Positions 1-64,000 of a stretch of DNA of 64,000 bases are shown piece by piece (positions within the stretch are counted from its first letter, which is position 1; every line of letters begins with the position of its first letter). The notes below the pieces were generated by a model. That model saw only the letters and a list, made by a program, of their open reading frames with translations, had not been told where the DNA came from and did no database searches. The translations under genes and the position numbers were made by a program. The DNA comes from Acinetobacter sp. WCHA55 (lineage in GTDB: Bacteria; Pseudomonadota; Gammaproteobacteria; Pseudomonadales; Moraxellaceae): contig NZ_CP032286.1 of assembly GCF_002165305.2 (NCBI RefSeq), positions 1,798,001 through 1,862,000 of the forward strand. The letters run 5' to 3'.

Positions 1-108
1 CGGAGCTATATGGGGCGTATCGAACGGGGTGAGGTAAATCTTACAGTAGAAAAACTATATGATATTGCGCATGCTTTAGAAGTTGAGGCTAAAAGCCTAT
101 TACCCTAA
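1..108 (+). CDS. C-terminal end of an XRE-type helix-turn-helix regulator (partial)
   Basis: The window opens inside a gene; the last 35 codons are visible and end in TAA. The fragment has the pattern of the end of an HTH_3 (Cro/CI) domain: a GRIERGEVNLTVEKLYDIA segment followed by A-x-x-L, with no room for a further domain. Such small repressors commonly precede defence operons and restrain them. It lies 107 bases before the giant nuclease-STAND gene on the same strand, so it may be its regulator or the first gene of its operon. The N-terminus is outside the window, so family and length cannot be checked. Confidence 0.7.
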   Translation, partial: RSYMGRIERGEVNLTVEKLYDIAHALEVEAKSLLP

Positions 109-215
109 TTAAGAGTAAAAGTATTAACTTTATGATTCTATAAATATTAAACCACTGATAAAATTAAAAAATATTTTAATTATGATTTATAACATCTTAT
201 AAAACAGGTAAGGCA

Positions 216-3200
216 ATGGGAAATGCAGATTTAGTTAGAGCAAGTCGAGATGGAGATCAGTTTCATTACTTATGGGCTGCAAGAAAAGCACTTCTACTTT
301 TGAACCCTTTATCTGGATTACATACTCTGACTATTGAAGGTCCTAGTAAATCTGAATTTAACGAAGAAGTAGAAGAAGGTGAAGAAATTGTAGATGTGGG
401 AGAATACTACACTAGTAATGATTTTTCTGCTTCTTCTAAAATTATTTACACTCAACTTAAGCACTCAACATTACATGCACAAACACCGTTTGAGCCTAGT
501 AAACTACGTAATACTATTGAAGGTTTTTCTCAAAGATACCGCAGATTGATAGAAAAAAAGTCTAAGGATGAGGTGTTAAAAAAAGTAGAATTTCACTTCG
601 TTTCAAATAGAGCGATCAATGATGAGTTCTATAAGTCAATTAATGAACTTAAAGAAACAGGACATGTTACTAAAACTCAGAATCTTCAAAAATTAAAAGA
701 CTATACCGATTTAGATGGTCAAGCTTTAGAAGAATTTATTAAGCTTGTGAAATTCCCATCACAAGAGCCTAACTATATAGCCCAACGTGAGATTCTTGCT
801 CAAGACATCGCTTATTACCTACCAGGGGATGATGTTAATGCTCCGAATGAATTAAAGGAACTTATCACCCGTAAAGCACTTAGTGAAAATACAGAAAAAC
901 CAGAAATTACACGATACGATGTACTCCGTGCACTTAAAACCAACCCAGATGATCTGTTTCCAGTAAAGAACTTAATAAAAGAGTTAGAAAATATCGTAGA
1001 TAGACCTATCGTAAGAACACTGATAGATACTATTAATGAATCACATAGTCAAAAATTTATTATTCAAGCTGAAGGTGGTGTAGGTAAATCAATCTTAAGT
1101 ACACAAATACACAACTATATCCCTTCTGGATCATTGTCGATTGTCTATGACTGCTTTGGTAATGGTGACTACAGACAATCCTCATCGGCGAGACATACAC
1201 ATAAAATAGCATTAGTTCAAATTGCAAATGAATTAGCTGGATTAGGCTTATGCCATCCACTAATACCAACAACGAGTGCCGGTCCTAGCGAGTACATAAA
1301 AGCATTTTTGTTTAGATTAAAGCAGGTTTCTGAAAGGTTCTCCAATGAAAGTAAGCAGCTATTCATTGTTATTGATGCTGCTGATAACTCACAAATGGCA
1401 GCAGATGAATTTAATTATGGTCGATCTTTTATAACTGATTTATTGCAAGAAACCCTACCGCAAAATATTAAAATAATTGCTTTAGCGAGACCTTATAGGG
1501 TTGGGCTTTTAATACCTAAACAAGATATCGAAATTCTTGATTTAGAAGGCTTTAGTGAAAATGAAACAAAACAACATCTATTCAACTATTATCCTGATGT
1601 TTCGACACAAGACGTGATTGAATTTCATCGACTTACCAGTGGCAATCCACGAGTCCAAAGTATTGCTTTAGAACAAAATTTGACTTTGCATGAGATTCTT
1701 TCATTTTTCGGTGGAACGCCTAAAAGCGTAGAAGACACAATTAAGGATTTGTTAAATAAGGCAATTTTCAGTTTTAAAGAACAAAACTATTCCGAATCAG
1801 AAGAAATTGATTTACTGCTCACTTCAATTGCTATTTTACGCCCATTAATTCCACTGCAAATTTTATCTGATTTAACTAATATCAGGGCTGATCAAATAAG
1901 AAGTATTATTTCTGATATCGGTGGTCATCCAATTCGTCTTAGCGACAATAATATTCAATTTGTAGATGAGCCAACTGAGTCTTGGTTCCGTGAAATTTAT
2001 AAACCAAAAGATACTAGCTTGCTGAATGAGTTCATTCAGAAGCTTAAACCTCTCGCTGTAAATTCTGTATATGCTGCTTCTGTACTACCCCAAATTTTGA
2101 TGGATGCAGGTAATTTTGAGGAATTAGTTGAACTATCTTTAAATTCTGAAATGTTACCAACGAATTCCACCTTAGAAAAAAGAAAGGTCGAATTGCAACG
2201 CCTACAATTTGCAATTAAAGCTGGCCTAAAACTTGGTAAATATACAGATGTTGCGAAGTTGTCATTAAAGGCTGGTGGAGAAGTTGCCGCAGAGACTAGA
2301 CAACATCAATTACTTGAAAAAAATGTTGAGCTAGTTGGTACAACTTTTAATGATAATCAAATTCTAGAGTTAATCTCTGAAAAAGTATTTAAAGGTGGGT
2401 CATGGCATGGCTCGAAATATATTACTGAGGCTAAACTTCTCTCATATCGAGAAGAGTTCCGTGGAGAATCACGTAGTAAGCTTCGCATTGCAAATCACTG
2501 GTTAACTAGTTGGTTTGAACTTCCGGAAGATCATAAACATCATCAGGAAATAAAAGATAAGGAGATTAGTGATTGTTTTACTACCTTAATCAATTTAGAG
2601 GGTGTGGGTTATGCAATTAATTGGCTTCGTAGATGGCGTCCAAAAAGTGTAAGTTATAAAGTAGCTAAAATTGCAACTGAAGAACTGATTAAACTGAATA
2701 AGCGTGAAGTTATACAACAAATATTAGATAAATCAGGTAATAACATATTTTTGACTTTAGGTGTTATAGAGATACTTAAATTAAATCATTGTGTTATCCA
2801 TTCTGATAATTTTTCAAGAATTTTAAGATTATTGAGCTATGACAAAGTAAAACTTGATATTGGTCTAACCCCAATTCTTTGTTTTTTAGAAGTAGTTTTT
2901 AAGCAACAACTTTGTGTTTCTACAGAAGCACATCAGATTTTATCGAAATATATCCCCCCCCAAATACCGTATGAAATTACAGATCGATATGGACACTCAG
3001 ATAGAGTAAGTTATATGAAAGCTTATGCTTTACATAAAACATGGGAAAGTAAGTCATTAGAACTAGTTGATTTAGTAACTGAAAGATTAAAAGAGGAATT
3101 TTTAAAGGATACGTCTTATAGTTCATCCGAGGAAATTACTACGCTAAAACGAGATGTAGCAGCAGTTTTGCCATGGTACAAATTGTATGCTCGGTCAATC

Positions 3201-4735
3201 ATAGAGAAGATTTGCATTAAGGAACTCGATCAACTAATTGAACAAGCGAAATCAGACTCCCAGAAAGCTAAAGGATATTCTTATCGGGAATATGGTAATC
3301 ATCTAGAAAATGAAATTGCAAAAATTTGGTTCGATATTTTAATTTTAAATAATCATCTTAGCCAAGAAACTTATCCAGAGATAGAAAGGCATTTCAAGGA
3401 AAAAATTTATATTAATACACGTAATCATTTCACGCTTATTTTGGCTTTGCAGAAAAAATGTGAATTAGAAGATTATTGTTATGAAAATATAGAAAAAAAC
3501 TTAAAAGCTCTTGAGAATAGTGATGATCATGCAGAAACATTGGTGAGTGACTATATGTCTATTGCTCAATCAATTTTCCCTTTAGATCAAGCTGAAGCTA
3601 CTACGATATTAAATAAAGCCATTGAAGTAAGTAGTAACCTAGGTGAAGAAAATCTACAACGATGGAATGCATTACTTTGCTATGGCGTAAGAGCTGGACA
3701 GGAGCAAAATAATAGAAAACCACAGCTATGCTATCGTTTTAGTCAATGTGCTGAATTGACATATAAATATGTACATAGAGATAAACATTTTCCATGGGAT
3801 TACACAGTTGATGCAATTTACGATTTAGATCCTAACTCAGCATTTGCTATTGCTAGCCGTTGGCGTGATCGTAGATTTGGTGATGAAGATAGAATATTGG
3901 GCAATTTGCTGGATAAGTTACTTAAAGAACAACTTTTATCACCATTGATACCATTGGCTTTCAAAGCGATGGGAGCTACATATGACTTAGATAATCTATT
4001 AAGCTCTATTAAATCATTAGCTTTAAGTGATGAACTAAAAAGAAAAGTTTTACAAAGCTTCTATCTTTATATTGTTGTACCAAATCCATCAGAAAGACAT
4101 ATTAATCGCCTTAGAGATTTGGTCGAGGCATTTCATATAACAGATCAAACTGTTCAAGATTTTTTCTTATCCATTTGTAATTCAGAGGTTTATGTTCAGG
4201 TAGAAGAAGCACCTCATTCTTCAACCTACGACCAAGAAAAGTTTGATTGGGATGTGTTTTTTGAAAATTACACTGATTCAAATCGAAGTGTCGATTTTGA
4301 TTCAGCTTATAATGATTTTCAGAAATTGGAAAATAAGTATTGGATTAGAAAAGCCCTCTATTTACAGCTTTTAAAAAGAATAAGTGCTTCACAAGCGATA
4401 CCACTGATTAATTGGTGGTTCGATGATCCTAGAAATGGAATGTATGACTTAGATGATCTCCTAAAAGCTATACCATCTCGCTTTAAAAGAAGAATGTCAT
4501 TTTTAGCAGTTTTAGATTCGAGAATAAAACAATTTTTGAGAACACATCATGCTGATATTTATATAGATACTTATGGAAGTAATCTGAAATTACATATTTT
4601 AAGTGAGTTAACAGGGAAACCTAAGACTGATTACATTCAATCTCTCTTAGAGGGTATGAGTGAAAGCTCTATTACTCTAGAAAGTGAAAGCTTATTTAGG
4701 ATTGCTCATTTACTTACACCTATGATTGCACCAAA
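216..4735 (+). pseudogene. Avs-like Cap4-type nuclease/STAND NTPase, 5' part (split by IS66)
   Basis: This is the first 1506 codons of a giant protein. Residues 1-130 look like a Cap4/DUF4297-type PD-(D/E)xK nuclease: an RDGDQFHYLW start, Glu41 in IEGP, Asp60 in VDVGEYY, and Gln80-x-Lys82 in TQLKHS. A P-loop NTPase follows, with Walker A GGVGKS at 287-292, Walker B IVIDAAD at about 384-390 and a later ARPYR sensor-like motif. The remainder is long alpha-helical repeat sequence. Nuclease plus NTPase plus helical sensor is the architecture of Avs-type STAND anti-phage proteins, which sense a phage protein and then cut DNA. ATG216 has a good ribosome site (AGGTAAGG). The IS66 insertion supplies a stop at 4737. 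Whether the truncated product, with nuclease and NTPase but without the C-terminal part, is made or active is unknown. The exact Avs subtype is not assigned. Confidence 0.85.
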
Positions 4736-4816
4736 GTAAGCGTCCGCTGAACCCCACTTTTTCTAACTCATTAATACCGCGATAGTGTCCACTTAAATTT
4801 AAGTGGACACCTATTT

Positions 4817-5245
4817 ATGGATTTAAAGACAGTTATAGACAGTGCACCAACGCTAAAAAAGCCCCGTCGAACCTTCACAGCTGAATTTAAACATCAACTT
4901 ATTCAGCAATGCCAGCAGCCAGATACATCAGTGGCCAAGGTAGCAATGCAACATCAGATCAATGCCAATCTGCTACATAAATGGATTCGTCAGTCCAGAT
5001 CAATGCCCCCTGCATTAAAAACCCCATCCATTCCACAGACTGACTTTCTTCCGGTCATTCTTCACCCGACTCCAGTCAAACAAGAAGCACCTCTACCACC
5101 TGTGCCAGAGAAGAAAGCTGTCGCTCATATCAGGATTCCATTACATGAGGCACCAAGTTCCGCAAGGGATCAGATGATCGAGATCGACTGGCCGGTGGAG
5201 TCAGTAACTGAATTACTGTTGCTGATCCAGGGTTTGACTCAATGA
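4817..5245 (+). CDS. tnpA: IS66 accessory protein TnpA
   Basis: The 142-residue product starts with a helix-turn-helix of the IS66 OrfA/IS3-OrfA type (RRTFTAEFKHQLIQQC, then VAKVAMQHQINANLLHKWIRQ at about residues 18-58). A proline-rich linker and an acidic C-terminal segment follow. In IS66 elements this protein is needed with TnpB and TnpC for transposition and probably binds the element ends. It overlaps tnpB by four bases (ATGA), which suggests translational coupling. Confidence 0.93.
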   Translation: MDLKTVIDSAPTLKKPRRTFTAEFKHQLIQQCQQPDTSVAKVAMQHQINANLLHKWIRQSRSMPPALKTPSIPQTDFLPVILHPTPVKQEAPLPPVPEKKAVAHIRIPLHEAPSSARDQMIEIDWPVESVTELLLLIQGLTQ

Positions 5246-5577
5246 TTCGTATTGATGAGATCTGGTTGTCTACCCAGCCGATGGACATGCGTGCAGGGAT
5301 GGATACAGCCATGGCTCAGGTGCTGAGAGCCTTTGGCTACATCAAACCGCATTGCGCTTACCTGTTCTGTAATAAGCGTGGCCATCGTATGAAAGTGCTG
5401 GTGCATGATGGACTGGGTATCTGGCTGTGTGCCCGGCGGCTGGAACAGGGGAAATTCCACTGGGCTAAAGTTCACCAGGGTGAAAGTATGGCGATCAGCC
5501 CGGAGCAGTTACAGGCACTGATCCAGGGTTTGCCCTGGCAAAGAATCGGACTGCAGCAAGTGGTAACAATGCTCTAA
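5242..5577 (+). CDS. tnpB: IS66 accessory protein TnpB (Orf2-like)
   Basis: The 111-residue product matches the IS66 Orf2 family: an early DEIWLSTQPMDMRAGMD segment, a central YLFCNKRGHRMKVLVHDG block, then GIWLCARRLEQGKFHW. Length and motifs are typical of TnpB. Its biochemical role in transposition is poorly defined in the family. Its start overlaps the end of tnpA, and it lies 74 bases before tnpC. Confidence 0.94.
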   Translation: MIRIDEIWLSTQPMDMRAGMDTAMAQVLRAFGYIKPHCAYLFCNKRGHRMKVLVHDGLGIWLCARRLEQGKFHWAKVHQGESMAISPEQLQALIQGLPWQRIGLQQVVTML

Positions 5578-5651
5578 ACCAGGCTCATCCATTCTGCTAT
5601 TCTCCAAACGTTCTATTTCCTCTGCATCATGACCTCAGGCATACTGCGGTC

Positions 5652-7298
5652 ATGAATACGCTGCCTGATTTAAGCCAACTGACCCATGAACAACTGCTGG
5701 AATTTACCAGACAGTTGGCGATGCAGCATCAGTCTCTGGCACAATCTAAACAACAACTGGAACAATCAAATCAGCAATTAGATGCCAGAGTTCAACATTT
5801 TGAAGTCACCAATCAGCAATTAGATTCTAAAGTTCAACATCTTTCTATTCTCAATCAAAAATACGAGCATGAGCTTGCACTATTTAAACAGCATAAATTC
5901 GGCAGTAAAAACGAACATCTAACCGCAAAACAAATCCATCTCTGGGATGAAGCGGTTGAAGAAGATATTGCAGCGGTTGATCTGGAACTGGAACGACTGA
6001 ATGCAGATAAAACCAATGCAGCTGCACAGAAAGCCCCAGTCAACAAACCTAAACGTCGGCTGTTGCCAGATCATCTACACACCCTCCGTATTGAGCATGA
6101 ACCTGAATCAACACAATGCAGTTGTGGCTGTACCTTGCGTCGTATCGGTGAAGATGTCAGTGAAAAACTGAATTTCAGACCGGCACAGTTCTATAAGGAA
6201 CAGCATGTGCGTGGTAAATGGGTCTGTGATCAGTGTGACACTCTGACTCAGCAAGCGATGCCAGCCTATGTGATTGATAAAGGCATTGCTTCACCTGAAT
6301 TGCTTAGCCATGTGCTGGTGTCAAAGTATGCCGATCATTTGCCTTTGTACCGTCAACGTCAAATCTTTCTACGCGCAGGTGTTGATCTGTCTAGATCAAC
6401 GTTATCTGACTGGATTGGCCGCTGTGGGGTGGAACTGGAACCTCTGGCCAATGCCTTAAAACAGGTGGTACTGCAACAGCAGGTGATCCATGCAGATGAA
6501 ACACCGGTGACGGTCATGCAGATGGGTGAAAATGAGAAAAAGCCCAAAAAAGGTTATGTCTGGGCCTATGCCAGCACACAGTACAATCCAGTTCAGGCAG
6601 TGATCTATGACTTTCAAGATAGCCGTTCTGGCCAGCATGCTGAAGACTTCCTGAAAGGCTGGCAGGGTCATTTGGTCTGTGATGATTACAGTGGTTATAA
6701 AGCACGCTTTAGATCAGGTCAGGTCATTGAGGTGGGCTGCATGGCACATGCACGTCGTAAATTCCATGAACTACATGTGACCAAGAAAAGTCAGGTCGCT
6801 GAACAGGCATTAGTGCTGATTCAGAAATTATATGCGATAGAAGCAGAATTAAGAAAAAAGACGGATGGTACAGCGGAAGACCGCTGCGAATACCGACAAC
6901 AGCATAGTCAACCGGTCATGCAACAACTATATGAATGGCTCAACCAACATCAGCTGACGGTGCCATCGAGTTCTCCAACCGCCCGGGCGATCAATTACAG
7001 CCTAAAACGTTGGACTGCTTTAAGCCGCTATCTGGATGATGGCAATCTACCCATTGACAATAATTGGATAGAGAACCAAATGCGTCCCTGGGCCTTGGGG
7101 CGTAAGAACTGGCTATTTGCAGGTTCGCTGCGCAGTGGTCAACGAGCTGCCAATATCATGACTTTAATCCAGTCAGCAAAGCTGAATGGCTTGGATCCGT
7201 ATGCCTATTTAAGTGATGTGCTGAAAAGGTTGCCAACACATAAAGTGCCCCAAATAGAAGAATTACTACCTCACCGCTGGAAACCTGAACCCCGTTAA
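5652..7298 (+). CDS. tnpC: IS66 transposase TnpC
   Basis: This 548-residue DDE transposase has an N-terminal leucine-zipper/coiled coil (about residues 1-80), a Cys-rich zinc-binding motif CSCGCTLRR ... CDQC at about 155-197, and the catalytic core. Visible catalytic landmarks are IHADETPV, VCDDYSGYKA and the late NNWIENQMRPWALGRKNWLFAGS block that carries the Glu. The coiled coil contains a 42-base near-exact tandem duplication (from 5769 and 5811) encoding NQQLD-x-x-VQH twice. The frame is intact, so the element is probably still mobile. Confidence 0.96.
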   Translation: MNTLPDLSQLTHEQLLEFTRQLAMQHQSLAQSKQQLEQSNQQLDARVQHFEVTNQQLDSKVQHLSILNQKYEHELALFKQHKFGSKNEHLTAKQIHLWDEAVEEDIAAVDLELERLNADKTNAAAQKAPVNKPKRRLLPDHLHTLRIEHEPESTQCSCGCTLRRIGEDVSEKLNFRPAQFYKEQHVRGKWVCDQCDTLTQQAMPAYVIDKGIASPELLSHVLVSKYADHLPLYRQRQIFLRAGVDLSRSTLSDWIGRCGVELEPLANALKQVVLQQQVIHADETPVTVMQMGENEKKPKKGYVWAYASTQYNPVQAVIYDFQDSRSGQHAEDFLKGWQGHLVCDDYSGYKARFRSGQVIEVGCMAHARRKFHELHVTKKSQVAEQALVLIQKLYAIEAELRKKTDGTAEDRCEYRQQHSQPVMQQLYEWLNQHQLTVPSSSPTARAINYSLKRWTALSRYLDDGNLPIDNNWIENQMRPWALGRKNWLFAGSLRSGQRAANIMTLIQSAKLNGLDPYAYLSDVLKRLPTHKVPQIEELLPHRWKPEPR

Positions 7299-7329
7299 AA
7301 CTTGGCGATGGCGTTCAGCGGATGCTTAC

Positions 7330-9060
7330 GCACCAAATCAATCCTGTGAGGTTTTAGAGTATGGTCTAGGCTTACTGGAAAGTGATTTGGGATCAGATAT
7401 CGCAGACGGGCAATGGCGTGAGGAATTAGCACCACCAGAGAATATAATAGAATCTATATCAGGTTATATTTGGTCTTGCCTAGCATCTCCTTTCAATACT
7501 GTTAAATGGCAAGCGGCCCATACAGTTAAGTTACTTTGTGATTATGAGCAGAGAGAATTGTTGTCTAATTTAATTAATTTTATTAGTAATAAAAATTACC
7601 GAAGTTTTTACGATCACAAATTTGAATTTTATCAATACTCTGCTACTCAATGGTTATTTAATGCTTTACTAAAAGTATCTTATAGCCCGAATAACTTTTT
7701 GGCTGAGCATGTTGAAACGTTTAAGCAGTTAGCAAATCCAAATCGCCCACATTTGATGATTCGACTTCTCGCATCAAAAATTCTTCTAAATCTATTTAAT
7801 TTAAAGCTTATAAATCTAAATCAACAAGAAATTAAAACTTATCAGGGAGTTGGTAAATCTAATTTTAGTAAAGTAGAACGAGAAGCTATCGATCTTTCAA
7901 AATATTCAGATATGAATCAAGATGAAATTGATTCATTTGGTATTGATTTTGGTCCTTACTGGCTTGATCCATTGGGTGCGATGTTTGGGTTGCATCCTAA
8001 GCATATCTACTTTGAGACAACTCAAACATTAAAGAATGAAATTGGGTTTACAGAGAAGAAGCGTAAAGCCAATGATGTGCGCCATAAAATGAAAATTTAT
8101 GACTGGAAGCAAACAAGGCTTGATCATAGTTCAAGTCCAAAAGTTGAAGATTTAGATTTTTATCTGTCTTACCATGCAATGATGATCACCGCAGATAAAC
8201 TAATCCAAACAAAACCATTACTTGAAAGTGAATATTCATGGAGAAAGTTTGATGACTGGATTAAACAACATGATTTATCTTCTCTAGAACCTTATTGGCT
8301 GAGTGATTTTAAAGATCCATGTCCTCGAATAACGACAGAATGGCCTAAAGAAGATAGAAAAAATCCCTTAAACTGGTCTTATAGTTGTTCTCCCGTTGAT
8401 TATGATGATGTCATTTATCACAGCGATTTTGAACTTTGTTTATGGGGTGTTTGGTCAGAAGTGCAGAACTATAACCAAGCAAAAGACATTCGTATCCGTT
8501 CAAGTCTAGTAAGTCCAGAAACATCAAATGCTTTGTGGCGAAGTTTACAATGTACTGAATCAAGTTATGATTATCATTTACCTAGTGCTAATGATGAGAG
8601 GTTAGAATTTCAAGAAGATAATTTTCAGTTATTAGGTTGGATTAATGAGCAAGAAATTGATCTATCAAATTTTGATGATGATTTATGGGCAGCTTCATTA
8701 AGATATGAAATAACTAAACCATCAGAAGATATTATTTCTTTAATGAATATGAATTCGGATACATTAGGAAAAGATTGGTTTTATGAAGATGAAAAAGTTA
8801 TAAGCCACATCATTTGGGGTAAATATAAAAGTGAAGATTATGAATATTCAAATGGTTACAAGCTAAAAGTTAATAAAGAATTTATTGTCAATCTTCTTGA
8901 TAAAATTAATATGGATATGATCATTTCAGTAGATATCGATCGTAGACATAGATATGGTAGTTATGAATACAAACAAGATTCAAAAGGACTTGATGAATAT
9001 TTGCCAAGTAGTAAACGAGTTTATTTAATGAAGAAAAATGGAGAAATCTATGTCTACTGA
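7330..9060 (+). pseudogene. Avs-like STAND protein, 3' part (C-terminal sensor region)
   Basis: The second TSD copy (7330-7337) starts this fragment. Removing the IS and one duplication joins PMIAP to NQSCEVLEYGLG in frame and gives an uninterrupted 2080-residue protein. The segment begins with HEAT-like helical pairs (KWQAAHTVKLLCDY; RPHLMIRLLASKILLNLFNL), then a Trp- and Asp-rich tail of about 400 residues that I do not recognise. In Avs proteins the C-terminal region recognises the phage trigger, so this part probably sets target specificity. It has no obvious start of its own; TTG7387 is the first in-frame candidate, so it is probably not translated efficiently. Confidence 0.85.
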
Positions 9061-9697
9061 AAGCCTCATTGAATTAGGAAAGAAACTAGTACTAGAATTC
9101 AAACTAGAGGATAAAACAGATACATTATCTCAATGGATGCTTCACTATTTAGCAGAGTTATTTGAACGATATGATCTATCTACTTCTCCTGAAGAAAAGC
9201 GTACAGTATCTGTCGATATCAGAGATACTATTTTTAAGCTGTGGGAATTTCGCTACGAACAAGCTCACTCTCAAAGTAGCTTTAAGAATATAGAATCATT
9301 GGTATCAACATTAAAGAAGTTAAATTTAGATAATGATGATTATTTCTATACACCCTTGCGTAATTATAGAGATACAGAAAAAAATAAAAATCAAACTAGT
9401 CCTGAGTATTGGTACAACTATGCTCTTGAACTTGATAAAGCATCAAGGCTATTGATAAGAAATTGCATACTCAAAGGGTATGCGCTCAATGAAAAAGATA
9501 ACGAAGAAGTTGCCAAGTTAATTGAACAATTAGAAGCGTTAGATGCATATGAAACTTTATTTAGCAAATTTTATAGTGAACAATCTACTCACGACAAAGA
9601 ACAGAGAAACATCACACAAAATATCTCAAAGATAGATGAGTTGATAAATGCCCTAACAGAATTAAAAAGTGCTTATGAGGAAAAGTTAACTTCATAG
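9050..9697 (+). CDS. Small partner protein of the STAND locus (unrecognised family)
   Basis: The product is 215 residues from ATG9050. I prefer this start to ATG9038 because GGAG at 9040-9043 lies six bases before it. It overlaps the end of the giant gene by 11 bases, so the two are translationally coupled. The protein is predicted mostly helical, charged, without signal peptide or membrane segments. It ends in a probable coiled coil (ISKIDELINALTELKSAYEEKL). I do not recognise a domain. Its coupling suggests a dedicated regulator, adaptor or co-effector of the STAND nuclease. The function is inference from position only. Confidence 0.8.
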   Translation: MSTESLIELGKKLVLEFKLEDKTDTLSQWMLHYLAELFERYDLSTSPEEKRTVSVDIRDTIFKLWEFRYEQAHSQSSFKNIESLVSTLKKLNLDNDDYFYTPLRNYRDTEKNKNQTSPEYWYNYALELDKASRLLIRNCILKGYALNEKDNEEVAKLIEQLEALDAYETLFSKFYSEQSTHDKEQRNITQNISKIDELINALTELKSAYEEKLTS

Positions 9698-9820
9698 TCT
9701 AAGAATGTCTAGGTTAGATAAGAACAGGCATCCACTAAATTACGAGACTACCTGTTCAAATTAATAAGAATATGCAAATAAAATACTAAGTGTTTTATTA
9801 TCTTGATTTATTTTTATTTA

Positions 9821-10075
9821 CTAAGTTACTACTTTAACATTCCGTTTTTTAATTTTAAATGTTCTTCGATTAGTCATTCCTTTGGAAAGACTAGGGTTTC
9901 GACCAGACAATTTTTTAATGAAAACTGGTTGACCATGTGGAGTCATACTCCAGAGAATATCATTCTCTACGTAAAGTACTTTTCCACTACGGGCGGCTTT
10001 AATAAAGCTTTCTCGCAATATATAAGCAGCTGCTTTAGCGATATCTCGCTCAGATGTTGGCTTTCTAGTTGGCAT
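9821..10075 (-). CDS. Small basic hypothetical protein
   Basis: The 84-residue product is rich in Lys and Arg, especially at the C-terminus (NRRTFKIKKRNVKVV), with a middle WSMTPHGQPVFIKKL segment. There is a moderate ribosome site (GAGAG about eight bases before the ATG). It is convergent with the defence locus and stands alone in a gene-poor stretch. I recognise no family. The basic tail would suit nucleic-acid binding, but that is a guess. A chance ORF cannot be excluded; an overlapping frame on the other strand looks like its shadow. Confidence 0.5.
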   Translation of the reverse strand: MPTRKPTSERDIAKAAAYILRESFIKAARSGKVLYVENDILWSMTPHGQPVFIKKLSGRNPSLSKGMTNRRTFKIKKRNVKVVT

Positions 10076-10081
10076 ATCTAA

Positions 10082-10412
10082 AACTCTCAGAAGTGATAAT
10101 TTTCAATACTATGGCCAATTTCTGTTATAGAAAATGATTGATGCCTCATAAGCATAGAGTTTCTTTCGCAAAATTATAATATGAACTATTCGGCTAATAA
10201 AGATATGGCTAACTCAAAGTATTTTGATTGAAGGATACTTTTAATACAAAATTTATTCATACATTGAGTAATTTCAATCTTATTTCTATCTACTATCTAA
10301 ATTTCTGCTAGTTTCGATTATTACATAAAAAATTTAAGATGGCCTACTTAGAACTAGAATGACTGGTAGGGTACGAACAGGAATGGGTGGTAGAGTTATA
10401 TAAGAATATGCA
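10082..10412. other. Gene-free AT-rich spacer
   Basis: I see no ORF with a ribosome site, no RNA gene and no clear inverted repeat in these 330 bases. It separates the small basic ORF from the stranded 3' end of the SDR gene. Confidence 0.5.
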
Positions 10413-10559
10413 TCATAAAGCAGAATTGGGTTTAGCATGATTTAACTGAGCGAAATTTTGTATTTTTTCAATATCTTTCTCAATTGAATTTGAAACAATA
10501 TTCGGTAAAATCTGATTCACTTTCACAAATATTTTTTCAGGATATCCGACTTGATAATA
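10413..10559 (-). pseudogene. Stranded 3' end of the SDR gene (beyond IS256)
   Basis: Read on the minus strand, the open frame runs LYYQVGYPEKIFVKVNQIL and on to a TGA at 10413-10415. The 8-bp TSD (10552-10559) is shared with 11859-11866. Joining the two sides across one TSD copy keeps the frame (LYYQ then VGYPEK), which shows this is the missing C-terminus of the dehydrogenase. The restored protein is 274 residues from ATG12544. Confidence 0.88.
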
Positions 10560-11858
10560 GAGGGCGTTCAAAGTTCTGTGTCAGTAAATTTGACTAGATT
10601 TTAATTATATCATCTAATCGACCTTCAAAGTAAATGGATAATTGAGTAATGGTTTGTCCCCATTCCTGAATAGGCATTGTCCATTTTTCTGATGCCTGTT
10701 GAATACCAATATACAGTAATTTCATCAGACTATCCTCATTGGGGAAAGCTCCTTTGGTTTTGGTTAGTTTGCGGAATTGACGATGTACGGCTTCAACGGC
10801 ATTGGTGGTGTAAATCGGCTTCCTAATCGCTTTAGGGTATTTGAAATAGGCGGATAGTAGATGCCATTTGGTACGCCATGACTGAATGACCACACCATAT
10901 TTTTCGCCCCATTTTTCTTCTAGCTCATCCAGTGCTACTTCTGCCGCCCCTTTGGTATCAGCACGGTAAATTGGCTTTAAATCAGCCATAAATGCCTTCT
11001 GATCTTTACTGGCAACATAGCGTAAAGAATTACGGATTTGATGAACGATACACAGTTGTATTTCTGTTTGAGGGTAAATCGCTGCTATGGCTTCGGGGAA
11101 ACCTTTTAGTCCATCTACACAGGCAATCAGAATATCCTGAACACCACGATTTTGTAGGTCTGTCAGTACACTAAGCCAATGGTTCGCCCCTTCGCTTTCC
11201 GACAAATGCAAGCCGAGTAGTTCCTTCTTACCTTCAACATTTAAAGCTAAAATGGTATAGATCGCTTTGCTCACATAAACACCTTTATCCTTCACTTTGT
11301 AATGTATGGCATCTAACCAAACAAAGGGATAAATTGTATCGAGTGGGCGTTGTTTCCATGCTTGTAACTGAGGGAGGAGCTTATCTGTAATATTGGTGAT
11401 AGCACCATCTGAAATCTCCAATCCATACATATCAGCAACATGCTTTTGAATATCACGATAGCTCATACCAAGTGCATAGAGTGATATGATTTTATTGTCA
11501 ATTTCTTCTGATAATTTGGTCTGGTTCTTTTTAACTAACTGTGGCTCAAATTCACCATTTCGATCTCTAGGGGTTTCAAGCTCAAATGAACCTGATGTAG
11601 ATTTTACTGTCTTGCGAGTATAGCCATTGCGGCGATTACCTTGTTTCGGATTCGCTTCAATGTAATTCTCGATTTCTGCTTCAAGAGCAGCTTCGGTCAG
11701 CTGTTTAATTAAAGGGGTGAGTATGCCATTTTCTCCAGTCAGTGCTTGTCCTGACTGGAGTTGTTTTAAGGCTGTTTCAAAATCAAATGTAGTTGCCATA
11801 GTGCATCATTCCTGTTTTTAACAGTTTAAGGAAATGACACAGTTTTTTGAACACTACC
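10560..11858 (-). mobile_element. Complete IS256-family insertion sequence, 1299 bp
   Basis: The terminal inverted repeats are about 24 bp and imperfect. The left end contains GCGTTCAAAGTTCTGTGTCA; the right end, read inward, contains GTGTTCAAAAAACTGTGTCA. An 8-bp duplication TGATAATA flanks the element at 10552-10559 and 11859-11866. It holds one intact transposase gene. It interrupts the SDR gene near its 3' end and supplies a false C-terminus to the upstream part. Confidence 0.95.
10594..11799 (-). CDS. IS256-family (mutator-type) transposase
   Basis: The 401-residue DDE transposase has an N-terminal DNA-binding region with NRRNGYTRKTVKSTSGSFEL, then FVWLDAIHYKVK (first Asp), ACVDGLKGFPEAI (second Asp) and TTNAVEAVHRQFRKLTK (Glu with the family signature after it). 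Length and motifs are complete, so it is probably active. Its start overlaps the 3' end of the broken SDR reading frame by chance. Confidence 0.96.
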   Translation of the reverse strand: MATTFDFETALKQLQSGQALTGENGILTPLIKQLTEAALEAEIENYIEANPKQGNRRNGYTRKTVKSTSGSFELETPRDRNGEFEPQLVKKNQTKLSEEIDNKIISLYALGMSYRDIQKHVADMYGLEISDGAITNITDKLLPQLQAWKQRPLDTIYPFVWLDAIHYKVKDKGVYVSKAIYTILALNVEGKKELLGLHLSESEGANHWLSVLTDLQNRGVQDILIACVDGLKGFPEAIAAIYPQTEIQLCIVHQIRNSLRYVASKDQKAFMADLKPIYRADTKGAAEVALDELEEKWGEKYGVVIQSWRTKWHLLSAYFKYPKAIRKPIYTTNAVEAVHRQFRKLTKTKGAFPNEDSLMKLLYIGIQQASEKWTMPIQEWGQTITQLSIYFEGRLDDIIKI

Positions 11859-12544
11859 TGATAATAAAGCTTATCGTTTTGTAAAAATTGATAAAGCTCT
11901 TCTGCAACAAACTCAGGACTATCCATTTTCACACCCAGTTTAGCATTCATTTCTACGACAACAGGACTATTCATTGCTGTATCCGTTGCCCGCGGAGAAA
12001 AATATTTAAACAGAATTGCTGAGTTTGAATATTCTCGTGCTAAAGCTTCTGTTGCGCCACGTAAAGCAAACTTGCTTGCGCAATAACTCACATAACCCGG
12101 ATAACCAATACTGCCAAAGGTTGAGCCCATATTAATAATTTGGCTTGGTGCATCTTTTGACATTAACGGGATTATTTTCTGAATCATTTCTAGTGGGTAA
12201 ACCACATTAACCATCATCATTTGTTCAATCACTTCGGCTGACTGATGACTAAATAATGAGAAATCATTAATCCCTGCATTGTTAATATAATAGTTAATCG
12301 TTACATTTTGCTGTGCTAATGCCTGAATAAATTCCTCCCGACTTATAGCATCACTCAGATCACAACAAAGATTACTTAATTTTAATAAAGGAAACTCTCC
12401 ACTTAATTGCTTCTGCATTTGCTGTAAAGATTCAACATTACGCGCAACCAAAATTACATTTACGTTATGGGTGCACAAATTCTCAGCAATCGCTTTTCCA
12501 ATCCCGCCCGTCGCTCCGACAATTACCGCTGTTAAATTTGACAT
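11859..12544 (-). pseudogene. Short-chain dehydrogenase/reductase, 5' part (3' end cut by IS256)
   Basis: The N-terminus has the Rossmann motif VGATGGIGKA (TGxxxGxG type), then NNAG in YYINNAGIND, the catalytic Ser in NMGSTFG, and Tyr/Lys in YVSYCASK. It is therefore a classical SDR using NAD(P). I start it at ATG12544; a GTG at 12556 is also possible. The native frame is lost at 11859, and translation would continue about 20 codons into IS256. All catalytic residues lie before the break, so partial activity is possible. It is the last gene of the hemolysin/ligase/TauD operon and probably oxidised or reduced the pathway product. Confidence 0.9.
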
Positions 12545-12579
12545 AGATATACTCACTATAATTGTTGAATCAAGAAAGA

Positions 12580-13458
12580 TTAAAAAGTATCACTCAGGCC
12601 TAAACCCATACTGATATAAAGCTTGCGAAGCTCCAAAGGTACTAAAATTTCACGGCGACCATGCATAAATCTCTTATTGTCGATAATTGCAACATCACCA
12701 TCTTGCCAGTCAATTTCATACGTATGTTTTTCACAAAGGATTGAAAGGTCCCCAAGCAAATCTTCGCTGATAAGACTTCCATCAGCAAAACTAAACTTGG
12801 GCTTTTCATAGTTATATGATGGCCCCAATAAAGTATTGGCAAATGCAGGGACACCTTTTAAGTTATCTTGACGAATCATAGGCATTTGTAAGTGGTATTC
12901 CACGCCATCTTCTTTCGCTGGGCTAATTGATTGCCCAGGTATTGCTTTAATAAACTTGTTCAAATCCTCCCATGTGACTGTTTCCGCATGCTCAATATTG
13001 AAAGCACTCGCCACATATTTCTGCCAAATCTGTTTCGGTAGATATCGGCTAATCGTCATCGGAGCAGTAAACTTTTGTTTCAATTGATCTGGTAAGCTTT
13101 TCCATACGGCATGCCCATCACAAACCGTTGTTTGTGACCCCAGAGTTGCACTGGTTTGGCTAAAAAAAGCAATGATATCTGGTGGTAATGGTGTCGTTCC
13201 ATTTTCAATATGCAAGCCAACCGCTTGTGTTCCTGCGTCTACTTTCTGCGATTGTTGAGTGATATTTTCGCGTGCAGGATCATAAGTCAGATTTTTGCAC
13301 AATTTGGACATCAACTGACTGAAACGCCGAACATCATAATACTCACCTCTTAAAAGTATCCAACCTTGTTCACGTAAAGTATTTTTGATCACTGCATGGT
13401 TTGTATGATGATGTCTATGGTTATGATCTAGCTCAAAGATTATTTGTTTTATACTCAT
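12580..13458 (-). CDS. TauD/TfdA-like Fe(II)/2-oxoglutarate-dependent oxygenase
   Basis: The 292-residue product has the family layout: an early LRGEYYDVRRFSQLM, a facial-triad candidate His in GLHIENGTTP (H-x-E rather than H-x-D), and a distal His in IIDNKRFMHGRREI followed by the 2-oxoglutarate-binding Arg region (LELRKLYIS). Such enzymes hydroxylate, desaturate or cyclise small substrates and are common in biosynthetic clusters. GGGAGT lies before the ATG. It sits between the broken ligase and the broken SDR on the same strand. The substrate is unknown. Confidence 0.88.
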   Translation of the reverse strand: MSIKQIIFELDHNHRHHHTNHAVIKNTLREQGWILLRGEYYDVRRFSQLMSKLCKNLTYDPARENITQQSQKVDAGTQAVGLHIENGTTPLPPDIIAFFSQTSATLGSQTTVCDGHAVWKSLPDQLKQKFTAPMTISRYLPKQIWQKYVASAFNIEHAETVTWEDLNKFIKAIPGQSISPAKEDGVEYHLQMPMIRQDNLKGVPAFANTLLGPSYNYEKPKFSFADGSLISEDLLGDLSILCEKHTYEIDWQDGDVAIIDNKRFMHGRREILVPLELRKLYISMGLGLSDTF

Positions 13459-13554
13459 ATTCTTTACTCCCTATATTTTGAAGTGTTCTTTCATGTTCGT
13501 CAGAATCGTTCTTCTTCGATTCAAAAATCTCTATCTATAGCTTAAGCACAACCC

Positions 13555-15057
13555 TCATAAATAGAGTGCAAACTGTTTTTGGATTTCAATTCGTCGAAGT
13601 TTTCCATTGTCTGTAAGCATCTGATTACTTAAAGAGAAAGGCTCTCTCGATCTACACCATTGCTTAATCTGTGCATAATCAGGCATGCGGCTGTTCGCTT
13701 TATGAATAGCGTGTTCCAACATACTGTCACTGACGTCTTCTTTAGCGTAAATAACTGCAGACAAATAAGGTTGTGCTTCACCAAAAATAGCGATTTGATT
13801 GATTTCGGGTTCCGTTGAGCCATTTGACTCCACCCACTCTGGTGAAATATTTCGGCCAAAACTACTGACAATAATTTGTTTGATGCGACCAGTAATAAAT
13901 AGAAAGCCCTCATCATCAAAAAAGCCTGCATCCCCTGTATGAATCAATGGATCTATAGAGGCATCATTTAAATACCCCTGCATAGCATTGCCTCGAACCA
14001 CGACCTCACCCTGATCAGAAATTTTGACTTTTACATGAGGCTATGGTTTTCCTACGCTACCAATTTTTCTAGCATTCGGCAGGTTGAGACTAACGACGGA
14101 AGCACATTCTGAAAGTCCATATCCCTCATATACAGGTAGGTGTAATTGTTCTGACTGCATCAGTAAGTCCGATGAAACCTTGCCACCACCTACAGCAATA
14201 AACTTAAGACTTTTAAAAGCCGTAGCTCCAAATTGATGAATGTACTCCACCATTGCCTTTAACATCTGAGGCAGCAAAATCACACTTTCAATTTGGTAGC
14301 TCTGCACCGCATGAGCAAACCTATCCACCTTAAACTCATGATTTGAGACTAAGCCGAACGTACTAACATTACCAACCACAACTGAACGCCCCATATTGAA
14401 TGCCACATAAATTCCTGCAATATTTTCCAATAATGTTGCAAATGGAATTAGGCACAGATGGCGTCCTAAGTTGCTCGAAACTAAAGCATGACTCAATGAC
14501 TCAGTTATTGATTGAATGGTATCTTCGCCCAAGCAAACACCTTTTGGCGTGCCTGTACTGCCTGAGGTATACGTGATTTTAGATGGTCCTGCATGATCAA
14601 ATTGCGCAGAAGGTTCCACTTTCAAACTGACAAACCGGCCTGAAGCATTTTTCGCCTGTAAATCGTGATGAATCCGTTTTTGAGCATACAATGTCTCAAG
14701 CCAGTCAAACTCCATCATTTCAACTCCAAGTGCTTCAATCTTGTTAGATCCAATAAAAATGGTATCAACAGCGCTGTCCTGAATGAGATGCAAAATTTGA
14801 TTGGGACTGAAGAATAATGGTATTGGAATGACTGAAATTTGTGCCTTTTTAGCAGCCAAATCGATATAAATCCAATCAATACTATTCATCCCCCAAATGG
14901 CAAGTTTTTGAGTATTGAGTGTCAAAAGTTCTTTGTACAGTTGATCTACAACATCATTTAGCTCTTTATACGTAACTATCGTTGAATCTGTGATAATGGC
15001 TTCCAAATCTGGATGGCATACCGCATGATGACGGATTGTGTCAAAAAGCGTTTTCAT
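13555..15057 (-). pseudogene. AMP-dependent acyl/amino-acid ligase with an in-frame TAG stop
   Basis: The gene encodes an adenylate-forming enzyme of 500 codons. The P-loop motif TYTSGSTGTPKG is at residues 163-174. The YEGYGLSE motif follows, then the HTGDAGFFDDEGFLFITGR hinge block and the C-terminal catalytic Lys in DNGKLRR. Codon 339 is TAG (14041-14043) in a VGKP-stop-PHVKV context where a Leu is usual; one substitution from TTG would create it. The frame is otherwise open on both sides. The enzyme would activate a fatty or amino acid for the cluster. Its start overlaps the upstream hemolysin-family gene (ATGA). Without readthrough it loses the C-terminal subdomain and should be inactive. 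Confidence 0.9.
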
Positions 15058-15815
15058 AGCAAGAACCCACCTGTTTTTAATATTTTTCCGACATTAAAGT
15101 CATAATTTTTTTCCGTTACAGATAAGGATTCAGCTACATTGATCGCAAGCACCAATGGCTTTTGTTCATAATAATTTCCCCATTGCTTTTTCGCCTCTCC
15201 GAGCACATCTGGATTGGCTTTTTCCAAAACATGGAAATTTAAGCCCATTTGCTGCAATACATACCTCACCGCAATGGTACCCGTACAAACAGCCCACTCA
15301 ACGCCTTCCAAGCTTAAATAGAACACAAGGAAAGCTACGATTATTTTGGCGTACTCCATATTTTCCGATGCCAGATTGCCTATCTCAACAATTTTTGATC
15401 TTGATACATATTGTTGAGTTATATTTTGCAAGCTTTGTTCAATTGGCTGTTCTAAATATTGTTCTAAAAAAGCTTTATGTGTCTTGAGTTGTTCTATACC
15501 AATAGCAACCTGTGTCTGATCTTCAGATGTACCTACGAATAAGGTTGAAGAAAAATGCGTTAAGGTTGCATTATGTTTTTCTCTATATTTTAAGCTAATG
15601 TATTCTTCGATCTCTTTTCGCTCAAAGTGATCTACTACCCCAGCCTCATGAACACTTAGCTGTATTTTCTTTTGAAGTGACAAAATATTATATGAATTTG
15701 GCAGATTTAGCGTCTGCGTATTTTTTATATGTTGTGTATTTCGCTGACACAATAAATGATAATTAAAATCATTTATTTTAGTTAAAAGCCTTTGTTCAAA
15801 GATGAATACAGTCAT
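15054..15815 (-). CDS. Thermostable hemolysin family protein
   Basis: The 253-residue product resembles the T_hemolysin family (Vibrio delta-type thermostable hemolysin): a central FVGTSEDQTQVAIGIEQL, then VSRSKIVEIGNLAS at about 138-150 and a C-terminal LQQMGLNFHVLEKA. Despite the name, the family looks related to GNAT-type acyltransferases, and its genes are often beside an AMP-ligase. In this operon an acyl-transfer role fits better than cell lysis; that is inference. The ribosome site GGAG is seven bases before the ATG. It is the first gene of the minus-strand operon, and the ligase starts within its stop codon. Confidence 0.82.
   Translation of the reverse strand: MTVFIFEQRLLTKINDFNYHLLCQRNTQHIKNTQTLNLPNSYNILSLQKKIQLSVHEAGVVDHFERKEIEEYISLKYREKHNATLTHFSSTLFVGTSEDQTQVAIGIEQLKTHKAFLEQYLEQPIEQSLQNITQQYVSRSKIVEIGNLASENMEYAKIIVAFLVFYLSLEGVEWAVCTGTIAVRYVLQQMGLNFHVLEKANPDVLGEAKKQWGNYYEQKPLVLAINVAESLSVTEKNYDFNVGKILKTGGFLL
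15751..15777. promoter_or_regulatory. 10-bp perfect inverted repeat inside the hemolysin-family gene start
   Basis: AATAAATGAT and ATCATTTATT are separated by AATTAAA, about 13 codons into the gene. The core partly resembles a Fur box or another dimeric operator. Whether a regulator binds is unknown; in AT-rich coding DNA such a repeat could arise by chance. Confidence 0.35.
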
Positions 15816-15900
15816 ATATCATCTCCATAAATAGATTAAATAAAAAATAAGTTTTAAACCTTAAAAAACACTTAATTGTTTTAATTTTATTTGTAATTTT

Positions 15901-15928
15901 TATGTTGAATTTGTTTTAAAACAACATA
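15901..15928. promoter_or_regulatory. Nested palindromes upstream of the hemolysin-family operon
   Basis: TTGTTTTAAAACAA (15911-15924) is a perfect 14-bp palindrome, with TATGTTG and CAACATA arms partly overlapping it. It lies 85-115 bases before the ATG in an AT-rich leader where the operon promoter must be. It is a plausible operator, with no known consensus match. Confidence 0.35.
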
Positions 15929-16015
15929 TTGAGATTATACGATTTATTAATATGATTTTTTTCAAAAAATAAACCTAATTGAAATTATTATCTTTTAGAT
16001 TTTATATTCATAAAT

Positions 16016-16580
16016 GGCTTTGTTGCATAAATATTTTAAGATAGAGCTTTTCTAAGTTGCTCAAATTTAAGTGACAACTTGGCTATGAGGTCGGCCCAAT
16101 TTTGTGAATTTATTTAATACAGTTACACGTGCATGGACTTCATTCACCTGACTGTCAAAACTCCTTGCACTGAGTTTATCGCCTAAAAACTTAAGGCCAG
16201 TTGAGTCTATCAATAGATGTAATCCTTCATGACTTTTTTGATAGCTGATCGCAATATCAATCTGTTTTGTCATCTGCAAAGGATGGAATAAGCCATAGCA
16301 CAAAGCCTGTGACCATATGCAAAGAAAGTCGTAGATAGATTTGATCATCAAACAGCACTGAATTGCTGTATCAGAATAGGGTTAATTTCTTGCATGCTTA
16401 ACTTGTGGCTGAGCATACTATTTAGTCTGAGGATCAAACCAAATTGAAATATTTCCTCGCTTGATTAGAGCTTGGTTAAAAGAGGACCAATTCGTTGTAC
16501 GATAGATTATGGGTGCAGGATTCTTCATTTGGAAATTATATTGATGAAGAAGCCTTTAAGAATAGCTTTGTGCAACAACG
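16016..16580 (-). mobile_element. Internally deleted IS5-like insertion sequence remnant
   Basis: The ends are related inverted repeats: GGCTTTGTTGCATAAA at 16016 and, read inward from 16580, CGTTGTTGCACAAAG. Between them are pieces of an IS5-family transposase on the minus strand: DTAIQCCLMIKS, then HLLIDSTGLK, fused directly to LGDKLSARSFDSQVNEVHARV from the C-terminus. The catalytic middle is missing and frameshifts are present, so it cannot move. Its right end cuts the endolysin gene. Confidence 0.8.
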
Positions 16581-16899
16581 CGATTGCAAAGTCCCAAAGC
16601 TGAAAAGTAATAGCTGAATGTAGACCGTGACCGCCTAATTTATCCCACAAGTCCTTTTTATAAATCTCTTTGGCTTGAGCTAATGTAATGTTTTTAATAT
16701 CAAGGGTTGGATAGGTGTTTGCAACTAAACCGAACTTTGTACCTTTTAGTATCCCGACTCCAACCTTGTCCTTTGTCCAATTACCTAGATCACGTCTATC
16801 GTCACTGTAACCACCTTCATGACTAATCAATCAAAAAAAGGCGCTTACTTGTACTGACTTGAGTTTCCAAGCCTGTTGCCAAATTTCAATAAGTTTCAT
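16581..16899 (-). pseudogene. Truncated prophage endolysin (GH108 family)
   Basis: From ATG16899 (preceded by AAGGAAAG) the frame reads MKLIEIWQQAWKLKS and reaches an in-frame TGA at codon 23. It continues LISHEGGYSDDRRDLGNWT, the N-terminal signature of GH108 N-acetylmuramidases with the catalytic Glu in HEGGY. The frame stays open through KNITLAQAKEIYKKDLWDK and is then cut by the IS5-like remnant after LWDFAI. The C-terminal peptidoglycan-binding half is absent. It once degraded host cell wall during phage release and is now dead. Confidence 0.85.
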
Positions 16900-16916
16900 T
16901 TCGCTTTCCTTTAGCT

Positions 16917-16937
16917 AAAAAAACCGCCCTAAGGCGG
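16917..16937 (-). terminator. Rho-independent terminator between the VOC and endolysin genes
   Basis: On the minus strand CCGCC-TTAG-GGCGG is followed by seven T. It would stop transcripts from the upstream VOC gene before the endolysin remnant. Confidence 0.8.
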
Positions 16938-16997
16938 CATATAAAACAAAAGTGACTAACTTATGGCCATTTACAATAAATTAAGATGATTGGATTA

Positions 16998-17186
16998 TTA
17001 ATTACTCTCGCGTAACCAAGGCGTTACTGTTAACCCTGTTAAAATTCCTTCAGGACTTAAAAAGCGAGTAACTGATTGCCCCCATGGCTCAATCCGATTA
17101 TTAACCAGTAATTGATATCCTTTAGAGACTAAATGAGCTGAAGCTTCAGCAATATCCTCAACTTCAAATTCAATCCAACTTTGGGG
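16998..17186 (-). pseudogene. VOC (glyoxalase-like) protein, 3' part
   Basis: Minus-strand frame after the second TSD copy reads PQSWIEFEVEDIAEASAHL, then the typical VOC end FLSPEGILTGLTVTPWL, to TAA at 16998-17000. Joined to the 5' part across the 3-bp duplication it gives ELTIPQSWIEFEVED in frame and a 143-residue protein. Confidence 0.88.
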
Positions 17187-17247
17187 AGAGGTGGTCCCAC
17201 TTGTTTGAACAACTAAAAGCGTATTTATAAGTGATATTCCGCTCTAG

Positions 17248-17988
17248 TTAAGCCACCTTGTTTTGTTGGGGTAGCTGATCATAGTAAAACTCATTTGGTG
17301 TCATTTTGTCTAGACTCGAATGAGGTCGTTTCAAATTATAAAACTCAAAATATGCACTTAATTGCTTTTTCGCATCTGTGACACTGCTATAAGCTTTGAG
17401 ATACACCTCTTCATATTTAACGCTCCGCCATAATCGTTCAACCATCACATTATCTACCCATCGACCTTTACCATCCATACTGATTTGAATGCCATTTGAT
17501 TTCAATACATCAATAAATGCATCACTGGTAAACTGGCTGCCTTGGTCTGTATTAAATATTTCAGGTCGACCATATTTTTCAATCGCTTCATTTAAAGCCG
17601 AAATACAAAAATCCACCTCCATACTAATCGATACCCTATGCGCAAGTACCTTGCGGCTATGCCAATCAATCACAGCACATAAATAAACAAAGCCTTTTGC
17701 CATAGGGATATACGTTATATCCGTAGACCACACTTGATTACTGCGCTGAATAGCCAACCCTTTGAGCAGATATGGATATTTACGGTGAGCTTGATTAGCC
17801 TGGCTTAAATTTGGTTTGCAATATAACGCCTGAATACCCATTTTCTTCATTAAAGTACGTGTATGACGTCGTCCTATATGATGTCCTTGACGATTCAACA
17901 AATCACGCATCATACGACTGCCTGCAAAAGGATATTGCATATGTAATTCATCAATACATCGCATCAGCTTCAGATCTGATGCACTCAC
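17248..17988 (-). CDS. IS3-family transposase OrfB (catalytic part)
   Basis: The DDE integrase core is complete: VWSTDITYIP, then FNTDQGSQFTS and VMVERLWRSVKYEEVYL, closing with LKRPHSSLDKMTPNEFY. The frame stays open upstream of the first start, back to the end of orfA (KLIDDSLQISVSKQAKLLKVSRG), so it is made as an OrfAB fusion by -1 ribosomal frameshifting near the orfA stop (CACAAAAGT region). It is intact. Confidence 0.93.
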   Translation of the reverse strand: MSASDLKLMRCIDELHMQYPFAGSRMMRDLLNRQGHHIGRRHTRTLMKKMGIQALYCKPNLSQANQAHRKYPYLLKGLAIQRSNQVWSTDITYIPMAKGFVYLCAVIDWHSRKVLAHRVSISMEVDFCISALNEAIEKYGRPEIFNTDQGSQFTSDAFIDVLKSNGIQISMDGKGRWVDNVMVERLWRSVKYEEVYLKAYSSVTDAKKQLSAYFEFYNLKRPHSSLDKMTPNEFYYDQLPQQNKVA

Positions 17989-18074
17989 AGGTTTTGGGCG
18001 ATAGTAATAACAACCACGGGAGACTTTCAGCAGCTTAGCTTGCTTAGATACTGAAATCTGAAGTGAGTCGTCGA

Positions 18075-18392
18075 TTAACTTTTGTGGTTGAAGCGGCCCA
18101 GTTTCTTCAACACACCTTCTAAAAAATCAATTTCTAATGCCTGCTCACCGATTTTTGCATGTAGTTTTTTTAGATCGATGGGTGGTTCTGTTGGAGCTTT
18201 TGATTGATCGAAAGCTTGCGAGGAAGCTGAGATCAATTGATTTTTCCAGTCAATAATTTGGTTTTGATGAACATCAAACTCAGCACTCAATTCAGCAAGT
18301 GTTTTTTCTGCTTTAATCGCAGCAAGTGCTACCTTAGCTTTAAAATCATTTGAATGATTTCTTCTTGGTCTACGTGCCATAAAATACTCCAT
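18075..18392 (-). CDS. IS3-family OrfA (helix-turn-helix protein)
   Basis: The 105-residue product starts MEYFMARRPRRNHSNDFKA and has the IS3 OrfA helix-turn-helix (KVALAAIKAEKTLAELSAEF, then VHQNQIIDWKNQL), followed by a leucine-zipper tail (IGEQALEIDFLEGVLKKLG). It binds the element ends and supplies the N-terminal domain of the OrfAB fusion. Confidence 0.93.
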   Translation of the reverse strand: MEYFMARRPRRNHSNDFKAKVALAAIKAEKTLAELSAEFDVHQNQIIDWKNQLISASSQAFDQSKAPTEPPIDLKKLHAKIGEQALEIDFLEGVLKKLGRFNHKS

Positions 18393-18468
18393 ATATTGAT
18401 GTTTATAACATCATTTGAGGAGCAGAATATCACTTATAGGAGTTGTTCAAATTTACGGATCCATCTCT

Positions 18469-18714
18469 GGGTATGGTAAGTTCTTCAGGCCATTCTTTAA
18501 CACCAAAACAAGACTCAGCTGCCTGAGTTAAAGGCCATAGTGCAAAATGCTTTACGCCACCTAGCTCACCTTCTTCAGCACTCATATATGACTCATTGCC
18601 TTCCATTGCTTTAATTGGAAGATCGAAGGTGTCTCTGTAGAGCAATTTGCTTTCTTGATCTACTCTTGTAATAGGTCCAAACCCAGCTACGAACAGAACG
18701 ATAATAGGGTGCAT
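18469..18714 (-). pseudogene. VOC (glyoxalase-like) protein, 5' part
   Basis: The frame starts MHPIIVLFVAGFGPITRD-like and runs through SKLLYRDTFDLPI, GGVKHFALWPLTQAAESCFG and EWPEELTIP before IS3 sequence takes over (RDGSVNLNNSYK is encoded by the element). This is a VOC-fold metal-dependent protein of the glyoxalase/bleomycin-resistance type; the substrate is unknown. It lies between prophage lysis genes on their strand, which suggests a phage-carried cargo gene or an insertion into the prophage. Confidence 0.87.
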
Positions 18715-18810
18715 TCCAATGACTCACTCTTATAAAGTAGTTGATTCTTTTATACTTCAAACTGTTCACTTTTAAAACATGAATGATTTTATGTATAAAA
18801 ATCAATTAAT

Positions 18811-18969
18811 TTATTTGGTTAACTCATCCTTTGATTTTTTAAGTTCTTTAACCACTTCAATAACGACCTTCCCCTCCTGCTTATTGATGAAGTTAAAGGT
18901 CACTGCACAACAGCCCAACCCAGCAACCCACAGACAAAGAAGAATCCACACAAAGCTATCATCCCTCAA
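18811..18969 (-). CDS. Small membrane protein of the prophage lysis region
   Basis: The 52-residue product begins at TTG18969, whose codon overlaps the holin stop. It has one hydrophobic segment (FVWILLCLWVAGLGCCAV) and a charged helical tail (KVVIEVVKELKKSKDEL). Position and shape suggest an inner-membrane spanin-like or holin-accessory protein. The TTG start and short length make the call tentative. Confidence 0.55.
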   Translation of the reverse strand: MRDDSFVWILLCLWVAGLGCCAVTFNFINKQEGKVVIEVVKELKKSKDELTK

Positions 18970-19196
18970 ATACCTGTTACCCGCTCATGTAGTCCCCACT
19001 TTACGATAATGAAAGCTCCACCAGTTAGACTCGATACAACCGTACAAATCAAACCCACAGCCCACTCTTGTGGTGAGCGTGGCAAACGCATCATGATGAC
19101 AACTGTTGCAACAAGTGCTATCGCTAAAGTGACCATGATCCCTGCAACGTAGAACTTTAAAAACGCGGCAAAACCACTTGTGGACACTAGTTCCAT
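18966..19196 (-). CDS. Putative phage holin
   Basis: The 76-residue product has two hydrophobic helices (about 10-36 and 46-66: LKFYVAGIMVTLAIALVATV and VGLICTVVSSLTGGAFIIV) separated by a basic PRSPQEW turn. This is class II holin topology. AGGGGA lies before the ATG. It precedes the small membrane gene and, farther along, the endolysin remnant, matching a phage lysis cassette. Confidence 0.7.
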   Translation of the reverse strand: MELVSTSGFAAFLKFYVAGIMVTLAIALVATVVIMMRLPRSPQEWAVGLICTVVSSLTGGAFIIVKWGLHERVTGI

Positions 19197-19222
19197 TTAT
19201 TCCCCTAATTTTTTGGCAATAG

Positions 19223-19244
19223 AAAAACCTCCCGAAGGAGGTTT
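19223..19244 (-). terminator. Rho-independent terminator before the holin gene
   Basis: On the minus strand AAACCTCC-TTCG-GGAGGTTT with a terminal T run forms a strong UUCG-loop hairpin between the integrase remnant and the holin. Confidence 0.8.
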
Positions 19245-19262
19245 GTGAATAATTTACTTTTC

Positions 19263-19503
19263 TAGCAGATCGCATATGTCTGCCGTGTTCTTGATAATAC
19301 TTATCGCATAATTTGCGAAATAGGTATGCTGGCTTTATTCCTTGTTCTAGATTAACCTTACCTGTTTAAAGCTCCAGCAGCTTGATTAATGCCCAGTGCT
19401 CGCAGTCTTTTGCTGTATCTATCGTCGCTGAGTATCACTGCTTGTCAAAAGTAACAGTGATAAGCCAAGTTGCCACACGTTGTATTGGTTTTGGAAGCTT
19501 CAT
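19263..19503 (-). pseudogene. N-terminal remnant of a prophage tyrosine integrase
   Basis: From ATG19503 one frame reads MKLPKPIQRVATW, then FDKQ-stop-YSATIDTAKDCEHW, KLLEL-stop-TGKVNLEQGIKPAYLF and CDKYYQEHGRHMRSA. This is the arm-binding N-terminus of Acinetobacter prophage integrases. Two nonsense codons (TGA, TAA) interrupt it, and it ends abruptly at the terminator before the holin. The catalytic domain is gone, so the prophage is a deletion scar. Confidence 0.8.
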
Positions 19504-19723
19504 TTTTCTTGGTGTAGATTTGGTGCAGATTGAAAATCATTTTTTATACTTTGATATTTTAACCAAAAAAGTAAACTACTGTTTTTAAACATTTATTTTT
19601 AAAATAACTTTTATATTCAGTGCTAAATTCTGTAGATACCACCTAAAATCATTGTATACTACCTTTTTATTATGAAGTCTGAATGTACCAAGCAAGCTTT
19701 GGACATTCCTCTAGTGAAATTTA

Positions 19724-20092
19724 ATGAGTACTTTATTACTAATTACCTCCGCACCGAGCTCAATTCATGCATGGCATGCTCTAGGTTTAGCACAAGCACT
19801 GCATGTGAAAAATGAACCCTTTCGAGTGTTTTTTTACCAAGATGCTGTTCAAGTTGCCAATGCCCTGCAATGGGTACCTGACGACCAACGAAATCTATGT
19901 TCGGAGTGGCAAAAACTCGCCATTCGCCTGCCCGTTTGTGTAAGTGCAGCTTTGGCCCGAGGAATTACCGATGCTGAAAATGCACAGCGTCATCAGTTAG
20001 CACAGCATAATCTGGCTACAGGTTTTGACTTGGTCGGCTTAGGGGAACTGGCCGATGCTGTTCAGTCTGCAGGGCGCTTAATTCAATTCTGA
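19724..20092 (+). CDS. tusD: Sulfurtransferase complex subunit TusD
   Basis: This 122-residue DsrE-family protein starts MSTLLLITSAPSSIHAWHAL and has the active-site Cys at position 72 (LPVCVSAALARG), where it accepts persulfide sulfur. TusBCD passes sulfur from TusA to TusE for 2-thiolation of wobble uridine in tRNA by MnmA. It is the first gene of a tusDCBE run, starting 220 bases after the prophage scar, so this is probably the left edge of core sequence. Confidence 0.92.
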   Translation: MSTLLLITSAPSSIHAWHALGLAQALHVKNEPFRVFFYQDAVQVANALQWVPDDQRNLCSEWQKLAIRLPVCVSAALARGITDAENAQRHQLAQHNLATGFDLVGLGELADAVQSAGRLIQF

Positions 20093-20136
20093 GTGCTAAG
20101 TTTTCAAGAATTTGTTGCTTTTAAAAGGTATATTGT

Positions 20137-20487
20137 GTGAAATCTGTACTGGTTATTTTAACCCAAGCCAATTTGAACTCTTTGCAGGTGCATGAAAGCC
20201 TCTCTGCAACCATGGTTCTTGCGACTTTTGGCTGTGAAGTCAAAGTCTTATTACAAGATGCAGCGCTCAGTTTACTCAACAATGCTCAGTCCTTTGACCC
20301 CTTAAAACATGCTTTTAAACTGGCTTCAAACATGGTTGATAGCTTTGAATTTTATGATCTGAGTCCAATTTGGATTGAAAGCAAAAATCAAACTTCTTTC
20401 TATGTTCAACAAACAGAGCAAGAAATTGAATGTGTTGAACTCAACGCAAATTTAATACAACAGTTTGACCACGTGTTGTATTGGTAA
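20137..20487 (+). CDS. tusC: Sulfurtransferase complex subunit TusC
   Basis: The 116-residue DsrF-type protein starts at GTG20137 (KSVLVILTQANLNSLQVHESLSATM). It has the DsrE-like fold but no catalytic Cys at the TusD position, as expected for TusC, which is structural in the TusBCD hexamer. It lies 44 bases after tusD, and its end is followed at once by the tusB ribosome site. Confidence 0.88.
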   Translation: MKSVLVILTQANLNSLQVHESLSATMVLATFGCEVKVLLQDAALSLLNNAQSFDPLKHAFKLASNMVDSFEFYDLSPIWIESKNQTSFYVQQTEQEIECVELNANLIQQFDHVLYW

Positions 20488-20498
20488 GGAGACAGGTT

Positions 20499-20780
20499 AT
20501 GAGCAAAACACTTTATCTCGTGCAGTCTCCATTTTCCGCAACGGAGCAAGCCCTGAACAAACTACTAAACTTGTATCAATCAGGGGATGATGTGGTTTTA
20601 ATGGGAGATGCAGCTCTTTATATAAAGCATACTTTTATTCAGCAGTTAGCTTGTGTATTTGTGCTTGAACAGGATGCTGGAAATATTGCTGCTGACTATC
20701 CGAGTAACCTAAAAACCATCAGCTATACTAGCTTTGCTGAACTATGTTTAAGCCATAGCCGTTGTATCAGTTTGAAATAA
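20499..20780 (+). CDS. tusB: Sulfurtransferase complex subunit TusB
   Basis: The 93-residue DsrH-type protein begins MSKTLYLVQSPFSATEQALNK. I choose ATG20499 over an upstream ATG20481 because AAGGAG lies at 20486-20491 and MSKTLYLVQSP is the family start. It is the smallest of the TusBCD subunits. Genes on both sides are the other members of the relay. Confidence 0.87.
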   Translation: MSKTLYLVQSPFSATEQALNKLLNLYQSGDDVVLMGDAALYIKHTFIQQLACVFVLEQDAGNIAADYPSNLKTISYTSFAELCLSHSRCISLK

Positions 20781-20794
20781 TTTTGAGTGTTTAG

Positions 20795-21106
20795 ATGAAT
20801 TTAGAATTAGACCAAGATGGTCATTTGGTTGATTACACCATTTGGAATCAAGAGGTTGCAAAAGAGTTAGCAAAATCTTTAGAGCTTGAATTGACTGATT
20901 GGCACTTTGAAATCCTCATGGCAGTACGTCAGTTTTACCAACAATTTGGGCATTCACCTGCAACACGTCCACTAATTAAGTTTTTAATGAAAACAGTCAG
21001 TGCAAACATCAATAATGCCATACTGCAAGAAAAGTTTAATACTGGGCTTGTAGCGCGCCATCTGAGTCGTTTGGCAGGCGTGCCAAAACCTGCAAACTGT
21101 TTATAA
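20795..21106 (+). CDS. tusE: Sulfur carrier protein TusE (DsrC family)
   Basis: The 103-residue product has the DsrC pattern: an N-terminal DQDGHLVDYTIWNQEVA, then LELTDWHFEILMAVRQFY, FGHSPATRPLIKF and the C-terminal AGVPKPANCL with the penultimate sulfur-carrying Cys. It accepts sulfur from TusD and delivers it to MnmA. It closes the tus operon and converges with the HxlR gene three bases later. Confidence 0.93.
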   Translation: MNLELDQDGHLVDYTIWNQEVAKELAKSLELELTDWHFEILMAVRQFYQQFGHSPATRPLIKFLMKTVSANINNAILQEKFNTGLVARHLSRLAGVPKPANCL

Positions 21107-21108
21107 AC

Positions 21109-21597
21109 TTAAGCTTGTTTAACCTCTGATTGAACAGCTAAAGCATCGACATAAACCTGTGTCGGTATCGCTTTGATATCTTTGGCATATATCGCATCAC
21201 CACATTCGTTACAAACCAAATGTGGCTGAATGCTATGTCCGCAGGTTTTATGGATAAATTGCACGGGAGGGCCTAAGCCCTCGTCCATCCATTGATCGGC
21301 CCATGTTGCCATGGACATCAGCACGGGGTATAAAGCCAAACCTTTTTCAGTCAGACAATATTCAAAGCGCTCTTGGCGATCTGTATAGGGTCTTTTCTCC
21401 AAAATATCATGTTCAACCAAGCGCTTTAAACGCTCAGAAAGCACATGACGTGTGACACCTAAGTTTTGTTGAAAACTTTCAAAACGGCGTGCACCCAAGA
21501 ATGCATTTCGTAAAATCAACATCGTCCACCGATCGCCAATCACTGACAGCGTTCGTGCAATTGAACACGGTTGTTCCCCGATCTCATCCCATTTCAT
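21109..21597 (-). CDS. HxlR-family transcriptional regulator
   Basis: The 162-residue product has the HxlR winged helix (CSIARTLSVIGDRWTMLILR ... RFESFQQNLGVTRHVLSERLKRLVEHDILEKR ... YCLTEKG, residues 11-86), including the N-terminal Cys11 often used for redox sensing. An added C-terminal segment holds Cys119, Cys129 and Cys132 (CGH ... CNECG), a possible metal site. The target is unknown; neither neighbour is divergent, so an operon partner is not indicated. Confidence 0.88.
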   Translation of the reverse strand: MKWDEIGEQPCSIARTLSVIGDRWTMLILRNAFLGARRFESFQQNLGVTRHVLSERLKRLVEHDILEKRPYTDRQERFEYCLTEKGLALYPVLMSMATWADQWMDEGLGPPVQFIHKTCGHSIQPHLVCNECGDAIYAKDIKAIPTQVYVDALAVQSEVKQA

Positions 21598-21731
21598 TGT
21601 AAAAAAACCAAGTATCTCTTATATCTAACGTTAAAAGATTTAAGACCATAAGAAAAGCTCTTTTTATCAAGCTTTTCTTATGCTTTTTTCACATTTAAGA
21701 CGGCTCAAAGACATCTGAACGTTATGAAGAC

Positions 21732-23873
21732 TTAAGCACAGCTCATTTCAGCCTTTTGAGGTTGGTCAGGGATCATAAAGTCTTCCATTCCCAACTCACC
21801 ACTTTGATATTCATTGAGACGTTTTTGAATGACATAATACAGCGCTTTTTTGTGCGCTTTTGACAGGTTCATCTGTTGAAGTTGCTGCTTCAGATGCCCT
21901 AACAACACATCCACAGGCTGACTCTCTTCTTCCATCAAATACAGATAGCCAAAAATCGCACCACTTAATAGCGCTTCAAAAGCAAACCCATTCGAAACAT
22001 TGTATGCGACCGATGAAAATACACGTTCAAATGCACTCAACTTACGCAGTGGATCACGCCCAACCCGACTACACGGATCTTTATAGGCATACTGGCAAGA
22101 CTGATCAAAACTTCGCGCTAAGCGCGTTAAATCATTTTTGCGTTTTGGCAGGTAATGCGTCAGACCCTGCGTCACTTCTGCAAGCAGTTTTTCAACATAA
22201 TACTGCACTCGCGGATCGCCCATCGCTACTCCAATAGTCTGATGCCCGAGTAGGCTTGCATACCATGCAGTCATGGCATGTACGCCATTCCATAAACGGT
22301 TTTTAATAAGTTGAATATCTGAGATTTGATCTACCAATATCATTTGACGCATTTTGCTGAGTAAGGGACTTTTGTTTTCCACATAGATCGGCATATCCAT
22401 TTCAGCGTTGAAAAGGATTAAATCCATATGCTGTAAAATATGACTCGGTTGGAAATTTTGTCTTAAATCTTCTACATATTCACTGGCACGGCGCTCTTGT
22501 TCTACACTGAGCTTACTAACATCTTCAACCTCAATTTGATTACTCTCGTCATCAAGTTGATATTGCTTAAAAATATTGTATTTAATACACAATTGACGAT
22601 ATAGATTTTTATCGCTCAGCTTAGACACCATACGGTTCACTACTGTATCGCAGAAATAGTGTTGCTCTAAAATAAAGTCAGCTACAGCATGGTCTGTTAA
22701 CTCAACTAATGCTTTACGTACCTGCTCAAGAACTAACTGCTTAGCACCAATTTTATTTAAGATAATTAACAGCGTCAGTGGAGTTTTAACTTGCTCGTCT
22801 TGCGCCAGATAGCGTGCATAGAGGCCCTGTGCAATGGTTGCAGCTTCACTGGCTAAAGCATTTTCAGCCAAACAAATCGCAATTAAACTCGACTCGACGT
22901 ACATGGCATGCATCTGTTGCAAGTCTTCAGCATCGATAATATGCATATTTTCAATACGCTCATCATAAGACACTTGCCCATAGCGAATACAATACGCCCC
23001 AAAAGCGTTTACAGCTGAACGGTATAAACTGTTTCGGGTAGACGCATAAATTTTCTTAGGACGCGTATAACCATCCCAATGCGACAAAATTTGTGCAATA
23101 TAGCCTCCGCCAATGGCACCAAATCCATGAATTCCCACGGTCAGTTGATTTAGAGTTTGTGGAAAGCTTTCTTGTAAATTGGGCATTTCCAGATGCGAGC
23201 TGTAGATATCTAATTCCGTTAGATAGTCATACATATTTTCAAAATAATAATTGGCGTGTGCCAACATATTTGTATTGGGTTCTTTAATATCTTTGAACAG
23301 GACACAAATCCCCCCAGCATCATGTGCCGAGCGGATACCATTCTCAGAGTCTTCAAACATAAAACACTGTGCAGGTGCGAGGTTCAGCTTTTGTGCCGCA
23401 CTTAAGAAAATTTCAGGATGTGGTTTCCCCTTTTCAACCTCATCACCACACACTAAGACGTCAAAAAACTTATAAACATTGGCATTGATTAAATACTCTT
23501 CAGCAATCGCTCTTCGACTAGAGGTCGCCACAGCCATACGTAATCCTGCTTTACGTAAGCGTTCTAAAACTTGTACTAAACCTTTTTTAATCGGCACACC
23601 ATATTGGCGTACTGTTTCTAATTCTAATTCATCTGCCCGCTTACGAATCTCAGCATAGGGAACTTCCTGTCCATATTGCTTTTGCGCCAAGGCCTCCGCG
23701 CTTCTTGCACTTAAGCCTAAACATGCCATAAGGTAGGCATCTGAAAACTCTACCCCAATCAGCTCTTTGGACGCCTGTTTCAAGGTTTGAAACCGTAAAC
23801 GCTCAGTATCAAACATTGTTCCATCCATGTCAAAAAGCGCACCATGCACAACATCATTCTTAAATTTAAACAT
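21732..23873 (-). CDS. mtlD: Bifunctional mannitol-1-phosphate dehydrogenase/phosphatase
   Basis: The 713-residue protein fuses two enzymes. Residues 1-230 are a HAD phosphatase: FDMDGTMFDTERLR with Asp15/Asp17, a TSSRRA motif and GKPHPEIF ... FEDSENGI. From about 245 a dehydrogenase follows with a nucleotide-binding GIHGFGAIGGG and the polyol-dehydrogenase block KNRLWNGVHAMTAWY. This layout is known from Acinetobacter MtlD, which reduces fructose-6-phosphate and dephosphorylates mannitol-1-phosphate to make mannitol as a compatible solute under salt stress. It stands alone, with about 200 bases to the next gene, consistent with its own promoter. Confidence 0.93.
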   Translation of the reverse strand: MFKFKNDVVHGALFDMDGTMFDTERLRFQTLKQASKELIGVEFSDAYLMACLGLSARSAEALAQKQYGQEVPYAEIRKRADELELETVRQYGVPIKKGLVQVLERLRKAGLRMAVATSSRRAIAEEYLINANVYKFFDVLVCGDEVEKGKPHPEIFLSAAQKLNLAPAQCFMFEDSENGIRSAHDAGGICVLFKDIKEPNTNMLAHANYYFENMYDYLTELDIYSSHLEMPNLQESFPQTLNQLTVGIHGFGAIGGGYIAQILSHWDGYTRPKKIYASTRNSLYRSAVNAFGAYCIRYGQVSYDERIENMHIIDAEDLQQMHAMYVESSLIAICLAENALASEAATIAQGLYARYLAQDEQVKTPLTLLIILNKIGAKQLVLEQVRKALVELTDHAVADFILEQHYFCDTVVNRMVSKLSDKNLYRQLCIKYNIFKQYQLDDESNQIEVEDVSKLSVEQERRASEYVEDLRQNFQPSHILQHMDLILFNAEMDMPIYVENKSPLLSKMRQMILVDQISDIQLIKNRLWNGVHAMTAWYASLLGHQTIGVAMGDPRVQYYVEKLLAEVTQGLTHYLPKRKNDLTRLARSFDQSCQYAYKDPCSRVGRDPLRKLSAFERVFSSVAYNVSNGFAFEALLSGAIFGYLYLMEEESQPVDVLLGHLKQQLQQMNLSKAHKKALYYVIQKRLNEYQSGELGMEDFMIPDQPQKAEMSCA

Positions 23874-24078
23874 TTAGCCTCCGTTTTTATGTTTACACTT
23901 AGACTATACAAAAATCGGGCACAGAGACTCTGATCTGATTTTATGAAACATATTTGTTTATTTATTGACCATAAAATTAGTATTAAGACATTTTTTTGTA
24001 GTTATTAAGTAATATTGGGTAACCCAATTGTAACAATAATGGTCATTTTTTAATAAAGTATTTCTAAAAACAAGACAT

Positions 24079-24978
24079 CTAAAAATGAATTTGATCTTTA
24101 TATTCATCAATGATCGATAACCATGCACGAGTTGCAGGATTCATCACAACTGTAGAATTCCATGCCATATTTAAGTTCCACCGCAAGCTTGGCTGTTCCA
24201 CTAGACTAACGCTGAATTTTGCGCGATCTAACTGCTCACAATAAATTTGTGGTAATAAAGCAATACCGACACCTGACTCGACCATTTTGGCAATAAAGTC
24301 CCACTGACTACTTTTGCATAACACTTTAGGTTCAAAACCAGCCGCCATTGCAGCATCTAGAATCACATGGTTTAAACTAAAGGTGTCTGCATATAGTAAA
24401 AACGACTCTTCTTTGAGTTCAGCGAATTGCACCACATCGCGCTTTCTCCACTGTGAAGCGTAGTTGGAAAGCAAATACAACGGTGAATCTATAATTTGAA
24501 TACCTTGAATGCTGGGTTTTAACTCGCCCAATAAAATCCCAACGTCAATTTTTTTAGCCAAAATGGCTTCTTCAATGCCTGTTGCACCGACTTCTAAAAA
24601 GTTCAATTCAATGTTGGGATACAATTTGTGAAACTTAACGATTAAAGAACTCAGTAGTACTGAACCTAAAGGTGGTAACCCCAATTTCAGCACACCTTGT
24701 TTCAGCCCACGAATTTGATCCGCCGCTTCAAAAATCTGTTGCTCCTGCTGCAAAATCTGCACAGCATGTAGATAAACCTGTTCTCCCATATAGGTCAGTT
24801 TGACTTCTCGCTTGCGCCCTGCTTCACCTTTATGAAATAGAGGCAGTCCTATCTCGTCTTCTAATTGTTTTAAAGATTTGCTAATAGTGGGTTGAGTCAC
24901 AGATAGCTCCTCCGCTGCAAGACTAAAACTGTGACTTTTCACCAGTTGCACAAATATTTTTAGCGCTTTAAAATCCAA
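24079..24978 (-). CDS. LysR-family regulator, CidR-like
   Basis: The 299-residue product has the LysR winged helix (FSLAAEELSVTQPTISKSLKQLEDEIGLPLF, about residues 17-47) and a substrate-binding domain (GVLKLGLPPLGSVLLSSLIVKF onward). It is divergent from the cidA/lrgB pair with 100 bases between starts, the arrangement of CidR, which activates cidAB in response to overflow metabolites such as acetate. I infer the role from this arrangement. Confidence 0.85.
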   Translation of the reverse strand: MDFKALKIFVQLVKSHSFSLAAEELSVTQPTISKSLKQLEDEIGLPLFHKGEAGRKREVKLTYMGEQVYLHAVQILQQEQQIFEAADQIRGLKQGVLKLGLPPLGSVLLSSLIVKFHKLYPNIELNFLEVGATGIEEAILAKKIDVGILLGELKPSIQGIQIIDSPLYLLSNYASQWRKRDVVQFAELKEESFLLYADTFSLNHVILDAAMAAGFEPKVLCKSSQWDFIAKMVESGVGIALLPQIYCEQLDRAKFSVSLVEQPSLRWNLNMAWNSTVVMNPATRAWLSIIDEYKDQIHF

Positions 24979-25078
24979 AATTATTCCAATTAAGCATAAT
25001 TATTATTTTATTATTCATAATTATAAGATGAGGTCAAACTTAAAATAACACCAACAACTTATACTCTGTGGTCTTCCA

Positions 25079-25495
25079 ATGCGTTCGTTCAAATTGCCTT
25101 ATCGTTCTACTCTTCAAGTAGGCTTGTTGATTGGGATTTGGTATCTCGGAACGCTGATACAAGCCGCCCTATCTTTACCAGTATCAGGTGGGGTTGTGGG
25201 TCTCACGCTTTTGCTTATTATTCTGTTAACTGGTCTATTTAAACTGGACTGGATTAAATCGGGTTCGGATTTGCTTTTAGCTGAACTGTTGTTGTTTTTC
25301 ATTCCCTGTATTATTGGCTTAATCAAATATAAGCATCTTTTTCTCACCCAAGGTTGGCAACTGGTTTTATCCATTTTCCTTGGGACTATTTGCGTCATGA
25401 CCTGTACTGCTTACTGTGTTTTATTGGGCTTTAAGCTTGAAGCTAAATTTCAAAAAAAGCCGAAACAGTCACCTCAGCTAAATAGTCAAATATAA
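25079..25495 (+). CDS. CidA/LrgA family holin-like membrane protein
   Basis: The 138-residue product has four hydrophobic helices and the family block LSLPVSGGVVGLTLLLIILLTG, followed by DWIKSGSDLLLAELLLFFIPC. CidA/LrgA proteins form small membrane oligomers that influence murein hydrolase activity, cell lysis and export of metabolites such as pyruvate or acetate. The partner LrgB gene starts nine bases after its stop. Confidence 0.88.
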   Translation: MRSFKLPYRSTLQVGLLIGIWYLGTLIQAALSLPVSGGVVGLTLLLIILLTGLFKLDWIKSGSDLLLAELLLFFIPCIIGLIKYKHLFLTQGWQLVLSIFLGTICVMTCTAYCVLLGFKLEAKFQKKPKQSPQLNSQI

Positions 25496-25504
25496 GGAAC
25501 GATC

Positions 25505-26206
25505 ATGCATATTCATTTCGTTGCCTTAATCTGTTTTATAGGAACTATACTGGCCTATCTTTGGGGTAAAAAGTTTTATCAGAAATACCCTTATGTGTTG
25601 CTTTCACCAGCGGTTTTTATTCCTTGTCTGATTATTTTATGTCTAGTAATTTTCAACATTCAGTATGACAACTATATGTACTACAGCAAATGGTTGGTCT
25701 GGATGTTAGGCCCTGCAACGGTCGCATTTGCCATCCCAATCTATGAATATCGCAAAGTCATTCAGCAGCATGCTTTTTCGATTGCTTTAGGCATTATCGT
25801 GGGTATGTTGGTTGGTGTAATCAGCTCCTTTTACTTGGCACGTTTGTTCCATTTCGATGCTGTGACCAGTTATAGTTTGATGAGCCGCTCTATCTCTACC
25901 CCTTTTGCCATGGAAGTCACGCAAGCCGTCGGAGGCTCAGTCGAACTGGTGATTTTATTCACCGTGATTACGGGTATCATTGGTGGCCTCTTGGCTAACA
26001 GCGTATTGCTTGTTCTAAAACTGGATTCTAAATTTGCTCAAGGTGCATCCTTGGGTAGTGCCGCACATGGTTTTGGTACCAGTACTGCTTTCAGACGTCA
26101 TAAAGAAGAAGGTGTCGCGGCTTGTCTCAGTATGGTTTTAGCCGGTATTTTCATGGTGCTGTTTGGCCCAAGTTTAATTCATGCTGTCGTTTATCTTCTT
26201 GGTTAA
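25505..26206 (+). CDS. LrgB/CidB family membrane protein
   Basis: The 233-residue product has seven or so membrane helices and the LrgB signatures LGPATVAFAIPIYEYRK, SMEVT-type RSISTPFAMEVTQAVGG and GAAHG-type GSAAHGFGTSTAFR near residue 190. It works with the CidA/LrgA protein encoded just before it. The stop is followed by a hairpin shared with the converging actD gene. Confidence 0.9.
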   Translation: MHIHFVALICFIGTILAYLWGKKFYQKYPYVLLSPAVFIPCLIILCLVIFNIQYDNYMYYSKWLVWMLGPATVAFAIPIYEYRKVIQQHAFSIALGIIVGMLVGVISSFYLARLFHFDAVTSYSLMSRSISTPFAMEVTQAVGGSVELVILFTVITGIIGGLLANSVLLVLKLDSKFAQGASLGSAAHGFGTSTAFRRHKEEGVAACLSMVLAGIFMVLFGPSLIHAVVYLLG

Positions 26207-26217
26207 GCATCCTTGAT

Positions 26218-26250
26218 CAAGGATCTCATGCCACGCTACTGAGATCCTTG
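26218..26250. terminator. Bidirectional hairpin terminator between lrgB-type gene and actD
   Basis: CAAGGATCTCA and TGAGATCCTTG form an 11-bp perfect stem at the convergent 3' ends. The actD stop codon lies inside it. Confidence 0.7.
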
Positions 26251-27452
26251 TTTGCTTGTATGTGTTTAAAGCTAAAGTACAGCATTAGCCCCGTCATCAA
26301 CGCCAATAGAAAATAATAGGGTAAATGCTGCTTCCACTGATATAAGCCTGTACTTAATAACGGTGCAAAAACAAAACTCAGTGCTTGCGTAGCTGTACAT
26401 AAACTGGCTATTTTAGTTTGTAGCGTGGTTGGTGCAGTTTGAGCTGCACCTGTGGTGAAAGCTGGGATTAAACAAGCCACGGCAATGCCATAAAAAACAT
26501 AAGCCGCTTGGAAAATCCAGATCTGACTAGCACTCAGTGAAAGCATTAAACCAAAAACCATCGTCACAAGACCTACCCAAAGTAATTGTTTGATTGACCA
26601 TTTAAACCATTTTGAAATCGCCAATTGCATCAAAACGAGTGCTATCCCCACAATCAATGAACACTGAGAAAAATACATTGCACTTTGATAGGTATCGAAA
26701 TGGAAGCGATCTTGGATATAAAAACCAGCGGTTAAATTCAGGGTGACAATCGCAACATATAAGCTAAAACCCAGCAACAACCAAATCCCTAATTTTGACC
26801 ATTGCAATTTTTCTGTCGGCAGAGTGTCTAATTTCACCGTAGTATCCGCTTGTTCCTGTACCTGTGGCGCTTGCTTTGCTTGAAAACCAAGTACAATCCA
26901 AACCGCCATACCCGTTAAAATAGCTACGGCACCCCAAAGTGGTGTCAACATACTCCATGTCAGTAATAATGTCGTCGCCAAAGGCCCAATGACAACACCT
27001 ATACTGTTTAGTGCGCCAAACTTGGCCATGTTCTGGCTACGTTCCTGCTCACTTTGAAACGTCGTCATGACATAACTTTGCAGTGCAATTTGTGGCATTG
27101 CCATAAAAAAGCCCGTACTGGCACGAGTCAATATGAGTAAGCTAAACAAAACAATAAACGACATGGAATAACTCAGCCCGTAACTGAGAACACCTGCAAA
27201 TAAGCCCCATGTCAACGCCATACCAGTGAAACCAACACTTAATAGTTGATAAATGCTGAATTTTTGGGTTTGCTTAGCGATATAAATAGCAGAAACTGCC
27301 ATGACTAATGCCCCAGCCGACACCAATGCACCACCTTGCAGCTCAGTCAGCCCTAGTTGCCGAATAAAGGGCGCAAGCAAAGGTAAAATCATTGAGAAAC
27401 AGGCGCCATTAGCAAGACTACCTGCAATAAAAATATTGTTATTGCTATTCAT
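26226..27452 (-). CDS. actD: MFS transporter of the acinetoferrin operon
   Basis: The 408-residue product has about 12 membrane helices and MFS spacing, with no signal peptide. It is the eighth and last gene of the operon, the position of actD in A. haemolyticus, whose product resembles siderophore exporters such as PvsC, though export was reported not to depend on it alone. A stem-loop lies between it and actA. The symbol rests on gene order. Confidence 0.8.
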   Translation of the reverse strand: MNSNNNIFIAGSLANGACFSMILPLLAPFIRQLGLTELQGGALVSAGALVMAVSAIYIAKQTQKFSIYQLLSVGFTGMALTWGLFAGVLSYGLSYSMSFIVLFSLLILTRASTGFFMAMPQIALQSYVMTTFQSEQERSQNMAKFGALNSIGVVIGPLATTLLLTWSMLTPLWGAVAILTGMAVWIVLGFQAKQAPQVQEQADTTVKLDTLPTEKLQWSKLGIWLLLGFSLYVAIVTLNLTAGFYIQDRFHFDTYQSAMYFSQCSLIVGIALVLMQLAISKWFKWSIKQLLWVGLVTMVFGLMLSLSASQIWIFQAAYVFYGIAVACLIPAFTTGAAQTAPTTLQTKIASLCTATQALSFVFAPLLSTGLYQWKQHLPYYFLLALMTGLMLYFSFKHIQANKDLSSVA

Positions 27453-27494
27453 TTTATTATTTGAACCATATTTTAAGGCGAGACTACAAAGTTA

Positions 27495-27517
27495 AGAGGT
27501 AGCTGAGCGCTACCTCT
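27495..27517 (-). promoter_or_regulatory. Stem-loop between actA and actD
   Basis: AGAGGTAG and CTACCTCT form a perfect 8-bp stem with a 7-base loop, in the only sizeable gap in the transport half of the operon. No long T run follows on the minus strand, so it may be a transcript-processing or partial-attenuation site rather than a full terminator. Confidence 0.5.
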
Positions 27518-27527
27518 AGACATACAG

Positions 27528-29792
27528 TTAGTATTTTAATGTGTAGCTCAAACCATAGGTTCGACCTTGAGCTGCTAAGCTTGAAATAGCCCCATAAACC
27601 GACTCAACCGATTGACTATAGACTGATTTGTAGTCTGTATTCCACACGTTATACACACCAAAGCCGACCGTACCAGGACCTGCTTTTGCATTGGCAATAA
27701 CATCCATCGTTGCAAAGCCTTTGATTTCCGCAGGAACCGTTGAGCCATATTTTATAGCATCTTTTTTAGCTTTATCCGTACCACCAATAGCTAAGGCTTG
27801 AACACGTAGACTCATGTCATTGCTAAACTGCCACTCAGAAAATGCTGTGCCTTTCAGTGGCGCAACACGAATTGCGTCTAGTTCTTGCCATTTCCCAGCA
27901 GTATTTTTGAACTGTCCACGGGTATACGCCATGGTTCCACCCACTGTCCAATTTGGCTGTAGTCGATATGACGCATTTCCTTCTACACCATAAACGCGCT
28001 CATCTGTATCTAAAACTTCAATGGTATAGTTTGGACGACCAAACTTTAAACTTTTATCTGAGTCATTATAAAAAGTGGTCATGCCCGCATTTAGACCATT
28101 TGTAGCTTGCACACGCCAACCCAACTCGTAGTTATTCACTTTAATTGGGTCAATGGTTTGGCTGTTGACTGTAAAACTTGCAGGTACATCACGAAGCATA
28201 CGTTGAATATCAGGTAAATTTGAGCCTTGGGAAAAGTTTGCAAAAATTTGTTGAGCATCGCTTAAGTGATAAACTGCACCCACATTAAACAATGTCGCGT
28301 CATGCTTTACTTTACCGCCATTTAAAGTCTTGGCTTGGTAGCCTGGTTGCAAGTCAGCGGTAATTGCCTCTAAATAAGGCGTTGATTCATCCACTTGGCT
28401 TTCTACACGTTCATAACGCACCCCTGCTTTTAAACCTAAGCGATCTGTCACATCAAAGTCTGTTTGAATGAAGGTACCCAACTTTTCTGTTTCGACATCT
28501 GGGCCAAAAGCATAATAATTAAAAGGCTTATAATTTAGACCGTTACTAGCCACAAATGCAGCACTATCGTACATTTGAATATTTTGTTCATCTTGTTCAT
28601 TTTCATAGTCAATACCATAGCTGAGTCCCAACTTCCGACCATTTAAATCAAATTGTTTCTGCAAGGCAACTCGCGCACCGTAAACATCAATATCTGTTTC
28701 CGACTGATAAACAAGATATAAACCACCTCCCATAGCCTGAGCAGAAGGAAACCAGCGTGCTTGCTCATTCCGATAGTACGCTTCAGCATTTAAGGTATGC
28801 CCCAATACATTTTGATTTTCATATTGCGTATTAAATGCGTAGCGTTCGGTTTGCGGTTGGGTCTCTAACTGCATGCCTTTGACCGCAGCAAGACTGGCAG
28901 TATAGGTTGGGTCACGTCTTAAATAGGCTAAACTCGGACCATAGTCAGGACCATATTCGCTGTCTTGTTCGTCATTAAAATATTGAGCACCAAAACTCAA
29001 ACTTTGACTATCTGAAATATTCCAAGTCAAACGACCATTAATATCCAATGTATCCGTATCTTGACGGTCTGTTTGCGCAACTTCAGGCCCAATACGGTTA
29101 CCATGGCTATCCTGAATTTCACCACGAGTGGTATAACTGGCACCGAAAGCCCCTTGTAGCGCACCTTGGTTAAACAAAATATTTTGTGATGCTTCATAAG
29201 CCATAGCATCTGATTTAATGTTATTACCCGCTGTCACCCCAACTTTGCTTTCAAAGCTAATTGGGTCTTGACCACCACGTTTGGTAATAATATTAATAAT
29301 CCCGCCCGTTGCTCCCGAGCCATAAATACTGGTCGCCCCTGAAACCACTTCAATACGCTCAATCATAGACGGTTGAATGCTATTTAACTGACGTGACCCA
29401 TCGCGATAACCTGTTTGCGGAACACCATCAATCATGTATTGCACCACACGACCACGCATGGTCATACCATAGTTTGAGGTCGTTCCACTACTCGGTGTCA
29501 GAGATGGAACTAACATTCCCAAGATATCTGCAATACTCTTTCCTGCATTGGCCTGTTTTTCAATTTCAGCTTGATCAATGCTATAAACTGTCCCCGCAAT
29601 ATCCGCAATGCTCTTTGCAGAACGAGTTGCTGTCACCACAATCGGTGCCAGTTGTGTAGCTTCTTTTTGTTTAGCTTCAACACGGCTTGTTTGGCTATCT
29701 AATGTTGTAGTGACATCATCTTGTGCATACAACTGTGTACATACAGCAAGTGTTAAACAAGTCAACTGCATAGGTAACATAAAACGGCTCAT
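27528..29792 (-). CDS. actA: TonB-dependent ferric acinetoferrin receptor
   Basis: The 754-residue outer-membrane receptor has a signal peptide (MSRFMLPMQLTCLTLAVCTQLYA, cut near residue 23), a TonB box (IVVTATRSAKS), a plug with MIERIEVVSGATSIYGSGATGGIINIITKRGG and a beta barrel ending in LSYTLKY with a terminal aromatic residue. It imports the ferric siderophore with energy from TonB. It sits seventh in the operon, matching actA. Confidence 0.9.
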   Translation of the reverse strand: MSRFMLPMQLTCLTLAVCTQLYAQDDVTTTLDSQTSRVEAKQKEATQLAPIVVTATRSAKSIADIAGTVYSIDQAEIEKQANAGKSIADILGMLVPSLTPSSGTTSNYGMTMRGRVVQYMIDGVPQTGYRDGSRQLNSIQPSMIERIEVVSGATSIYGSGATGGIINIITKRGGQDPISFESKVGVTAGNNIKSDAMAYEASQNILFNQGALQGAFGASYTTRGEIQDSHGNRIGPEVAQTDRQDTDTLDINGRLTWNISDSQSLSFGAQYFNDEQDSEYGPDYGPSLAYLRRDPTYTASLAAVKGMQLETQPQTERYAFNTQYENQNVLGHTLNAEAYYRNEQARWFPSAQAMGGGLYLVYQSETDIDVYGARVALQKQFDLNGRKLGLSYGIDYENEQDEQNIQMYDSAAFVASNGLNYKPFNYYAFGPDVETEKLGTFIQTDFDVTDRLGLKAGVRYERVESQVDESTPYLEAITADLQPGYQAKTLNGGKVKHDATLFNVGAVYHLSDAQQIFANFSQGSNLPDIQRMLRDVPASFTVNSQTIDPIKVNNYELGWRVQATNGLNAGMTTFYNDSDKSLKFGRPNYTIEVLDTDERVYGVEGNASYRLQPNWTVGGTMAYTRGQFKNTAGKWQELDAIRVAPLKGTAFSEWQFSNDMSLRVQALAIGGTDKAKKDAIKYGSTVPAEIKGFATMDVIANAKAGPGTVGFGVYNVWNTDYKSVYSQSVESVYGAISSLAAQGRTYGLSYTLKY

Positions 29793-29821
29793 ATCTTTTT
29801 CCTTTTATTCATTTTCTTGAT

Positions 29822-31066
29822 TCAAAAATTTTGTTGAGTTTTTTGATGACGTGAAATGATGTATTGGCTCAGCAGTACACTGACCACAGACGCAACCGCC
29901 AATACCATATAAAAATTGCCATATCCGAGTGATTTGGCTAAAAATCCCGATGTAGCTCCCCCGATGAAATAAACCAGCAGCTCAAAACACACCAAAATGG
30001 TGAAGTCCGTGCCTGCCTGTTCTTTAGAGCTGCTCTGCATGAAATAGGCATAGAGTGAAGTCATTGCTACATAACGAATCGCAAGCATGACAATCACAAA
30101 TCCCCCCAAGAGTAAATGCCACTGGTTTAACCAGCCCAAAACAATGGCTGCGCCAATCACTCCATACAACACCGTTCGACACCACCCCGCCCAAATAAGC
30201 AACTGAGTAGCTTGCAACTTTTTCAGAAGAAATGCTGCCGTAACGGCAGCGAGCAAACCCATGCCTGCACCAATCACAGACATCAGCACCCCAATTTGAG
30301 CAAGCGTCCATTTTTGGTCAATGAGCATCGGATTGAGCATCGCCATTGCAGGTGCTTCAACCACGCGATAGCATAAAATCAGTGCTAAGGCCGATAAAAT
30401 CTCTGGCCGTTTAAAAGCACGGATTAAGCTTGGAGCTTGTTTAGCGATATTCGCCTGTTCACTTGCATTCTCTTGAATGTAAAAAACAGCAAACATGGTC
30501 AATGCTGTCATGACTGCTAAACACACCAATGCGCTTTCCCAGCCGTAATATTGGTACAACCATAATGTTGCCGCACCACCTAACATACTCCCCAAAGCGA
30601 CCCCAATACTTTGTGCCATACTGCCTAGACGGTATTCGGACTCTGAAAAAGCTTCAACGGTATAGCCATCAATAGCAATATCTTGAGTCGCAGCAAAGCT
30701 TGAGATCCATAAACCAATCACAACAAATACGATCAATCCGTAAAAGAACTGGGTAAAAGCCAAGGCCAGAACGCCAAGAACCAATGCTATTTGAGTAAAA
30801 AGCAACCATGTTTTTCGTTTCCCTAACTTCTTGATATAGAGTCGGTCAATCAGTGGTGCCCATAAAAATTTAAAAGCCCATGGAATATAAAGCAGTGACA
30901 ACATTCCAATCCAACGTAAATCCACCCCCTGATGTCGCAAAATAGCGGGTAATGCCACATTGTAAAAATACAAAGGCAAGGCATGCGCCAGATATAAAAC
31001 AATAACAACGGCTAGGCTCAAAGCTGAGATTTGGCGTGTTGCTCTTTGTGAATTTAGGTTTTGCAT
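29822..31066 (-). CDS. actC: MFS importer for ferric siderophore (RhtX-like)
   Basis: The protein has about 12 helices and an early FLWAPLIDRLYIKKLGKRKTW loop typical of the AmpG/RhtX-like MFS branch. RhtX-type permeases carry the ferric siderophore across the inner membrane without an ABC system. I start at ATG31066 (414 residues), which has AGAGGTGG just before it and overlaps the end of actB; a start at 31087 would add seven residues. It is sixth in the operon, matching actC. Confidence 0.85.
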   Translation of the reverse strand: MQNLNSQRATRQISALSLAVVIVLYLAHALPLYFYNVALPAILRHQGVDLRWIGMLSLLYIPWAFKFLWAPLIDRLYIKKLGKRKTWLLFTQIALVLGVLALAFTQFFYGLIVFVVIGLWISSFAATQDIAIDGYTVEAFSESEYRLGSMAQSIGVALGSMLGGAATLWLYQYYGWESALVCLAVMTALTMFAVFYIQENASEQANIAKQAPSLIRAFKRPEILSALALILCYRVVEAPAMAMLNPMLIDQKWTLAQIGVLMSVIGAGMGLLAAVTAAFLLKKLQATQLLIWAGWCRTVLYGVIGAAIVLGWLNQWHLLLGGFVIVMLAIRYVAMTSLYAYFMQSSSKEQAGTDFTILVCFELLVYFIGGATSGFLAKSLGYGNFYMVLAVASVVSVLLSQYIISRHQKTQQNF

Positions 31067-31434
31067 ATCCACCTCTGCACTGCCCATTGCAGTGCATCAG
31101 AATGATCAAGCGTGACGTAATAAGGCACCCGCCACGCAGCATGCAGTGCGGGTGTATTCAGTCGTTGTTGATCTGCCGGGTCTTGTGCGATTCGGACTAA
31201 ACCCAAGCAATATTGAAAAAAAAGCTGTTTGTATGTTTTGTACCAAGCCGCTTGCAATTGACGGTATTCTTCTGGAAATTCCGTACCAACGTCGGTTTGC
31301 ATGACCAAAGCAAAGTGCTGTTTTTTTAAGAAAAAACGTTCAATTTGGCTGAGCCATTGTTCAAATTCGGCGACTGTAACATCCTCCGAAAATCGCATAT
31401 TCATGATGTGTATATGTTCTGAGCTATAGCTCAT
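31054..31434 (-). CDS. actB: Small acinetoferrin-operon protein of unknown function
   Basis: The 126-residue soluble protein starts MSYSSEHIHIMNMRFSEDVTVAEF and holds a Phe-rich helical middle. It has no signal peptide or membrane segment. It overlaps the genes on both sides by a few bases, so it is translationally coupled with acbD and actC. The position matches actB in A. haemolyticus, whose role is not established. I recognise no domain. Confidence 0.78.
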   Translation of the reverse strand: MSYSSEHIHIMNMRFSEDVTVAEFEQWLSQIERFFLKKQHFALVMQTDVGTEFPEEYRQLQAAWYKTYKQLFFQYCLGLVRIAQDPADQQRLNTPALHAAWRVPYYVTLDHSDALQWAVQRWICKT

Positions 31435-32075
31435 GTAAATTCCTCAGTCCTATTGAGTGGGTTGTGGTTTTGCATAAATGCAGTTGAATGAGTTAAATAC
31501 CCTCCAAATTTTTCATAGAATTTATGTTTAAAGCAGTAATACAACATGGCTGTTTTTTCAGGCATCGGAATTAGGCGCTGTGCCTCATAGCACATTTCTT
31601 CCACTACTGCTGCATAAGGTTTAACAGTATGGTCAGGCTCACCAACAATTTTTTCGGATGGCGCATTCTCAAAAATGTAAAAACCCAACAAGCGCATTAC
31701 TGGGCGCAAGTAGCCCTTGCCGAAAGCTGACTTTTCACCAAACAGTAAGTGCCAACCAAGGTCTAAAGCATCGCCATCGTAATAACGCCCAAGGCGGTCA
31801 CGCTTGCCTTCATAAATTTCGGTATAGCCCACATCCTGCCCATCCACCCCTACGATCAACAAACGGTGATGATCATCAGCCAGCATTTTTTCAAAATAAA
31901 CAGCAAGGTCGATTTCCGACTTATTCAGCTGCCACTGCGGTATAACGTGGGGCTCATGCATCCATTTATGTAACAGTGCTAAGTCCTGGGGGTATTGCAC
32001 TTGGCGCAAGTAAAATTGCGTCTCATTCTCATAGTATTCATAAAAATCGGGAAGTTGCTGTGACAGTGTTTTCAT
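31431..32075 (-). CDS. acbD: GNAT N-acyltransferase for siderophore assembly
   Basis: The 214-residue product belongs to the IucB/RhbD-type acetyltransferase group: LRQVQYPQDLALLHKWMHEPHV, then DVGYTEIYEGKRDRLGRYYD, DLGWHLLFGEKSAFGKGYLRPVMRLL and IVGEPDHTVKPY. It should acylate the N-hydroxylated diamine, with an octenoyl chain in acinetoferrin. It overlaps actB by four bases (ATGA). Confidence 0.87.
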   Translation of the reverse strand: MKTLSQQLPDFYEYYENETQFYLRQVQYPQDLALLHKWMHEPHVIPQWQLNKSEIDLAVYFEKMLADDHHRLLIVGVDGQDVGYTEIYEGKRDRLGRYYDGDALDLGWHLLFGEKSAFGKGYLRPVMRLLGFYIFENAPSEKIVGEPDHTVKPYAAVVEEMCYEAQRLIPMPEKTAMLYYCFKHKFYEKFGGYLTHSTAFMQNHNPLNRTEEFT

Positions 32076-32102
32076 GTGGAAGCCTTCTAATTTTTTAGTG
32101 TT

Positions 32103-33938
32103 TTACGATGCGATACGCTTTGTGGTTGTATCTTCTGTTGATTTCGCCACCTGTTCTGACCAGCGTTTTAAGGTTTCAGGGCTGACTGGATTGGCAATTG
32201 GATCTAAAAATACAGGGACAGGACGTTCTGCTTCGTCGTTGTAACTAGTAGTAAATAGACGTACTCGGTTTAAACAAATTTTTTCAAATTCGGCTCTAAA
32301 CATGGCAAATTTTTCAATACGTTCTGCCAACTCTGGATGCGACTGATGAAACGCCTCAATCACTGATGAAATGGTCTGCCAAAACTCAACTTCACTATGC
32401 TCAGGATAGTCTTGTAGGAATACATTACAGATATAGCGGTAATGCACCATAAACAGCCCAGTGAAAATAAAATGACTGAGTTCCTGCGCAGGATGTCGCA
32501 GTAAAATTTGTCCCTCAATAGGTAAACCTGCCAACTCTGGGAAGTCTTCATCGACCAAGTTGACATCATCAATAAAGTCTTTCAGCACCATTTTCTGCGG
32601 TACGCCATTGGCGTGAATCAGCATGGTATTTTCCCCATGTGGAGAAAAAGCCAAGCCATATTTGTACAAGCAAATTAAGAGTGGCGTGACCGATACTTCG
32701 GCAAAGCGTTTTAACCACTGTAATGGACTCAAACCCGAGGCCTGAACCAGCACAGCTAATATTGACTGTCCGTCGATGTCACGATGTAATAAAGCCGCTT
32801 GAGAAAGTGCCTGTTCACCAGTTCCAATCACTGGGTCTATACTTTCACGCCATAAGCATCCAAACAGTTCTTTAAACTGATAAGGCGCACCTTCAATCTG
32901 ATCGAAACAAGGCTGATGAATAGTCAAAGTTGCAACTTCACCTAAAAATACAACGCCTGACTGCTTCAAGTCTGGATCTTGAGATTGAATCTGCTTTAAC
33001 CAAGCTGTGACGGCTGGAGCTGCTAAGTTTCGTTTAGACGGTAACCCGCGATATACCGCCGTATTGAAGATACTGACAGGCAATTTGACATAATGCCGCT
33101 CAGGCTGACTAATATTGCAAAGCGTGCGAATCGACTGCATCGGCACGTAGTCATCGTCTCCAATACCTAACTCGATAATACGCTGATCTACAATTTCATT
33201 GGCATAGGTTGGCATTAACCATTGGTGCCACTGCCATGCATGTACGGGAATGAGGAAATAGTCACGACAAGAACAGCCTCTGTCATGTAATTTTTGTTCA
33301 AAATTTGCAAGTTCTTTTGCACTTAACTCATGTTGATAAAGTGTCCCTGCTTGCCACTCCTTGGTAGAACGGAACTCTGCTAAATCACGATGGACTGCTA
33401 GCCACAGTACTTTTACAGTTGGCGAAAGTTCAGGAGCTGCACTTAAGTAGTCATCATAACCAAAACCCATCCGACCTTTACTCATAATTAACCACGGATG
33501 ACCACGGAGCATACCTTCAATTTCATAATGCGATGCGGTCAATACCGCTACACTGCTTAAACGACTTTCATCAAATAAATGCGCTTCAGCTAACCATGTA
33601 TTGTTCATTTCTTTGATCAAATACGCCTTAGTAAAAGGCTTAACTTCAGTTTGATTTGAAAAGGCGCGAATAAAAGTATGTAAGTTCCATGCAGGAATAT
33701 CCTCAACCGCACCCAACTCGCGTACCGAACCCTCCTCAATTTGCCAATGTCCCAATAAATAGTTCTGAGCTTTAAAGGTATAGCTTTGATCATCCAAAAG
33801 AAGTTGATAGCTGTGGTCTCTTAAATGAGTCACTTGAATAATTTCTTCATATAAAAATTCAGCAATCGCCATTTCGATTAAACGCTGTCCTGCTGAACGC
33901 CACTGTTTCTGATTCACTTGAAGTTGTGCAAAGTTCAT
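32103..33938 (-). CDS. acbC: IucA/IucC-family NIS siderophore synthetase
   Basis: The 611-residue ATP-dependent synthetase has the family motifs: a MSKGRMGFGYDDYL nucleotide loop, HAWQWHQWLMP, QSIRTLCN and the later AFSPHGENTMLIHANGVPQKMVLKDF block. It condenses citrate with a hydroxamate-bearing diamine. With acbA it provides the two ligation steps needed for a citrate bis-hydroxamate. Its ATG overlaps the acbB stop (ATGA). Confidence 0.9.
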   Translation of the reverse strand: MNFAQLQVNQKQWRSAGQRLIEMAIAEFLYEEIIQVTHLRDHSYQLLLDDQSYTFKAQNYLLGHWQIEEGSVRELGAVEDIPAWNLHTFIRAFSNQTEVKPFTKAYLIKEMNNTWLAEAHLFDESRLSSVAVLTASHYEIEGMLRGHPWLIMSKGRMGFGYDDYLSAAPELSPTVKVLWLAVHRDLAEFRSTKEWQAGTLYQHELSAKELANFEQKLHDRGCSCRDYFLIPVHAWQWHQWLMPTYANEIVDQRIIELGIGDDDYVPMQSIRTLCNISQPERHYVKLPVSIFNTAVYRGLPSKRNLAAPAVTAWLKQIQSQDPDLKQSGVVFLGEVATLTIHQPCFDQIEGAPYQFKELFGCLWRESIDPVIGTGEQALSQAALLHRDIDGQSILAVLVQASGLSPLQWLKRFAEVSVTPLLICLYKYGLAFSPHGENTMLIHANGVPQKMVLKDFIDDVNLVDEDFPELAGLPIEGQILLRHPAQELSHFIFTGLFMVHYRYICNVFLQDYPEHSEVEFWQTISSVIEAFHQSHPELAERIEKFAMFRAEFEKICLNRVRLFTTSYNDEAERPVPVFLDPIANPVSPETLKRWSEQVAKSTEDTTTKRIAS

Positions 33939-35395
33939 ATTATTTTCTCGAATGTATAGGCCGTCATAGATGGATGTAGACCTGTTTGTATTTTTTGCTG
34001 TTCAGTATTTTTGGACTTGGATAAAGAATGAACTGAAACTGATACCCTCTGAGTGGATATGCCATGCTGCACATACACTTCGGGGTTTAACTCAGGTTTA
34101 AAGTGCTGGAAAGTCTGCTCATTACTTCCTATTTCATAGAGCTGATAACCGAGCAATTGATTGGCAATCGTCGCTGCTCGAAATGCACCAAGTCCTAAGT
34201 CTGGTGTACCAACACCATGACTATGCATCTCTTGGTTTTGCACAAAAATTTCGCCCATCGCACTATGCTGTAAACGATAATCTTGACTGACTTTCCAGCG
34301 CCCCATTTGATCGGTTGCAATCAAAGGTTTTAAATATTTCAAAAATGAAAACTCAGGGCTGTAATAACCTGTGGATGCAACCACAAAGTCAACATCCATA
34401 TAGAAGCGCTGTTTAGTTACCGTATGTTCAAGACTTAATCTGATGTGCTGACTTTCCATCAACTCAGCATCAAGCAACTGAATTTGCGCATGCAAATGTG
34501 TTTTTTGCGGGGTAGATGCAATACTACGGTGATAGAGCCTTTGGTAAATATCTCGTATGGTTTTGGCACTAATACCTTTGTACAACAACGCTTGATCTTG
34601 TAACTGCGCAGCTTTTTGTGACTCCGAAAGCGTGTAAAAATGCTGGGTATAGTTCGGGCTAAAATGTTCCAACCCCAAAGGGGCATATTCCATCGGGAAA
34701 AAGCCATTGGAACGCGTCAGCCAGTGCAACTTGAAGTCTGCTATTTTGGTACGATCATGTTGATACTGCTGATCGAACAAATCCAAGAAAACCTCAGCAG
34801 AAGACTGGCCAGAACCTAAGACCACGACATTACCTTTTAGTTTTTCTTTTTGATGTGTCAAATAGTCTGATGAATGAATACATTTCTCAGGAACTTGCTG
34901 CTGTAACTTATGTAAACAATCAGGTAAATAAGGCAAGTTACCTGAACCAATTACTAGGTTTCGGCACAAGTAACGGATAAAACGGCCACCTTGTTCAACC
35001 ACGACCTCATAACCTTCACTTTTAGCATAAATGGCCTTAACTGTTGATTGGTATTGAATATGACTGAGTTGATCTGCCACCCATTGGCAATAATGGTTGT
35101 ATTCACTACGTGGAATGTGTTGCTGTTCAAGAAAGTAGAACTTATATAAGCGCTGTTGTGTTTTTAAATAATTCAAAAAACTCAACGGGCTAGTCGGATC
35201 GACCATCGACACCAGGTCTGCCATAAATGGAACTTGCAAAACTGTATTGGGGAGTTGCATACCTGCATGCCAGTCGAACTGCGCTTTTTTCTCAAAGAAC
35301 AGATAGCTTAATTCCGTCTTTTCATGCAACAGACTGGCAAGGCTTAAGTTAAATGGCCCAAGGCCAATCGCAATAAAATCAAGCATAGAGAGCAT
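33935..35395 (-). CDS. acbB: Siderophore amine N-monooxygenase (IucD/SidA/PvdA family)
   Basis: The 486-residue flavoprotein has the FAD site IAIGLGPFNLSLA at 8-20, then the family DWHAGMQLPNTVLQVPFMADLV block at 41-62 and the NADPH site VVLGSGQSSAEVF at 191-203. A late DFVVASTGYYSPE marks the ATG-type motif. It N-hydroxylates the diamine (1,3-diaminopropane in acinetoferrin). Its start lies 17 bases inside acbA; ATG35386 is an alternative. Confidence 0.9.
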   Translation of the reverse strand: MLSMLDFIAIGLGPFNLSLASLLHEKTELSYLFFEKKAQFDWHAGMQLPNTVLQVPFMADLVSMVDPTSPLSFLNYLKTQQRLYKFYFLEQQHIPRSEYNHYCQWVADQLSHIQYQSTVKAIYAKSEGYEVVVEQGGRFIRYLCRNLVIGSGNLPYLPDCLHKLQQQVPEKCIHSSDYLTHQKEKLKGNVVVLGSGQSSAEVFLDLFDQQYQHDRTKIADFKLHWLTRSNGFFPMEYAPLGLEHFSPNYTQHFYTLSESQKAAQLQDQALLYKGISAKTIRDIYQRLYHRSIASTPQKTHLHAQIQLLDAELMESQHIRLSLEHTVTKQRFYMDVDFVVASTGYYSPEFSFLKYLKPLIATDQMGRWKVSQDYRLQHSAMGEIFVQNQEMHSHGVGTPDLGLGAFRAATIANQLLGYQLYEIGSNEQTFQHFKPELNPEVYVQHGISTQRVSVSVHSLSKSKNTEQQKIQTGLHPSMTAYTFEKII

Positions 35396-37163
35396 CCTCT
35401 TGTTTGATACATAACGGATTGGCTAACTGAATATAGACCGACTGATTTTCAACAGCTGCTATTAATTCATCTAGTTCATATAATCGGGTCAACAAGTTGC
35501 CCTTATAGGGTAAAGTCTGCTGATACAACAAACTCTGAATTAAACTACTCTCTGGATATTGTTTTAAAAGCTCCAATAGATATTGCTGAAGCACTGTAAG
35601 TAAATCGTGTTCACTTATATAGCCTGTTGCACCAATGGCATTAATGATGCCGAATAAGGTATTACCAAAAAAATAATAACTAAAACGCTCATCAACAAAT
35701 GCCTTTGGGCCAACCGCATGAGCTTTGTCATTCAACTCTGGGAACTGTTGTAAAATTTCAGTTGCAAACTCTTCGATATAATAAAAGCCTTGATTGTCCC
35801 GTAGCCATAGCCACTGTGGCCAGCCATCTTTCAACTCAACCAAGACATTTTGTTGATGCGACTCAAAGGCCATACCATAACGATGATAAACGTACATGAG
35901 TGGGCTCAGACTGATATTTAAGAAAGCCTTAAACCAGTCGTGGGCAATTTGTATTTTATCATCTCGCCTGTGTTGAACTGCGATTTGCTCAAATAATGCG
36001 TTAAAACGATTGCGTTCTTTTATAGGATGGTCCTGACATAATGAAGCAATACATGTCACTTGCTGTTTTAGATCAAATGGCTGATCACGCACGATACAGA
36101 TTGTTTCATCAATAATTTCACCATCTAGCTGTAGAGCAATCCATGCAGGATCATTGACCGCTTTTAGGCTTGGGCATTGTTTTAAAATATCTCGGCCCAA
36201 TTCACTATGCCAAAGCCGATGCGTCTTTTCACCGCGATGGCATTCTTTGGCTAAGTTGACACGTATAGAGTTAGTAATCATCACTGAAAGCGAAGGTTTC
36301 AGCATCCACGGCGCACTAAAACTAGCTAGAGTGCGAACAGATGTTGTTGGTGAGAAGAGCCATGCTTTTTCACCCAAGTCGATAATTTTCAATTTCGTTT
36401 TTAAACGTTTAAACCACGCTTTACTTTGTAAATAGCGGGCTTGCCACGGATGTAAGGGTAATAATTTATAATGTGAATAGGTAGACAGCGTGACTCTTTC
36501 GGCTTCTGAGAGATGCCATTGAATTTCTTGCTTCAATTGTTCTGAAAAAGGGTTCTCAAGTGCTGTTCCTTCAGCAATATATTCGGGTGCTACTAGCCAA
36601 TAGTGAAGTTGAGTTTGTCCTCTGGCTTCAGGTGAATATTTCTGCCAGTCTTCATGTACAAAGCCTGTTCTGCTTTTTGGCGCAGGATGCATGCTATGCC
36701 CTAAAATCAAAGCTTGTTCAGATGCGATAAAACTTTGCTCAGCCTGAACAAGCTCGTCAAAATCATCTGCTCGGATATTTAAAAACTGTTGTAAAGCATC
36801 ACGGCTTTGGATCCAACGCTCTAATAATGAGGCTGCGTCTACTTGACCTTGGGTTTGCTGAACCAACTCTTCTAGTAGCAGACTGACCATTGCAACTGAG
36901 CTAAAGTTAAGCTTCTGACCTTTTTGAAAAATTTGAGGCAAAGCAGCAATACGATGCCGCCCAACACGGCTGACATAGCTTAACGGAACAAAAAGCTGCG
37001 CTTGAATTAAATTGAGTGGTAAAGATAACAGCGTCAAACCTTGGCTAAACGCGAGTTGAGTTGAGTTTTGTTGATACTTCTCAAGCAAATTAGAATTGCC
37101 TGTTTCTTGTGAGTATGCATTGACTAGATGTTGCATCGCCAAGCGATTGGCTTGCTCTTTCAT
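35379..37163 (-). CDS. acbA: IucA/IucC-family NIS siderophore synthetase
   Basis: The 594-residue synthetase shows HPAPKSRTGF, then LLPLHPWQARYLQ, SVRTLASFSAPWMLKPSLSV and the late GMAFESHQQNVLVEL block of NIS synthetases. It is the first gene of the operon, 95 bases downstream of a Fur box. It probably performs one of the two citrate condensations in acinetoferrin. The diaminopropane-forming dat and ddc genes are not in this window. Confidence 0.9.
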   Translation of the reverse strand: MKEQANRLAMQHLVNAYSQETGNSNLLEKYQQNSTQLAFSQGLTLLSLPLNLIQAQLFVPLSYVSRVGRHRIAALPQIFQKGQKLNFSSVAMVSLLLEELVQQTQGQVDAASLLERWIQSRDALQQFLNIRADDFDELVQAEQSFIASEQALILGHSMHPAPKSRTGFVHEDWQKYSPEARGQTQLHYWLVAPEYIAEGTALENPFSEQLKQEIQWHLSEAERVTLSTYSHYKLLPLHPWQARYLQSKAWFKRLKTKLKIIDLGEKAWLFSPTTSVRTLASFSAPWMLKPSLSVMITNSIRVNLAKECHRGEKTHRLWHSELGRDILKQCPSLKAVNDPAWIALQLDGEIIDETICIVRDQPFDLKQQVTCIASLCQDHPIKERNRFNALFEQIAVQHRRDDKIQIAHDWFKAFLNISLSPLMYVYHRYGMAFESHQQNVLVELKDGWPQWLWLRDNQGFYYIEEFATEILQQFPELNDKAHAVGPKAFVDERFSYYFFGNTLFGIINAIGATGYISEHDLLTVLQQYLLELLKQYPESSLIQSLLYQQTLPYKGNLLTRLYELDELIAAVENQSVYIQLANPLCIKQEDALYA

Positions 37164-37257
37164 CTGACCATATCCTCTTATAAAAGCTTATTCCAAGCTC
37201 ATTTCATGTAATTATGTTTCTTAAAGGTGTTCACGTTGGCCAACGCTGTAAAACATG

Positions 37258-37280
37258 CTAATGGTAATTATTATCATTTA
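37258..37280 (-). promoter_or_regulatory. Fur box of the acinetoferrin operon
   Basis: On the minus strand AATGATAATAATTACCATT closely follows the 19-bp Fur consensus of GATAAT-like hexamers. It lies about 95-117 bases before the acbA ATG. The published acbA promoter also carries a Fur box, so repression by Fe(II)-Fur is expected. Confidence 0.8.
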
Positions 37281-37471
37281 TCTTTGCAATTTTGTTTGCT
37301 TTTGGAAAAACCACATAAAAAACAACATAAATTATTGTTTTATATTTATTTTAAATTATTAATCAGTTTTTTAAATATAGAGTATATGAAATTACACCAT
37401 AGCTTTAAATGATAGTTTATGAATTTATAATTGATCTGAACTATAAATTTTCTCTATCTTAGATTGAAAAA

Positions 37472-37498
37472 AGCCCACTCAGATGACCTGAATGGGCT
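37472..37498 (-). terminator. Rho-independent terminator after ybaK
   Basis: AGCCCACTCAG and CTGAATGGGCT form an 11-bp stem (one wobble pair); on the minus strand it is followed by TTTTTT. Confidence 0.85.
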
Positions 37499-37534
37499 CT
37501 AAAATAAACTAAAAGTAAACGCAAGATTCGCTGT

Positions 37535-38002
37535 TTATTCATCCAACAAATCAGCAAAACTAGCAGAAAGTACTTTGGCCAAATCCTGAGGCTTTAAACC
37601 GATATCCAATCCACGTTTACCGCCACTGACATATAGTTTTTCCAGTTGTTCCGCGCTTTGGTCAATTACAGTTTTTAACTTTTTTTTCTGCCCTACAGGA
37701 CTAATCCCTCCGACCAAATAACCTGTCAGTCGTTCTGCATCTTTAGGATCGGACATTTTTAGTTTTTTTGCCCCCACTGCCTGCGCCACTTTTTTCAAGT
37801 TCAACTGATGATGTACAGGAAGAATTGCAACAAAATAGTTTTTTTCATCGGTCACTAACAGTGTTTTAAACACCTCTTCGACACGTAAGTTTAATTTTTC
37901 CGCAGCTTCGAGTCCGAAGCTTTTGGCATTGGCATCATGCTCATATTCATGAATAGAAAATTCGATTTTATTGGCTTTCAAAAGTTTGGTTGCTGGTGTC
38001 AT
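37535..38002 (-). CDS. ybaK: Cys-tRNA(Pro)/Cys-tRNA(Cys) deacylase YbaK
   Basis: The 155-residue trans-editing protein has the YbaK/EbsC signatures [36 protein letters not shown] and a [21 protein letters not shown] block with the catalytic Lys region near 45. It hydrolyses Cys mischarged on tRNA-Pro after release from ProRS. It stands alone, with its own terminator. Confidence 0.92.
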
Positions 38003-38170
38003 TACTGTTCAATATTTTCATTACATACATCGCAGTATAAGCCTTTTAAAAAGGAATGTTTAGCGGTAGACCCTTACATGAGCATCGAACTTACAAGCAC
38101 TCAGTAAAGCAATGACTGTAAGTTCGATGTCAACCATGTATTCAGCTTGTTATCGCTGAAATATCGTCGC

Positions 38171-39373
38171 CTAGTCAGCACTTAATCCGAATTTTTTAAA
38201 GATTTGAGCACGGCGCTTAGGCAAGATATTGGCTTTGGTCAAATCACCTTGGTAGTGATCAAACACCCGTTGATCCATCATTTTAAACCACAGCTTTGGA
38301 ATTAATGCTGGAATCAACATGGTGGCATAACCACTCGGTAGCTCTGGGGCTTCATCAAAATGCCTTAAGGCCTGAAATGGGCGGGTTGGATAGGCATGAT
38401 GATCTGAATGGCGTTGTAGCTGATATAAGAATAAATTCGTCACAATGTTGTTATTATTCCAGCTGTGTTCAGGCATGGTTCGCGCATAGCTGCCATCTTC
38501 TTTTTGGCTACGCTTTAAACCATAGTGTTCAATATAATTAATAATTTCGAACAGACTCACCCCATAAAATGCCTGTGTCACCAGATATGGCGCTACTTTT
38601 TTACCAAACAATTTCAACATGATTGCATGAAAGCCCGCACTCATTGCCCATCCATGAAACAGTTCATTTTCTTTGCAAAAAAAAGACAGTCCTTTTCGTT
38701 TTAAGCGTTTATGTTCAATTTCAACCGCTGACTTCAACCCGCCGAAAACAGTTCGTGGCCAAAACTCATAAAAAGTCTCGCCCATTTTCGATGAAGCAGG
38801 ATCTTCGGGTGTCGCAGCACGTTTATGGTGTCCATAAGGGTGCTCTATACGGAAATGATTGTAGACCAACGGCGCTAAAGTCATATGTGACCAATAATGA
38901 TCTGATTTTTTAGGACGATGGCACAACTCATGTGCTGTATTTACTGCTACTCCATTAATTGCCCCCATGGAGACACCCAATAATATTTGATCGAGCATTG
39001 ATACATTTTGGCGGGTCACCACATAACCTGCAAACAGGTTGGCTGCCATTTGTAGCGGAATGAACAATTTCACAATACGGTCATAGTACGGGTCATTCAC
39101 CAAGACCTTAATTTCATCATCTGAAGGGTTGTTCTCATCTGCACCAACCAAAGCATCGACCGCTGGAATGATGACATGTAATAATAGTGGCCCACCTAAG
39201 GCAAATATTTTCTTAGTGGGTTTTGGACCAAAATGATAGCCCGCTAAAATGCCCATGCCAATCACAGGAAGCCCAGGACTCAAGAGCCAGCCAAAACGCT
39301 TTTTATCCATCCCTGCTGCATTTTTAACGACTACGCTAGAATTCGTCATTTTCACTGATGCATTCATTACCAT
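38171..39373 (-). CDS. alkM: Alkane 1-monooxygenase, AlkB/AlkM type
   Basis: The 400-residue integral-membrane diiron enzyme has all four His motifs: HELCH at 148-152, EHPYGHH at 177-183, the NYIEHYG signature at 279-285 and HSDHH at 322-326. Several hydrophobic helices lie before and between. It hydroxylates the terminal carbon of medium- to long-chain alkanes, using rubredoxin and its reductase encoded elsewhere. It is divergent from an AraC-type gene, the arrangement of alkM/alkR in Acinetobacter. Confidence 0.92.
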   Translation of the reverse strand: MVMNASVKMTNSSVVVKNAAGMDKKRFGWLLSPGLPVIGMGILAGYHFGPKPTKKIFALGGPLLLHVIIPAVDALVGADENNPSDDEIKVLVNDPYYDRIVKLFIPLQMAANLFAGYVVTRQNVSMLDQILLGVSMGAINGVAVNTAHELCHRPKKSDHYWSHMTLAPLVYNHFRIEHPYGHHKRAATPEDPASSKMGETFYEFWPRTVFGGLKSAVEIEHKRLKRKGLSFFCKENELFHGWAMSAGFHAIMLKLFGKKVAPYLVTQAFYGVSLFEIINYIEHYGLKRSQKEDGSYARTMPEHSWNNNNIVTNLFLYQLQRHSDHHAYPTRPFQALRHFDEAPELPSGYATMLIPALIPKLWFKMMDQRVFDHYQGDLTKANILPKRRAQIFKKFGLSAD

Positions 39374-39536
39374 TCTTCCAATTTTCTTGTTATGCCTTTA
39401 TATTTCTAGAAATGGGACATAAAAAACAGTTGCTAACGTCCAAGAAAACAGCGTAATCGTCCTTGACCTCAAATGACTAAAATTGACCCTAAATCAAATA
39501 TCAAGACCCAAAAATAAAGAATAGAAATCGTAACGT

Positions 39537-40469
39537 ATGGATGCTTTAAGTAAAATTTTTGAAGATATACACCTCAACCAATCTGAGTACCTCTACCTTA
39601 AACCGTATGGTGAGTGGGCTTTTCGCTATAGCGAACAATCCACCATGATGGCCTATGCGGTATTACAAGGTGATTTCAATATTTACCTAGAAAACAAACA
39701 AAGCATACGAGTGGAAGCAGGTGATCTGATCTTACTCCCTTCGGGGCCAAGTCATGAATGTCGGTCATCAAGCAAAGACCAACTATTAGAAGTATTCGAT
39801 ATTTCTGACTTATTTGCTCAAAACCAACACAAAGAAGTCACTTTTGGAAGTGATACGACACAACAAAAAACCGTAATCTTGGCCTTACATGCACATATGG
39901 ACCCTATTATGGCGCGTCCGTTGGTACAAGCCTTACCCGCATTTATTCACCTGCAACACCAAGACCTCAGCACGGTTCCTGAATGGTTGCAAATTGGATT
40001 GCAGTTTCTCGCTCTAGAAGTCCAACGCATACGCCCGGGTCGCGACAAAATTTTGGATCATTTGGTGAGTATTTTATTAATTGAATGCGTACGTGATTAT
40101 ATTGACGCGCTGCAAGACTCGAACAATTGGCTGAGTGCTTTATCTCATCCTGAACTAGCCAATGCCCTTGCTAAAATTCATGCAGAACCTGCACAGCCTT
40201 GGACAGTTGAGTCCCTTGCAGAACAGTGTTGTATGTCACGATCTAAATTTGCCACATTGTTTAGCCAAATTTTAGGCACCAGCCCTTTGGCTTATTTGCA
40301 ACAACATCGTCTGCGTTTAGCCGCCCAATACCTGCGCAATGGACAAGGCACAATTCAACAAATTGCACATCGGGTCGGATACAACTCAGAAACGGCGTTT
40401 AGCCAAAGCTTTAAACGACAGTATCAAATGAGCCCAAGCCAATATAGAAATCATCCAAACCCAACTTAG
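39537..40469 (+). CDS. alkR: AraC-family regulator, AlkR-like
   Basis: The 310-residue product has an N-terminal cupin-like sensing domain (VLQGDFNIYLENKQSIRVEAGDLILLPSGPSHECR at about 43-77) and a C-terminal AraC double helix-turn-helix (WTVESLAEQCCMSRSKFATLFSQILGTSPLAYLQQHRLRLAA ... IQQIAHRVGYNSETAFSQSFKR). It is divergent from the alkane hydroxylase with 163 bases between, so it most likely activates alkM in response to alkanes. The symbol is by context. Confidence 0.82.
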   Translation: MDALSKIFEDIHLNQSEYLYLKPYGEWAFRYSEQSTMMAYAVLQGDFNIYLENKQSIRVEAGDLILLPSGPSHECRSSSKDQLLEVFDISDLFAQNQHKEVTFGSDTTQQKTVILALHAHMDPIMARPLVQALPAFIHLQHQDLSTVPEWLQIGLQFLALEVQRIRPGRDKILDHLVSILLIECVRDYIDALQDSNNWLSALSHPELANALAKIHAEPAQPWTVESLAEQCCMSRSKFATLFSQILGTSPLAYLQQHRLRLAAQYLRNGQGTIQQIAHRVGYNSETAFSQSFKRQYQMSPSQYRNHPNPT

Positions 40470-40751
40470 AATGCTCGTCCGTAATGATTTAATAGCAATC
40501 TTCACTCTACTTATGTCTTTCTGTGCCCACATAAATACCTTGAACTTGCAGACAAAGATTAGCATCTTGTGAAAATCACACTATAATATCCCGCATCCTT
40601 GCTAGAGATGGCTTCAAACCACTGCTTGTTTGTTCTTTTTCGCTCTAGCCACACTTTTTTAAGTCCAGTTTTCATCCGTGATTCGGCTTATTTTTCAATA
40701 TTTCATCTCTTGTATGTCCATGCTGACATATAAGAAAATTTAGGTGCCAGC

Positions 40752-42956
40752 ATGGAAATCAAGGTTAATTATCTCGATAATCTTCGCCAAGAAGCGAAGT
40801 TCGATGATTTTACAGTCATTGCCGATCAACCGATTCGCTACAAAGGTGATGGCTCTGCACCCGGTCCATTTGACTACTTTTTAGCATCTTCTGCGCTTTG
40901 CGCGGCTTACTTTGTCAAAGTGTACTGTTTGGCACGTGACATCCCAACCGACAACATTCGCTTGTCTCAAAACAACATTGTTGACCCTGAAAACCGCTAT
41001 AAACAAATTTTCAAAATTCAAGTTGAGCTCCCAGCGGATATTTCAGAAAAAGATCGCCAAGGTATTTTGCGCTCTATCGACCGTTGTACGGTTAAGAAAG
41101 TGATTCAAACAGGCCCTGAATTTATTATTGAAGAAGTAGAAAGCATTGATGCTGACGCACAAGCTCTACTTATTCCAAGCCTTGCTTCTGAAACCAGCAC
41201 CATCATTGCGGGTAAAGACCTGCCTTTAGAAGAAACCATTGCCAATATGTCAGGTATTTTGGCTGGTCTAGGCATGAAAATTGAAATCGCTTCTTGGCGT
41301 AACATTGTACCGAATGTATGGTCTTTACATATTCGTGATGCTCAATCGCCAATGTGTTTTACCAACGGTAAAGGTTCAAGCAAAGAAAGTGCTTTAGCTT
41401 CTGCGCTGGGTGAGTTCATTGAACGTCTGAATTGTAATTTCTTCTATAACGACCAGTTCTGGGGTGAAGACATTGCCAATGCCGAGTTTGTGCATTATCC
41501 AGATGAAAAATGGTTCATGCCAGGTCCAAATGGTGAAATGCCAGAAGGCGTTCTGGATGAATATACACTTGAAATTTATGACCCTGAAGAAGAACTATTA
41601 GGTACGCATTTATACGATACCAACTCAGGGAAAACTGAACGCGGTATTTGCGCTTTGCCTTTTGTTCGCCAGTCTGATGCTGAAGTGGTTTACTTCCCAT
41701 CGAACTTGATTGAAAACTTATACCTCAGTAATGGAATGAGTGCAGGAAACACCTTAGCTGAAGCACAAGTACAGTGCTTATCTGAAATTTTTGAGCGTGC
41801 GGTTAAACGTGAAATTTTGGAAGGTGAACTGACCCTGCCAGATGTGCCACAAGAGGTTTTAGCGAAATACCCAAGTATTCTAGCGGGCATCCAAGGTTTA
41901 GAAGAGCAAGGTTTCCCTGTACTGGTTAAGGATGCTTCTCTAGGCGGTCAATACCCTGTCATGTGTGTGACCCTTATGAACCCACGTACAGGTGGTGTAT
42001 TCGCGTCTTTCGGAGCACACCCAAGCTTTGAAGTTGCACTTGAGCGTAGCTTAACTGAACTACTGCAAGGTCGTAGCTTTGAAGGTCTGAACGACTTACC
42101 TCGCCCAACATTCAGCTCAAATGCAGTCACCGAACCTAATAACTTTGTTGAACACTTCATTGACTCAAGTGGTGTAGTTTCATGGCGCTTCTTTAGTGCC
42201 AAATCAGACTATGAATTTGTCGAGTGGGATTTCACCAATCAAGGCCAAAACTCAAATGCTGATGAAGCTGATGAACTGTTCAGTATTTTGGAAAACATGG
42301 GCAAAGAAGTCTATATGGCCATTTACCAACATTTGGGTGCAACAGCCTGCCGTATCTTGGTGCCGGGTTACTCAGAAATTTACTTGGTTGAAGACTTGGT
42401 TTGGGACAACACCAACAAAGCGCTACTTTACCGTGAAGACATCCTCAACTTACACCGTTTAGATGACGAACAGCTTGAAGCACTAGTTGAACGTTTAGAA
42501 GAATGTGAGTTAGACGACTATACTGAGATCAAGACGTTGATCGGGATCGAGTTTGATGACAATACCGAATGGGGGCAATTGACTCTGCTAGAACTTAAAC
42601 TACTCATCTATCTTGCATTAGAGCAGTTTGAGGAAGCAAAAGACTTGGTTGAGGCATTCTTACAATACAATACCAATACCGTTGAACGTGGTCTGTTCTA
42701 CCAGTGTATGAATGTCGTGCTCGAAGTGATGTTGGATGATGACATGGAACTGGAAGAATATGAAGACAACTTCCGCCGTATGTTCGGTGACGAACGTATG
42801 GATGCGGTAATAGGCACAGTTGAAGGTCGTATTCGTTTCTATGGTTTAACAGAAACCAGTATGAAGCTTGAAGGTTTAGACCGTCACTTACGTTTAATCG
42901 ACAGTTATAAAAAGTTACACGCTGCACGTGCCAAAGCTGTTGGACTAAAACCTTAA
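40752..42956 (+). CDS. ycaO: OsmC-YcaO fusion protein
   Basis: The 734-residue protein joins an OsmC-like domain (about 1-140: KGDGSAPGPFDYFLASSALCAAYFVKVYC, and DRCTVKKVIQTGP) to a YcaO domain (about 190-560, with GKGSSKESALASALGEFIERL and LAEAQVQCLSEIFERAVKRE as ATP-binding blocks) and a C-terminal helical tail rich in Glu. YcaO enzymes activate amide backbones with ATP; E. coli YcaO is linked to RimO-dependent methylthiolation of ribosomal protein S12. The OsmC part could handle a peroxide or thiol substrate. A strong terminator follows. Confidence 0.88.
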   Translation: MEIKVNYLDNLRQEAKFDDFTVIADQPIRYKGDGSAPGPFDYFLASSALCAAYFVKVYCLARDIPTDNIRLSQNNIVDPENRYKQIFKIQVELPADISEKDRQGILRSIDRCTVKKVIQTGPEFIIEEVESIDADAQALLIPSLASETSTIIAGKDLPLEETIANMSGILAGLGMKIEIASWRNIVPNVWSLHIRDAQSPMCFTNGKGSSKESALASALGEFIERLNCNFFYNDQFWGEDIANAEFVHYPDEKWFMPGPNGEMPEGVLDEYTLEIYDPEEELLGTHLYDTNSGKTERGICALPFVRQSDAEVVYFPSNLIENLYLSNGMSAGNTLAEAQVQCLSEIFERAVKREILEGELTLPDVPQEVLAKYPSILAGIQGLEEQGFPVLVKDASLGGQYPVMCVTLMNPRTGGVFASFGAHPSFEVALERSLTELLQGRSFEGLNDLPRPTFSSNAVTEPNNFVEHFIDSSGVVSWRFFSAKSDYEFVEWDFTNQGQNSNADEADELFSILENMGKEVYMAIYQHLGATACRILVPGYSEIYLVEDLVWDNTNKALLYREDILNLHRLDDEQLEALVERLEECELDDYTEIKTLIGIEFDDNTEWGQLTLLELKLLIYLALEQFEEAKDLVEAFLQYNTNTVERGLFYQCMNVVLEVMLDDDMELEEYEDNFRRMFGDERMDAVIGTVEGRIRFYGLTETSMKLEGLDRHLRLIDSYKKLHAARAKAVGLKP

Positions 42957-42964
42957 AATAAAAA

Positions 42965-42994
42965 GAAACAACCCAAATACGTTTGGGTTGTTTC
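42965..42994. terminator. Bidirectional terminator between ycaO and lpxB
   Basis: GAAACAACCCAAA and TTTGGGTTGTTTC form a 13-bp perfect stem with a TACG loop between two converging genes. Confidence 0.9.
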
Positions 42995-43025
42995 TCACTG
43001 CACTTTTACTATGTTTTAAAGAAAA

Positions 43026-44198
43026 TTAATCTAAAATATTTAAAATCGCCTGTACAGGGTTTTCACTATTGCCTGCAAGTAACTGTTTATGCATCGTAAT
43101 GTGTTGCATGGCTTGAATCTGTGCGGTTTCAATATTCATTAATTTTTCAATTTCAGCCGCCAATTTCTCAGGCGTTGCATCTTTTTGGATTAACTCTTGT
43201 ATCACTTTCTTGCCTGCAATAATATTCGGCAATGAGTAATAAGGAATCTTGATCAAGAATTTCACCACATGATAGGTGAGCCAATTCAACTTATAGAAGG
43301 TCACCATTGGTCGGTGTAACAACATAGCTTCTAAGGTTGCTGTACCCGATGCCAAAGCCACAATATTAGCGGCGTTCATCACTTGGCGTCCAATTTTAGA
43401 CTCGGTGCCTGAGTTTTCAAGCAAATCAATTTGGTCGACCAGTGCTTTTGGATACTGCTTAAGCAAAGCTTCGATTTGTTGCTTACGTGCATCGTTGATC
43501 GCAGGTATCACAAAGCGGTAGTTTGGATATTTGGCATAGAGCAATTTTGCAGCATCTAACACCAGTGGACCGAGCTTTTCAATTTCACCGCGTCGACTTC
43601 CCGGCAGTAAAGCAATATGCTTTTGGGTCAGATCTAAACCCAGTTCTTCTTTGGCTTGTAAAATTGGGTTTTCCAAAGGCAATTGGCTAGCCAAGGGATG
43701 TCCTACAAACGCAGCAGGAACATCCCATTTTTTATAAAATGCTTTTTCAAACGGAAATAAACACAACACCAAATCAATGGAGGCTTTGATGCCATGCACT
43801 CGTCCCTGACGCCATGCCCAAACGGAAGGACTAACGTACTGCACAGTTTTTATGGGTAGCTGTTTTTGCTTTAAACTTTTTGAAAGACGTAAATTAAAGT
43901 CTGGCGCATCAATCCCTATAAATACATCGACAGGATGAGCAGTCCACTTGTCTACCAGTCCATCACGCACAGCAAAAAGTTTTTTAATGTCTTTAAGAAC
44001 TTCAACCAGCCCCATAACAGACAAAATGTCCATCGGATAATAGCTCTTGAAACCCTCTGCAATCATTTGTGGGCCGCCAATGCCCTCAAATTCTGCATTA
44101 ATTCCTTGCTCACGAAAACTGCGAATAAGTTTAGCACCTAAAGTATCGCCTGATACTTCACCCACTACAATTCCAATTTTAAGTTTCCGATTTTGCAA
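43026..44198 (-). CDS. lpxB: Lipid-A-disaccharide synthase
   Basis: The 390-residue glycosyltransferase has KIGIVVGEVSGDTLGAKLI at the start, then FIGIDAPDFNLRL, YVSPSVWAWRQGR, LLPGSRRGEIEKLGP and the late ASGTATLEAMLL HRPMVTFYK blocks of LpxB. It joins UDP-diacylglucosamine and lipid X to the tetraacyl disaccharide at the inner membrane. Here it is not in the usual lpxD-fabZ-lpxA run, as in other Acinetobacter where lpxB is separate. Confidence 0.94.
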   Translation of the reverse strand: MQNRKLKIGIVVGEVSGDTLGAKLIRSFREQGINAEFEGIGGPQMIAEGFKSYYPMDILSVMGLVEVLKDIKKLFAVRDGLVDKWTAHPVDVFIGIDAPDFNLRLSKSLKQKQLPIKTVQYVSPSVWAWRQGRVHGIKASIDLVLCLFPFEKAFYKKWDVPAAFVGHPLASQLPLENPILQAKEELGLDLTQKHIALLPGSRRGEIEKLGPLVLDAAKLLYAKYPNYRFVIPAINDARKQQIEALLKQYPKALVDQIDLLENSGTESKIGRQVMNAANIVALASGTATLEAMLLHRPMVTFYKLNWLTYHVVKFLIKIPYYSLPNIIAGKKVIQELIQKDATPEKLAAEIEKLMNIETAQIQAMQHITMHKQLLAGNSENPVQAILNILD

Positions 44199-44543
44199 AG
44201 TACTATTCCTTATTTTTCAGCCCATGCATCATAACATAGCGTCTTTTGGGATGGGTATTGGTCGACTCTTTCTATTTGAACTGCAGAAATAAGATGAATG
44301 ACTAATTTGACACATCTAAAGAATACGAAAAAAAGTTGGGTTAATTTAAATTTTCGATCATTTAAATATTGCGCTAGAGACCTATAAGAACATAGAATTA
44401 CTGAGAATCATTATCGTTATTTTTATCTGTGCTTGGTTGCTCTATTTACACTGCTCAATCCCAGTATTTTGACTACGTAGATTGCTTAGATTCGTAATAG
44501 AGATAATTGTGCTTTGCTTAAATATTAAATTTAGGCTCAATGC
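44199..44543. other. Intergenic region with divergent promoters
   Basis: The 345 bases between lpxB and the DUF3649 gene start divergent transcripts. I see the Fur-type site at 44403-44421 and no ORF with support. Confidence 0.5.
44403..44421 (+). promoter_or_regulatory. Fur-type box before the DUF3649/PepSY operon
   Basis: GAGAATCATTATCGTTATT matches most positions of the Fur consensus. It lies about 120 bases before the first gene, so iron repression is likely. Confidence 0.7.
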
Positions 44544-44879
44544 ATGGTGAATACAACTTTAAGCTCCCTTTATGACTTCATTCATGTGATCTTTATGCCC
44601 CTAAGTCAGCTTAAATACCCTATAAAGGTCTTGTATCGGTTTTTGATCGCATTTGGCTTAGGCTATTTATGTACATCTATCTTGTCAGAACTGCTTACCC
44701 TTAGTTTTCACCCTCACTTAGCTAAAGCAGAATCCATTTATTTGGCCGCTTTTCTATCCCTTATTTTCTTTATCATTTTTGTCATTGTAAGCTTTTGTGT
44801 TCAATCCCTGAAAAAGTTAAGCGCTTCAACCCTTTCGCTTTCCCTTTGCTTTTTTCTATTGCTGAAGTTCGTAGGTTAA
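44544..44879 (+). CDS. DUF3649-like small membrane protein
   Basis: The 111-residue product has three hydrophobic helices (around 31-52, 68-88 and 95-110), matching the short DUF3649 proteins found with PepSY and DUF3325 partners near siderophore receptors. It lies three bases before the PepSY gene. Its individual role is unknown; an accessory subunit of an iron-reducing membrane complex is likely. Confidence 0.72.
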   Translation: MVNTTLSSLYDFIHVIFMPLSQLKYPIKVLYRFLIAFGLGYLCTSILSELLTLSFHPHLAKAESIYLAAFLSLIFFIIFVIVSFCVQSLKKLSASTLSLSLCFFLLLKFVG

Positions 44880-44882
44880 ACC

Positions 44883-46442
44883 ATGCAAAAATCTGTTCGC
44901 CAATCAATGGCATGGCTACACTCTTGGCTTGGTCTGACATTTGGTTGGCTATTGTTTGCAATTTTTTTAACTGGCACTGCGACCTATTATCGTCATGAAA
45001 TAAATCTGTGGATGCAACCTCAATTTGCCACCATGCAAGTCAAACAAGACTCTGCGATACAGTCAGCATATCAATACTTACAAAAAAATGCCGCAGATGC
45101 GCAAAGTTGGTATATCGGTGTAGCTAGTCCTAGCTCGCCTGTTAATAAGATCTATTGGCAAAAGGCCGATGGAGGCTACGAAAATAAGACTTTGGATGCA
45201 AATACAGGTAAAGAAGTTACCTTATCTGCAACTCAAGGCGGTGAGTTTTTCTATGGCTTTCACTATCAGTTGTATGGTGTGCCCTATTTCATCGGTAGGC
45301 TTTTAGTCACTATTGCTTCCTTCTTAATGTTGATCACCCTCATTTCAGGCATCATCACACACAAAAAGATATTCACCGAATTCTTTACCCTAAGAGCCTT
45401 CAAGGGGCAACGCTCGTATTTAGATTTTCACAATGTCACCTCTGTCATTGCTTTGCCCTTTTTCCTGACCATTACATTCACTGGTTTAGCCATTTTCTTT
45501 TATCTCATTCTTCCCAATGGTATGAAGAAACTTTATCCAGAGCAACCATTCCAATATTTTGATGAAATTAGAAATCTTAGCATCAGCTCTGAGGCTAAAC
45601 CGACGCCTGCTACGATGCGACCGATTGAATACTTCATACAACAATCTGAGAAACATTGGGGTAAAACAGAGATTGACAATATTACGGTCAAACACCCCAA
45701 TACCAATATCGCTCAAGTGAACTTGGTTGAGTCAACTGACCGAAGCATCACGCGAAACCAAGCTCAACTTAGTTTTAACGGTGAATCTGGTGCCCTACTC
45801 GGTGACACTCGGAATAATAGTGCAATTGCCACGCTCAATAATGGAGTTTATGGTTTACACATGGCACACTTTGCGCAGCCCTTATTACGCTTTGCATTAT
45901 TCTTCTCAGGGCTTTTAGGCTGTGCCATGATTGCGTCTGGACTTTTACTCTGGAGCTTAAAACGTCAGCTACAAAATAAGAAACAAAGTTTCCACTTTGG
46001 ACATTATGTGGTTAACCGCCTAAATACGGCTGCCATCATTGGCTTGCCAATTGCCATGCTCAGCTATCTTTGTGCAAACCGTTTACTTCAGTTAGAAGCT
46101 GGTCAACCCAACTACGAAATCTACGCATTTTTCGGCACTTGGTTACTCAGTTTAGTCATTGCATTACTCACTCCACAGCAACACCTTTGGAAAACTCAAC
46201 TGAAAGTCTTCATTTTACTGACTGTATCTTTGCCTATTTTCAATCTTTACTATTTAATCAGCCACCAATATGTGCATGACTTACATGAATATTGGTTATT
46301 CTTGCGAGTAGATCTTATGATCATCATCCTTGCTATATTGGCTGTTTTCTTACATCAAAAAATCCAGCCCATTCAACAAAAAGCTGTACAAAAAATTCAG
46401 AAAAAATATGCCAATACTGCTGCTCAGGAGACCCACTCATGA
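44883..46442 (+). CDS. PepSY-associated membrane protein, probable ferric-siderophore reductase
   Basis: The 519-residue protein has the PepSY_TM layout: SMAWLHSWLGLTFGWLLFAIFLTGT at about 6-30, periplasmic PepSY parts, then FLDFHNVTSV-type YLDFHNVTSVIALPFFLTITFTGLAIFF and LHMAHFAQPLLRF, with conserved His residues suited to heme. Such proteins (FoxB/FsrB-like) reduce ferric siderophore in the periplasm or at the inner membrane. It is downstream of a Fur-type site and overlaps the DUF3325 gene (ATGA). Confidence 0.85.
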   Translation: MQKSVRQSMAWLHSWLGLTFGWLLFAIFLTGTATYYRHEINLWMQPQFATMQVKQDSAIQSAYQYLQKNAADAQSWYIGVASPSSPVNKIYWQKADGGYENKTLDANTGKEVTLSATQGGEFFYGFHYQLYGVPYFIGRLLVTIASFLMLITLISGIITHKKIFTEFFTLRAFKGQRSYLDFHNVTSVIALPFFLTITFTGLAIFFYLILPNGMKKLYPEQPFQYFDEIRNLSISSEAKPTPATMRPIEYFIQQSEKHWGKTEIDNITVKHPNTNIAQVNLVESTDRSITRNQAQLSFNGESGALLGDTRNNSAIATLNNGVYGLHMAHFAQPLLRFALFFSGLLGCAMIASGLLLWSLKRQLQNKKQSFHFGHYVVNRLNTAAIIGLPIAMLSYLCANRLLQLEAGQPNYEIYAFFGTWLLSLVIALLTPQQHLWKTQLKVFILLTVSLPIFNLYYLISHQYVHDLHEYWLFLRVDLMIIILAILAVFLHQKIQPIQQKAVQKIQKKYANTAAQETHS

Positions 46443-46735
46443 TCTATATCATTACTGGGATCCTTATCGCATTATCCTGCTATATCCTTTTTCTGGTGAG
46501 TGAAAAGCAACGACCTAAAACTCACAAATCACATTGGTCGAAATGTGCAGAACATTATCAAATCTGTCGCTATTTTGCTTTTGCTGTATTGGCTGTAGCA
46601 TTAACTTTATTGATTCAATACACGGGTCGCGGTGTAGGAAGTGTTAGTTTCTTTATATTTGCAAGCCCTATCCTTTTTATCCTGATTCTGCGCATCAATG
46701 ACTTAAAGCCCAAGAAAACAACCAAATCTAGCTAA
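46439..46735 (+). CDS. DUF3325-like small membrane protein
   Basis: The 98-residue product starts at ATG46439 within the stop of the PepSY gene and has three hydrophobic helices (1-20, 42-60, 68-86) with a basic C-terminus. DUF3325 proteins follow PepSY_TM genes in iron-regulated operons. An upstream extension of the frame into the PepSY gene is only coding-frame overlap, so I use the ATGA start. Confidence 0.8.
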   Translation: MIYIITGILIALSCYILFLVSEKQRPKTHKSHWSKCAEHYQICRYFAFAVLAVALTLLIQYTGRGVGSVSFFIFASPILFILILRINDLKPKKTTKSS

Positions 46736-46929
46736 GCATTTATTCTAAACTCGCACACTTCTTATTTAGATCATGAGGTAAATAAAAAGCCGTGCGATTC
46801 AATATAAACAAAAAAACTCAACAGAATTTTATAGACTGATCAAAATCATTTAAGTTGAAGCATCGTGATTTTTTAGTTATAACACGCTTAATAATAAGCA
46901 CTTTTATACACCTTTTCATAGGGCAAACA

Positions 46930-47334
46930 TTGCGTTCAACTTTAGATTGGTTACAACAAGAAATCATCACACCCTTTCAACGGCTCTGGAGTTGGTCGAA
47001 GCATCATTTTGGCTGGACACTTTTGATTTCGGTCTTTTTAAACCTAACTGTCTTTATTTGTTTCCCGAGCAGTTGGGTTCCCACTCAAATTCAGAGCAAA
47101 ACCTTTAGTGAAATCACTGTTGAAGTCGGTAAAGGACGGATGAGTACGTTGAAATTCAAACAACAGCATCATTTATGGATCGCAAACTGTGCATTAATGG
47201 GAAAACCTGTTCAAACACTATGTGACCAGTCATCACATCGTCACCAATTTACGGCAAAGCAGATCGATCTTTATTATGTGGAGCGTGTTTTTTGGAACCT
47301 AAAAAATGCCAAAAAGGAGGCATTTATTCATTAG
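46930..47334 (+). CDS. Hypothetical single-span membrane protein
   Basis: The frame is open from a TTG at 46855, but TTG46930 after a GGG-rich stretch is an equally good start, giving 134 residues. There is one clear membrane helix (WTLLISVFLNLTVFICF), then a soluble part with two Cys (CALMGKPVQTLC) that could pair in the periplasm. I recognise no family. The start codon is uncertain. Confidence 0.55.
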   Translation: MRSTLDWLQQEIITPFQRLWSWSKHHFGWTLLISVFLNLTVFICFPSSWVPTQIQSKTFSEITVEVGKGRMSTLKFKQQHHLWIANCALMGKPVQTLCDQSSHRHQFTAKQIDLYYVERVFWNLKNAKKEAFIH

Positions 47335-47544
47335 ATTGCAAAATCAATAACTACTTGGACATCTGTTGTTATTTCATCTAGACATTTTTTTCTGTTTTAG
47401 TGTTAAATGAAACTACATAAAACCGTGAAAGTTTGATCATTTATCAACCATAGAGCATAAAAAATCACTAAAAAGTCATTCCAGTGCACTGAACCCTAGA
47501 ATAGCTTTGACTAAGATGTTGATGCTTATAGGAAAATTTCAAGT

Positions 47545-47572
47545 ATTTCGCATAACGTGCATTATGTTAATT
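47545..47572 (+). other. dif: dif-like XerC/XerD recombination site
   Basis: An 11-bp half ATTTCGCATAA (XerC side), a 6-bp spacer CGTGCA and an 11-bp half TTATGTTAATT (XerD side) form the 28-bp dif layout. The halves match Acinetobacter dif/pdif sites as I know them. XerCD resolves chromosome dimers here, or moves pdif modules in plasmids. The chromosomal gene content favours the terminus dif. Confidence 0.78.
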
Positions 47573-47600
47573 TTAGAAAATCTTATAAACGAGTAAAAAT

Positions 47601-48047
47601 TTAATCTACTAATGTTTGGACCCATTGCAAGCTCCCGCTCATAGATATTTCGATACCTAAATTTGCTATATCTAGGTATTCTTTTGGAATATAAGCAAAT
47701 AACTTATCGTCAATATAAGCAATCCAAAATTCTGGGGGCGGACAATCGCACTCATCGAAGAATCCATTGGTTTCTTCATATGCCAGACAGTCATACATAG
47801 AGCATGAAATATCAAACTCTAATATTCTCCCAGTGGACTCAAATGAGTGAACCTGCTCCTTTACTTTATATTTAGAAAAAACGGATTGAATTACTTTAGC
47901 GTAGTTTTTATTAGCAACATCACTAAAATTTCTATTACACATACCCCAGAGCTTTTCTATTTTTAGCGTTGGAGAGTTCTTGAAAATATGGGCATTTCCA
48001 TCAAAAAAGATAGGATTTTGGTTTAAAAGAAAACCTTTTATTTTCAT
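47601..48047 (-). CDS. Hypothetical protein, possibly immunity-like
   Basis: The 148-residue acidic soluble protein starts MKIKGFLLNQNPIFFDGNAHIF and has two Cys-containing loops (CSMYDCLAYEE and ECDCPPPEFWIAYIDD). The acidic composition and WIAYIDDKLFAYIPKEYLD segment remind me of immunity proteins to contact-dependent or secreted toxins, but I cannot name a family. No toxin gene is adjacent. It begins 29 bases past the dif-like site. Confidence 0.6.
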   Translation of the reverse strand: MKIKGFLLNQNPIFFDGNAHIFKNSPTLKIEKLWGMCNRNFSDVANKNYAKVIQSVFSKYKVKEQVHSFESTGRILEFDISCSMYDCLAYEETNGFFDECDCPPPEFWIAYIDDKLFAYIPKEYLDIANLGIEISMSGSLQWVQTLVD

Positions 48048-48162
48048 AAGACTAGATCCTATATCTAATATGCATGAATTGGTCTAGATATTAAATCCTA
48101 ATGGCTAGTTTCGATAGCTTAAAAATCCTATTTAACATAATGGCGGTTATACGAACTTGAGT

Positions 48163-49644
48163 TGTAACTCCAAAATAGAAATGTCCGGTTTCTCCAAAGT
48201 AAAAATGTCCGCTTTTAGAATATGCACTTCTGCAATTTCCTTAGCGGACGGTTTGATATGTTGGTGTCTATGTCGGATAAAGAACTTAAACGATTGTCGG
48301 TCTTGCAGGAAATCTGCGATCAACGCATAACTCAATCCCAGGCTGCTCAGCTACTTCATATTTCAGAACGTCAGATCAGACGCTTACTGCAGAAATACAA
48401 AGCTCAAGGTCCATCTGCATTAGCCCATGCCGGTCGTGGCCAAATCAGCAATTCTAAACTTCCTGAAGAACTCAGACTCAAGTGCCTCAATATTGTTTCT
48501 GACCAACTGCATGGTTTCGGACCCACTTTAGCGCATGAAAAGCTTACCACCGTACATGGATTCGATCTTTCAGTAGAAACCCTGCGTTCTTGGATGATTG
48601 CAGCTGACTTATGGATGCCTAGATCCAAGCGCCTGAAACGACCGTATCAGCCTCGTTACAACCGGGATTGCTTTGGTGAACTGATCCAAATTGATGGCTC
48701 ACACCATGACTGGTTTGAAGGACGCGCTGCTAAATGCTGTCTGCTGGTGTTTATCGATGATGCTACAGGAAAATTGCAGCATTTACGCTTCTGTGAGTCA
48801 GAATCAACCTTTGACTATATGATTTCAACACGCTTATATGTCGAACAGCACGGTAAGCCTTTAGCGTTTTACAGCGACAAACATTCAGTCTTTAGAGTGA
48901 ATCAAAGCAGCAAGAAAGACACCAAGATTACCCAGTTTGGACGTGTACTCAGCACCCTGAATATCGATATCATCTTCGCTAATTCACCGCAGGCCAAAGG
49001 CCGTGTGGAACGGGCCAACAGAACCCTTCAGGACCGTCTGATCAAGGAGATGCGCCTGAAAGGCATCTGTTCGATTGAGCAAGCTAATGTCTGGCTACCC
49101 TGCTTCATTGAGGAGTTCAATCAGAAGTTCGCCAAGATGGCTTTTAATCCTAAGAATCTACATCGGTCTATCACTGAAACAGCCGAAGAATTAGATGATA
49201 TTTTTACTTGGCGTGAACCCCGCAGAGTCACGAATAGTCTGACGATTACTTATGATAAATGCGTATATCTCCTGGAAAACACCGAAGAAAATCAAAGGTT
49301 GATCGGTAAGTATCTTGAGTTCCTTGAATACCCGGATGGTACTGTAGCCATCATGCATAATAGCCGAAAGATCAATTACAGCCTCTTCGATAAATTAAGT
49401 CAGCTGAATCAGCGAGAGATTGTTGAGAATAAACGGTTGGGTGCTGTTCTGAATCATATCCAACAACAGCATGAAGAACTGGAACAGCAAAACAAACGTA
49501 ATCGTTCTCAAAAGATGCCAAGCAGACGTGCACAGAAAACAGCAATTCAAGAACGAAATCTAAATCCTGTGCTTGACTTGGAAATGTCCATATAGGACAT
49601 TTCTATTTGGTTATTAGGTAGGACATTTCTACTTAGGAATAACA
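48163..49644 (+). mobile_element. ISNCY-type insertion sequence, 1482 bp
   Basis: The ends are inverted repeats of the form TGTWAYTCCWAARTAG followed by AAATGTCC, with further AAATGTCC copies inside each end. A 5-bp duplication TGAGT flanks the element (48158-48162 and 49645-49649). It contains one intact transposase gene. The insertion is intergenic as far as I can see. Confidence 0.85.
48258..49595 (+). CDS. ISNCY-family DDE transposase
   Basis: The 445-residue protein has an N-terminal helix-turn-helix (RITQSQAAQLLHISERQIRRLL), an IS481/ISNCY-like core with IQIDGSHHDWF, FYSDKHSVFRV and GRVERANRTLQDRL as the catalytic Asp, Asp and Glu regions, and a basic tail. I start it at ATG48258 (MLVSMSDKELKRL); ATG48222 and ATG48270 are alternatives. 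It is intact. Confidence 0.9.
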   Translation: MLVSMSDKELKRLSVLQEICDQRITQSQAAQLLHISERQIRRLLQKYKAQGPSALAHAGRGQISNSKLPEELRLKCLNIVSDQLHGFGPTLAHEKLTTVHGFDLSVETLRSWMIAADLWMPRSKRLKRPYQPRYNRDCFGELIQIDGSHHDWFEGRAAKCCLLVFIDDATGKLQHLRFCESESTFDYMISTRLYVEQHGKPLAFYSDKHSVFRVNQSSKKDTKITQFGRVLSTLNIDIIFANSPQAKGRVERANRTLQDRLIKEMRLKGICSIEQANVWLPCFIEEFNQKFAKMAFNPKNLHRSITETAEELDDIFTWREPRRVTNSLTITYDKCVYLLENTEENQRLIGKYLEFLEYPDGTVAIMHNSRKINYSLFDKLSQLNQREIVENKRLGAVLNHIQQQHEELEQQNKRNRSQKMPSRRAQKTAIQERNLNPVLDLEMSI

Positions 49645-49679
49645 TGAGTTGTGAGAACCCTTTTAAGTGTCCAAATTAG

Positions 49680-49934
49680 ATGCAGCTCCTTTTTCATTTT
49701 TTGTTAAATTTGCTGTCCCTTAGAATAAGAATATTCAATCAAATCACATTAGCTGATCCACGCCGGCAACACTTCGATATGACCTATAGCTCGACCACAG
49801 CGGATTTTGAGCAATGGAAAAAGCATAAGCTAGCCCCTCTTTATGTTATACGAACACTGATAGGCCTTAATCTATTATGGTTACTAACAATTGCAAGCAT
49901 AAAAATAAAAGCGCGACTACAGCTCAAACAATAA
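49680..49934 (+). CDS. Small hypothetical membrane protein
   Basis: The 84-residue frame has a hydrophobic N-terminus (LLFHFLLNLLSL) and a second hydrophobic segment (LIGLNLLWLLTIASI). A shorter start at ATG49779 (MTYSSTTADFEQW) may be the real one. A stop lies directly before ATG49680, so the ISNCY insertion did not cut this frame. I recognise no family. Confidence 0.4.
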   Translation: MQLLFHFLLNLLSLRIRIFNQITLADPRRQHFDMTYSSTTADFEQWKKHKLAPLYVIRTLIGLNLLWLLTIASIKIKARLQLKQ

Positions 49935-50037
49935 CTTCTATATCTCTTTTTAGAATAAGTAAATCAACAATCAAGACAACGACTTATATGAAAACATCAT
50001 AAGATATGCACGTTTTTTGATATTTTGGCATATAACA

Positions 50038-50934
50038 ATGTTTGGTCCACTCGAATTTATTCTCGCAGGTGTTTTAGTCGGTTTTTGTGTGGGAATTACT
50101 GGCGTGGGTGGTGGTTCATTAATGACGCCGATCCTCATTAGCCTTTTCAGAATTGAACCTCACATTGCTATTGGTACAGACTTGCTTTATGCCGCAATTT
50201 CAAAATTCTGTGGTTCATTTGTACATGCCAAAAAGCTAAACATTGTGTGGCCGATTGTGCTTTGGCTTGCAATTGGCAGTATTCCTGCTTCCTTTGCAAC
50301 GCACTGGGTACTCGACAACTATTTGAGCCAATCTACTCACTATAAAGCCGTGCTCACCATGGTTTTAGGTTTCATGTTGACGATTACAGGTTTATCGATT
50401 GTCTTCCGTAATCAAATTGAAAAATTTTTCAACAAATTACGTAAAGATGAACTCCCAGATATGACTGAAGACTTAGAAAAAGTTCAGCTTCAAACCAGCA
50501 ATAAACGTAAATACATTGTGATGATGGGTGTAGTTCTTGGGGTCTTCGTGACACTATCATCAGTTGGTGCAGGTGCTTTCGGAATCATGGCTTTGGTCAT
50601 TATGTTCCCCAACCTACCGATGATCCGTATTATTGGTTCTGACGTTGTGCATGCAGTGTTACTTACGTTCGTTGCAGGTCTGGGTCATATGACTTCAGGC
50701 AACGTCGACTTCCATCTCCTTATGTGGTTATTGGTAGGTTCTATTCCAGCAATTATTATTGGAACACTGATTAGTTCACGCCTTCCTGAAAAGATCATCC
50801 GTAAGGTGTTAGGTATTACCCTGTTTGCGCTAGGTGTGAACTTCATGTTGAATCCGATCAAAGCCAAACCAGTGAAGCCTGCAGAGACTGCTCAAGTTGT
50901 TCAAATTTCAACAGTTAAGAATGCCTTAGTGTAG
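50038..50934 (+). CDS. TSUP-family permease (TauE/SafE-like)
   Basis: The protein has about eight hydrophobic helices and the paired TSUP motifs: LVGFCVGITGVGGGSLMTPIL near the start and VTLSSVGAGAFGIMAL in the second half. TSUP carriers export sulfite, sulfonates or other small anions. I start at ATG50038 (298 residues); the frame also allows TTG50017. A short hairpin overlaps its stop codon. Confidence 0.85.
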   Translation: MFGPLEFILAGVLVGFCVGITGVGGGSLMTPILISLFRIEPHIAIGTDLLYAAISKFCGSFVHAKKLNIVWPIVLWLAIGSIPASFATHWVLDNYLSQSTHYKAVLTMVLGFMLTITGLSIVFRNQIEKFFNKLRKDELPDMTEDLEKVQLQTSNKRKYIVMMGVVLGVFVTLSSVGAGAFGIMALVIMFPNLPMIRIIGSDVVHAVLLTFVAGLGHMTSGNVDFHLLMWLLVGSIPAIIIGTLISSRLPEKIIRKVLGITLFALGVNFMLNPIKAKPVKPAETAQVVQISTVKNALV

Positions 50935-50941
50935 GCATTCT
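50918..50941 (+). terminator. Hairpin at the end of the TSUP gene
   Basis: AGAATGCCT and AGGCATTCT form a 9-bp stem around a TAGTGT loop that contains the stop codon. The downstream T run is weak. Confidence 0.55.
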
Positions 50942-51073
50942 GATTTAAAATAAACCTAAGATTCATCACTTTTTTTTCAAAGATTCATTCGACTTTTTTA
51001 TAACCTTTTCTCAGCTAAACCGTGTTATATTCAGCTTATAAAGCAACTTAATACGATCGAACCAGTGACGGCA

Positions 51074-52165
51074 ATGAATACTCTACAGTCAAACTCTATT
51101 ACCCAAAACGACATCGATGACGTGAATTTACAAAGCATTCATCCGCTAGTTACGCCAGCGGAATTAAAAACTGAATTGCCTCTCACTGAGTCTGCATATC
51201 AAACTGTACTTCACGGTCGTGAAACGATTCGCAATATTTTAGATGGTAAAGACAAACGCATTTTTGTAGTGATTGGTCCATGTTCAATTCATGACCCAGT
51301 TGCAGCTCATGAATACGCAGACCGTCTAAAAGTTTTAAGCGATAAAATTAAAGACTCAATCTATGTCGTAATGCGTGTTTATTTTGAAAAACCACGTACC
51401 ACTGTGGGTTGGAAAGGTCTAATCAATGATCCTGACATGAATGACTCATTCAACATTGAAAAAGGTTTACGTATTGGTCGTAAGCTTTTGGTTGAGTTAA
51501 ATGAAAAAGGCTTACCGTGCGCGACCGAAGCCCTCGATCCAAACTCACCACAGTACTACCAAGACTTAATCTCTTGGTCAGCAATTGGCGCACGAACTAC
51601 TGAAAGCCAAACACACCGTGAAATGTCTTCAGGTTTATCTTCACCTGTAGGTTTCAAAAATGGTACAGATGGTGGTTTAACTGTTGCAACCAATGCCATG
51701 CAGTCGGTTAAACATGGACACCACTTTTTGGGTCTAAACAACCAAGGCCAAGTGTCTGTGATTCGTACTTCAGGTAATCCGTATGCGCATGTGGTACTTC
51801 GTGGTGGTAATGGCAAGCCAAACTACGATGCTGGTTCTGTAGCAGAAGCAGAAGCAGCCTTGGCTAAAGCGAAAGTTAGCACCAAAATCATGATTGACAC
51901 CAGTCACGCAAACTCGAACAAAGACCCGTTCCTTCAACCGCTTGTTTTGAAAAATATTACAGAACAAATCATTGATGGTAATAAGTCTATTATTGGCATT
52001 ATGGTTGAAAGTCACCTTAAAGGTGGACGTCAAGAAATTCCTGAAAACTTATGCGACCTCGAATATGGTAAATCTGTAACCGATGGTTGTATTGACTGGG
52101 ATACCACAGAAAAGGTATTACTAGAGATGCACGAAGCACTCAAAGACGTTTTACCGAACCGATAA
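51074..52165 (+). CDS. aroG: 3-deoxy-7-phosphoheptulonate (DAHP) synthase, class I
   Basis: The protein has the AroF/G/H motifs: VIGPCSIHDPVAAHEYADRL, then VMRVYFEKPRTTVGWKGLINDP, IGARTTESQTHREMSSGLS and IGIMVESHLKGGRQEI ... YGKSVTDGCIDW. It condenses phosphoenolpyruvate with erythrose-4-phosphate, the first step of the shikimate pathway. I start at ATG51074 (363 residues); a GTG at 51065 is possible. The feedback class (Phe, Tyr or Trp) cannot be told here, so the symbol is provisional. Confidence 0.9.
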   Translation: MNTLQSNSITQNDIDDVNLQSIHPLVTPAELKTELPLTESAYQTVLHGRETIRNILDGKDKRIFVVIGPCSIHDPVAAHEYADRLKVLSDKIKDSIYVVMRVYFEKPRTTVGWKGLINDPDMNDSFNIEKGLRIGRKLLVELNEKGLPCATEALDPNSPQYYQDLISWSAIGARTTESQTHREMSSGLSSPVGFKNGTDGGLTVATNAMQSVKHGHHFLGLNNQGQVSVIRTSGNPYAHVVLRGGNGKPNYDAGSVAEAEAALAKAKVSTKIMIDTSHANSNKDPFLQPLVLKNITEQIIDGNKSIIGIMVESHLKGGRQEIPENLCDLEYGKSVTDGCIDWDTTEKVLLEMHEALKDVLPNR

Positions 52166-52169
52166 GTTT

Positions 52170-52198
52170 AAAAAACGCCATCTTCGGATGGCGTTTTT
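52170..52198 (+). terminator. Rho-independent terminator after the DAHP synthase gene
   Basis: ACGCCATC-TTCG-GATGGCGT with flanking A and T runs is a strong UUCG-loop terminator. Confidence 0.9.
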
Positions 52199-52221
52199 CA
52201 TTCTATGATTAAGAAATAATT

Positions 52222-52746
52222 ATGAACGCTATTGAAACATACTTAAGCCAAACACTTAACTTTCAATTTATCCACGAGCATTTGTTTACTTCTGGACAAC
52301 CGACTGCTGAGCAATTACAGCAAATTAAAGAGTATGGCGTAAACACGGTCATCAATCTTGCGCTCAGTAATAGCGGTAACTATTTAGCGAATGAAGATCA
52401 AATCTGTTTAGAACTCGGTTTAAACTATATACATGTGCCTATTTCATGGGATACACCATCTGATGATCAATGCTTATTGGTCTTAGATATGATTGATCAT
52501 TTGGTGCAAGAACAAACCATTTGGGTCCATTGTTCAGAAAACTATCGAGTCAGTAGTTTGATGTATTTATATCGTCAATATTATATGAATATCGATATGC
52601 CAACGGCTCACGAGGCCATGCATCAAATTTGGGAACCAAATGACACATGGACAGGTTTGGCGCATGCTGTTGCCGTACAACTTCAAGGTCGTAAAGCAAG
52701 TCAAGAATTAAAGCTGGCTATGATCAATCCTGATCATTTTGCGTGA
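52222..52746 (+). CDS. Protein tyrosine phosphatase-like protein
   Basis: The 174-residue product has the DUF442/dual-specificity-like order: [26 protein letters not shown], a candidate general acid in ISWDTPS near residue 77, and the P-loop [12 protein letters not shown] with Cys104 and Arg109. The loop is one residue shorter (C-x4-R) than the classical C-x5-R of tyrosine phosphatases. The substrate is unknown. It converges with ispF, and the two 3' ends overlap by 13 bases. Confidence 0.75.
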
Positions 52747-53222
52747 GAAATCAGCACTGTCGCTGTAGATAAAATACCTTCCTGACGCCCCGTAAAGCCC
52801 AACTTTTCCGTGGTCGTTGCTTTGATGCTAATCTGCGTGATTTCAACATCAAGAACGTCTGCAATGCTTTGGCGCATCGCTAAATTATGCGGGGCCAACT
52901 TTGGTCGTTCGCATGCCACAGTAATGTCAGCATTATTCAACTGATAACCACGATCTAAAATGAGCTGATAGACATGTTTGAGTAATACACGACTGTCTGC
53001 TCCTTTAAAACGAGGGTCAGTATCTGGAAAGTGTTGACCAATATCCCCTAAAGCCAATGCACCCAATAATGCATCTGTTAGAGCATGCAAAACCACATCA
53101 CCATCTGAATGTGCTTTTAAGCCGTGTGTATGCGGAATTTGAATACCTGCTAGTGTGACAAATTCACCCTCTTCAAAAGCATGTACATCAAGTCCCTGCC
53201 CAATTCGAATATGTGCAACCAT
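52734..53222 (-). CDS. ispF: 2-C-methyl-D-erythritol 2,4-cyclodiphosphate synthase
   Basis: The 162-residue product has the IspF motifs [12 protein letters not shown] (metal ligands Asp and His), [29 protein letters not shown] and [19 protein letters not shown]. It forms the cyclic diphosphate in the MEP isoprenoid pathway. Length is typical of the family. ispD, often adjacent in other bacteria, is not here. Confidence 0.95.
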
Positions 53223-53350
53223 GCTCAGTTTCCTTTAAGAAATAAATGATAGAAATCTTGTATTCACGCTTTCTCTTTCGCTATAGTTACAAGCAGCGCA
53301 ACATAGTGAAAGTATAAGCGATCATGCTGTTGAAAACCGACATAAAACTT

Positions 53351-53974
53351 ATGAAAAAATTTAGTATTTTAGTGTGTCTAAGTTGTCTTTGTACTAGCTT
53401 TAGCTATGCTCAAGTCATTAACTGTGATGATCCGACCTCATCTAGCCTTAAAAAGATCTGTAGTGATCAATTCGCAGATATTCGACAAAACTTAAACACT
53501 CAATCCGTGACTGCTTTTCTAATCAGTGATGCGCCTCAGCGTTTATTAGTCGATACCCATCAACTATGGCTAAACCGCCTACAGCAGTGTAAATCCTTAG
53601 CCTGCTATCAGCAGCAGATGGACTTTCGAATTGATGATCTGAATTTCTATACTTCACTTAATCAAAGTTTGACCCAACACTATTTAAAGTTTGAACATGG
53701 GACGATTGCTAAGCAACCTGTGCACCTACAAGTTCATCAACTGTCTAAAGATAAAATTAAGATTGAAGGGATCGCCTACCGTAATCCTAATAATCGTATA
53801 GAGACTCAAACCATTTCATTTTTGGCCTACACTACACCAGATCAGAAACAAAACATCACGGACAATGAAAACAACTGCCATTATCAGTTCAACTTTCAAA
53901 AAGCCATTCTTTCTGTAAAAAGTGAAAACAAAGCATGTAATCGTTTTGTTGGTGTGTATCGTGTTTATGACTAA
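53351..53974 (+). CDS. Secreted hypothetical protein, LprI-like N-terminal part
   Basis: From ATG53351 (MKKFSILVCLSCLCTSFSYA) a signal peptide is cut near AQV, leaving about 187 residues. The mature N-terminal half has spaced Cys residues (INCDD, KKICSD, QCKSLACYQQQ) and a W-x-x-R-x-x-x-C pattern like the LprI/DUF1311 lysozyme-inhibitor fold; the C-terminal half is unrecognised. A periplasmic or lipoprotein-like role is likely. The upstream ATG53324 start would hide the signal peptide. Confidence 0.65.
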   Translation: MKKFSILVCLSCLCTSFSYAQVINCDDPTSSSLKKICSDQFADIRQNLNTQSVTAFLISDAPQRLLVDTHQLWLNRLQQCKSLACYQQQMDFRIDDLNFYTSLNQSLTQHYLKFEHGTIAKQPVHLQVHQLSKDKIKIEGIAYRNPNNRIETQTISFLAYTTPDQKQNITDNENNCHYQFNFQKAILSVKSENKACNRFVGVYRVYD

Positions 53975-54018
53975 GCTACAAAATAGATCAACCTAATGAA
54001 CATCAGGAGGTTAAAAAC

Positions 54019-54501
54019 GTGCAAATATTAGTACAATGCTGCAACCTCCTAGAACAGAAAAAATTGACCATTGCCTTTATCGAAAGTGCCAGTTCTGGTT
54101 ATTTGTCCAGTCAGTTTTCTATTTATAAGCATAGTGGCGCAGACATTTTATTGGGTGGACTGGTCAGTTACGATCCCAGTATCAAATGTGAAATTTTAAA
54201 AATAGATCCAGCACTAATTCAGCAATATACAGCAGAGTCGATTGAAGTCACAGAAGCTATGGCTATTCACGGTCATCGACTGTTTCATCATGCCGATATC
54301 ATTGTCTCATGTACAGGATTATTGAAACCTGGAGGAAGTGCGACGCCTGAGAAACCTGAAGGCACTTTTTATATCGCCATTGATTATCAAAATACATTAA
54401 GTAGCTACCAGTATTTGCTACTAGGAACTGCGCTCGGGCGACTTGATCAACTTACAAAAAACGTAGCCCAAATGGTCATTCAACGTGTTCAAAATACTTA
54501 A
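54019..54501 (+). CDS. CinA-family nicotinamide-nucleotide amidohydrolase (PncC-like)
   Basis: The 160-residue product is the stand-alone CinA C-terminal domain: IAFIESASSGYLSSQFS, then DILLGGLVSYDPSIKCEIL and VSCTGLLKPGGSATPEKPEGTFYIA. This family deamidates nicotinamide mononucleotide in NAD recycling. It starts at GTG54019 with a perfect AGGAGG ribosome site. Compared with canonical PncC it has ESASSG rather than ESCTGG, so activity should be tested. Confidence 0.8.
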   Translation: MQILVQCCNLLEQKKLTIAFIESASSGYLSSQFSIYKHSGADILLGGLVSYDPSIKCEILKIDPALIQQYTAESIEVTEAMAIHGHRLFHHADIIVSCTGLLKPGGSATPEKPEGTFYIAIDYQNTLSSYQYLLLGTALGRLDQLTKNVAQMVIQRVQNT

Positions 54502-54581
54502 ATCTTTACGCTAAATTTGATTTTTTTTTAGATTTACAACTCTTAAATTGAACCATAATGACTAAAAATGTGAAGTGCATC

Positions 54582-55202
54582 ATGACGATGAAAATAATCC
54601 ACCCGCTACTTTTCAGTACCTTATTTTTTTCAAGCCACAGTTTTGCAACTGTAGGAGGGCCACAAAATATTGAAGTTTTAGGACTAGACCAAGCTGATCA
54701 AAAAATTTATGTGATGCGACATTATTTAGATGGTCGTGGTCGTTTGCCACAATTGTATTATTATCAACTTAACAGCAAAACGCCCTCTAAATTGATTGAA
54801 GTAAAATCGTTATATATCAATCCAAAAACTCAAAAAATTGACTATGATCAAGACAGCCAGAAGTTTGATCGTGACATTGCAAAAATAAAAAAAAGACTCA
54901 AAGCGTTAACGCCGATTCAACCCATGCAGGTTAAAATTCACGTCCTCAGTAAAAAGACTTCAAAAGAACCTTCTTGGTATGACCCTAAAATCTCCATCCC
55001 GAAGTTTAGCTATCAATATCAAGTGAAATACAGCAATTTGAAAAGTCCCGTACACAAGGCAGTGGACTATAAAAATGGGCTGCGCATTTCGCAAAGTTAT
55101 AGGGTTCCTCATCAACAAAAAGCACTGGTGACTGTTCAATATCTCGGAATTCCTTTTGAAACAGGTTATAACATTGAGGACCCTGTACTTCTCACCCGCT
55201 AA
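54582..55202 (+). CDS. Secreted hypothetical protein
   Basis: The product carries a signal peptide (MKIIHPLLFSTLFFSSHSFA, cut before TVGG). The mature part is basic and beta-rich (IEVLGLDQADQKIYVMRHYLD ... LPQLYYYQL). I start at ATG54582; ATG54558 and ATG54588 are also in frame. I recognise no domain. It follows the CinA gene on the same strand, but an 80-base gap suggests a separate unit. Confidence 0.6.
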   Translation: MTMKIIHPLLFSTLFFSSHSFATVGGPQNIEVLGLDQADQKIYVMRHYLDGRGRLPQLYYYQLNSKTPSKLIEVKSLYINPKTQKIDYDQDSQKFDRDIAKIKKRLKALTPIQPMQVKIHVLSKKTSKEPSWYDPKISIPKFSYQYQVKYSNLKSPVHKAVDYKNGLRISQSYRVPHQQKALVTVQYLGIPFETGYNIEDPVLLTR

Positions 55203-55588
55203 AAAATAAGGTCTAAAATTATGAAAGTAGAGCCTTTTGGCTGATGGCATTAGATTTTGGCCAAAGTCCCCTATATCCTTTCTATTGCTACTGATTGCGG
55301 GTCAGAGCCTACATAATCAGCATTTGCACAGAATTAGGAATGTCTATACTTAGTTCGACTTGATGTATTGACCTAAACAATTTAGTAGCACCACTTGCTA
55401 GATGCATAAATTAATTCAACAGCATTGAAAAATTCATCATTTTCTAAATTACTTACGTATTAATATTCAAATCTTCTAATTGTTGGGATACTGTACAACC
55501 AAGTATGAAAAAGCTTGTTTTTTTAAAAAATCTTCGCTAGTATTCATTTCGCTTGAACTTGTTGATATATAACAAATTCAAGATATTA
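55203..55588. other. Gene-free spacer upstream of the tRNA
   Basis: These 386 AT-rich bases contain no supported ORF. The tRNA promoter must lie near the end, but I cannot fix its -35 and -10. Confidence 0.5.
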
Positions 55589-55665
<77 letters not shown>

Positions 55666-55673
55666 TATAAAAC

Positions 55674-55708
55674 AACCACTTAGGTGCATTAATCCTAGGT
55701 GGTTTTTT
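55674..55708 (+). terminator. Rho-independent terminator after the tRNA
   Basis: AACCACTTAGG and CCTAGGTGGTT form an 11-bp stem with a wobble pair, followed by TTTTTT. Confidence 0.85.
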
Positions 55709-55709
55709 A

Positions 55710-56256
55710 TGGGCTATTTTTATATAAACATTTTGAATTCAAGTATTAGTCGTTTCTGCTTATTTAAAAAAAATTCGAAATTTTCATTTAAGCAATCCTT
55801 TCCAATCTTCACCATTCTCAGAATCACGACCTAATTTGTCTTTGCTTTAGATTTTCCTGTCAAATCTTATTTTCAGGCATTTTGACGATAACTCTAACAA
55901 ATTCTTTGCCTAAACTTGCAGCTATAGATTCAAATGATATGAGTCAAGCCGTCATGACTGATCGTGCCCCATTGTTTCTATACACTCCTACAGAACCCTA
56001 TCCTGTAATCACTTAGCCTCACTACTCACAAAAATATGGCTAAGTTAAGCATTGAACAACTGTGAACATAACATCCAACAGGCTATATATGGCTAGAAAG
56101 TATAAATTTCAAGCATCTAAACATGATGCTCTAACAAAGTATCTCATTTAGAATAATAGCTATCAACGATTATAGATGATTGAAAATTAAATTTTTAAGT
56201 CAATCAAGCTATTTATAGCTAGCATCAAAAATCAGTGCATTTATACATTATTACTA
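55710..56256. other. Gene-free AT-rich region after the tRNA
   Basis: These 547 bases have many stops in all frames and no supported gene. I looked for integrase or phage fragments beside the tRNA, a common attachment site, and saw none. Confidence 0.5.
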
Positions 56257-56370
56257 CTAAATACTGATTTCCTTTTTCTTACGGGACTCAATGAAAAATT
56301 CAACAACCGACCACAGAACAACCAAACCGAAAAGGACAAATGCCCATAAAAAAGTCGAAAGATAAGTCAT
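56257..56370 (-). CDS. 37-residue single-span membrane protein
   Basis: From ATG56370, with AGGA about nine bases before it, the frame encodes MTYLSTFLWAFVLFGLVVL, then a charged tail ending in SRKKKEISI. It has one membrane helix with a positive inside end, like many small membrane regulators. A longer frame to 56544 lacks such a start and has an unlikely N-terminus, so I use the short form. Confidence 0.5.
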   Translation of the reverse strand: MTYLSTFLWAFVLFGLVVLWSVVEFFIESRKKKEISI

Positions 56371-56664
56371 TTTAACAATCCTGAACTTTGTTACACCAAA
56401 GTTAAAGCATGAAAGTTCATACTCTTTTCTTAGACCAAAGTCTAATCTTTCATTTCGATTATGAATAGTAGTATTTTTAAAAAAATTATACTTATTTTCT
56501 ATTAATAAATATCTATAAAGACTTATTACATACCTTTTAATCACAATTATTTAGCCTACTAATGGAAAAATCTGACCTCTAATGTCTGATCAGAATTAAG
56601 TTAGGGCTTGACTCAAACGCCAAACAAGCAGACATTAGCCACTTTAAAGAACACTTGTATATTT

Positions 56665-57243
56665 ATGCTCATGTTAAAGAAACTGATTGGCGAGTCTGCA
56701 TTTAAGCTCGCAGGCTGGAAATACCATGTGGAACCAAATGTTTTAGAAGATAAGCAAGTCATTATTGGATTTGAACACACTTCTATGATGGATGCTGTCT
56801 TGTCTCTGGCCATTTTTCAAATCTACGATATGAAAATCCATACCCTAATTAAAAAAGAATTATTCAAAGGGCCAATGAAGCCGATACTCGAGGCGATTGG
56901 TGGTATTGCAGTTGACCGTAAGTCAAATAAAGACATCGTGTCGCAAATGGTTGAACACTTTTCTCAACATGAAAAATTCAACTTGGTGATTGCACCAGAA
57001 GCAACCCGTGCAAAAACAGGCGAAGCACGTAAACCGATTCGTACAGGCTTCTGGCATATTGCAAAAGCCGCAAATGTCCCTATTGTACTTATGTACGCGA
57101 ACTCAAAAACCAAACAAGGGGGTATTTTTGGAAAAATCTATCCCACAGAGTTAGATCATGATTTAGCCCTCATTAAAGCACTTTATAAAGAGCATGTTGG
57201 TTTAGATATCGAAATTCCCGAACCTAGAAATGATCCCAAATAA
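56665..57243 (+). CDS. 1-acylglycerol-3-phosphate acyltransferase-like protein (PlsC family)
   Basis: The 192-residue product has the acyltransferase motifs FEHTSMMDAV (H-x4-D) at about 37-46, a GGIAVDR block and APEATRAK (variant of EGTR). It would acylate lysophosphatidate or a related acceptor at the membrane. I start at ATG56665; a TTG at 56608 would add 19 residues of no family pattern. It is shorter than classic PlsC. Confidence 0.85.
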   Translation: MLMLKKLIGESAFKLAGWKYHVEPNVLEDKQVIIGFEHTSMMDAVLSLAIFQIYDMKIHTLIKKELFKGPMKPILEAIGGIAVDRKSNKDIVSQMVEHFSQHEKFNLVIAPEATRAKTGEARKPIRTGFWHIAKAANVPIVLMYANSKTKQGGIFGKIYPTELDHDLALIKALYKEHVGLDIEIPEPRNDPK

Positions 57244-57504
57244 GCTCATCTAAATGACCTAAAAGAATGTGAATAGCCCCTCTCTTTTAGGTCTAAATCA
57301 ATTCTTTCTGAGGGCTCATTTTTGAAATGAATTGCTTCACAATCTAAATTTGAAATAACTGACTTTATTTCAAACAATTTTATTTATTTTTTGTTTAATC
57401 TGACTCATTTCAGAAAAACACCTACTTTCGCATAAAAAAGTGCTTATGGTAGAATTTGCACAATTTGATAGGCACAAAGCCAATCTACAAGGAGCATATT
57501 TCGC

Positions 57505-58254
57505 ATGGCGGGTCATTCCAAGTGGGCCAATATTAAGCATCGTAAAGCAAAACAAGATGCTAGCCGTGGTAAACTTTTTACCAAATTTATTCGTGAATTA
57601 ACAACTGCTGCAAAGCTTGGCGGTGCTGATACTGCAAGCAACCCACGTCTTCGTGCGGTTGTAGAAAAAGCACTTTCTGTGAATATGACACGTGACGTCA
57701 TCAACCGTGCAATCCAACGTGGTGCTGGTGGTGAAGATAACGACGATTTAAAAGAAATTACCTACGAAGGTTATGGTGTTGGTGGTGTTGCAGTTATTGT
57801 AGAAACCATGACTGACAACTTAAACCGAACTGTACCGGATGTGCGTCACTGTTTCTCAAAAACAGATGGTAACTTAGGCACAAATGGTTCAGTTGCTTTC
57901 TTATTCACAAAGCGTGGTGAGATCACTTTTGAAGATGTGTCTTTAGAAGATCAAATCATGGACGTAGCCCTTGAAGCAGGTGCCGAAGATATCGAAGTGG
58001 ATGAAGATGAAATCTTAGTCATTACTACACCTGAATCTTTTGGTGATGTGCAAGATGCTTTAACTGCTGCTGGCTTAAAATCTGATAATGCTGAAGTGGT
58101 CATGAGCCCTTCAACAAAAGCTGAAATTTCTGATATCGACCAAGCGAAAAAGATCATGAAAATGATTGATATGCTGGAAGATTTAGATGATGTACAAAAC
58201 GTTTATACCAACGTTGAGTTCTCTGATGCGGTGTTGGCAGAATTAGACGCCTAA
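57505..58254 (+). CDS. yebC: YebC/PmpR-family DNA-binding protein
   Basis: The 249-residue product begins [19 protein letters not shown], the invariant start of the family, followed by [20 protein letters not shown] and [19 protein letters not shown]. Family members act as regulators and, as recent work shows for YebC-type proteins, help ribosomes through proline stretches. A good ribosome site (AAGGAGC) precedes it. A terminator follows. Confidence 0.95.
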
Positions 58255-58267
58255 TCTTTGCTTGATC

Positions 58268-58306
58268 AAAATGCGCGCTCAAACATAACTTTGGGAGCGC
58301 ATTTTT
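58268..58306 (+). terminator. Terminator after yebC
   Basis: AAATGCGC-G-CTC and GAGCGCATTT form a stem (one bulge), followed by a T run. It lies between convergent yebC and the GrpB gene. Confidence 0.8.
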
Positions 58307-58782
58307 TATGTCTGATTTAATACACTTTCAATAAATTTTGCTTTTTTGCAACGATATTTATCCATGCTTAAATGCTGGCTGTCGTGTTTTAATTGATTAT
58401 AAGCCATGACTAAATTCTGATTTTTCAACAAGCAATCACGAAAGATCAAAAAACTTTGCCACTGAGAGTTTTTCACAACCAATTGAATAGCAACATCATC
58501 CTGCTGTAGCGACTCTAGCATACACAGTTCATGTGTTCTTAAGGTATCAAGCTTTTCAACAAAACCTAAACTGGAAATACTAGCGATGGCTGAGTCAAAA
58601 TCTACAACATCAACAGCCACATAAATATCCAAATCACCTTTAGAAACTGCATGAGGAATGGCAGATGAACCAATATGTTCAATCTGTGCTTTGGGTATGA
58701 GAGCTAAAAGTTGTCGCTGATAGTATACAAATTTTTGATGGCAAGATGCTTGATACTCAGTAGCTGCATAGAACTTCAGCAT
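58306..58782 (-). CDS. GrpB-family (UPF0157) nucleotidyltransferase-like protein
   Basis: The 158-residue product has IEHIGSSAIPHAVSKGDLDIYVAV, the G-S and D-x-D core of a nucleotidyltransferase fold. The GrpB family has no settled function. It lies three bases after the Lrp-type gene on the same strand, so the two form an operon. Confidence 0.82.
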   Translation of the reverse strand: MLKFYAATEYQASCHQKFVYYQRQLLALIPKAQIEHIGSSAIPHAVSKGDLDIYVAVDVVDFDSAIASISSLGFVEKLDTLRTHELCMLESLQQDDVAIQLVVKNSQWQSFLIFRDCLLKNQNLVMAYNQLKHDSQHLSMDKYRCKKAKFIESVLNQT

Positions 58783-58785
58783 ACG

Positions 58786-59256
58786 CTAAACCTTACTCAA
58801 CAAACCGCTACAGTTAAATACATTATATTCTTTAATCACAAAGCTTGAATGAAGTGCCACCACATGCTCAATTTTACCAATGCGTTTGAGTAAAATATCA
58901 CTGTAATTTTCCATATCTCTTGCCACAACTTCAACAATAAAATCTGCTGACTGCCCTGTCACTAAAAAGGCATTGGTCACTTCAGGAATGCTTTCCAACT
59001 CTTCCAAGAACTTGGAAAAAGTGTCGGTATCATGTTTACTCAAAGATACTTGGAGTAAAACATGTAGACTAAACCCGAGTTTTTGATAGTTAATATCTCG
59101 CTTAACTTTAGTCATAATCGCATTATCAATCAGATGCTTAATACGACGATGCACCGAACTGACCGATAAATTAATACGCTCTGATAATTCGTTTAGATTG
59201 ATATCTTCATTACTTAAAATTTCTAAAATTTGCTTATCAAAACGGTCTAATTCCAT
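58786..59256 (-). CDS. Lrp/AsnC-family transcriptional regulator
   Basis: The 156-residue product has the Lrp helix-turn-helix (LDRFDKQILEILSNEDINLNELSERINLSVSSVHRRIKHL, about 3-42) and an AsnC ligand-binding domain (VTNAFLVTGQSADFIVEVVARDMENY). Such regulators form octamers and respond to amino acids. Its target is not clear; it leads the GrpB gene. Confidence 0.9.
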   Translation of the reverse strand: MELDRFDKQILEILSNEDINLNELSERINLSVSSVHRRIKHLIDNAIMTKVKRDINYQKLGFSLHVLLQVSLSKHDTDTFSKFLEELESIPEVTNAFLVTGQSADFIVEVVARDMENYSDILLKRIGKIEHVVALHSSFVIKEYNVFNCSGLLSKV

Positions 59257-59528
59257 TTTTTAACTCTCATAATGCATCATGTTTATAGCTGTTTATTTCA
59301 TATTAAGCTTTTCAGATGAAAGATAAAACTTATTTGCATATTTTTTCATTTATTTTCAAATTCATAAAAATATATCAATCATTTAGGCAAAAAATTGCTA
59401 TAATTTTTTATAAAAATTACAAATAGACTGAGAAACTTTCTATTCAACACACCACATCATTTTCTTTAAATAGCAGACAAAGGCTTGATGTATAACGTCC
59501 GCCTTTGCCTATTTGACTACAGTTGATC

Positions 59529-60293
59529 CTAAATGCCACGCCAGTCGACTCGGGCATTGCGCTCGGTTTGATAGACTCTTAAAACATACTGCCCCAAGGG
59601 TAAATTGGTTAAATATGTTTTATAGTTACTGAATTCTTCAGATAGACTTTCCTCATGGTCTTTTTCCCAAGGTGTCCCTTTAATTTCCAGCACAGGAGCT
59701 AACATCGAACACACAGCAATATCCGCCAAACCTAAACGATCCCCGACAAAGTAACGTCCATGATTAGCAATTAACTTCTCATTTAATACTTCAATTAAAC
59801 GCTGCATTTCGGCTTTGGAATGCTCTATTTTCTCTGCATTCAACTCATAGCCTTTCGACATCAAAGTTTTCATTAAAGGTTTGGTGTATTTTTCAAATTT
59901 ACGTAAATACCCCTTTTCGCCCAACATAATCTGTAACGATTGATCGTTATCGGATAATGCATGGGCCAACCCCCAACGACGCACATGCAATCCCAAGTCG
60001 TTGGATAGTGCATTAACATCTAAAGCCTCTTTACGAAGCTGTGCTTCATTACGTAACAGTCGATGTTCTGGATAACGTTCATCCAGATATAATGCAATCT
60101 CGGTGGTATCTGCGACCCATTTGTCCTGATCACGTAAAATAGGCAATTTATTTTGCCCTGTCTTTAATTGTGCAAAAGCCCGGTGAACCCCAGGCACCAC
60201 ATTTTGTGCAACAAAATCTAGCTCTTTATGATCGAGCAACCAGCGAGCTTTCTCACAAAAATGAGATAAAGGAAACTGGTATAAAGTTCTCAT
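59529..60293 (-). CDS. Glutathione S-transferase family protein
   Basis: The 254-residue product has an N-terminal thioredoxin-like GST domain (LYQFPLSHFCEKARWLLDHKEL with SHFCEK at the glutathione site, and KLPILRDQDKWVADTTEIALYLDERYPEH) and a helical C-terminal domain with GRYFVGDRLGLADIAVCSML. It probably conjugates or isomerises a small electrophile. It stands alone and is divergent from the SfnB pair. Confidence 0.9.
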   Translation of the reverse strand: MRTLYQFPLSHFCEKARWLLDHKELDFVAQNVVPGVHRAFAQLKTGQNKLPILRDQDKWVADTTEIALYLDERYPEHRLLRNEAQLRKEALDVNALSNDLGLHVRRWGLAHALSDNDQSLQIMLGEKGYLRKFEKYTKPLMKTLMSKGYELNAEKIEHSKAEMQRLIEVLNEKLIANHGRYFVGDRLGLADIAVCSMLAPVLEIKGTPWEKDHEESLSEEFSNYKTYLTNLPLGQYVLRVYQTERNARVDWRGI

Positions 60294-60673
60294 AAATGCT
60301 CCACATTTATTTTTCTATTTTGGCTTTTCAGAAAAACCATCTATTTCAGTTGGATACTTTAGTCACTGTATTTAGGATTTACAATGTACTTTTTACTCAA
60401 AACTGCCTAGTAAATGTTCAACAGCCTTTATCAAATTTATACGTTTTTTTCTCTACAATATCTCAAATCTTGATAAGCAAGGCTTTAATCGTACTATCCA
60501 CTCCTCCGTTAAATTAGTTATTCCTTATTTTTCAAATTCTTAGCATTTCATCTAATTGATTAAACTTAGCATATTTTATTTTTAAATTTTTAGCTGCTAA
60601 GTAATTCAAAATCCTTCATTTAATCATTCAAATAATCCCAAGTAGCGTATAGAGATTAAGTAAAGGTGCTTTT
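60294..60673. other. Intergenic region between GST and SfnB genes
   Basis: These 380 AT-rich bases hold divergent promoters. A 73-codon frame inside has no ribosome site or recognisable sequence. I see no clear operator. Confidence 0.5.
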
Positions 60674-61876
60674 ATGTCTCATACTCTCTCTAAAAATATT
60701 CACGTGATACAAAATGATCAGGATGCGATTAATGCAGCCTATCATGTCGCTGACTTTGCCTTAGAAGGTCGGGATCAACGTGATCAGAACCGCCAACTTC
60801 CTTTTGCTGAAATCGAGTTATTTAGCCAAAAAGGATTAGGCGGTATTCGTATTCCACAAGCTTTTGGAGGTGCATTTGTTTCCAATAAAACTTTAGCTCA
60901 GGTTTTTCGCATTATTAATAAAGCCGACTCAAGTGTCGGTCAAATTCCACAAAACCAAATTGCGCTACTCAACATGATTGATATCTTGGGTAGCGAACAA
61001 CAAAAAAAGTTTATTTTTAATGAAATATTAAAAGGTAAACGCCTTGCCAATGGCGGCCCTGAAAGAAATACCAAAGACACTAAAACATTAAATACAAAAT
61101 TAAGCATTGAAAATGGTCGTTACTATGTCGATGGTGAAAAGTTCTATTCTACAGGGAGTAGCTTTGCCCATTGGTTAGCCATTAAAGCCATTCACCCTGA
61201 AGGTTATGTGGTACTGACGCTTGTTGATGCCGCAGCACAAGGTGTCGAAATCATTGATAATTGGAACGGTTTTGGTCAGCGTACAACGTCAAGTGGCACA
61301 GTAAAGTTACAACGGGTTGAAGTCGATCCACGACTTATCTTTGATGAGCGGAAACTGGTTGAAGACGTCAATTACCGTGGTGCTTTCTCGCAGTTAATGC
61401 AAGTTGCGATTGATGTCGGTATTGCAGAAGCTGCATTTGAAGATACTTTGTCAGCAGTTAAAAAAGCCCGACCGATTGTCGATGCGCAGGTTGAGAAAGC
61501 CAGTTTTGAACATTACACCTTACAAGAAGTCGGCAAATTCGCTGTCCTGTTAGATGCCGCTATCCTACTGCTCGATGAAGCTGCAGAATATTTAGATGAG
61601 CTCGACCAACTGAGCGTTGTCAGTGCGGAACAAGCAGCTAAAGCCTCTATTTTAGTCGCCGAAGCCAAGGTCTATGCTAACGATGCTGCACTACAAATTT
61701 CTGAAAAACTCCTAGAGCTTGGTGGGAGTCGTTCGAGCCTAAGCCAACATAACTTAGATCAACATTGGCGCAATGCACGCGTACATACCTTACACGACCC
61801 GATCCGCTGGAAGCTGCATGCACTGGGTAACTACTATTTAAATAACACTTTCCCTGCCCGCCACGCTTGGATTTAA
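60674..61876 (+). CDS. SfnB-family sulfur-acquisition oxidoreductase (copy 1)
   Basis: The 400-residue flavin enzyme has an acyl-CoA-dehydrogenase fold: FAEIELFSQKGLGGIRIPQAFGGAFVS, then SSVGQIPQNQIALLNMI, VDGEKFYSTGSSFAHW and the C-terminal LGGSRSSLSQHNLDQHWRNARVHTLHDP block. SfnB-type enzymes work with FMNH2-dependent monooxygenases to take sulfur from dimethyl sulfone or alkanesulfonates. It is followed at 10 bases by a second copy. Confidence 0.9.
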   Translation: MSHTLSKNIHVIQNDQDAINAAYHVADFALEGRDQRDQNRQLPFAEIELFSQKGLGGIRIPQAFGGAFVSNKTLAQVFRIINKADSSVGQIPQNQIALLNMIDILGSEQQKKFIFNEILKGKRLANGGPERNTKDTKTLNTKLSIENGRYYVDGEKFYSTGSSFAHWLAIKAIHPEGYVVLTLVDAAAQGVEIIDNWNGFGQRTTSSGTVKLQRVEVDPRLIFDERKLVEDVNYRGAFSQLMQVAIDVGIAEAAFEDTLSAVKKARPIVDAQVEKASFEHYTLQEVGKFAVLLDAAILLLDEAAEYLDELDQLSVVSAEQAAKASILVAEAKVYANDAALQISEKLLELGGSRSSLSQHNLDQHWRNARVHTLHDPIRWKLHALGNYYLNNTFPARHAWI

Positions 61877-61886
61877 GGAGAGCATA

Positions 61887-63110
61887 ATGACTTCATTTCA
61901 ACCCATTCTTCCTCTTCAATCCCAAGACACGGCGTATGCACATATCATTCAAAGTGATGCTGAAGCCTTAGAAATTGCCAAAAATTTGGCTGAGCAGTTT
62001 AAACAGCAGGCTATCCAACGCGATGCTGAACGAATTTTGCCTTTTGAGGAAATTGAAGCCTATAGCCAATCTGGACTCTGGGCCATTACTGTACCGAAGG
62101 AATTCGGGGGAGCCGATGTTTCCAGTTATACTGTCGCGCAAATTATTGCGCTGATGAGTGGTGTGGATGGTTCGATTGGACAAATTCCACAGAACCATTT
62201 CTATGCCTTAGAGGTTTTACGTAATAACGGCACTGAACAACAAAAGCGTAAACTCTATGCAGAAGTGCTCAAAGGCGCTCGCTTTGGTAATGCCTTGGCT
62301 GAGTTTAAAACTAAAAATGCAACACAAAAACAAACTGCACTGAGCCAAACGGAACAAGGCTATGAAGTCAATGGTGAAAAGTTTTATTGCACGGGCAGCC
62401 TGTTTGCAGACCGCATACCGACCTTAGTCAAAGATGCCGATGACAAAGAGTTTCTGGTCTTTATCCCACGGAATAGCTCAGGACTAGAACTCATTGATGA
62501 TTGGTCAGGTTTTGGTCAACGTACCACAGGCAGCGGTACAGTCAAATTTAATCATGTCGCTGTAGGTGCAGAAGATATTATTCCTTTTGATACAGCATTT
62601 TCCAGACCGACTCTGGTAGGGCCTTTTGCTCAAATTATGCATGCTGCAATTGAAACGGGCATTGCGCGTGCTGCTTTTGAGGAAACACTGGTTCGTGTGC
62701 GTCAGGCTCGTCCTTGGATTGACTCTGCTGTTGAACAGGCAACCGATGATCCTTTAACACAGTTTGAACTGGGACGAGTGGTTGCCGATGTGCGTGCCAG
62801 TGAAGTCTTACTCAAACAAGCGGCACGCTCCATTGACACAGCACGTCCCCATCCAACCGCTGATAGCATTGCTAAAGCATCACTGGATGTAGCGAAAGTT
62901 CGTGCCCACAGCACAGAAACGGCTTTAAAAGCTGCTTCGAAATTGATTGAACTGGCAGGTAGTCGTGGTAGTCAACGTGAAGATGGCCTAGACCGCTTTT
63001 GGCGTAATGCACGTGTTCACACGCTACACGATGCATCACGTTGGAAATATTACTTCATTGCTAATTATCTCCTTAACGGGGTACTTCCGCCACGCAGAGG
63101 GACATTGTAA
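61887..63110 (+). CDS. SfnB-family sulfur-acquisition oxidoreductase (copy 2)
   Basis: The 407-residue protein matches copy 1 along its length (EFGGADVSSYTV, SIGQIPQNHFYALEVL, VNGEKFYCTGSLFADR, GFGQRTTGSGTVKFN, RFWRNARVHTLHDASRWK). The pair looks like an old tandem duplication with diverged substrates. Its stop overlaps the next start (TAATG), so it is coupled with the flavin monooxygenase gene. Confidence 0.9.
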   Translation: MTSFQPILPLQSQDTAYAHIIQSDAEALEIAKNLAEQFKQQAIQRDAERILPFEEIEAYSQSGLWAITVPKEFGGADVSSYTVAQIIALMSGVDGSIGQIPQNHFYALEVLRNNGTEQQKRKLYAEVLKGARFGNALAEFKTKNATQKQTALSQTEQGYEVNGEKFYCTGSLFADRIPTLVKDADDKEFLVFIPRNSSGLELIDDWSGFGQRTTGSGTVKFNHVAVGAEDIIPFDTAFSRPTLVGPFAQIMHAAIETGIARAAFEETLVRVRQARPWIDSAVEQATDDPLTQFELGRVVADVRASEVLLKQAARSIDTARPHPTADSIAKASLDVAKVRAHSTETALKAASKLIELAGSRGSQREDGLDRFWRNARVHTLHDASRWKYYFIANYLLNGVLPPRRGTL

Positions 63111-64000
63111 TGACACTATCATCTCAAAATAACAAGCCGAAACAAATCATTCTGAATGCCTTTGATATGAATAGCGTAGGTCATATCAATCACGGTTTGT
63201 GGACACACCCACGCGATGAGTCACATCGTTTTAATGAGCTCAGCTATTGGACCGATTTGGCGCAAACTTTAGAACACGGTTTATTTGATGGTTTATTTAT
63301 CGCCGACATTACGGGTGTCTACGACGTTTATCAAAATGGTCTGGATTTAACCCTAAAAGAGTCGATTCAGCTTCCAAGCCATGACCCTAGTACACTCGTT
63401 TCTGCTATGGCCGCCGTTACACAGCACTTAGGTTTTGGTGTTACTGTGAATCTGAGCTATGAGTCGCCTTACCAATTTGCACGGCGCTTTGCAAGCCTCG
63501 ACCATTTAACCCACGGTCGTATTGGCTGGAATATTGTCACCGGCTACTTAGACAGCGCAGAACGGTTAATTGGTCAAAAAGGTTTAAAAGATCACGACTT
63601 GCGCTATGAACAAGCCGAAGAGTTTCTCGAACTTTGCTATAAATTTTGGGAAGGTTCTTGGGAAGACGGTGCCGTACAAAAGGATAAGTTAAACCGTGTC
63701 TTTACTGACCCTTCAAAAGTTCATGCCATTCAGCATCATGGCAAATTTTTCCAAAGTCAGGGCGTTTTTCAGGTTTCCCCATCTATTCAACGTACACCTG
63801 TGCTTTATCAAGCAGGCGCCTCAAGCAAAGGCTTAGCCTTTGCAACCCAACATGCTGAAGCCATGTTTATTGGTGCTGACACGCCTGAAAAACTTAAACA
63901 GCAAGTCAATAAAATTCGTGCCCTTGCATTCAGCCATGGGCGCGATGAGCAAGCTATTAAACTCTTTGTCGGTATTAGTGTCGTGACGGCAGAAACAGAT
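63110..64000 (+). CDS. NtaA/DszA-type FMN-dependent monooxygenase (partial, 3' end outside)
   Basis: The visible 297 codons begin MTLSSQNNKPKQIILNAFDM and have the luciferase-like NtaA/SnaA/DszA pattern: GLFDGLFIADITGVYDVYQ, LGFGVTVNLSYESPYQFARRFASLDHLTHGRIGWNIVTGY and QRTPVLYQAGASSKG. With SfnB-type partners it probably opens a carbon-sulfur bond of a sulfone or sulfonate using FMNH2. The frame runs off the window. Confidence 0.9.
   Translation, partial: MTLSSQNNKPKQIILNAFDMNSVGHINHGLWTHPRDESHRFNELSYWTDLAQTLEHGLFDGLFIADITGVYDVYQNGLDLTLKESIQLPSHDPSTLVSAMAAVTQHLGFGVTVNLSYESPYQFARRFASLDHLTHGRIGWNIVTGYLDSAERLIGQKGLKDHDLRYEQAEEFLELCYKFWEGSWEDGAVQKDKLNRVFTDPSKVHAIQHHGKFFQSQGVFQVSPSIQRTPVLYQAGASSKGLAFATQHAEAMFIGADTPEKLKQQVNKIRALAFSHGRDEQAIKLFVGISVVTAETD

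What the first reader, a model, noticed from the sequence alone, without database searches (positions are those of the whole stretch)
216..9060. A 2080-residue Cap4-like nuclease/STAND gene split by IS66, restorable exactly
The 8-bp repeat GCACCAAA on both sides and matching inverted repeats define the IS66 to the base. Deleting the IS and one repeat joins two frames into a single 2080-codon gene with a PD-(D/E)xK nuclease (Glu41, Asp60, Gln80-x-Lys82), a P-loop NTPase and a long C-terminal sensor region I cannot match to a known Avs type. Close relatives without the IS may carry a working, undescribed anti-phage STAND system.
Basis: partly seen in the sequence, partly recalled or inferred. 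Interest (0 to 1): 0.85.

Follow-up and report, generated by a model that had tools for sequence, protein, structure and literature searches.

The report
IS66-split Avs3 behind shared defence switch
The split gene is a broken copy of a known bacterial antiviral alarm protein (Avs3), but just upstream sits a small regulatory switch, of the kind known from restriction-modification systems, that also stands in front of many different antiviral systems in other Acinetobacter species.

Summary
An IS66 element (4736-7329, 8-bp target repeats) splits one reading frame whose halves match SeAvs3 (PDB 8dgc) and PADLOC Avs3a end to end, with Avs3b downstream. So this is Avs3 (AVAST type 3), not an unmatched STAND. 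Intact relatives exist.

The unexpected part lies at the window's left edge. The xre gene ending at 1-108 resembles R-M controller (C) proteins. Upstream are a C-box-like operator and a divergent 159-aa protein (p159), predicted winged-helix. The operator core occurs at 54 places in 45 of 175 Acinetobacter genomes and in 0 of 144 others of the order. xre follows in 54 of 54; a p159-family gene is divergent in 41 by profile, 44 with tblastn. By my tally 30 of 54 lead into a same-strand defence operon: 12 R-M, 18 of ten other kinds; 20 show none I recognised. In one genome CBASS replaces Avs3 between the same flanks.

I read it as a swappable C-protein-type control cassette. Control is inferred; nothing was tested at the bench.

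The parts
1..108 (+). 3' end of xre (74 aa, C-protein-like). Its start, the C-box-like operator and the divergent p159 gene lie just left of the window (L002:9884, about 9832-9880, and 9331-9807 on the minus strand)
216..4739 (+). avs3a, N-terminal part (ORF of 1507 aa that runs into the IS): nuclease, STAND NTPase, first part of the sensor region
336..461 (+). PD-(D/E)xK motif residues Glu41, Asp60, Gln80-x-Lys82
   Evidence: invariant in 9 of 9
1035..1490 (+). P-loop NTPase region (NPHP3_N, residues 274-425)
   Evidence: E 8.2e-9
4728..4735 (.). 8-bp target repeat, left copy
4736..7329 (.). IS66-family element, 2594 bp
4817..5245 (+). IS66 accessory gene, tnpA-like (142 aa)
   Evidence: name by position and recall
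5242..5577 (+). IS66 accessory gene, tnpB-like (111 aa)
   Evidence: name by position and recall
5652..7298 (+). IS66 transposase (548 aa)
   Evidence: PF03050 3.9e-106
7330..7337 (.). 8-bp target repeat, right copy
7339..9060 (+). avs3a, C-terminal part (573 aa)
9050..9697 (+). avs3b (215 aa), overlapping the end of avs3a
9824..10075 (-). p84, small unknown gene found at 7 of the 54 cassette places, this one included

Best explanation
This is an Avs3 (AVAST type 3) locus, now split by a recent IS66 insertion and probably inactive. It sits behind a control cassette made of a C-protein-like XRE regulator, a C-box-like operator and a divergently encoded winged-helix protein, p159. Proposed working: the conserved sigma-70-like promoter on the minus strand, which overlaps the operator, makes p159 first; xre and the defence operon behind it start from a weaker promoter. 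XRE binds the operator, shuts off p159 and activates, then limits, its own operon, so the defence gene comes on late and in a controlled way, as the endonuclease does in C-controlled type II R-M systems. p159, standing where the methyltransferase gene stands in some such systems, is most likely a second repressor or sensor. The same cassette stands in front of many other defence systems, and the cargo behind it can be exchanged. Shown by sequence: Avs3 identity, the insertion, cassette conservation, cargo diversity, one cargo swap. Inferred: DNA binding, order of expression, the role of p159, loss of defence.
For: Avs3. XRE: best PDB matches are the R-M controllers C.AhdI (5.5e-9), the 3clc group and C.BclI. 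Operator consensus GAGGATTATAGTCCGTGGATATATAGTCCTC, against the published Esp1396I sites and the GACTTATAGTC consensus of two sites about 4 bp apart (passages). Of 41 xre loci picked by protein match, 38 hold the core pattern within 200 bp upstream. Pattern at 54 places in 45 of 175 genomes, reversed-pattern control 0 of 175. xre match starts at +50 to +76 in 54 of 54. p159 profile hit in 41 of 54, plus 3 by tblastn. Minus-strand promoter TTGA..-17-TATAAT in 50 of 54; 51 of 54 score 10 or more of 12, against 2.1% of shuffles. p159 model: winged-helix order plus helical hairpin, mean pLDDT 81. Cargo. Swap.
Against: 20 of 54 places have no defence operon that I recognised on the xre side, and 4 have R-M genes facing it. 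p159 was not found next to the operator in 10 of 54 (some at contig ends). In several subgroups the second half-site is poor (for example TTAAAACACTTC). The TATAAT box is part of the search pattern, so only the -35 box is independent. C-protein incompatibility predicts few genomes with two copies; I saw 8 against 6.8 expected, and no operator divergence within genomes (P 0.28 and 0.57). Foldseek matches for p159 are weak (none at E 0.001 or better). Loci are not independent (several are near-copies). The cargo is not always the first gene behind xre (L089, L160).
Confidence: 0.8

Rival explanations
1. xre and p159 are passengers that mark a mobile island or integration site and do not control the defence genes behind them.
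For: 20 of 54 places lack a recognised defence operon on the xre side; 4 (L091, L102, L119, L164) lie next to a recombinase-like set (name by recall). p84 recurs at 7 of 54.
Against: Same-strand defence genes follow xre in 30 of 54; in loci picked by protein match the operator is kept in 38 of 41 while p159 falls to 20-30% identity; cargo changes at about the end of xre.
Confidence: 0.17
2. xre/p159 is a phage-type repressor pair or toxin-antitoxin-like module protecting its own maintenance.
For: Two divergent DNA-binding-type proteins around overlapping promoters resemble lysogeny switches (recalled); XRE also hits HipB-type and RstR models, below their cutoffs.
Against: Best PDB sequence matches are C proteins and the operator is C-box-like; the p159 model reads as a winged helix.
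Confidence: 0.1
3. An undescribed STAND system unrelated to known Avs types.
For: In Pfam only NPHP3_N passes its cutoff; no Cap4 model hit.
Against: End-to-end matches to Avs3a models and SeAvs3.
Confidence: 0.02
4. The 1507-aa fragment keeps some activity, for example as an unregulated or dominant-negative protein.
For: Nuclease and NTPase regions are intact and the frame is open up to the insertion.
Against: It lacks the 573-residue C-terminal part. 3 of 6 Acinetobacter genomes with the gene carry broken copies with different IS-like sequences, which fits plain loss.
Confidence: 0.1

Closest known systems
Avs3 / AVAST type 3 (SeAvs3, PDB 8dgc; NCBIfam NF041816, NF041817)
   Same: Collinear over the whole length in two pieces; same nuclease residues and P-loop; Avs3b next to it
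   Different: Divergent Acinetobacter clade (38% identity to named Avs3a-group proteins), piece scores below the NCBIfam cutoff, split by IS66, own control cassette upstream. Terminase sensing (recalled) not tested
R-M controller (C) proteins and C-boxes (C.AhdI, C.Esp1396I, C.BclI)
   Same: Small HTH regulator just upstream of the effector operon; double operator with TATAGTC cores and a GTG spacer; divergent promoter overlapping it
   Different: 18 of the 30 same-strand defence operons are not R-M; p159 stands where a methyltransferase stands in some C-controlled systems
HTH regulator of an A. baumannii R-M system (PMC10287943, passages)
   Same: HTH regulator controlling a methylase gene in a defence region of the same genus
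   Different: R-M only in the passages seen; its sequence was not compared here
BrxR/CapW WYL regulators (PMC9122601)
   Same: One regulator family near many defence kinds (164 of 347 homologues with defence genes within 50 kb downstream)
   Different: Here an XRE without WYL domain, a conserved operator and a divergent partner
RptR (PMC12255303)
   Same: Small regulator (79 aa) in front of a defence island
   Different: Different binding site (TAGCTA); mostly with type I R-M (54 of 117)
HsdC of Mollicutes (PMC5282649, abstract)
   Same: C-protein relative on a type I R-M operon
   Different: Other binding motif; its other targets are clpB and a tRNA cluster

Membership tests
Avs3 (AVAST type 3) | Full-length collinearity with Avs3a | tested here: met
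   in two pieces
Avs3 (AVAST type 3) | N-terminal PD-(D/E)xK nuclease residues | tested here: met
Avs3 (AVAST type 3) | STAND P-loop | tested here: met
Avs3 (AVAST type 3) | avs3b downstream | tested here: met
   PADLOC 6.8e-32; NCBIfam 111.8 bits, below its cutoff of 200
Avs3 (AVAST type 3) | NCBIfam equivalog cutoff (2800 bits) | tested here: inconclusive
   pieces scored apart: 1526 and 479 bits; no intact relative was scored
Avs3 (AVAST type 3) | Activation by phage large terminase (recalled) | not testable with these tools
   needs an experiment
IS66 | DDE_Tnp_IS66 transposase, 8-bp target repeats, inverted ends | tested here: met
R-M controller protein | Small HTH homologous to solved C proteins | tested here: met
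R-M controller protein | Double C-box upstream of its own gene | tested here: met
   sequence likeness only, second site poor in some subgroups
R-M controller protein | Binding and activation/repression of its promoter | not testable with these tools
   needs gel shift and reporters
R-M controller protein | Linked to an R-M system | tested here: inconclusive
   by my tally 12 of 54 same-strand R-M, 4 facing; Avs3 is the cargo at the 4 Avs3 loci
BrxR/CapW | WYL domain | tested here: not met
   XRE matches only HTH-type families plus one chance-level hit, p159 one weak DLP_helical hit; no WYL

The most novel reading that the evidence does not exclude
Acinetobacter uses one exchangeable C-protein-type switch with a winged-helix partner in place of the methyltransferase as a general installation timer, perhaps with phage sensing by p159, for unrelated and often cell-killing defence systems; because the operator is near-identical, cassettes in one cell could cross-talk as one regulon.
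Probability: 0.35. Interest if true: 0.8.

Novelty: new variant of a known kind. Interest (0 to 1): 0.58.

Why it matters
How dangerous defence genes are kept quiet, and how they settle in a new cell, is poorly known. C-protein circuits are a classic answer for R-M systems. Finding one operator and regulator pair in front of Avs3, Avs2-like, CBASS, Gabija, Thoeris, Mokosh, GapS6 and PD-Lambda-2 genes in one genus suggests the timer travels separately from the weapon, and it gives a 17-base search key for finding new defence systems (for example the 1906-aa Cap4-NACHT protein in L126). None of the papers listed by my searches (titles and starts of abstracts seen, passages of a few read) was seen to describe C-box control of non-R-M defence; most subscription papers are not held.

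Tried and rejected
Undescribed STAND type: rejected. C-protein incompatibility (mutual exclusion, described in passages of reviews PMC3874152 and PMC12707154): tested on copy number and on operator similarity within genomes, not supported. Phage or viral carriage of the Avs3a C-terminal part: no match in phages, no relative in viral contigs. Operator outside the genus: 0 of 144 other genomes of the order, exact pattern only; the reversed control pattern hit once there (G277). The p159-xre DNA matched 37 plasmid records, 35 Acinetobacter and 2 Pseudomonas, the latter over 9% of the query only; their cargo was not examined. Avs3b: no PDB match; its structure job had not finished at the last look. 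Relatives of p159 in Pfam, NCBIfam and the PDB by sequence: none convincing. VIA-align rows for p159 are mostly helical hairpins, with some MarR/PadR-type rows lower down, and say little. Random-region control: 69 ORFs of at least 250 aa from 20 regions gave 10 PADLOC families with one member each at 1e-20 (so 1 to 10 proteins), of methyltransferase, SspH, mad8 and PDC-M42C types; it cannot be set exactly against the cassette tally, because there I scanned chosen representatives, mostly at 1e-5. Paper searches on Avs3 listed none on Avs3 itself; two searches listed nothing on this cassette; PMC12421847 holds none of the regulator words I asked for.

Full report
Observation. The finding is accurate to the base. 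The 8-bp repeat stands at 4728-4735 and 7330-7337, and between the copies lies an IS66 element of 2594 bp with inverted ends and an IS66 transposase gene. The reading frames on both sides fit one gene of 2080 codons. Five Acinetobacter relatives read straight through the point of insertion, two of them broken elsewhere, and the first 30 rows of the database search are 2078-2101 aa. A second identical IS66 copy, split over the two ends of contig C6, suggests a recent jump.

Identity. It is not an unmatched STAND. The N piece matches PADLOC Avs3a 1-1510 and the C piece 1517-2087 of 2090; both match SeAvs3, PDB 8dgc, over 3-1507 and 1515-2079. The gene behind is Avs3b. In one search the first 30 rows are at 82-92% identity to the query; the next full-length rows are at 81, 68, 58, 54 and 43%, with some fragments of the close group between them. 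Where a source names a close row it says hypothetical protein, in one case Nephrocystin 3-like domain; farther rows are named Avs3a. The NCBIfam cutoff of 2800 bits may be why: the two pieces score 1526 and 479, but no intact relative was scored.

Spread and decay. In the genus survey avs3a was found in 5 of 175 genomes (N part, E 1e-100) and avs3b in 7 of 175, which adds G166, with a C-terminal part of avs3a, and G057, with a 29-aa remnant. Of the six genomes with avs3a, three are intact (G103, G121, G149) and three are broken: the window's by IS66; A. brisouii at two contig breaks whose ends look like IS ends; A. tjernbergiae where the contig starts with a transposase-like stretch abutting avs3a (IS1-like by eye). 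The gene is a large target, and I have no matched control for this rate. Avs3a relatives also sit on plasmids (13 records).

The upstream cassette. The window opens inside a 74-aa XRE gene (1-108). To its left (locus L002) are an operator and a divergent 159-aa gene, p159. The XRE's best PDB matches are C.AhdI, the controllers of the 3clc group and C.BclI. In 41 loci picked by protein match to xre, 38 hold the operator core within 200 bp upstream, also where the p159 proteins share only 20-30% identity. The consensus over the 54 pattern hits, GAGGATTATAGTCCGTGGATATATAGTCCTC (17 of its positions are set by the search), resembles the Esp1396I operator sites and the GACTTATAGTC consensus printed in PMC3758141 and PMC4321490 (passages read).

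How general it is. The pattern GGATTATARNCCGTGGA occurs at 54 places in 45 of 175 Acinetobacter genomes; the reversed control occurs in none of them. Among 145 genomes of the order only the window's own has it, while the control hit one. An xre match begins at +50 to +76 in 54 of 54. A divergent protein matching the p159 profile is present in 41 of 54, at E 1.3e-5 or better for 100,000 sequences; some of these sequences were in the profile. Three more (L091, L103, L105) have a tblastn match beside xre. A minus-strand promoter TTGA..-17-TATAAT overlaps the operator in 50 of 54; its -10 box belongs to the search pattern, its -35 box does not. p159 is predicted with the order helix-strand-helix-helix-strand-strand followed by a long helical hairpin (mean pLDDT 81, lower in the first 50 residues), the winged-helix order; Foldseek's top hits are DNA-binding, PadR- and MarR-like, but weak.

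What stands behind it. My tally over the 54, from representatives scanned with PADLOC, Pfam or NCBIfam and from BLAST relation to them: same strand as xre, 30 of 54: type I R-M 10, Avs3 4, Avs2 or Avs2-like 3, Mokosh 3, GapS6 2, and one each of CBASS, Gabija, Thoeris TIR, PD-Lambda-2, Cap4-NACHT STAND (unnamed), PDC-M60A (a PADLOC candidate), a C5 methyltransferase, and type III R-M. System names follow the model names. Facing xre, R-M type genes: 4 (L106; L114, L115, L170 by 25-31% relation to the L113 methyltransferase). No recognised defence operon, other cargo, or contig end: 20; not every gene there was scanned. The loci are not independent: L161, L162, L165 and L174 are near-copies in their R gene, as are L116, L117 and L169. 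Of 69 ORFs from random regions between 1 and 10 had a PADLOC hit at 1e-20.

Cargo exchange. In G057 the left flank (p159, operator, xre) is 74.5% identical to the window's over 829 bp. Then comes a CBASS operon (phospholipase, cyclase, E1-E2, JAB), and the match to the window resumes near the end of avs3b and runs on through p84 at 84.9% over 608 bp. So a defence system was exchanged behind the cassette. Conversely, Avs3 genes of 88-89% identity (N part) sit behind p159 proteins of 23-28% identity to the window's.

Mechanism. By analogy with type II R-M (reviews PMC3874152 and PMC12707154, passages read; Kpn2I study PMC6237814, passages), XRE should activate its own operon at low level, repress it at high level and close the divergent promoter. 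p159 would then be the early product. This ordering is inferred. One prediction of the analogy, incompatibility of cassettes sharing an operator, was tested and not supported: 8 genomes carry two or more against 6.8 expected, and operators within a genome are no less alike than permuted ones.

Known and new. Regulators that accompany many defence kinds are known (BrxR, PMC9122601, abstract and section 22 read), as are a type I R-M regulator (RptR, PMC12255303, abstract and passages), a C-protein relative on a type I R-M operon (PMC5282649, abstract), and an HTH regulator of an A. baumannii R-M system (PMC10287943, passages). A C-box-type cassette in front of STAND, CBASS and other non-R-M systems was not seen in the papers my searches listed. 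I rate it a new variant of a known kind. The split gene itself is ordinary.

Noticed in passing
L126 (G155:C9), 4668-10385 and 10388-12190 on the minus strand: A 1906-aa protein with a weak Cap4 nuclease match (below cutoff) and NACHT/NPHP3_N matches above cutoff, next to a 601-aa protein without PADLOC or Pfam hits, behind xre; no NCBIfam Avs model matched. Possibly an unnamed STAND type.
   Followed up: partly
window 9824-10075 (-): p84, an 84-aa unknown protein found at 7 of 54 cassette places, sometimes right behind xre (L161-L163).
   Followed up: partly
L107, L109, L111, L122: A conserved gene set (about 448, 531 and 710-785 aa) facing xre; the two proteins scanned had no PADLOC hit.
   Followed up: partly
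L103, L108: Radical SAM protein, DUF6375 protein and a 1332-1335-aa Avs2-like protein lie in a row behind xre.
   Followed up: partly
L013, L014, L009 (A. brisouii) and L018 (A. tjernbergiae): Other Acinetobacter avs3a copies broken at contig ends by IS-like sequence, so three of six genomes carry broken copies.
   Followed up: partly
L127 (G000:C6:251600-266000): The window's own genome carries a second, related xre (74%) on the 372-kb contig, in front of type I R-M-like genes (assigned by relation to L096), without the operator pattern.
   Followed up: partly
window 10594-11799 (-): Mutator-type (Transposase_mut) transposase gene right of the locus; IstAB-like genes (name by recall) lie left of it in L002 6543-8931.
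   Followed up: no
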